From positions 1 through 26,553 of IMG/VR virus record IMGVR_UViG_3300046471_000080: DNA of 26,553 nucleotides, one strand, 5' to 3'. The DNA is from a virus. Positions 1 to 26,553 of this stretch are shown in pieces (position 1 is the first letter of the stretch; the number at the start of each line of letters is the position of its first letter). The notes under the pieces were generated by a model. It had not been told where the DNA came from, searched no databases, and worked only from the letters and a program-made list of their open reading frames with translations. Position numbers and translations under genes: made by a program.

Positions 1-249
1 GATGCACCACCACCGGTACAGGATCTGGTAGCGCCCGGCTGCGGTCGAGTGCAGCGCCGCGTTCAGTACGTTCGGGTGATCGGCGTAGCTTTTGAACAGC
101 AGAGGTGCGGCCGGCGTGCTTCCGACGAGCACGTTGTACCCGTCGTCGCTCTCGGCAAGCAGTGCCGCGCCGATCTCGCTGACCGCGATCATGTCCAGAA
201 AGGCGATCCGGTTCTGACCGCCCGCCGTGCCGGCGTCAATTCGTGCCAT
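1..249 (-). CDS. Endolysin, lambda R-type lytic transglycosylase (3' part missing)
   Basis: The visible 83 N-terminal residues match the start of the phage lambda R endolysin family (glycoside hydrolase family 104), which cleaves peptidoglycan glycan strands to release progeny. Seen directly: an N-terminal AFLDMIAVSE segment, whose glutamate (about residue 25) aligns with the catalytic Glu of lambda R, and the downstream block STAAGRYQILYRWW, close to the family's STGAGRYQLLSRWW. ATG at 249 is the only sensible start and is preceded by a GGCGGTGG purine-rich stretch. It overlaps the holin gene by 14 bp, the usual holin-then-endolysin order. There is no signal peptide, so export depends on the holin. 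The rest of the gene lies left of the window; any spanin genes would also lie there. The family assignment is firm; the exact cleavage chemistry is from family knowledge. Confidence 0.9.
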   Translation of the reverse strand, partial: MARIDAGTAGGQNRIAFLDMIAVSEIGAALLAESDDGYNVLVGSTPAAPLLFKSYADHPNVLNAALHSTAAGRYQILYRWWCI

Positions 250-523
250 TGCCACCGCCGTTCCCGCGGAGCATTCCGCGAAGGCGGTCGATCAACACCG
301 CCTGACTGACAATGCGTGCGGCCACAGCGAGCAGCGCGCCCACGATAGGCACCCATTGCTGACCGTGCTTCGGAAAGAACGACAGCAGCGACGGGGCAAC
401 GTTCGGGAACTGGTCCGAGATTGCCGGGATAGCGGCGAGCAGCAGCGCCCCAACAACACCGATACGTACCGACCACCACGACCGGATGGTTTTCAGATCC
501 GCAATGAAATAGTCTTTAATCAC
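236..523 (-). CDS. Putative holin (DUF7940-like)
   Basis: A 95-residue membrane protein with two likely transmembrane segments: one near residues 15-40 (SVRIGVVGALLLAAIPAI) and one near 58-80 (WVPIVGALLAVAARIVSQAV), joined by a short loop and ending in a basic tail (RLRGMLRG). This fits small two-helix phage holins, which make inner-membrane lesions that let the endolysin reach the wall. I choose the GTG at 523 because it has an AGGTGG Shine-Dalgarno sequence 6 bases upstream and gives a GTGA overlap with the preceding stop; the in-frame GTG at 532 lacks such a site. Position just before the endolysin supports the call. The WSVR motif and two-helix layout recall the DUF7940 holin family, a recalled resemblance rather than a searched one. 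Confidence 0.72.
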   Translation of the reverse strand: MIKDYFIADLKTIRSWWSVRIGVVGALLLAAIPAISDQFPNVAPSLLSFFPKHGQQWVPIVGALLAVAARIVSQAVLIDRLRGMLRGNGGGNGTN

Positions 524-831
524 CGTGCCCACCTTTTAGCGTCAATACGCTCTCCAGCGCTGTTCTGTAGTAGAAAACTCGTCAGCTTGTCGATCTTCTC
601 GTTCGTGTTCTGCACGGACCCCTTGATCTCCGTCAGGCTGCTTTGCGTCTGCAATTCCTTGTCGTGCTGCGATGACTTCAGATTTGCTACGTCGGCTTCG
701 ATCAGCGACACGCGCTGCACCAGCGTGAAATAGGCCACCGCCAGTGCGATAGCCGCGCCGCACAATCCGGTTACGAGTGTCTGGACGTTGATCGTCGTAT
801 CAAACCAGCGTGGTTTTTGGCCGTCGCTCAT
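520..831 (-). CDS. Small membrane-anchored coiled-coil protein of the lysis module
   Basis: A 103-residue protein with a short cytoplasmic-looking N-terminus (SDGQKPRWFDTT), one transmembrane helix at about residues 18-40 (LVTGLCGAAIALAVAYFTLV), then a hydrophilic, heptad-like helix (residues about 43-90) rich in Glu, Lys, Ser and Gln. Similar one-helix plus coiled-coil proteins (XhlA-like or DUF2730-like) often sit beside phage holins. Its role could be a second holin component, an antiholin, or a tail-associated membrane protein; the sequence does not decide. ATG at 831 has a GGGGTAG ribosome binding site 5 bases upstream. It ends in a 4-bp GTGA overlap with the holin gene, which suggests coupled translation and a shared job in lysis. 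Confidence 0.7.
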   Translation of the reverse strand: MSDGQKPRWFDTTINVQTLVTGLCGAAIALAVAYFTLVQRVSLIEADVANLKSSQHDKELQTQSSLTEIKGSVQNTNEKIDKLTSFLLQNSAGERIDAKRWAR

Positions 832-846
832 TTCTACCCCGTGCGT

Positions 847-3180
847 TTAATGGCCTTTGGCCTGATAGTTGAGCGTCAGCGTTCCGCTACCACCGCCACT
901 GACGAACACACCGAAACCGGTTGCGTTCACCGAAGAGTTGACGACACTGACCACGCTCGTACCGAAGCTCCCGACTGGATTTCCGTTCTGGCACACGACG
1001 GAATCACATGCGGTTTTGAACGCCTGCGGGAATACGACAGAACCCAAACCGGCTGTGATCGTCACCGAGACGTTATTGGCCCACTTGCCCTCGACGCCCG
1101 CGTTATCTCTTTGCGCGCCCGGGTTGCCCACGCTCGCGAAGGTGAGAATGTTGCTGGTATTGCCGCTTGAGTCGGCCACGGGGAACGTGACCTGACGGAA
1201 CATATTGGTGTCCGTCATCGTCACGTTGTTCGTACCGGAAAACAGAACGACGCCCGCATCCAGATTCACGAGCGTGTTCGCATCGATGAGTGTCTGCGAG
1301 CCGTCACTGTTGGGGTTGTTATCAAAAACAATCCCGTTCTTTGAGGTCGCATGCGTCGACGTCACGCCGATAATGGTGTTCCCGCGGATAAGGTTGGCCG
1401 CGTTCAGACCGTGCGCGACATCGTTGTAGACCATCTCGATACCGTTCCACGTCGGGACGGCCGAGCCGTTGTCGTAGAGGTAGAGAATGTTGTCAGTGAT
1501 ATCTACCCATATAAAATTATGGATATAGATGTCGCATGCAATGCAGTTGATGTTGCAGCCCGATATGCGCGTGTACAGGTGATCGATCGAAGAATCAACA
1601 CTGATCCCTTTGTAACAGGCGATGACCAGACACTCCGTGCACGTCAAACCTTCGAAACCCGCGCCGGTACCTTCGCCTACGGCCGATATGCCCTGTTCGC
1701 AGAAATAGACGTCGGCCTGATCAATGTACCAGTCACCGGCCTGCGAGTCGGTGTCCATACGGATGCCGAAAGATCCCGGAGCATAATTTCCCGGATCGGT
1801 ATTCCGGTTAGCAATACGTGGACGCACGACTTTGAGCGTTGTTGCGTTGAACAGCTTGATGCCACCCAGGAAGCCCTTCGTCAGCGAGGTACCGCAAACC
1901 TCCACGTCGATCAGATTTACCGCACGAATAGTCGACCCGTTGCCGCCACTGTTGAACGCTACGTCGAGAATCGCGGCGCTCGCGTTAAGCGTGTCATCCG
2001 ACTGGAGCGAGATACCAGAGATGTAAACTTGTGTGTTCGGCGCGGTTCCGATAACCCCGCCGTTGTGCCGCCAGTTCGCGTTGTTGCTGAAGACGAAAGC
2101 AGTCGCGCTAATACCGTCCGTATGTACTGTGAGGAACCCGGCGCTGACCACCTGACTGGTGATTTTGTACCGGCCGGCTGGCGCGTACAGATTTTTGCCG
2201 TTAGTGCCAGCCGTAAGCCATGCCTGCACCGCTGCGGTGTCGTCGTGGACGCCATCACCGACGGCACCGTATTGGGGATCGCGCAGGTTAACGCAGTCGA
2301 CCAAGCGTCGATACAGGGCTGAGTATTGATTGACCACTGAGTCGATGATCGAATTCGGCTGGTATTGCGCCGTGCCGACACTGCCGGGCGGCGGCAGATA
2401 GATCGACAACGTGGTGCCCGTGCGGATATACACCCGCTGCGTGCCAACGGGGACCGGTGCGGTGAACGTCAGAACCTGCCCGCTAATGGACAGGATCTGA
2501 TCACTGCCCTGGTATGCGGCGTCGAAAAATACAGCGACGTTCGCTTTACCGCCCGGTGGGCGTGACAACACGAACTGCGTCGTGGTACCAGCTACGAAGT
2601 CCGAGCCCGCTACGAAACCGGGCTTGCCGTCCGAGCCCAATTCGTCGCGCATGTCGCCAGCGCCGACGGACGCCGTAATAGGCACTGTCGTCACGTTCCC
2701 TAAGACGTCAAAGCCGAGCAGCGTATTGGCGCGCGCGGCGGCAGTGGGAAGTGACGCCGGGGGGCTTTCGCTTTCGTTCACGACGATAGCGCGAGAGACG
2801 TTCTCCACGAGCTGCTGAATCTGGATCGTCGAACGATCCGACATATCTTCGATGACTTCTGGATAGAAGCCGCCGCTGTTCGTGATATCCGTCGGCTGGT
2901 CGTAAGCGAGACTGCCTAGCAGCACGAGTTCGTACCCGGCCGCGAGCGGTGAGCCGCTGATCGGGTAGGTTACCCAGCCACCAGGATTCGCACTCTGGTT
3001 CGCGTTGACGAAAACCGAGTAATCCGAATCGAGCGTAAGCGTGGAAGACACGCCATTCGGATTGACAAGTACGACTTTTACGTTCGTCTTGTCAAATATC
3101 GCAAAGCTGAAAGGGAACGTTGTTGCAATTCCGTTGCCGGCGAATGGCCCCGCTTTGCGCGTTGTGCTGGAAATCGTCAT
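847..3180 (-). CDS. Tailspike / tail fibre with T7-type N-terminus and pectate-lyase-like beta-helix
   Basis: A 777-residue receptor-binding protein. Residues 1 to about 140 (RKAGPFAGNGIATTFPF, then PITDI-type and STIQIQQLVENVSRAI blocks) match the T7-like tail-fibre N-terminal domain that docks on the tail tube. A linker domain follows (FVLSRPPGGKANVAVFFD). From about residue 297 the block NLRDPQYGAVGDGVHDDTAA begins a right-handed beta-helix of the pectate-lyase-3 superfamily, running to about residue 690. Such domains in tailspikes usually bind or cut surface polysaccharide. The end (FKTACDSVV...GFGVFVSGG) resembles a gp53-like C-terminal knob. I choose ATG 3180 over an in-frame GTG at 3204 because AAAAGGGG precedes it at good spacing. 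No C-type lectin variable repeat is present, unlike the BPP-1 Mtd protein. The enzymatic activity and receptor are not predictable from sequence. Confidence 0.87.
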   Translation of the reverse strand: MTISSTTRKAGPFAGNGIATTFPFSFAIFDKTNVKVVLVNPNGVSSTLTLDSDYSVFVNANQSANPGGWVTYPISGSPLAAGYELVLLGSLAYDQPTDITNSGGFYPEVIEDMSDRSTIQIQQLVENVSRAIVVNESESPPASLPTAAARANTLLGFDVLGNVTTVPITASVGAGDMRDELGSDGKPGFVAGSDFVAGTTTQFVLSRPPGGKANVAVFFDAAYQGSDQILSISGQVLTFTAPVPVGTQRVYIRTGTTLSIYLPPPGSVGTAQYQPNSIIDSVVNQYSALYRRLVDCVNLRDPQYGAVGDGVHDDTAAVQAWLTAGTNGKNLYAPAGRYKITSQVVSAGFLTVHTDGISATAFVFSNNANWRHNGGVIGTAPNTQVYISGISLQSDDTLNASAAILDVAFNSGGNGSTIRAVNLIDVEVCGTSLTKGFLGGIKLFNATTLKVVRPRIANRNTDPGNYAPGSFGIRMDTDSQAGDWYIDQADVYFCEQGISAVGEGTGAGFEGLTCTECLVIACYKGISVDSSIDHLYTRISGCNINCIACDIYIHNFIWVDITDNILYLYDNGSAVPTWNGIEMVYNDVAHGLNAANLIRGNTIIGVTSTHATSKNGIVFDNNPNSDGSQTLIDANTLVNLDAGVVLFSGTNNVTMTDTNMFRQVTFPVADSSGNTSNILTFASVGNPGAQRDNAGVEGKWANNVSVTITAGLGSVVFPQAFKTACDSVVCQNGNPVGSFGTSVVSVVNSSVNATGFGVFVSGGGSGTLTLNYQAKGH

Positions 3181-3208
3181 CCGTGCAACCCCTTTTAGAT
3201 GCACGGAT
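3179..3208 (-). promoter_or_regulatory. Stem-loop at the tailspike start with the Shine-Dalgarno in its loop
   Basis: On the coding strand ATCCGTGCA (3208-3200) and TGCACGGAT (3187-3179) form a perfect 9-bp inverted repeat around a 12-base loop, TCTAAAAGGGGT. The loop holds the AAAAGGGG ribosome binding site and the 3' arm ends with the first two bases of the ATG. As RNA this would hold the start codon in a stem while exposing the Shine-Dalgarno sequence, a layout suited to translational control. The pairing is directly seen; the function is inferred. Confidence 0.6.
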
Positions 3209-3227
3209 TCTCTGACCGAACGGCGCG

Positions 3228-3239
3228 GGTATGGTTACG
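3228..3239 (-). promoter_or_regulatory. CGTAACCATACC repeat, copy A (before tailspike)
   Basis: The 12-base word CGTAACCATACC on the coding strand starts directly after the TGA stop of the giant internal protein gene and lies 47 bases upstream of the tailspike start. The same word occurs exactly at 17901-17912 and 21580-21591. Position between gene blocks suggests a regulatory or processing site; no standard sigma-70 promoter is evident around it. Confidence 0.45.
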
Positions 3240-6200
3240 TCAGTGCTTTGGCGCGCGCCCCAGTGCCACGCCCTCGGCTACGTCCAGCGCGTCTTTAGGA
3301 TGCTGCTTACCGGTCGCTACATCGGCCACGTATTGAGCTGACCCGCCGAGTTGACCGAGCCCCGGAATGTGCAGACCCATGCCCGCAGCGTTCGCGATAT
3401 CCTTGATCGGCGCGTTGACGTGCTGACCGGTCGCGAGATTCACGACATCTTTACCCGCGCCGACGAGCGTGTTGAGAAACGATTCAACGCCGACCTGGCC
3501 CGCGTGGCTATAGCCTTCGACCATCGCTGCGGCGTCGCGCACGAACGGAACCATGCCGGCCACTTCGACGGCGATCGACTTCGCGATCCAGTGCGCCCAT
3601 CCGTCCTTATCCTTGGGCGGTCCCTCGGTCAGATACCCGGCCCAAATCGCGGGCACGATCAGCGCCATGAAGCCGCGCGCCAGCGTCTGCGGGTTGCTGA
3701 TCCCGGCCGTCTTCAGTTTGTCGGCGATATCGGCCGCCTGTCCGTAGCTGTTGTTCATGAAGCCGTACAGCGTCGTGAACATTTTCACGGCTTCGGAACT
3801 GTTGTTGATCACCATCGACCGGGCCGACGTGATGTTGCTGCCGTGGGCCTCGCGCACAACCTTGCTCGCGTAGGCAACGGCCTGTTCTTCGGTCATCGGC
3901 GCGCCCGTACCGCCCATGTTCTTCGGTATGCCCACGGTGACGGCGCGGTCGTATGCGGCCCATGCCGTCGGTACGGCGGTCATCATGTCTGACCACGCGA
4001 CGGCGGCGTGCCCGAAGCGCTCGGCCTTGCTGATCTTGCTTTCCGGCTCGAACAGGTTCGCCGACATCGCGCGAAAGTCCCGGTCCTGCTGCAGCAGCCG
4101 GGCGCGGATTTCAGGGAATTTCTCCTGCGCGCCGCGGATCTCGGCGGCGTAGTTCGTGCCCATCGCGGCAAAGCGCGAGGCGAGAAACTTTTCACCACCG
4201 CCCGTGAAGTAGCCCCCCGTCTTGATTGCCGCCGACCCGCCGTGTTTGAGCACGGTCGAGATACGGAACGCGATGCCGTTGATCACGAGGCCCGTGCGCG
4301 TGTACTGCAGGATCTTGCCCAGTGCGCCGATCTCGCGGTCCTGGTTGTCGGCGTTGGCGGTCTTGCCTAGCCATTCCTGCAGCGAGCGGTACGCTTCCGG
4401 CCCGTAGGTCTTCTGGAACTGACGCCGGAAATCCCCGTTGGTGATGATCTTGTGGACGTCGATCAGCGCCTCGCGATAGGCAAGGTCGTGGATCGATTCG
4501 GTCATCGTCTGCGGAATCGTGTGGAAGTCGAGATCCACCACGTCGGTGTAACCCTGGTTGCGCGCATTCAGTGAGCCGTTGGTCGTCGTGTCGGGACGGT
4601 AATAGCTCCTGCCGAACAGACCTTCGCCCGGGTCGATCGCGCGGCCGGCTGCTTCTTTCTCGCCGCGGCGCGAGCGCAGCGGGTCGTACCTGATCGCGGC
4701 ATAGCCGCCACGCTGCTCACCGAACCTCGTCTGGAATGCGCGGGGTTCAATGCGTTCCGGCGACGTGTTGCCTAGCCGCTGGTTCATCGCGGCCATATCC
4801 GGCCAGTGCTTGTCGTACTGATCCCACACCGACTGCACGGCCTTCCAGTCTTTCTCGGTCATGTTGTCGTGCAGGAAGCGCCACACGTCCTGCGCGTTCC
4901 ACTTCCAGCCCGACGTCAGCTTGTCGAAGTTCGATTCGTTGCCGACGTGCAGCGCGATGCCGAGCATGCGGCCGCGATCGATACGCAGGGGTACGCGCGT
5001 CGTGTCGGTGCTCTGATTCACGTCCATCAACCGGTCGTTCGGCACGCCCGTCTTGAGACTGTCCTGCCACTCGCGGCCCAGGTGATCGGCCATCTTCTGA
5101 AAGTCATCTGACATGCCCTTGAGCATATCCACTTCGCGGTAGTTCGCGCGGAACACTGGTTCGTAGATCGCCTCGCCGAACGGTCCCAGCAACTCGTGCA
5201 TGTCGTACTGGTTGCGCTTGTATTCCTGCGGCTTGAGCTGGGCGCGGATCGCGCGCAACTGTGACGTCAGGTGATCGAGCGCGATGCGCATGGGGTTGCT
5301 GCTGCGGTCGGACGGCTTGTCGAAGATCTCGGCGTCGCTGAACTGCTCGCCGCGCTCCTGCATTTTCGGGATCAACCGCTCAGTGACGTATTGCTGAATG
5401 TCCTGTTTTTCACCGTTGATCATCGCCGTCTTGCGGTCGCGCCCAATCTTTTCCAGCGACTTCACCGCATCGGTCAGGCCGCGAAACTGCTCCAGCGTCA
5501 TATCGCCGTAGGGCGTGCGGAACGTCGGATTGAGCATATCCGGCGAGACGTTCGGCACCATGCCGAGCGCGGTTTGCGACTCGACCCACTTTTCGAGATT
5601 GATCTGCTGGCGCGTGGGTTTGTCGACCGGATTGGTGCGCAGGTCGAAGCGGGACAGCATGTCGTCGATCTGGTCGCGCACATCCACGTCGATCTTGCCG
5701 CGAATGCTTTCCTTGTTGAATTTCTTCAGGTACTGCACCGACTTCAGCACTTCGGCCGCGGCATTGCGCGCGGTCTTCTCAAGCTGGTTATTCAGCAACT
5801 GGTTGCGCTTCTGCTGCGCGGCTTCTGCCAGGTCGCCCTTCAGGCGTGCGGCGTCAGCGGCTTTGCCGGCGCGCGCTTCGGCCGCGCCATACTTCGACGC
5901 GTTGATATCGCGCACACGCGCCTTGGCGATCGTGGTTTCCGCGACTGCCCGCGCTGCTTTCTCCAGCACGCGGACGCCGCCCGTGGCCTTGGTCAGCGCC
6001 TTGTATTCGGTCGCAATGAAGCGGGTGCGCACTTCGTTGTGAATTGCCTGATTCGCCGCCGTGTTCATTGCCTGCGGCGACGTGATATCGCCGTACTTTT
6101 CCAGCATGCGCTGCTCGGTCAGGGCTTCCACCAGATCGCGGCGCGGCTCGGCGTCGGCGATTGCCTTCGTCATCTCGTCGGCGTTGGCAAAGCCGAAGCG

Positions 6201-8951
6201 TTCGGCAACCAGGTCGGCGGGGATCCTGTTTTCCTTGTTCGCCTGACCGAGCATGAAGTCCTGCGCGGCGTAGACGGGTTCTTTCGCAACGTCTTCTTTA
6301 ACCTGTTCGCGGATCGTCGCGCGCTTTGCGGCCACGTCGGCGCGTACTTCCTTCGACGCGCGGTCCTTCGCGATCTCGGTAAAGCGCATGTCGCGCAGTG
6401 TGCGTGCGGTCAGTTCGTCGGATGCCTCAAGCGACGCGTCGTTGCCGAGCGCGTGGTACGCCTGAAACTCTTCAGGCGACATATTCGCTTCTTCGGCCGT
6501 GTGGAACATCGGCGCGTAAGCGCGCTCGGCTTCGGCGTTGCGGATTGCGTCATTCGTCGCAAGCAGCCGGTCGAACACGCCGCGCACTTCGGGCGACAGT
6601 TGCACGTGCAGGCTCTGCAGCGACTTATAAACGTTCACCATCCATGCGCGTACGCGCTGGAAGACGCCCTGCAGTTCGGGCGTTGGTGCCTTGCCTTCAA
6701 ACAGGTATGCTTCGAAGCCGCGCGCGAACTGCTCGTGCATCGGGCGCTTCTCTTCGAGCGACAGCCCGCGCCACGCTTCCGGCGTCGTGCCCATCCACTG
6801 TGTCGCGGTTTCGAAATCCTTCCCGACGTCCGGCAGCGAGCCGTCCTTCGCCATGTGCGAAAGCATTTCCAGATGGAAGTGCCCCAGCTCGTGCACGAAC
6901 GTCGACAGGTCGGCATCCTTGTTCAGTGTGATCGTGCTCGGTGCGCTGGTGATATCGTCGCTGAATGACAGCTTGCCACGCGCGTCCTGGGTGAGCGCGT
7001 TCGCGCCCGGTGCATCGTCGGCGGTGATCTGGAGTGGGTAGCGCTCGAACATCGATTCGGGCGACAGGCCTGCGCGTGCGCCGGCCGCAGTGTAGCTATC
7101 GCGCACAAGCGCGGCGTACACCTTGTTCACGTCGGGCCGGAAACGGTTGGCCTGTGTGAGCTGGTCGAGCACGTTGTCGTGCACCGCCTGCGCGGATTGC
7201 GCCACCGCGTCGTCGTTCGCCTTGTCGCCCGCTGCGGCTTCTGTCGCCTGCTGGAACGTCTCTTTGCTCGACTGGTAAAACTCCTGCGCCTGCTGCTGCG
7301 TCATACCGTCAGGGTCGGTCTTGAGGTGCGGCATGATCGCGTCACCGAGCGGCCCGCCCGCGATGTGCGTCGCGAAGTCCTCGACCGGGATCGATACGTC
7401 GCCACCCGTGGCGAGCGCTTCGGGCAACTGTTGTGCGACGCGCGGCATGGTCGACTCCACGTCGCCGATCTTCACGCCCGCCTGGTTGAGCGCGTTCGCG
7501 AGCGTGGCACCGTCCACATAGACGTTCTGCACAGGGCCGTCGGCGTTGGCCGAGGCAACGAAATCCTTGAACGCCTGCGGATCGCGTGGGCGCAACTTCG
7601 AGTTTGCCGCAGACGTAGCGAGATCGGAAAGCGTCTGCGCGTCGCCCGTGGCCACGTCGGCTTTCGCCGCGTCGGTCATCCATGCGCCTGTCGCCCGGCC
7701 CGCGCCGTGCAGCGCGAATACCGAGTTCAGCCCGTAGTCCATGACCTTCTGTGCCGTGGACCGGTCATCGCCGATCGACGTGCCCTGAATCGCATCCATC
7801 AGCGCGTTCACACCCACCACGCGGGCGATCGTCTGCACGGCGGTGCTATCGGGCAGGATACGGCCGGCAGCGCCGAATACGCCACCCATCTCGGCGCCAT
7901 GCAGACCCTGCAAGCCGATCGTCGTGAGCGCGGCTTCGGGGCTGTTCTGGTTCAGCGCATCGCCGGTCGCGGTGAGCGCGCTCGCGAGCCCCAGCGTTGA
8001 AGCCTGTCCAACGACGTCTTTCGCCGCGGCCTTCGCGAACGATTCGCCAGCCACGTGCTCGAACAGGGAACCGCCGACTTTCTCAACCGCTGCGCCGGCC
8101 AGCTTCAGTGGCGCGCCGGCAATGAACCCCGCGAGGTTACCCGCGCCGCTGGCGACACCACCTGCGGTCGTCTGCGCTGGCCCGTTGACGTCAGGTGCAA
8201 GACCAGCCGTGAACGAGTTTTCGAAGCCCTGCGCGAACTGGGTCGGGATTTCCGAAGCGCCACCCACGGCGTCGCGTTCCTGCCCGACGGTCATCCCGTT
8301 CTGTTTGGCGTAATTCTGGATGAATGCCTGCGCGCTGCCTGCACCCTGGGCGTTGCCAGTCGGCACGGCGTCGCCCATGCCGAGCAGATTACGGCCCCAG
8401 TTCAGCATGCGCTCGCGTAGCGGCAGCGGACTATTATCGGGCTGGAAATACCCCGTTGTGCCAGGCGCGAGCGGCACGGTGTTGCCGGTCGGTCCGAGAC
8501 TGGTTGTCGCCTGTTCGACGGCCTGCATACCGGGCACGTCGTCGTGCGCGATGTTGGCGTTGTTCTGCGACTGATAGAACGCGGCCGTGGTGGGGAACTG
8601 CTTCGCGAGATTCTGGAAGTCGATGCTGCTGACCGCAGCTTTCTGCTTCACCGCGTCGGGAAACGCTTTTACGCTATCAACAGGTGTCCCGGTCTGCTGC
8701 GCGAGGCGCTGCATTTCGGCTTCGTAGTCCGGGTTCGCGCCGACCGCAAGCGCGATATTGCCTTGCGCGGTTTGCGCAGTATTTTGCAGATACGCAGCGG
8801 CGGGGCTTACCGCAGGCGTGGCCGGTGTGGCGGGCTGCGGTGGCGCAATCGGGCTGGAACCCGCGCCCACTGTAGGTGCAGTGGTGGCGGGCTGCGGGGT
8901 AACCTTGCCTGTGAACGATGTGCCCGAATCCGGGACGATCAAATCAGCCAT
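3240..8951 (-). CDS. Giant internal virion protein with zincin motif and LPD38-type C-terminus
   Basis: A 1903-residue protein, larger than T7 gp16 (about 1,318), placed where T7-like phages encode the last ejection protein. Residues 1-170 are Ala/Pro/Gln-rich. HELGH at 687-691 is an HExxH zinc-metalloprotease motif; a GFEAYL block with Glu 747 could supply the third ligand, as in gluzincins. Residues about 850-1150 are highly charged and helical, probably coiled coil. From about 1550 the sequence (TGLVINGIAF..., SSEAVKMFTTLYGFMNNSYG, VEVAGMVPFVRDA) has amphipathic helices typical of the large polyvalent protein LPD38 family. Start and preceding stop form TAAATG without a clear Shine-Dalgarno, suggesting coupling to the upstream gene. 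Likely packaged in the head and ejected to form a trans-envelope conduit; protease activity is inferred from the motif. Confidence 0.82.
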   Translation of the reverse strand: MADLIVPDSGTSFTGKVTPQPATTAPTVGAGSSPIAPPQPATPATPAVSPAAAYLQNTAQTAQGNIALAVGANPDYEAEMQRLAQQTGTPVDSVKAFPDAVKQKAAVSSIDFQNLAKQFPTTAAFYQSQNNANIAHDDVPGMQAVEQATTSLGPTGNTVPLAPGTTGYFQPDNSPLPLRERMLNWGRNLLGMGDAVPTGNAQGAGSAQAFIQNYAKQNGMTVGQERDAVGGASEIPTQFAQGFENSFTAGLAPDVNGPAQTTAGGVASGAGNLAGFIAGAPLKLAGAAVEKVGGSLFEHVAGESFAKAAAKDVVGQASTLGLASALTATGDALNQNSPEAALTTIGLQGLHGAEMGGVFGAAGRILPDSTAVQTIARVVGVNALMDAIQGTSIGDDRSTAQKVMDYGLNSVFALHGAGRATGAWMTDAAKADVATGDAQTLSDLATSAANSKLRPRDPQAFKDFVASANADGPVQNVYVDGATLANALNQAGVKIGDVESTMPRVAQQLPEALATGGDVSIPVEDFATHIAGGPLGDAIMPHLKTDPDGMTQQQAQEFYQSSKETFQQATEAAAGDKANDDAVAQSAQAVHDNVLDQLTQANRFRPDVNKVYAALVRDSYTAAGARAGLSPESMFERYPLQITADDAPGANALTQDARGKLSFSDDITSAPSTITLNKDADLSTFVHELGHFHLEMLSHMAKDGSLPDVGKDFETATQWMGTTPEAWRGLSLEEKRPMHEQFARGFEAYLFEGKAPTPELQGVFQRVRAWMVNVYKSLQSLHVQLSPEVRGVFDRLLATNDAIRNAEAERAYAPMFHTAEEANMSPEEFQAYHALGNDASLEASDELTARTLRDMRFTEIAKDRASKEVRADVAAKRATIREQVKEDVAKEPVYAAQDFMLGQANKENRIPADLVAERFGFANADEMTKAIADAEPRRDLVEALTEQRMLEKYGDITSPQAMNTAANQAIHNEVRTRFIATEYKALTKATGGVRVLEKAARAVAETTIAKARVRDINASKYGAAEARAGKAADAARLKGDLAEAAQQKRNQLLNNQLEKTARNAAAEVLKSVQYLKKFNKESIRGKIDVDVRDQIDDMLSRFDLRTNPVDKPTRQQINLEKWVESQTALGMVPNVSPDMLNPTFRTPYGDMTLEQFRGLTDAVKSLEKIGRDRKTAMINGEKQDIQQYVTERLIPKMQERGEQFSDAEIFDKPSDRSSNPMRIALDHLTSQLRAIRAQLKPQEYKRNQYDMHELLGPFGEAIYEPVFRANYREVDMLKGMSDDFQKMADHLGREWQDSLKTGVPNDRLMDVNQSTDTTRVPLRIDRGRMLGIALHVGNESNFDKLTSGWKWNAQDVWRFLHDNMTEKDWKAVQSVWDQYDKHWPDMAAMNQRLGNTSPERIEPRAFQTRFGEQRGGYAAIRYDPLRSRRGEKEAAGRAIDPGEGLFGRSYYRPDTTTNGSLNARNQGYTDVVDLDFHTIPQTMTESIHDLAYREALIDVHKIITNGDFRRQFQKTYGPEAYRSLQEWLGKTANADNQDREIGALGKILQYTRTGLVINGIAFRISTVLKHGGSAAIKTGGYFTGGGEKFLASRFAAMGTNYAAEIRGAQEKFPEIRARLLQQDRDFRAMSANLFEPESKISKAERFGHAAVAWSDMMTAVPTAWAAYDRAVTVGIPKNMGGTGAPMTEEQAVAYASKVVREAHGSNITSARSMVINNSSEAVKMFTTLYGFMNNSYGQAADIADKLKTAGISNPQTLARGFMALIVPAIWAGYLTEGPPKDKDGWAHWIAKSIAVEVAGMVPFVRDAAAMVEGYSHAGQVGVESFLNTLVGAGKDVVNLATGQHVNAPIKDIANAAGMGLHIPGLGQLGGSAQYVADVATGKQHPKDALDVAEGVALGRAPKH

Positions 8952-11159
8952 TTAGTGAGCGCCAGATTGTACGGTTTTGAAATGCCAGTACGCGCCGAGC
9001 AACTGGCCCGGCGTTGGATTGGGAACGCCGTTCGACTTGAAGTCGGCTTTCAGGTGCGGCAACACGTCGTCGGGGATCTGGTCCGGCGTCATGGACATCA
9101 TGTTCTGCGTGGTGGGTGCGCGCTGGATCTGCGTGACGCCCAGGTCGAGAACGTGACCGAACGTGACCGACTTCGTGAACAGTCCGTCGATGTGCTGCTC
9201 GATATCAGCTTCGGTGAACTTTTTCCCGGCCTGGTGCTGTGCGTCGAGAATGCTTTGATTCACGAACTGGCGGATTGCACCGACCTGCGACGCGGCATCC
9301 GGATCGGAATTGAAGCCCGTCATTTTCGGATAGGGGTTCATGCCCATCGACTGCAGACGCTGCGATAGCGTTTCGTTCACCGCGCGCAGGTTCAGACTGC
9401 CCGGCGCATTCGAACCGGTGTTATTGATCAGGTCGGCGCGCTGCTTCGAGAGCGTCTTGAAATCGTCGACTGACAGGTTTTGCGCCTGTACCTGCCACTG
9501 GTCGTTCGTCATGTTCGCCATGATCTGCGGTGTGGTGACGAGGGTCTGGTACAGCGCTGTGTTCGTGGTGTTGGTGCCTTCCGACATATTCTTCGCGAAC
9601 GTCTGCAAGCCTGGCAGGTCTTTCGGGTTGACCGCGGCGAGATCGGCCGGGTTGATCGATGCCCAGTTCCCACGGTTCGACGAGAGGGTGCGCTGTACCT
9701 GCGCCACCGCTGCGGTGTCGCGCTGGTCGATTGCCTGCGTCTGCTCGTTATATTGCTGCGTCGCGAGCGTGACGGCCTGCTGCATCCATTCCGGTTTCTG
9801 CTGCAGGACCGGGTTCGCGCGCACCTGTGCGACGATGTCGGCAAGCGCCGGCCGCGTGGTGTTGACCGCGCCCGACTGGTATGCCGCGACGTTCTTCTGT
9901 ACGTAGGCTTGCGTTTCGGCGGGGATGATCTTGGCGCCGGTCGAGTCGACAGCATTTATCCAGTTGTTTGGCGTGCCTGCGGCCTGCGCGGCGGCCATCG
10001 CTTTGTCGACAGTGCCGGGGCCGGCGTTGTACGCGGCCCACGCCTTAGCAGGATCGCCATAACGCTGAACCATCGCCGTGAGGTAATCCGCGCCAACCCG
10101 CGCGCGCTCCTGCGGGCTGTTGTTCGCAGCGGGGCGCACACCAAAACCCGGATCGGCGTTCGTATCCGGCATGACCTGCATTGAGCCCTGCGCACCCTTC
10201 GGCGAGGTGACTGTCGAGCCGTCAGGGTTTGTTTCCCGATTGCCCGATTCGGATTGCGCCGTGATAGCCACCATCCGCGAGATCGGACTGTTCGACATCT
10301 GCGGCGCCGCACCGGCCATGACGTTGGCAACGGTGCTTGCCGCGACCTGCGTGCCAATGTACGTGTTCAGCTTGCCGTTCACCTTGAGGATATCGTCGGC
10401 GGTCATCTGCGGCGAATACTTGGCAAGCAACTGATTGGCGTAGGTCGTTTGTCCTTGCTGCAATGCGGCGTCGATCGCGCCAGTCAGGGCGTTGCTTTTC
10501 ATCGCCGTCTGGTTGGCTTCGATCTCGGTTGCTGCGGTGCCGTTGATCTTGCCGGCCTGATACGTTGCTGCGTCGATCGCCTGCAACCCGGCGTCGATCT
10601 GGTCGGGGTTGTTGTAGTTGAGCGCGACCTGATTCGATGCCAGCTTGACGGTACCGGCCTGCGTCGACAGTGCATAGGACTTGAACTGCTGACCTTCCCA
10701 TGCCGTCGTCGCGCCGTGAAACTGCGTGGCGATATCGTTGGCCTGTTCATTGAACATGCGCAACTGCATCGGGTTCGACAGTTGGGAACTGATCTGCGAC
10801 GCGGTGTCGGTGAGCTTGCCGGTGTATTCATCGGCGAGGCTCATGCCGCTGTCGCGCTGGATCGCGTTGACCCCGGTCTGCGCCTGTACACCCGATTGCG
10901 GGTTGTACATCAAATCCTGCTGCGTCGTCTTGAGCTGGTTGACGGCGTCATTTACCCGCGTCTGGTTCGCGAGGTTCTGCGCGTCGATCGCCATCTGCGA
11001 CTGCGCATTCGCCGCCTGCCCAAGTGCGTCACCGGCTGCGCTGACCTGATTTGCGCCCTGATCGAGCAGACTGGCCGTAACGGCGGACGACGATTGAACG
11101 TCGGGCGCCTGACTCGGTGTGACGAGTTGCGACGGATCGAGCGACGGTACGGTCGGCAC
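8952..11159 (-). CDS. Internal virion protein with lytic transglycosylase (SLT) domain
   Basis: A 735-residue core/ejection protein. Residues 1-280 are Gln/Asn/Ala-rich and helical. A soluble lytic transglycosylase domain follows at about 295-430: catalytic Glu 304 in QSESGNRE, then SPKGAQGSMQVMP and AYNAGPG, the standard SLT blocks. The remainder is helical. The domain cuts peptidoglycan so that DNA can cross the wall at infection, like the SLT domain of T7 gp16, although here it sits in a separate, shorter protein rather than in the giant one. The start is GTG, directly after the TAA of the previous gene, with AGGGG 8 bases upstream. All three conserved blocks are intact, so the enzyme should be active. 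Confidence 0.9.
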   Translation of the reverse strand: MPTVPSLDPSQLVTPSQAPDVQSSSAVTASLLDQGANQVSAAGDALGQAANAQSQMAIDAQNLANQTRVNDAVNQLKTTQQDLMYNPQSGVQAQTGVNAIQRDSGMSLADEYTGKLTDTASQISSQLSNPMQLRMFNEQANDIATQFHGATTAWEGQQFKSYALSTQAGTVKLASNQVALNYNNPDQIDAGLQAIDAATYQAGKINGTAATEIEANQTAMKSNALTGAIDAALQQGQTTYANQLLAKYSPQMTADDILKVNGKLNTYIGTQVAASTVANVMAGAAPQMSNSPISRMVAITAQSESGNRETNPDGSTVTSPKGAQGSMQVMPDTNADPGFGVRPAANNSPQERARVGADYLTAMVQRYGDPAKAWAAYNAGPGTVDKAMAAAQAAGTPNNWINAVDSTGAKIIPAETQAYVQKNVAAYQSGAVNTTRPALADIVAQVRANPVLQQKPEWMQQAVTLATQQYNEQTQAIDQRDTAAVAQVQRTLSSNRGNWASINPADLAAVNPKDLPGLQTFAKNMSEGTNTTNTALYQTLVTTPQIMANMTNDQWQVQAQNLSVDDFKTLSKQRADLINNTGSNAPGSLNLRAVNETLSQRLQSMGMNPYPKMTGFNSDPDAASQVGAIRQFVNQSILDAQHQAGKKFTEADIEQHIDGLFTKSVTFGHVLDLGVTQIQRAPTTQNMMSMTPDQIPDDVLPHLKADFKSNGVPNPTPGQLLGAYWHFKTVQSGAH

Positions 11160-11792
11160 TTAACTTACCCCTGCACGTTGATTGCGGTACCAGTTGGAAG
11201 CGACCCCTGTCGCGCTCGTGAGCAGCGACGTGGCACCGCTAAGTGTCGGGCTGACTGAACTGGCGGCGGCCCGATAGGCTGCGGCGTTGCTGACGTCGCT
11301 TTGCGACTGCTGGGTGTAGCCCATCGCAGCGCGCGCGGCATTCGCGTTGATCGTCTGTACGTTCTGGTCGGTAACGTATTGCGTGCTGGCCTGTACGTTC
11401 TGCGCGGTGCCAGCCGCGTTCACGTCGATACCGTTTGCCGCCATCGCGGCGCGTTGCGACGCCACGGTTTGCGCGCCTTTCGTCTGCGTGTCGGCCGCGG
11501 TGGCAATGCCGGTCGTGATCGCGCTCGCCGCGGCCTGCTCGGCGTTCGTCGCGTTCGTTGTGAGCTGATTGGCCTGCGCGTTGTCGGCGATGGCGGTGTT
11601 GTTTGCCTTGGTCAAGGCGCCGAAAAGGCTGACTGCGCCACCGGCCGCGCCAAGCGCAAGATTGGCGTTAGCCGGTGTGAAAATGCTGGACGAACTGGCC
11701 GGTGTGCTCCCGCCGAATGCGTAAGGCGCACCGCTGCCTGACGTTGCGCTGGCAGCGTTTGCGGCAGTTGTCAGAAGATCGGGCAAGCACAT
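11160..11792 (-). CDS. Internal virion protein B (T7 gp14-like)
   Basis: A 210-residue Ala-, Thr- and Asn-rich protein with a long helical, hydrophilic middle (about residues 60-170) and a hydrophobic stretch at about 45-65 (NLALGAAGGAVSLFGAL). The block QTINANAARAAMGYTQQSQSD resembles the conserved part of internal virion protein B in T7-like phages (gp14), an ejected protein that forms the outer-membrane portion of the conduit. It lies between the gp13-like gene and the SLT gene, the same order as T7 genes 13-14-15/16. It starts in a TAATG overlap with the gp13-like stop and ends with TAA touching the next GTG. Sequence divergence is high, so context carries much of the call. Confidence 0.75.
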   Translation of the reverse strand: MCLPDLLTTAANAASATSGSGAPYAFGGSTPASSSSIFTPANANLALGAAGGAVSLFGALTKANNTAIADNAQANQLTTNATNAEQAAASAITTGIATAADTQTKGAQTVASQRAAMAANGIDVNAAGTAQNVQASTQYVTDQNVQTINANAARAAMGYTQQSQSDVSNAAAYRAAASSVSPTLSGATSLLTSATGVASNWYRNQRAGVS

Positions 11793-12250
11793 TATCGGTT
11801 CATCCCGAAACGGTGGAAGGGCAGACCGAACGCGCCGTAAGGTTCGGCTTCTTTCTGCACCGTGAAGCCGAGCCGTGCGAGCCAGTACACCGATTTCAGA
11901 CTGCGCGCGTCTACGTAGTTCAGCAGGGTCGCGTACTTCTGGTTCATTAAGGTTACGTACACGCGCCCGAGTTTCGTCAGTTGCTTGGGCGCGCGTTCAA
12001 GCGCTGGCGTACCCAGCATCCACGGCACGCCGATGCCCGGTGCTGGTGTCACCCCGAACAGCCCTGCGGGCTCGCCGTCGACCTCAATTGTCCAGAGCAG
12101 GGTGGACATTTGCGCCCCCCGGTGGATAACCGCGAGGCAGTCGCGGTGACCGGTCGAGCCGTGAATCTCTTCGATATCGGCGTTGCGAAGGTTTGCGGCT
12201 ATCGTTTCGATGTCGCCCTCGCGCGGCGTGCGCACGATCAGCTTTGCCAA
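11792..12250 (-). CDS. T7 gp13-like protein (DUF2833, GNAT fold)
   Basis: A 152-residue protein whose second half (KYATLLNYVDARSLKSVYWL, then GFTVQKEAEPYGAFGLPF) aligns by eye with T7 gp13 (YDTLWNYV...HIRFLKTIGAVFHEE). This family (DUF2833) has an acetyltransferase-like fold but acts in virion assembly in T7; catalytic activity is doubtful. The expected place between tail tubular B and gp14 supports it. I prefer the TTG at 12250 (product begins with AKLIVRTPREGD) because GGGGG lies 5 bases upstream and it follows the tail tubular B stop by one base; another in-frame TTG at 12274 has no such site. The 3' end overlaps the next start as TAATG. Confidence 0.78.
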   Translation of the reverse strand: MAKLIVRTPREGDIETIAANLRNADIEEIHGSTGHRDCLAVIHRGAQMSTLLWTIEVDGEPAGLFGVTPAPGIGVPWMLGTPALERAPKQLTKLGRVYVTLMNQKYATLLNYVDARSLKSVYWLARLGFTVQKEAEPYGAFGLPFHRFGMNR

Positions 12251-12251
12251 A

Positions 12252-14318
12252 TCAACCCCCGATTGCGGCTTCAATGGTCATGGATGCGATGATCAGCGGC
12301 AGCGGGTCCGACTGACGGATATAGACCGACCCGTCGTTATCCCAACCGGGAGACAGGTCGAGTTCGATCACGTCGGTAATCATTGCGGGCGGCGAGCCGT
12401 AGGGCTCGGTGGTACGCTGCTTGTACTGCACGAGTTCGTCGAGCGTTGGGCCGGCGAAGATGCCGGACGAGTTGTGCACGCGCAGCCACACGCGGTTCAC
12501 GTTCTTTACCGCGCCTTGACCGTAGGCTTGCGCCTGAAACGAGAACGGCAACGTTTGCAGATCAGCGGTGATGGGCAACCCGACTGCCACGATGTTCGCG
12601 GCGTGCTGGAGCGCGACAGTTCCACTCTTCACAACCTGTTGCGGCTGCACGGCGCCGTCGGCCAGGATGCTGACTGTTTTGCCTTCCAGGTGATTGAGCC
12701 CGGATACCGACGTCATCTGGTTGCCGGTCGCGAGCACCCCCGCGTCGACGAAGAAACTATCGGTCAGCACTTCGACCTGGCGCGAGTGCATGCGCTCGAC
12801 ATACCGCACCTGGACGTTATTGATTTTACGGTTGACGATCGTGTAGAGCACCGATTCGCTGCCTTCGGTGACCACGCACACCGACTCGAAAACGCCGTCG
12901 GTGTCGTGGTGGTGCCACGCCGATACCTTGTTCGCTGGCGAATACGTCAGGCCCAGCAGGGTACCGTTCGACGAAACGCACCACATGATCGGATAGGGCG
13001 CTTTCGCGTAAGCCATATCGACGATCGTGAAGAAGTCGAACAGGTGCGGCGCCATCAGGCTAATGTCCTGGGTGACGTAGCCGCCCGCGTAATAGTTGAA
13101 GGTCATTTCGCCCACATGACCGCCGAGCGCCATCGCGTAGAGCAGTGAATTGCTGACCGTAACGGGCACGACATTCGACGCACCTGTGTAGCCCTGCGGC
13201 TGCACCGACAGCGTGCTCGGCGTCAGTGCCTGCGTGGCCGAGCCGTTGGCCGTGACGGCCCATTCGGCGCTGGACGTGAGCAGCACCAGTTCGGATAGCG
13301 GCACGATGTGCCGGATCGTATTGGCTTCGCGCGCGGCAATGCGGAACACCAGCGAGTCGGTGTCGCGCGACGGCGTGCTCGCCGACAGGTTCGATTCGGT
13401 TCCGGTACGCGTCATCCACAAGGTTTGCGGCAGCGTGATCGTGCTCGCGAAGACGCGGCGCTGCTGCTCATAGCTGACCGCGCCGGGATAGTTCCCAGCG
13501 CTTGCAAACGGGTTCGTCAGTTCTGGCGGTGTGGTTCCGGTGTCGGGACCGATGTTGTTGTCAACGATGCTCAGGTCTTCGGTCTGCGCGATGAATGCGA
13601 AAACACCCTGGTATTTGCGGTACACGTTATAGCGCGCCGCGCCAGTCGCGGCCGGCCACGATATCGCGTTCGTGTAACCGGCCAGCGTCAGATCGTTGTT
13701 GCAGGTCGCGGCTGGCGATGGCAACGACTCTTCGCCGGTCGATGACAGCGCAGTGTAGAGATAGCTGTAGTCGACAAACACCGGCGTGCCGGTGGTGCCG
13801 TGCGTTGCCGTTGCCGTCGGGGCAATTGCCGGTGTCGGGACGGACGACACGAAACTGATTGTCGTCAGCGTCCAGTTTGACGCGCCGAGCCGACGCAACT
13901 CCATCGGCGCGTAGTTCGGGTGAACGATCGTCATCACGTCGGCCGACTGCACGTAATGCAGGTCGAACAGATCCGCTTCGGCGTAGGGCGTCGCCACTTC
14001 ATAGATCGCGCTGCCGTCGGCGGTCAGAAGCGTTTGCCCGTTGGTGTGGAAACGGATGTAGTTGACGCCGAACTCAAGCGCCATCGTTTGCGTAATGCTG
14101 TACGTGAACGGGATCAGCCGCGCACGCGTGGGGCTGTTCTTCGTCGCAAGCACAAACGTCGTACCTGCGCGGTTCACTGCAGGGCCGTGCGGCAGTGTGA
14201 TGAAGTTACGGCAGAGCGCAAGCCCGGTCTGGAACTGGTCGAGATCGACGCGGCCGAACAGTTCCGGTGTGATCTCGCCTGCGGCGAACGAACGGATCAG
14301 GTTCTTGATGTTTGCCAT
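12252..14318 (-). CDS. Tail tubular protein B (T7 gp12-like)
   Basis: A 688-residue tail nozzle protein. The N-terminus IKNLIRSFAAGEITPELFGR, followed by DLDQFQTGLALCRNF and LPHGPAVNRAGTTFV, is diagnostic for the gp12 family in podoviruses. The rest is beta-rich (many VxF, YxV and Gly turns) as expected for the nozzle that plugs the tail and contacts fibres. ATG 14318 is chosen because it overlaps the tail tubular A stop as TAATG and yields the canonical MANIKN start; an in-frame ATG 18 bases upstream would add six residues. Length is somewhat below T7 gp12 (794), but normal for this phage group. Confidence 0.92.
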   Translation of the reverse strand: MANIKNLIRSFAAGEITPELFGRVDLDQFQTGLALCRNFITLPHGPAVNRAGTTFVLATKNSPTRARLIPFTYSITQTMALEFGVNYIRFHTNGQTLLTADGSAIYEVATPYAEADLFDLHYVQSADVMTIVHPNYAPMELRRLGASNWTLTTISFVSSVPTPAIAPTATATHGTTGTPVFVDYSYLYTALSSTGEESLPSPAATCNNDLTLAGYTNAISWPAATGAARYNVYRKYQGVFAFIAQTEDLSIVDNNIGPDTGTTPPELTNPFASAGNYPGAVSYEQQRRVFASTITLPQTLWMTRTGTESNLSASTPSRDTDSLVFRIAAREANTIRHIVPLSELVLLTSSAEWAVTANGSATQALTPSTLSVQPQGYTGASNVVPVTVSNSLLYAMALGGHVGEMTFNYYAGGYVTQDISLMAPHLFDFFTIVDMAYAKAPYPIMWCVSSNGTLLGLTYSPANKVSAWHHHDTDGVFESVCVVTEGSESVLYTIVNRKINNVQVRYVERMHSRQVEVLTDSFFVDAGVLATGNQMTSVSGLNHLEGKTVSILADGAVQPQQVVKSGTVALQHAANIVAVGLPITADLQTLPFSFQAQAYGQGAVKNVNRVWLRVHNSSGIFAGPTLDELVQYKQRTTEPYGSPPAMITDVIELDLSPGWDNDGSVYIRQSDPLPLIIASMTIEAAIGG

Positions 14319-14983
14319 TATCGATTCTGGATCCACGGAGCCGGGTGCTGCGACTGCGCCTGGGAGCGTCGGCGGTTGTTGGCGTCATTCGCGCGCGCCT
14401 GCGCGAGGCTGAGTTGGTACGCTTTCATGCATGCGTTGGCCATCGCGGCACCGGCATCGCCCTTGATGACCGGGCCAGCGAGATAGGCACTCAGCAGCCA
14501 CCCGATCGTGTCAACACACTGCGCGCTGAATTTCGTCGTGTCGGTGATCGATGCGACGTAGCGGATCATCGCCGACTCAAGGTTCGTGTAAATGACCGGT
14601 GTGCCGTCGGTGCGCGTTTCCAGTTCATACGGTATCGGCGGCATGGTGAATGCGTTGTCACCCCAATGGCCGCAGCGTTCGTCGACCGGGTAGAACGTAG
14701 GTGTGTTCGGGTCGATCAGATCGATGATGTTGCGGCAACCGCTCGGCGTCTGGTAGACGAACTGGAAGCCGGGCGGCGGGGTATCGGACAACAGTGTGAG
14801 ATTCGCGCGCTTCGTCGCGAAACCCCATTCGTGTGACTCAAGCACCAGATCGCGCGCGATCGGATAGAAGCGCGCGCAATGCTCGGCCTGTGCGCTGCCT
14901 TCGGGTGGGCTAATGCTCGACACCGTGGCGCGGTCGCCAAGGTGCCCCAACGCCAGATTGCAGATGTCGACTTCGCTTGCCAC
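14318..14983 (-). CDS. Tail tubular protein A (T7 gp11-like)
   Basis: A 221-residue protein of the gp11 family, the adaptor ring between portal and nozzle. The start ASEVDICNLALGHLGD, then HCARFYPIARDLVLESHEWG and a YLAGPVIKGD block near the C-terminus, are typical of the family. The start is GTG 14983 with GAGGGG 7 bases upstream. Downstream it overlaps tail tubular B by one base (TAATG). Length agrees with the family (about 190-230). A hairpin stands in the leader just upstream. Confidence 0.92.
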   Translation of the reverse strand: MASEVDICNLALGHLGDRATVSSISPPEGSAQAEHCARFYPIARDLVLESHEWGFATKRANLTLLSDTPPPGFQFVYQTPSGCRNIIDLIDPNTPTFYPVDERCGHWGDNAFTMPPIPYELETRTDGTPVIYTNLESAMIRYVASITDTTKFSAQCVDTIGWLLSAYLAGPVIKGDAGAAMANACMKAYQLSLAQARANDANNRRRSQAQSQHPAPWIQNR

Positions 14984-15003
14984 GTCACGCCCCTCAAATA
15001 GAA

Positions 15004-15026
15004 ACGGGAACCGCGCAGGCTCCCGT
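15004..15026 (-). terminator. Hairpin with short U-rich tail, possible attenuator before tail tubular A
   Basis: On the coding strand ACGGGAGCC and GGTTCCCGT pair at 8 of 9 positions around a 5-base loop, followed by TTTCTATTT. The tail is short and interrupted, so at most a leaky terminator. It lies between the stop of the 74-residue gene and the Shine-Dalgarno sequence of tail tubular A. Confidence 0.4.
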
Positions 15027-15051
15027 ATTCACTCACCGATACGCGAGCTGG

Positions 15052-15276
15052 TTACGACAGATCGGGCTCAACGTCCGGGTTACGCGGCAACGCGCCTGCC
15101 GGGTTGTTGCCGGTGGCCTGCGGTTGCGCTACCTTCGGCCGCTTGATTGCCTTACCGTCCGAACGCTCCATCCACGAAGGGTGAAGCGCCTGCTCGTCCG
15201 CGACTTCGAACTCGTCGTTCACTTCGCGGTAGCGGCCGTAGTAGCCCGGCGCGGTCGCAATAACTTTGATGCCCAT
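15052..15276 (-). CDS. Conserved small phage protein between cement and tail genes
   Basis: A 74-residue protein with IKVIATAPGYYGRYREVND, then DEFEVADEQALHPSWME, and a Pro/Asn-rich tail. The pattern (small Lys-Val beta strand, GYYG, a DxFEV strand, then WME) is common in hypothetical phage proteins located in head-tail gene clusters; I do not know a demonstrated function. Possibly a beta-barrel-like head decoration or completion factor. ATG 15276 has GGGG 8 bases upstream. It lies downstream of a strong hairpin (15297-15314) and upstream of tail tubular A, so its expression may differ from that of the capsid genes. Confidence 0.75.
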   Translation of the reverse strand: MGIKVIATAPGYYGRYREVNDEFEVADEQALHPSWMERSDGKAIKRPKVAQPQATGNNPAGALPRNPDVEPDLS

Positions 15277-15296
15277 GATTCAAACCCCGATGAATA

Positions 15297-15314
15297 GCCG
15301 GGCCGAAGCCCGGC
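15297..15314 (-). terminator. UUCG tetraloop hairpin after the cement gene
   Basis: The coding strand reads GCCGGGC-TTCG-GCCCGGC, a perfect 7-bp GC stem closed by a C(UUCG)G tetraloop, the most stable RNA tetraloop class. It begins 6 bases after the cement-protein stop codon. The following TATTCAT is a poor U tract, so it may be a partial terminator or an mRNA 3'-end stabiliser separating highly expressed capsid genes from tail genes. Confidence 0.6.
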
Positions 15315-15320
15315 GCCGGA

Positions 15321-15779
15321 TTAGGCAGTGAAGCCCTTGGCGTAGTCCACCGTGCCGTTGAGCGTCTGCAGGTCTTCGACCAGGCCGGCGGTGATCACGC
15401 CCGCGGTCATCGGGCCGGTCGCGACCGTGTACTGGAGCCCGACGTACCGGCGATACTTGCCGTACGGTAGATCGAGTTGCACAGGGCGCGACTTGGCGGT
15501 CAGCGCGGCCAGCGCGAGCGCGGTGGTCTGGTAATGGATGATCGGGTTGACCGACAGCGCCGCATCATCGGCGGATACGAGCGCGATCTGCAGCGTCGCT
15601 GCGCCGCCTGCCGTGAAAGTCGTGCCAACCTGTGCGAACAGGCTGATATCCTGACCGTCACCGATACCCGACTTGGTGTTCGGGCCACCGCTCGGCAGGG
15701 TGTCGATTACGTTGCTCGAATTCGCGGTGACCGTGATGGCCTGCGCATCCGAGAACAGGTTTTGTTGATCCATAATCAT
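15321..15779 (-). CDS. Capsid cement protein, Bbp16 family
   Basis: A 152-residue protein matching the Bbp16 cement family of Bordetella phage BPP-1 in length, position and pattern: DQQNLFSDAQAIT at the start, an NVIDT turn, a DISLFAQVGTTF strand, and YRRYVGLQYTVATG near the C-terminus. In BPP-1 the protein binds the outer capsid surface and stabilises the shell. ATG 15779 is chosen because AGGAG lies 8 bases upstream; the 10 extra upstream residues in the open frame are non-coding leader. It follows the capsid gene by 63 bases and is followed by a strong hairpin, consistent with high expression. Confidence 0.87.
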   Translation of the reverse strand: MIMDQQNLFSDAQAITVTANSSNVIDTLPSGGPNTKSGIGDGQDISLFAQVGTTFTAGGAATLQIALVSADDAALSVNPIIHYQTTALALAALTAKSRPVQLDLPYGKYRRYVGLQYTVATGPMTAGVITAGLVEDLQTLNGTVDYAKGFTA

Positions 15780-15815
15780 GGTGCTTACTCCTGTTTCGTT
15801 TAAGAGCAAGCCACC
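15780..15815 (-). promoter_or_regulatory. Leader hairpin before the cement gene with Shine-Dalgarno in its loop
   Basis: In the coding-strand leader GGTGgCTT (15815-15808) can pair with AAGCACC (15786-15780), a 7-bp stem with one bulged base. The loop carries AGGAG and the 3' arm touches the ATG. The geometry echoes the stronger tailspike hairpin, but the stem is weaker and could be chance. Confidence 0.3.
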
Positions 15816-15842
15816 GAAGCGGCCTGCACCTTTGCGCTTCGC

Positions 15843-16862
15843 TTAGACGACGCGGGCTTCAGTCGACAGCAACTGATCGCAGATGCGGATCGGGATGCCG
15901 AGGAACATCGTCGTGATCTGGCCTTGAGCGACTTCGATGCTCAATGCGTTCTGCGACTTGTTCATCGCCTGCCGGCGCAGCATCTTGCCCACGGTGCGGT
16001 TCACGTAGAACACCGGGCGGCCGACGCCTTGACGCGGCAGGCGCGCGGTCATTTCGATCAGCAGATCGGGCAACGAAACCGGCGACGTGCCATTCACACC
16101 CGGGAACGTCGGCGTGGTCGACGTGACCAGATCGGCCACGTTGATGTTTGCCGCGCGCACCGTGTAGCGCCAGTCTTTCAGCGCCACGCCGCAGTTCCAT
16201 TCCCAGCGATCAGCCAGGGCGCGGAAGCGGTTGTTGTTCGCGTCGAATGCGTCGATTTCGCCAAGATCCTGGTGGATGATCCCGGCCTTGGTGCCCTTCG
16301 GGAAAATGCCGGTCAGCGTCTGATCGCCCCAGCTCACCAGCCAGATCGAGCAGTTGTTCGAGCCGGTGCCGCCGCAATCGACGATGTTGTTGCCGTTGGC
16401 CGCGCCCGAGATCGTGCTGTAGCGCGTGGCGAGGCCGTTGAAGCGTTCTGCAAAGACGGTGGTGTCGCCGTAGAACAGCGTCTGCGCCATCGTTTCGTTC
16501 ATCGCTTCGAGGAAGGCATTTGCTTCCGAGAGACGGAACGCTGCGCTGTTGCCGTTGAGGTTTGCGGCCTTCACGTCGATTTCGTTGCGTGCTTCAAGCA
16601 TGCCGCACGCTTCGTCAACCTGCGCGCGGGTCGACTTGCTTGCCGGCACCCCGCCGTACATACGGCGCCATACGACAGACGGCAAGCCGGTGCGCACAGT
16701 CGTGCGGTGCCCGGTCGGCAGGTTGCCTTCAGCCCAGGTGGCGTCGAGCAGGATTTCGTTGGTCTGGTTGAGCAGTTCGACCACGTCGGCGGTCGTGCCG
16801 TTCGGGTCGAGCGATTTCGCTACGTCGAGCAGCGTGGGATTCTTGGTTCCAAGCACGGCCAT
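15843..16862 (-). CDS. Major capsid protein (BPP-1 Bbp17-like)
   Basis: A 339-residue protein with TLLDVAKSLDPNGTTADVVE, then EMLNQTNEIL-type and GNLPTGHRTTVRTGLPSVVW blocks, EANAFLEAMNETMAQTLFYGD and FYVNRTVGKMLRRQA. These are characteristic of major capsid proteins in BPP-1-like podoviruses, which form an HK97-type shell. The AKGTKAGI/DQLLSTEARVV-type C-terminus is complete. ATG 16862 has AAGGGG 8 bases upstream, a strong site. It lies between scaffold (upstream, 12-base gap) and cement protein (downstream), the usual order. Abundant Gly and Asn and regular strong codons fit high expression. Confidence 0.9.
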   Translation of the reverse strand: MAVLGTKNPTLLDVAKSLDPNGTTADVVELLNQTNEILLDATWAEGNLPTGHRTTVRTGLPSVVWRRMYGGVPASKSTRAQVDEACGMLEARNEIDVKAANLNGNSAAFRLSEANAFLEAMNETMAQTLFYGDTTVFAERFNGLATRYSTISGAANGNNIVDCGGTGSNNCSIWLVSWGDQTLTGIFPKGTKAGIIHQDLGEIDAFDANNNRFRALADRWEWNCGVALKDWRYTVRAANINVADLVTSTTPTFPGVNGTSPVSLPDLLIEMTARLPRQGVGRPVFYVNRTVGKMLRRQAMNKSQNALSIEVAQGQITTMFLGIPIRICDQLLSTEARVV

Positions 16863-16874
16863 GTTGTGCGCCCC

Positions 16875-17543
16875 TTATTTCTGGTTCGGATAAAGTCGGT
16901 TCTCGATCGGCTTGGCGGCGCGGTCTGCCTGCGCTGCTGCACCGGTCACGAGGTGTCCGTCTTCACTGATTGCCTTGCCTGCCTTGACCATGAACCGGAC
17001 AACTTCCGGGTGACTGCCAAGGCCGCTTTGATTCAGCAGCGTTTTCAACGCAGGCGTACCAAACGAATCGAGCGCTTTCTTTGCGACGCTCAGGTTTTCG
17101 GACAGCTTGTCGCCACCGATTTCCTTGTCCGTCGTCGTCTCTTCGGTCCATTGGGTCGTGAGAGACTTCTGCTGCTCCATCAACTGCGCCGCAAATCCTT
17201 GCGCCTGCTTGGCACCGAGATCCGCTACGCGTTGCGCCTGTTCCTGCGTCAAGCCGAGTTCCTTCGCCGTCGTCTTCAACTCGTCCAGCAATTCCCCTTT
17301 CATCTCAACGCCATCGGGGAGCTTGAATTCGTAGACGACTTCCTTCGCAGGTTCAGCGGGCTTCGCGGGTGCGTCGTCCGTTTTCGCTGCAGCCGGTTCG
17401 GCTGGTTTTGCTTCGGTGCTCGCTGCCTGCGCGGTGCTGGCATCGGGCGTTGCTGCCTGGCTCTGCGATGCATCGGCGGGCGTTGCCGTCGTGCTGGTCG
17501 CGTCTGCCGGTGCCGCCTGGCTCTCAGTGGTGGGGTCAGCCAT
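16875..17543 (-). CDS. Capsid scaffolding protein
   Basis: A 222-residue acidic protein. Residues 1-68 are low-complexity Ala/Thr/Pro/Gln. Then comes YEFKLPDGVEMKGELLDELK, a conserved scaffold motif, followed by an amphipathic helix (AKELGLTQEQAQRVADL) and a coiled-coil segment. The C-terminal HPEVVRFMVKAGKAISEDG block is also typical of podovirus scaffolds, and the basic tail would contact the capsid protein. It nucleates shell assembly and then leaves the procapsid. The ATG at 17543 lies in an 8-bp overlap with the Bbp19-family gene, with AAGG 9 bases upstream. Confidence 0.9.
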   Translation of the reverse strand: MADPTTESQAAPADATSTTATPADASQSQAATPDASTAQAASTEAKPAEPAAAKTDDAPAKPAEPAKEVVYEFKLPDGVEMKGELLDELKTTAKELGLTQEQAQRVADLGAKQAQGFAAQLMEQQKSLTTQWTEETTTDKEIGGDKLSENLSVAKKALDSFGTPALKTLLNQSGLGSHPEVVRFMVKAGKAISEDGHLVTGAAAQADRAAKPIENRLYPNQK

Positions 17544-17871
17544 TTGGTTTTTCCTTTACCCTTGCTTCGTTCGCCATCTGCGCGTATTGCTCGGCGCCAC
17601 CTTCGATCGAATGGATCTGCGCCATGAGCCGTAGTGCAATGCTGCGTTTGCCTTCGTTGAAGATCGACCAGTTCGCGTTACCGTCGAACGACTGCTGGTA
17701 CAGCCGTGCATCGCCGAGAAGGCGCCACATGAATCGACGGCCGCGTTTGCCGCTCAGAAGCCAGCGAATATCGTCAAGCTCGACAGCGGCATCAAATCGC
17801 GACTGCTCTTTCACTGCGGCGCGCTGTTCGTCAAGCGCGCTGAGGTCGGTCGGATTGAAGTCGCTGCTCAT
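17536..17871 (-). CDS. Bbp19-family phage protein
   Basis: A 111-residue protein with DDIRWLLSGKRGRRFMWRLL followed by a SFDGNANWSIFNEGKRSIAL block, matching the Bbp19 domain named after Bordetella phage BPP-1. Its function is not established; it is nearly always next to the scaffold gene, so a head-assembly role is likely. Translation initiation is unusual: the 40 bases before ATG 17871 contain no purine-rich Shine-Dalgarno sequence (TTATTCTCCGCACTC precedes the ATG), while the CGTAACCATACC repeat lies 29 bases upstream. It overlaps the scaffold start by 8 bp. Confidence 0.85.
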   Translation of the reverse strand: MSSDFNPTDLSALDEQRAAVKEQSRFDAAVELDDIRWLLSGKRGRRFMWRLLGDARLYQQSFDGNANWSIFNEGKRSIALRLMAQIHSIEGGAEQYAQMANEARVKEKPNG

Positions 17872-17900
17872 GAGTGCGGAGAATAAGGGCGCGTGTTGGG

Positions 17901-17912
17901 GGTATGGTTACG
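17901..17912 (-). promoter_or_regulatory. CGTAACCATACC repeat, copy B (before Bbp19-scaffold-capsid)
   Basis: An exact copy of the 12-base word, one base after the TGA stop of the Acb2-like gene and 29 bases before the Bbp19-family start. It heads the Bbp19-scaffold-capsid-cement block. Together with the stop codon the 18-base context matches the variant at 23562-23579 at 15 positions. Confidence 0.45.
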
Positions 17913-17913
17913 G

Positions 17914-18138
17914 TCAGAACGTCGTTGGCTTGGCGATGCTTCGCACGAGAGACATAAAGCCTTTCTGCAGATCGGTTTTGGCAATCGCGAGCCAACGTTG
18001 CTCGGTTCTCACGTTGTCGCCGAGCTTGGCGACGAGCGCACCGACCTGTTCAGCCAGTGCTTTCGCTTCGTTCATCGCGTCGATTTCTTCCTGCGACAGA
18101 TCGCGGTAGCCCTTGATTTGCTTGTGCTGGTTGTCCAT
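17914..18138 (-). CDS. acb2: Acb2/Tad1-hairpin family protein, probable anti-CBASS cyclic-oligonucleotide sponge
   Basis: A 74-residue protein: DNQHKQIKGYRDLSQEEID at the start, a first helix to about residue 42, a short loop, and a second helix with QRWLAIAKTDLQKGF and the ending SIAKPTTF. These are the hallmarks of the Acb2/Tad1 hairpin family (formerly DUF7681). Phage Acb2 forms hexamers that bind cyclic di- and trinucleotides, blocking CBASS immunity; Tad1 relatives sequester Thoeris signals. Tyr 11 and Lys 26 fall at the positions I recall as needed for ligand binding in Pseudomonas phage Acb2. I choose ATG 18138 because GGAG lies 9 bases upstream and numbering then fits; an ATG at 18153 has no such site. 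It starts 4 bases after the staple-like gene stop. Which signal it binds is not predictable. Confidence 0.85.
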   Translation of the reverse strand: MDNQHKQIKGYRDLSQEEIDAMNEAKALAEQVGALVAKLGDNVRTEQRWLAIAKTDLQKGFMSLVRSIAKPTTF

Positions 18139-18142
18139 TTGT

Positions 18143-18463
18143 TCAATCTCCATAGATGCGATTGGCGAGCGCTTTCGGCTCGCTGTTCCCCGCCGCGAGT
18201 TCCATGTCCGTGATCTGCAGCGAAAGATTGCTGTCGGTGCCGGATTGGTTCTGGTATTGCGAAACGCTGCACACTTCGACGAGCGCGGTGAGCTGCATGA
18301 CCGTGCCCACGGAAGGCAGTTCGGTGATGCCGAGCTTTTCGAGCGAATCCTTGTCGAGACACACGGACAGGCCGTATGGGTATTCCGGCAGATCAGATTC
18401 CTCCGGATCACCGAGCATCGTTTCCGATTTGGCTTCGGCCGTCGTGAGTTTCATCGAGATCAT
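18143..18463 (-). CDS. Capsid-staple-like structural protein
   Basis: A 106-residue protein: SMKLTTAEAKSETML, then PEYPYGLSVCLDKDSLEKLG, PSVGTVMQLTALVEV and LSLQITDMELAAG. This beta-rich pattern recurs in phage head clusters, where related proteins are annotated as capsid staple proteins that clip capsid subunits together; I recall that name but cannot verify it here. The start ATG 18463 forms an ATGA overlap with the portal stop and has GGGGGT 5 bases upstream. The short distance to the Acb2-like gene (4 bases between stop and start) indicates one transcript. Confidence 0.75.
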   Translation of the reverse strand: MISMKLTTAEAKSETMLGDPEESDLPEYPYGLSVCLDKDSLEKLGITELPSVGTVMQLTALVEVCSVSQYQNQSGTDSNLSLQITDMELAAGNSEPKALANRIYGD

Positions 18464-20286
18464 TGCGGACCCCCGGTGTAGCCGGTGAGATTGCTCATGG
18501 TGTCGGACAGCGCATTGCTCGCGCCGCCCTGGGTCGGTGCTGCGGCTGCTGTCTTCGCTGTCTCTGCGGCCTGCTGCAACGCGGCCTGTTGTTGCGCCTG
18601 TTGTGCGGCCTTGGCGCGGGCGGCGCGCTGCGTATCCCGTTGATCGGGGTCGACGTCGATCGACGGATCGGTGCCGAGCGCATCGGTGTACTGCTGATAC
18701 CAGCCGTCGGGGTCGAAGTTGTCGAGCACCGTCGGCGCCTGTTGCGCGTTGACCTGCATCATTGCCACCGAGCCAAGCGCCACGGTCAGCTTGTCGATCG
18801 AGTTGGTGCCGATCTGCTTCTGTGCCTGCGCGAGGATCGAGACGAATTCAACCTGCAGCGCAACGCCGGCCAGTTCAGGCGGTGGCGGGGGCAGCAATCC
18901 AGCTTCAACGATGATGTCGAAAGCAGCATCCACGAGCGGCTTGAGTAGTTCATCGTGCAGGCGCTCGATCACCGGGCCGAGCATCAACATCTTCTCTTCG
19001 TGCAGTTCTGCGACTTCGGTCGCCGTCATATTCGCGTTGGTGTTGTTCGCGAGCATAAGGAACAGGTCTTCGTAGAACGCGCTCTTGATGCGCGAGCGCA
19101 CGTCCTCGATATCGCCCAGCAGGTAATCAAGCCGCAGATTGACGTCGTACAGCGTGCGGATTCCGCCTTGCGGGCTTGCCGAGTCGACATAGGACACGCC
19201 GCCCGGCAGTGCGTCGAAGTCGTGATTCTTCAGCGATGTCGGCGCCTGCAGGGGTGGATTGGTCATCTTGTCGATGGCCTGACCCTTGCGCAGTTGCTCG
19301 TGCTGCAACTGGCGAATGTCGCCCAGCGCGTCCATCGCCGGCCCGTTGCCGTAGATATCGCCGCCATACGTCGACCAGCGCGGCGCCACGACACGGAATT
19401 TCTTGAAGCCTGACACGGACAGCAGTGCGTTATCGCCGCCTGTCGTACCCATGTTCGAGGTCTGCTGCGAGTCCGACGAGCCGCCAAGTTCCAGATACGT
19501 CGACGTCCACGCCATATTGCGTGCGTCGGACTTGCTGGGATCGCGGTCTTCGTTCGGCTCGATGCAGTGAATCACCGTGCGCCACACGTCGAGATTGCCG
19601 CTGTCGTACATCGACCGGCAGTTGTCGCTCACGTTCGCATAGCCGAACTGCTTCACGAGCTGGGCGACAGTCTTCTGGAATTCGCGATAGAGCGTGTCGA
19701 CTTCGCCGCGGTCGCTGGTCGAGATGCAGTACTCGCCGGCTGTCAGCGGGTACATGCGGATCACGTCCTGGTAATCGGTCATGATGATCGACACCGCAGT
19801 GCCGAACGCGCCGATTTCCTCATACATCGAATGCAGCGACCGGTACACGTTCGACCGGTTGAAGATGTCGAGGATCAGCTTCGTGACGTCGGCGCACCAG
19901 GTCTTGACCGGCTTCTTTTTGTTCAGGTCATCGTATGGCGTTTTGAGCGCGATCCACGGGCGGGCGGGCGATGTAGCACCAGCCATAAGGCCAGCGCCAA
20001 GCACGCGCAGCGATTTCGTAGCCGTGCTGTCGAATATGTTCTGGTTGCGGCGATTGCCACGGTTGCGGTCTTCAACGAAGAAGCGGCCTGCGCGGGGCAG
20101 CAGGACATTCGAGATATCCTTGTACTCACGAATCCACGACGACCGCTCATTGCGCAGCGCGTACCAGCGCTGCAGGATGAGTTCCTTGCGCGTCCTGACG
20201 GGCTTCGCATTGCCGCCCGTCTGGCTGGGCTTGTCGGCCGCAGCGTCCGGTTGCGCGCTCTGGTCGTTCGTGAGCAACGTTGCCAT
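18460..20286 (-). CDS. Portal (head-to-tail connector) protein
   Basis: A 608-residue podovirus portal, the dodecameric ring at the packaging vertex, somewhat longer than T7 gp8 (536). Family blocks seen: ILQRWYALRNERSSWIREYK, then NIFDSTATKSLRVLGAGLMA and GATSPARPWIAL, and EEIGAFGTAVSIIMTDYQ; NTNANMTATEVAELHEEKM precedes the channel helices. The last ~100 residues are Ala/Gln-rich, probably helical barrel plus a disordered tail. The start ATG 20286 sits in a TAATG overlap with the preceding gene. The product receives DNA from the terminase and docks tail tubular A. Confidence 0.92.
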   Translation of the reverse strand: MATLLTNDQSAQPDAAADKPSQTGGNAKPVRTRKELILQRWYALRNERSSWIREYKDISNVLLPRAGRFFVEDRNRGNRRNQNIFDSTATKSLRVLGAGLMAGATSPARPWIALKTPYDDLNKKKPVKTWCADVTKLILDIFNRSNVYRSLHSMYEEIGAFGTAVSIIMTDYQDVIRMYPLTAGEYCISTSDRGEVDTLYREFQKTVAQLVKQFGYANVSDNCRSMYDSGNLDVWRTVIHCIEPNEDRDPSKSDARNMAWTSTYLELGGSSDSQQTSNMGTTGGDNALLSVSGFKKFRVVAPRWSTYGGDIYGNGPAMDALGDIRQLQHEQLRKGQAIDKMTNPPLQAPTSLKNHDFDALPGGVSYVDSASPQGGIRTLYDVNLRLDYLLGDIEDVRSRIKSAFYEDLFLMLANNTNANMTATEVAELHEEKMLMLGPVIERLHDELLKPLVDAAFDIIVEAGLLPPPPPELAGVALQVEFVSILAQAQKQIGTNSIDKLTVALGSVAMMQVNAQQAPTVLDNFDPDGWYQQYTDALGTDPSIDVDPDQRDTQRAARAKAAQQAQQQAALQQAAETAKTAAAAPTQGGASNALSDTMSNLTGYTGGPQ

Positions 20287-20594
20287 TAGCTACCCAGCAA
20301 CGTGTTGCCGCCCAGTCCCGCGCCACCGAGATTCAGCGCGGAGTTGGCTACGCCGCCTGAACCGGTCAGCAGTGTGGACGCCGGGCCGCTGTTGACGCCA
20401 GCCGCTGCGGGCGTACCGCCAGCGTTCAGACTGGTCGTGTCGGCCGCAGTGGACTTCTGCGCTGTGCCTGCTGCGTTGGCTGCGGCTGCGGCATCACCGC
20501 GCTGGGCTGCGGCCTGCTGGTTAGCCTGTACGTGCGCGGCGACTGCGCCTGCAGCCGCGACAGCAACACCAATGCCGGCGATAACTCCACTCAT
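20286..20594 (-). CDS. Small Ala/Gly-rich phage protein of unknown function
   Basis: A 102-residue protein made almost wholly of Ala, Gly, Ser, Thr, Val and Gln. Residues 3-22 (GVIAGIGVAVAAAGAVAAHV) are hydrophobic enough for a membrane or amphipathic helix; the rest is low-complexity (AAAANAAGTAQKS, GNTLLGS). ATG 20594 has AGGGG 7 bases upstream and overlaps the cupin-like gene by ATGA; its stop overlaps the portal start by TAATG. Tight coupling on both sides argues that it is real and structural or assembly-related. Similar Gly/Ala-rich proteins occur just before portal genes in related phages, with no assigned role. Confidence 0.65.
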   Translation of the reverse strand: MSGVIAGIGVAVAAAGAVAAHVQANQQAAAQRGDAAAAANAAGTAQKSTAADTTSLNAGGTPAAAGVNSGPASTLLTGSGGVANSALNLGGAGLGGNTLLGS

Positions 20595-21046
20595 GGTTTT
20601 TCCCCTGTGATCGTGATGCGGCCTGCGGACTTCATGAGCAGTTCCGGTTCGTCGGTGAAGTCGTGCTCGGCCTCGTCGACCGATTGCGCGGTGCTGGGTA
20701 GCACCATCGTCATGTGCGTTTCGGTGTGGGTGCGGAATAGCTGCTTGCGCCCGGCGTTGCCAGGCAGCACGTGAAAACCGGTGAGCCGCACGGAGTCGAC
20801 GCCGGTGAATACCGACACATCGCCCTGCAGCACGAGCACGGTCGCGCGCCGCAGCAATGCGCCCGATACGATCGTGTCTGCAGGCACGTGCGCGGTTCTC
20901 GCGTACATGCCGCCGTGGATCAGGTGATCGATGACAATCTCGGCTTGCGGCAGTGCGAACATCGCGGCGTCGAGATTGCGTAATGCGCCTAGCGTTTGCT
21001 GATCAGGTGCGACCAGTGCGGGCGATGGTGTGGTGATCTCGTTCAC
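20591..21046 (-). CDS. Cupin-like phage protein
   Basis: A 151-residue protein with beta-barrel spacing like a cupin: GGMYARTAHVPADTIVSGAL, TVLVLQGDVSVFTG and RLTGFHVLPGNAGRKQLF, then HTETHMTMVLPS. His 44 is near the first strand and His 107/109/111 near the last, but a full metal-binding triad is not obvious, so activity is uncertain. Comparable proteins are common between terminase and portal genes of podoviruses and have no assigned role. The start is GTG 21046 with AAGG 7 bases upstream; it forms a GTGA overlap with the acetyltransferase stop and an ATGA overlap with the next gene. Confidence 0.7.
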   Translation of the reverse strand: MNEITTPSPALVAPDQQTLGALRNLDAAMFALPQAEIVIDHLIHGGMYARTAHVPADTIVSGALLRRATVLVLQGDVSVFTGVDSVRLTGFHVLPGNAGRKQLFRTHTETHMTMVLPSTAQSVDEAEHDFTDEPELLMKSAGRITITGEKP

Positions 21047-21498
21047 GGCAATGCCTTGAAGTACAGGCGATTCGTTGCGCGATACCCAATGCGCGGCAGG
21101 ATCGTGTCGAGCCGGGATTCGGTCGGCGCACTGATCATCAGGCCCACCGCGCCACGCCTGGCAGCGATCTGCTCGGCAAGATCACGTATCAGCGAGCCGG
21201 TGCCACCCGAGCGCGCGTGCGGCGCAACGAAAAACGAGATCAGGCACCCGATCAGCTTCGAATAATGCGGAAGCACGGATAGCGACACCACGCCGAAGCC
21301 AACCAGCACATCGCCATTCCATGCGCCGATGCACTGCGCAATCCCCGCGGCTTCCATTGCCCGATACGCGCTGCCGTTGACATCGGGCTCGCCAAACTCA
21401 GGCATGCGTCCAGACTCCTGCGCGTAGGCCGCGCATAGCACGTCGAACTCTGCCGCACTGGCGAGATCGTCGAACGTGCACTGGCGGACATCGGTCAT
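21043..21498 (-). CDS. GNAT-family N-acetyltransferase
   Basis: A 151-residue protein with GNAT features: an N-terminal substrate region, the strand GFGVVSLSV, and motif A at residues 88-105 (SFFVAPHARSGGTGSLIRDL), including the RxxGxG-type acetyl-CoA pyrophosphate loop as RSGGTG. A GYRATNRLYFK ending fits the final strands. The substrate is unknown; candidates are a virion protein, a host protein or a small molecule. It lies between the terminase and the cupin-like gene. No Shine-Dalgarno is visible before ATG 21498 (GTAACGACCC), six bases after the terminase stop, so coupling to terminase translation is possible. It is distinct from the gp13-like protein at 11792-12250, which shares only the fold. 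Confidence 0.82.
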   Translation of the reverse strand: MTDVRQCTFDDLASAAEFDVLCAAYAQESGRMPEFGEPDVNGSAYRAMEAAGIAQCIGAWNGDVLVGFGVVSLSVLPHYSKLIGCLISFFVAPHARSGGTGSLIRDLAEQIAARRGAVGLMISAPTESRLDTILPRIGYRATNRLYFKALP

Positions 21499-21504
21499 GG
21501 GTCG

Positions 21505-23103
21505 TTACGCGTAGGGGTTGTGCTCGCCACGGTTGCGGGGCATCGAATATGCGTAAGGATCGTATTCGTCACGGTTCCCGGTATGGTTACGCGACAGGTC
21601 AGACACCTTGGGTGTGTCGATCAGTGCGAGCACCACCGCCGTGCCTCGGTCAGGCGATCGCCCTATCCGCTTCACGATCTCCTCGCGGGATTCGACCTTG
21701 ATCGTTCTGCCGCGAAGCTCCCATGTCGGGGCTGTCAGATCGGCAAGCAATTCAGGGTCATCGGGCAGCGCGATACCGTTGTTGGCGATCGGGTCCAGCG
21801 CCTCACGCATGCGCCACCAGAGTTCGGTGCGCAGGTTGAAGAACTGGAGCCGGCCCGATTTGTCCATCCCGCGCGCAGCTTCCGAGACATTCACCCCGAT
21901 TGCTGGCAGCTTTGCATTGTTCAGAAAGTCGTATGGCGACGAGCCCACGCCGATCACGTCGATGTGCATCGGTGCGTTGTCGCGACTAGCTGCGATCACC
22001 AGCCCGGCAACGGTCGGGCCGTCTGGAGTGGCTGTGCCGGGGTACGCAAGCAGCTTGTCGAACCACATGCCGTGGCGGCGCGAAATGATCGTCTTGTCGC
22101 GACCGCCGCGCGCCACGTCGGTACCAGTCGAATCCATCGGTGGCTTGACATCCAGCGCTTTCCAGCGGGCCATCGCTGCTTCTACCCACACGGTAGGGAT
22201 GACCTGGAACGCGTCGTCTTCGATGCCGGCGTTGAAGTCGCCATTGAGCATTTGTGACCTCAGGGGTTCGGGGAGTGCCTGCAAGGTCGACACGTAGCCG
22301 GTGCCCATCAGGTACGGGTTATCGCTGACACGCGAGGGAATGAACGTGCGTGACAGCGGATTGATGATGTCGGTCGGCTTGAAGTGCGCGGGATTGAAGT
22401 CGTACACGAGTTCGCCGTCGACAAGTACGAAAGGGCGCTTATCGGGCACTTCGATATCTTTGCCGTCGACTGTCGCGAAATAACGCAACTCGCCCGGCTT
22501 GGCTGGATTCGGATGCTTCTTGTCGAGCCACGGTCCAAAGAACGCGATGATCCAGCGGCCATCGGCTGAAGTTGGCGGGTTGAAGGTCATGAGTACCCGG
22601 CAGCGCTGCCCAGGTGTTACCGTGCGCATCCAGCCCATCAGAAAGCGCACAGCGGCCTCGCGATGGTTCGCGGCCTCGTCGTACACGATCAGGTCGTGCG
22701 GACGCCCCTGGTACTTGGTTTCGTCGCCGGGATTGGGATACGAGCCAAACTCTATCTGTCGTGCTTTCTTGTCGGGTGTGACCCTGCGCCAGATCTTTTC
22801 CTGCCCGTTGAAGCCATCCCGCCCTTTGAGCAGTTCGGTCAACCGGTCTATCACGCCCGTGAGTTCGGTTCCGTTCTCCCGCAGGACAATCGATTTCTCA
22901 TGCATCGTTGTCGCGAGACCGCACGCCAGATCGGTCTTGCCGCCACCAGCCGCGCCACCGAAGCCGACGATATCGGCTAGCGATTCGAGGGCCTGCGTCT
23001 GTGGGCCGGGCAGCGGTTTCCAGATAAAGCGCCGTGCGCGTTCACGAAGCAGTTCGAGACGACGTACCCGCTTTGCGCGATCAGATGAGGTCGCTGCCGT
23101 CAT
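21505..23103 (-). CDS. terL: Terminase large subunit
   Basis: A 532-residue DNA packaging motor. The ATPase has Walker A GGAAGGGKT at 49-57, Walker B LIVYDEA at 138-144 with catalytic Glu 143, and the coupling motif TFNPP at 173-177. The nuclease domain has acidic residues Asp 329 (GTDVARGGRDKT), Asp 382 (HIDVIGVG) and a probable third at Asp 485 (RSPDRGTAV). All key residues are present. ATG 23103 gives the usual short N-terminus; a TTG at 23127 would add 8 residues, and neither has a clear Shine-Dalgarno. It overlaps the small-subunit gene by 23 bp. The C-terminus carries a degenerate repeat (NRDEYDPYA and NRGEHNPYA). Confidence 0.95.
   Translation of the reverse strand: MTAATSSDRAKRVRRLELLRERARRFIWKPLPGPQTQALESLADIVGFGGAAGGGKTDLACGLATTMHEKSIVLRENGTELTGVIDRLTELLKGRDGFNGQEKIWRRVTPDKKARQIEFGSYPNPGDETKYQGRPHDLIVYDEAANHREAAVRFLMGWMRTVTPGQRCRVLMTFNPPTSADGRWIIAFFGPWLDKKHPNPAKPGELRYFATVDGKDIEVPDKRPFVLVDGELVYDFNPAHFKPTDIINPLSRTFIPSRVSDNPYLMGTGYVSTLQALPEPLRSQMLNGDFNAGIEDDAFQVIPTVWVEAAMARWKALDVKPPMDSTGTDVARGGRDKTIISRRHGMWFDKLLAYPGTATPDGPTVAGLVIAASRDNAPMHIDVIGVGSSPYDFLNNAKLPAIGVNVSEAARGMDKSGRLQFFNLRTELWWRMREALDPIANNGIALPDDPELLADLTAPTWELRGRTIKVESREEIVKRIGRSPDRGTAVVLALIDTPKVSDLSRNHTGNRDEYDPYAYSMPRNRGEHNPYA
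21580..21591 (-). promoter_or_regulatory. CGTAACCATACC repeat, copy C (inside the 3' end of terL)
   Basis: An exact copy of the 12-base word that lies within the terL reading frame (encoding part of SRNHTG) and 81 bases upstream of the GNAT start. Being coding, it could be fortuitous, but it is the third exact copy and precedes the next gene block. Confidence 0.35.
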
Positions 23104-23536
23104 CGGGTGGGGTAGTAGTTGACTCAAAGGCCGCGAGCGCTGCCAATTCGGCGTTGATCTCGTCGTCGGTCATGTTCGACACGGCGAGCTGGCCGGACAA
23201 TTCCAGCTTCGAACTATCGCGATAGGAGGGGTCGCGCGCCTTGATGAGAAACATCGCAAGCGTGTCGCTGTACTTGCGAACGCTGCCGCACATCGAGCCT
23301 TGGTAGAAAACCGGTTCTTCCACGCCGGAGAACGCGCGGCGATTTACCTCGTCTTTCATTCCCTCGACGCCGATCTTTTCGGCAGCGGTCCACGCGGCGG
23401 CGAAGTCGCTGTCGACTTCCCGGCGGTTGTACAGCGCCTGCCTTGACATGCCGATAGTATCCGCGGCGGCGGTCACGTTAGCCGTGCCGGCGAGAACGGA
23501 TAGAAACGCGGTTAATTTTTCAGGTGTCAAGTTCAT
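23081..23536 (-). CDS. terS: Terminase small subunit
   Basis: A 151-residue protein with an N-terminal helix-turn-helix (GTANVTAAADTIGMSRQALY, residues about 16-37) for recognising the packaging site, then a helical oligomerisation region (FAAAWTAAEKIGVEGM, YSDTLAMFLIKARDPSYRD). An acidic C-terminus ends in DDGSDLI. These patterns are common in small terminases of this phage group. ATG 23536 (NLTPEKL) is preferred; a TTG at 23551 is in frame but has no better ribosome site. It overlaps terL by 23 bp. It partners TerL by bringing it to phage DNA. Confidence 0.87.
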   Translation of the reverse strand: MNLTPEKLTAFLSVLAGTANVTAAADTIGMSRQALYNRREVDSDFAAAWTAAEKIGVEGMKDEVNRRAFSGVEEPVFYQGSMCGSVRKYSDTLAMFLIKARDPSYRDSSKLELSGQLAVSNMTDDEINAELAALAAFESTTTPPDDGSDLI

Positions 23537-23561
23537 ACGCGAATCGTGCAAGGCGATGACT

Positions 23562-23575
23562 GGCGTATGTGTACG
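23562..23575 (-). promoter_or_regulatory. Variant of the CGTAACCATACC repeat, copy D (before terS)
   Basis: The gap between the HTH gene stop and terS reads CCGTACACATACGC directly after TGA, matching copy B (CCGTAACCATACCC) except for a swapped AC pair and one base. It stands 25 bases before the terS ATG, which itself lacks a clear Shine-Dalgarno sequence. Confidence 0.35.
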
Positions 23576-23576
23576 G

Positions 23577-23804
23577 TCAAGCAGCCTTGAATCGCACTGC
23601 GGTGGTCACGCGAATCTCGTACCGGCAGATTTTCGCGACGACCTGTTTGCTTACCTCGAACTTCACGGCGATGGTGTCGTAGCCCATTCCGTCTTCGTGC
23701 AACCGGCGGATCATCTCCACGGCGGCGTCGCTCAATTTGGCGCGCTGGTGATCCTGCCCAACACGCAAACCGCGCTCATTTACCCCAATCATTCGCTTTG
23801 CCAT
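23577..23804 (-). CDS. Small helix-turn-helix protein upstream of terminase
   Basis: A 75-residue basic protein with GQDHQRAKLSDAAVEMIRRL then GYDTIAVKFEVSKQVVAKIC, a helix-turn-helix (residues about 35-60) of the resolvase/homeodomain-like type. Proteins of this form are frequent just upstream of terS in phages and may regulate late transcription or help packaging-site recognition; the role is not established. ATG 23804 has GAGGT 5 bases upstream. It is the first gene after the AT-rich gap, so it could autoregulate the promoter expected there. It could bind the palindromes in that gap, which is a guess. Confidence 0.8.
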   Translation of the reverse strand: MAKRMIGVNERGLRVGQDHQRAKLSDAAVEMIRRLHEDGMGYDTIAVKFEVSKQVVAKICRYEIRVTTAVRFKAA

Positions 23805-23963
23805 TTGCCACCTCTGAACGCGTAATTTTTTACCTAGACTGCTAGACCACCTCTACCCCCTACTTTGGAAAGTTTCCCAATTCTCCCTATACTTCTCACG
23901 CACATTGATAAGAAAAGGTGGTCTAGGTGGATTAGGTTGGCACAGCCCATATTGGGCAAGGCT
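23805..23963 (-). promoter_or_regulatory. AT-rich intergenic control region, candidate promoter/origin
   Basis: The longest non-coding gap in the window (159 bases), clearly richer in A/T than its surroundings. It holds an inverted repeat, CTAGACCACCT at 23842-23852 and AGGTGGTCTAG at 23916-23926; an odd-centred palindrome, GGAAAGTTTCC at 23867-23877; and a GCCCATATTGGGC hairpin near 23945-23957. Weak minus-strand promoter candidates are TTGGGA (23880-23875) with GGTAGA 17 bases later, and a TATAGG (23891-23886) that could act as a -10. None is strong. A close copy of the right arm, AGGTGGCCTAGG, lies at 23989-24000 in the end of the primase gene. Function is inferred. Confidence 0.5.
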
Positions 23964-26216
23964 TTAAAGCAAGACCGACTTTGAATACAGGTGGCCTAGG
24001 TCGAATAGTTCGCGGCGCGCCCACACCCATTGCTGCTTTTTGTTAATCGACTGACGCACGCGTACGTAGTCCAATGCTTGCAAAACTTTTCCAACTCGCA
24101 TTAATTCGCGCGTCCCGATACTTTTTGCGTCAAACCGAAGTGCATCCACCAACACCTCGTTTGCGCGTAGAAAATCGCGCGTTCGCGGCGTGGCAGTTTC
24201 ATCGTCGAAATCGCCCGGCGTGTCTAGCCACTGATCGACAATCGGAGTCCACGCATCGGAGATCTTGTGAGCGGCGTGAACGTGAACGGCGAGGCGCTCG
24301 GCGTCGCGCCAGTCGATATCTGTCAGGTCATATACGACGCACGCTTCGGCCCACAATTGGAGGCAGTCCCGTGCTATGGCTTCGGGGTCACACAGCCCCA
24401 CCATGACCGGCAACCAGCGCCGCTCGCCCGTTTCATCCCCGAGGAATTCTTCCTGGTTGGTGGTGCCGAAGAACAGGAAGCGCCGCGCAAAGTGGGTGTT
24501 GAATTCCTTGTACAGCGTGCGCCACTCTTCGTGCGTCCGGCTGATAAACGCCTTGATCGACTCGGCATCGCGCGAGTGCAGGCCGCGCAGCTCGCCCAGC
24601 TCGAGCACGAGCCGACCGCGCATGCGCCGCGATGCTTCGGCGTCGCGCTCGGCCAGGTTCAGTTCGGAATAGAAGTCGATGGCCGGCGCAAGGGCTTTGA
24701 CCGCGCGCGTCTTGCCCGCGCCCTGCCTGCCGACGAACACAGGCGCCATTGGCGCTTCGCAGCCGGGAGACAGCACGCGCCCGGCCAGCGCCGTCCACAT
24801 ATAACGGGACACCGCGCGCACGTACTCGCTATCGGTCACGCCCATGTAGTCGCGCAGGAAGTTCTCGATGCGCGGTGTACCATCCCACTCGAGCGAGCGT
24901 AGCCATTGCACGGCGCTGTCGAAACGGTTGTCGTCGGCCACGAGCCAGACGCCGTCGCGCATCATCTCTTTGGCGAGTTTCTTGAACCCTTGCTGCTCAA
25001 GCCGGATCTGCAGGCGGGTGTAATCAGCATCGGTGAAGCCGCGCCAGTCGTCGGTACCGTGCGCGGCAAGCATGATCTCGGCGCGGAACTCGTCGAAGCG
25101 GATATGCACGCCCGCTTCGAACGGGTCGGCAAGCCCCTTGACGACGTTCTCGATGATCGCCAGGATGCCGCCATTGTTGTCGCGCTTGAACCCCGGCCGT
25201 GAGCGCTGCGGCGCTTCGCCGGGCGCGGCCACGATGACTTCGAAGTCATCCTCGATCGGTTCCTGCCATCCATATTCACGCGCGGTGTGCAGGATCGTGC
25301 GCGCGGTGATCGCGCCGCGCTCACCGTCGTGCGCCTGCTTGATGTGCGGCCACACACGTTCGTTGAGGAAGTCCGGCGCGTATTTGCTTGAGCGCGCCGA
25401 GAACTCGTGTGCGAGCGCGAGACCTTCGTCGGAGCCGGACGTGGCGTGATGCAGCGCGAAAATGATGTTGCGCCACGCCTCATAATCGAGTTCGTCGTCA
25501 CCCGTATTGGGGATCGCGCCGAGCGCAGCGCGCACCTGTTCCAGCTCGACCGACACTTCACCGACGGTGGGCGCAACAGGCAGTTCGCGCTCGACGTAAT
25601 GGCAGTTCGCCGACAGTGGCCAGTCCATCTCGGCGGCGTAGGTCTTCGGCATATCGTCCAGCTCGAACGTGTCGAGTGGCACGGACGCGCCGGCCAGCGG
25701 CAGGACGAACATATTGCCGAAGCCGTCGGCCGGCACGCTGTTCTGCTTGGGGAAGATCTCGACTTGGCCGCGGGAAACACCGGCCACACCGGAACGCAAG
25801 CCGCACATTTCGAGCACAGTGCGCAACGCGTAACGCACGCTGTACGCATCCTGCGGCGCGTCCCACAGCAGATAGATGTGCAGCCCCGCACCACCGGACG
25901 AGCGGAACGGAATAGGGCACATACCGAACTGCTCGCACGCGGCCATGATCTTCAGCGCCACGGCCTGCATTTCCGGCCAGGGTGTTTCGCCTTTGTGCGA
26001 ATCAAGATCGAGCGCCGCAATCCGCGTGGTGTTGGCGCCGGGCTGGATCTGCGCCGCACCGTATGCCGGGCCACCGTTGACGTGGTGCGCGAGCTTCGCG
26101 TCGGTCAGTGGACGATTGGTGTGGGACAGCTTGCCGTCGCGCTTGACCCAGCAGTGGGACGTGACGACGCGCGAGACGATCGGCGCGAGCGCGGCGACCA
26201 GGATTTCGTTATTCAT
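23964..26216 (-). CDS. Primase-helicase: TOTE-type primase, PriCT, VapE/DUF5906-like helicase
   Basis: A 750-residue fusion for replication start. The N-terminal primase has the AEP catalytic pair in LDLD (Asp 70 and Asp 72), SSGGAGLHIYL at 106-116 with catalytic-loop His 113, and EIFPKQ at 153-158 followed by FGNMFVLPL, a TOTE-conflict-type primase pattern. A PriCT-2-like segment (about 225-300, EAWRNIIFALHHAT) follows. The helicase half resembles VapE/DUF5906: P-loop GRQGAGKT at 495-502, a Walker B-like LVLELGEL at 535-542, sensor FFGTTNQEEFL at 581-591 and the arginine block GERRWLPV at 597-604. ATG 26216 overlaps the upstream stop as ATGA. It likely primes and unwinds phage DNA; a host polymerase may elongate, as no DNA polymerase is visible here. 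Confidence 0.88.
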   Translation of the reverse strand: MNNEILVAALAPIVSRVVTSHCWVKRDGKLSHTNRPLTDAKLAHHVNGGPAYGAAQIQPGANTTRIAALDLDSHKGETPWPEMQAVALKIMAACEQFGMCPIPFRSSGGAGLHIYLLWDAPQDAYSVRYALRTVLEMCGLRSGVAGVSRGQVEIFPKQNSVPADGFGNMFVLPLAGASVPLDTFELDDMPKTYAAEMDWPLSANCHYVERELPVAPTVGEVSVELEQVRAALGAIPNTGDDELDYEAWRNIIFALHHATSGSDEGLALAHEFSARSSKYAPDFLNERVWPHIKQAHDGERGAITARTILHTAREYGWQEPIEDDFEVIVAAPGEAPQRSRPGFKRDNNGGILAIIENVVKGLADPFEAGVHIRFDEFRAEIMLAAHGTDDWRGFTDADYTRLQIRLEQQGFKKLAKEMMRDGVWLVADDNRFDSAVQWLRSLEWDGTPRIENFLRDYMGVTDSEYVRAVSRYMWTALAGRVLSPGCEAPMAPVFVGRQGAGKTRAVKALAPAIDFYSELNLAERDAEASRRMRGRLVLELGELRGLHSRDAESIKAFISRTHEEWRTLYKEFNTHFARRFLFFGTTNQEEFLGDETGERRWLPVMVGLCDPEAIARDCLQLWAEACVVYDLTDIDWRDAERLAVHVHAAHKISDAWTPIVDQWLDTPGDFDDETATPRTRDFLRANEVLVDALRFDAKSIGTRELMRVGKVLQALDYVRVRQSINKKQQWVWARRELFDLGHLYSKSVLL

Positions 26217-26553
26217 AGAAGGTCAAGGCCCGAAAGATCGACGAGCGGCGTGGAATAGCCGAGCATCTGCGGGTGCAACGGGTCGCCAGATTTTGTTAGG
26301 CCAAACCCCTTGATGGGTTTGCCAGAATCGAGCAGGAGACGGGAAAGCCAATCAAGCCGGTAATGCAGCGACGACGGCAGCTTGTCGCGCGATCCCCAGC
26401 ACGGCACCAATTGGTCAGCGTCCCGGATGATGGATGCTAGATGCGCGTCGTTGTCTGGACCGATGGGATCAACCGCGCTTGCGAGCGCACGTACGTCGGT
26501 TGAGCAAAACGCAAAACAGTTGCCGACGACGAAACGGCGACCGCCGTTTCGAA
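26213..26553 (-). CDS. DUF1643-family protein (5' part missing)
   Basis: The C-terminal 113 residues of a gene running off the right end. The visible sequence has RRFVVGNCFAFCSTDVRALA, then VDPIGPDNDAHL, then LVPCWGS, a spacing and motif set I recognise from DUF1643, in which (G/N)LFAFRATDP and DPxGPxND recur. The family has no established biochemical role; it is frequent in phages and mobile elements. It ends in an ATGA overlap with the primase-helicase, suggesting coupled expression with replication genes. The open frame continues to the window edge with no stop; the short ATG-started part alone would miss the diagnostic motifs. Confidence 0.75.
   Translation of the reverse strand, partial: RNGGRRFVVGNCFAFCSTDVRALASAVDPIGPDNDAHLASIIRDADQLVPCWGSRDKLPSSLHYRLDWLSRLLLDSGKPIKGFGLTKSGDPLHPQMLGYSTPLVDLSGLDLL

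Follow-up and report, generated by a model that had tools for sequence, protein, structure and literature searches.

An Acb2-family gene inserted between two head genes in a fragment of a BPP-1-like podovirus

The head operon and the acb2 reading frame

The DNA analysed here (the window, 26,553 bases, 26.5 kb) is a fragment of a BPP-1-like podovirus. All genes of interest lie on the minus strand, and their order matches that of Bordetella phage BPP-1: terminase, GNAT, short tail fibre, portal (bbp21), bbp20-like gene, acb2, bbp19-like gene, protease (bbp18), major capsid protein (bbp17) and bbp16. The BPP-1 head operon (bbp13–bbp25) has this gene order and the same 42-nt spacer between bbp20 and bbp19, but it lacks acb2; the slot that is empty in BPP-1 is occupied by acb2 in the window. 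The features of the locus, together with the repeated word discussed below, are as follows.

15843–16862, minus: major capsid protein (bbp17), GP7-type (PF20911, E 1.2e-133)
16875–17543, minus: prohead protease/scaffold-like gene (bbp18) (phrog_458 protease, E 7e-55)
17536–17871, minus: bbp19-like gene (Phage_Bbp19; PF25181, E 1.6e-15)
17872–17913, minus: conserved 42-nt element CCGTAACCATACC...TTATTCTCCGCACTC, which bounds the slot downstream and is a putative late promoter or regulatory site (length 42–43 nt in most relatives with an empty slot; contains a copy of a genome-specific word that recurs in the same orientation)
17914–18138, minus: acb2, predicted 74-aa Acb2-family cyclic-oligonucleotide sponge (PF24729, E 9e-19; PDB p26/Acb2 8h2j, E 1.4e-20; AlphaFold2 model against 8h2j, Z 8.9, 58% identity)
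18148–18151, minus: GGAG Shine-Dalgarno sequence of acb2, within the last codons of the bbp20-like gene (sequence)
18143–18463, minus: small head gene resembling bbp20 (Pfam Gp10-like), bounding the slot upstream (PF21628, E 2.1e-17; bbp20 position in BPP-1)
18460–20286, minus: portal/head-tail connector (bbp21) (PF12236, E 2.1e-161)
21580–21591, minus: repeated word CGTAACCATACC, copy at the terL 3' end (sequence)
3228–3239, minus: repeated word CGTAACCATACC, copy upstream of the tail-fibre gene (sequence)

The acb2 frame consists of 74 codons and a stop codon and fills positions 17914–18138 exactly (18138→17914), with an ATG at 18138, the sequence MDNQHKQIKGYRDLSQEEIDAMNEAKALAEQVGALVAKLGDNVRTEQRWLAIAKTDLQKGFMSLVRSIAKPTTF and a TGA stop. 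A sequence-only reading of this DNA had placed a 74-residue protein here, between capsid-staple-like and Bbp19 genes; this is confirmed, the strand, which that reading did not give, being minus, and the flanking genes being Gp10-like upstream (18143–18463, E 2e-17) and Phage_Bbp19 downstream (17536–17871, E 2e-15). Translation likewise puts Tyr at residue 11 and Lys at residue 26, as had been claimed. The start codon lies 4 nt past the bbp20-like stop codon and 9 nt downstream of the Shine-Dalgarno GGAG (18151–18148). The GC content (0.556) and GC3 (0.707) of acb2 are close to those of the neighbouring genes, and base composition, considered as a sign of foreign origin, thus neither supports nor excludes a recent transfer. 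Elsewhere in the window, positions 23964–26216 (minus) encode a fusion of a VapE-like helicase with an archaeo-eukaryotic primase-type domain (AEP-TOTE match).

Family, fold and conserved residues of the acb2 product

Acb2 is a hexameric sponge of cyclic di- and tri-nucleotides (PMC12043709; PMC10419184). In a Pfam profile search, the acb2 product matched the Acb2/Tad1 hairpin family PF24729 over the whole profile (positions 1–58 of 58) with 67.9 bits and an E-value of 9e-19, against a curated cut-off of 27 bits. This was the sole match; the profile of Acb4 (PF13876, phage SPO1 gp1.3), a family unrelated to Acb2 from which the same job is expected, was not matched. Sequence and profile searches (including phmmer) also matched the product with crystallised Acb2 proteins (8h2j, 8h2x and 8ixz; best E 1.4e-20), and the family profile matched T4 Vs.4 (7uq2).

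The AlphaFold2 monomer (pLDDT 88) consists of two antiparallel helices, H16–40 and H47–69; the segment that forms a short N-terminal helix in the crystal structure is not predicted as helical in this model. The top Foldseek matches of the model are all Acb2 or Vs.4, followed by a gap and then by unrelated helical bundles. In VIA-align, the best match is 8h2j (rmsd 2.2, 72 of 74 residues aligned), with a Z-score of 8.9, a value that by itself is modest for a helical hairpin and here accompanies a high sequence identity of 58%.

The closest resemblance is thus to Acb2 of Pseudomonas phages PaP2/PaMx33 (p26; 8h2j, 8h2x, 8ixz), with which the window protein has in common the family, the hairpin fold, a near-identical N-terminus (MDNQHKxIKGYRDLSQEEID), Tyr11, Lys26 and the C-terminal motif RWLAI.KTD.Q. 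It lacks an insertion in the helix–helix loop of the crystallised protein and is therefore about 19 residues shorter, as are most homologues. T4 Vs.4 (T4 Acb2) has the same fold (Z 8.6), although it is only 28% identical to the window protein. Among 60 homologues, Lys26, which we take to be a residue of the cyclic-dinucleotide pocket of Acb2, is invariant and Tyr11 is conserved in at least 90%; the window protein keeps every near-invariant residue except Asp46, which is replaced by Glu. Profile alignment equates Tyr11 with T4 Tyr8, a pocket residue required for cyclic-dinucleotide binding by T4 Acb2 (PMC12657218; PMC12657230).

Profile match, structural similarity and conserved residues clearly place the acb2 product in the Acb2 family, as the sequence-only reading had proposed, and it is therefore sound to infer that it sequesters the cyclic nucleotides of CBASS. 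That reading had also allowed for resistance to Thoeris; the CBASS part agrees with family membership, whereas the Thoeris part is dropped for the structural reason given below. Membership in the family is in itself ordinary; what it adds is an extension of the family to a new phage group, BPP-1-like phages whose prophage relatives are found in Paraburkholderia and Caballeronia.

The bbp20–bbp19 slot in related phages

The locus was compared with related-capsid loci, with Paraburkholderia/Caballeronia prophages and with loci found via bbp19 and the bbp20-like gene. In most close relatives (capsid protein 79–100% identical), the gap between the bbp20-like gene and bbp19 is 42–43 nt, as it is in BPP-1 (42 nt). 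In the window, the acb2 stop codon directly abuts the 42-nt element, and acb2 plus 4 nt are added with both flanks undisturbed. This comparison shows that acb2 has been inserted, with a precision of a few bases, between the bbp20-like stop codon and the conserved 42-nt element. At the position of the acb2 Shine-Dalgarno sequence, six close empty-slot relatives (L083, L084, L085, L095, L097 and L089) have GGCG or GGCA, and two relatives with other cargo (L082 and L111) have GGAG, as in the window.

Where the slot is filled in relatives, the cargo differs from acb2. Two relatives carry orphan proteins of 82 aa (L082) and 79 aa (L110), and one (L111) carries a 135-aa PF13876 protein (E 1e-19) with an extra N-terminal domain. 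PF13876 is the Acb4 family of CBASS sponges, of which eight of eight tested homologues bind 3',3'-cGAMP (PMC11722364). Thus, two of the three types of small cargo belong to known sponge families, Acb2 and Acb4, which are unrelated to each other. Other cargo is not evidently a sponge: L099 and its near copies hold a 2.2-kb tail-fibre-like gene, and in L112 and L171 a 382-aa gene, tail-fibre-like in L112, stands where a detectable bbp20-like gene would be. A survey of the same locus, which had been suggested along with the sequence-only reading, therefore finds a slot that is empty in most close relatives and otherwise holds Acb4-family, orphan or tail-fibre-like cargo. A genome scan for prophages yielded five loci, in all of which the slot lacks acb2. 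Three genomes of the genus with the nearest prophages have PF24729 proteins, and the tested head genes were not found in the 3-kb loci around them.

On its own, the orphan domain (GYVYVNPKDVFERKY / GYTSWSPADTFEAAY; L082:256–504 and L110:4863–5102) gives no match in Pfam. In L270–L278 it forms a fusion with an Acb4 domain, in L229–L231 and L294 it adjoins an acb4-like gene, and in L245–L249 (contigs of L062–L065) it immediately follows acb2. Since it is also widespread without either Acb4 or acb2, these associations are suggestive only of a link to counter-defence, for which the domain is a candidate. The gaps of 128–136 nt in L100 and L104 might be eroded copies of the L110 orphan gene, with which they align weakly.

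The acb2 gene has also entered the BPP-1-like group a second time, independently and at another position. In a second BPP-1-like fragment (L041:618–842), it lies upstream of a 498-codon frame, a GNAT gene and a portal gene whose product is 54% identical to that of the window. Separately, the portal/bbp20/bbp19 region of relatives contains large tail-fibre-like or glycan-processing-like inserts (L099:4753–6939, L089:1885–3471, L104:4534–6567 and L112:5789–6937), indicating that it is a general variable region.

Expression, CBASS triggers and the role of acb2

Three copies of the word CGTNNNCATACC are present in the window, at the 3' end of terL (21580–21591), 42 nt before bbp19 (17901–17912) and before the tail-fibre gene (3228–3239), in each case on the minus strand, the orientation of the late genes; a fourth match, with middle letters GGG (3925–3936), falls within a coding frame and was discounted as a chance occurrence. 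Relatives have the word at the terL and bbp19 positions, and those covered by longer sequence mostly have it at a further site some 15 kb downstream as well. In L168, the word is at 24133, 20748, 6186 and 26295. Its middle letters vary between genomes (AAC, TCA, ACG, TCACTT) and agree within each genome; such agreement among 18 genomes, which are related and not independent, is unlikely to have arisen by chance. In BPP-1, the corresponding positions are taken by another repeated word, GGGTGCCCGTGCC. From this pattern, the word is probably a late promoter or activator site that co-evolves with its reader.

Because acb2 lies between the first and second copies of the word, just upstream of the second, it is predicted to be transcribed late with the portal and bbp20 genes. 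Late co-expression with the head genes is most likely also because acb2 has no spacer for a promoter of its own. The idea that acb2 might also be made early finds no support at this locus, where the 4-nt gap leaves no room for a promoter and the Shine-Dalgarno sequence lies inside the upstream gene, and neither does carriage of the product in virions. A scan for sigma-70 promoters near acb2 found nothing, which is weak evidence as the scan performed at chance level overall.

The placement of acb2 among late genes, which had seemed unexpected for a defence blocker, is not very odd, and that impression was only partly right. In several unrelated phages, acb2 is likewise found among late genes, near those for terminase, portal or capsid. 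In Vibrio phage H188 and Leptolyngbya phage Lsp-JY19, it follows the capsid gene with a few genes in between, and in Pseudomonas phage 5400 it comes just after the endolysin gene. It is not always late: in PaMx33, acb2 is at the end of a replication unit that holds DNA polymerase and primase, beside convergent structural genes, whereas in the window it is within the head operon. Among 61 non-redundant viral acb2 loci, a terminase large subunit gene is nearby in at least 14 and a DNA helicase gene in at least 9, so that acb2 is common beside late genes and not confined there.

Known CBASS triggers are themselves late head proteins, prohead protease and capsid proteins being among the reported triggers or escape sites. 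According to the review literature, a prohead protease activates a CBASS cyclase (PMC12409349; PMC11312562), phages deleted for acb2 escape CBASS through capsid mutations (PMC10419184), and Acb2 is active in prophage induction and inactive in maintenance (PMC12043709). Given the reported trigger and escape sites, a sponge gene beside the protease and capsid genes may reasonably be regarded as an antidote placed next to its triggers.

The nearest prophage relatives are in Paraburkholderia and Caballeronia; prophages with a 99% identical capsid protein are in Paraburkholderia. SMODS nucleotidyltransferases make the CBASS signal. They are encoded in 12 of 99 genomes of Paraburkholderia, which makes CBASS a realistic threat; in the three genomes with the nearest prophages (L169–L171), no SMODS match was found.

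The explanation that best accounts for these results, with a probability of about 0.88, is that acb2 is a horizontally acquired CBASS sponge gene inserted in the bbp20–bbp19 cargo slot and co-transcribed with the late head genes. The encoded protein, a hairpin of alpha-helices that is predicted to assemble into a hexamer, would bind and hide the cyclic di- and tri-nucleotide alarm signals of host CBASS, so that CBASS effectors stay off and the infected cell survives long enough for phage release. Transcription just ahead of the prohead protease and the major capsid protein would supply the sponge as capsid-stage triggers appear. This explanation takes up the observed family, monomer fold, conserved pocket residues, insertion history and gene order, and adds to them a predicted binding activity, hexamer, late timing and timely sponge supply.

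It is improbable that acb2 is instead a recently gained passenger, expressed but of no present benefit and heading for loss. Presence at the slot is patchy, relatives gain and lose cargo freely, and sponges can be a liability, being sensed by Panoptes (PMC12657218); however, the frame of acb2 is intact, its ribosome-binding site is good and the near-invariant residues are kept apart from the Asp46 substitution. Even less probable is an Acb2-fold component of head assembly or of the virion, retained for a structural function, its sponge activity being secondary or gone. The position of acb2 between two genes of the head operon, and just after the capsid gene in other phages, is in line with such a role, but acb2 is missing from BPP-1 and from nearly all close relatives with otherwise the same heads, homologues are spread over many unrelated backbones and gene neighbourhoods, and the conserved residues match the nucleotide pocket; a structural role is thus rejected as the main reading. 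A sponge of the Tad1 type, able to capture gcADPR as well and to block Thoeris, is highly improbable and is rejected, because Tad1, although its C-terminal helical hairpin is common to the window protein at the family level and the name of PF24729 spans both hairpins, has before this hairpin an antiparallel beta-sheet domain that helps form the gcADPR pocket (PMC12043709), and in the 74-aa model this domain is missing, with two helices and no strands.

The CBASS sponge explanation can be extended to the slot as a whole. The bbp20–bbp19 gap of BPP-1-like phages might be a place where counter-defence cargo is exchanged, with unrelated sponges (Acb2, Acb4 and perhaps the orphan YVNPKDVFERKY domain) substituting for each other and being co-expressed with the CBASS-triggering prohead protease and capsid protein, placing trigger and antidote in one late operon; this proposal is tentative, and we rate it at somewhat below even odds. 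The new point is a proposed sponge-swapping slot beside reported CBASS trigger genes. Near-identical heads with one clean slot that is empty or holds Acb2, an Acb4-family protein or an orphan domain amount to a natural swap experiment, and comparison of the slot bears on whether late, capsid-stage triggering of CBASS selects the position of the sponge. The orphan domain is a testable candidate for counter-defence.
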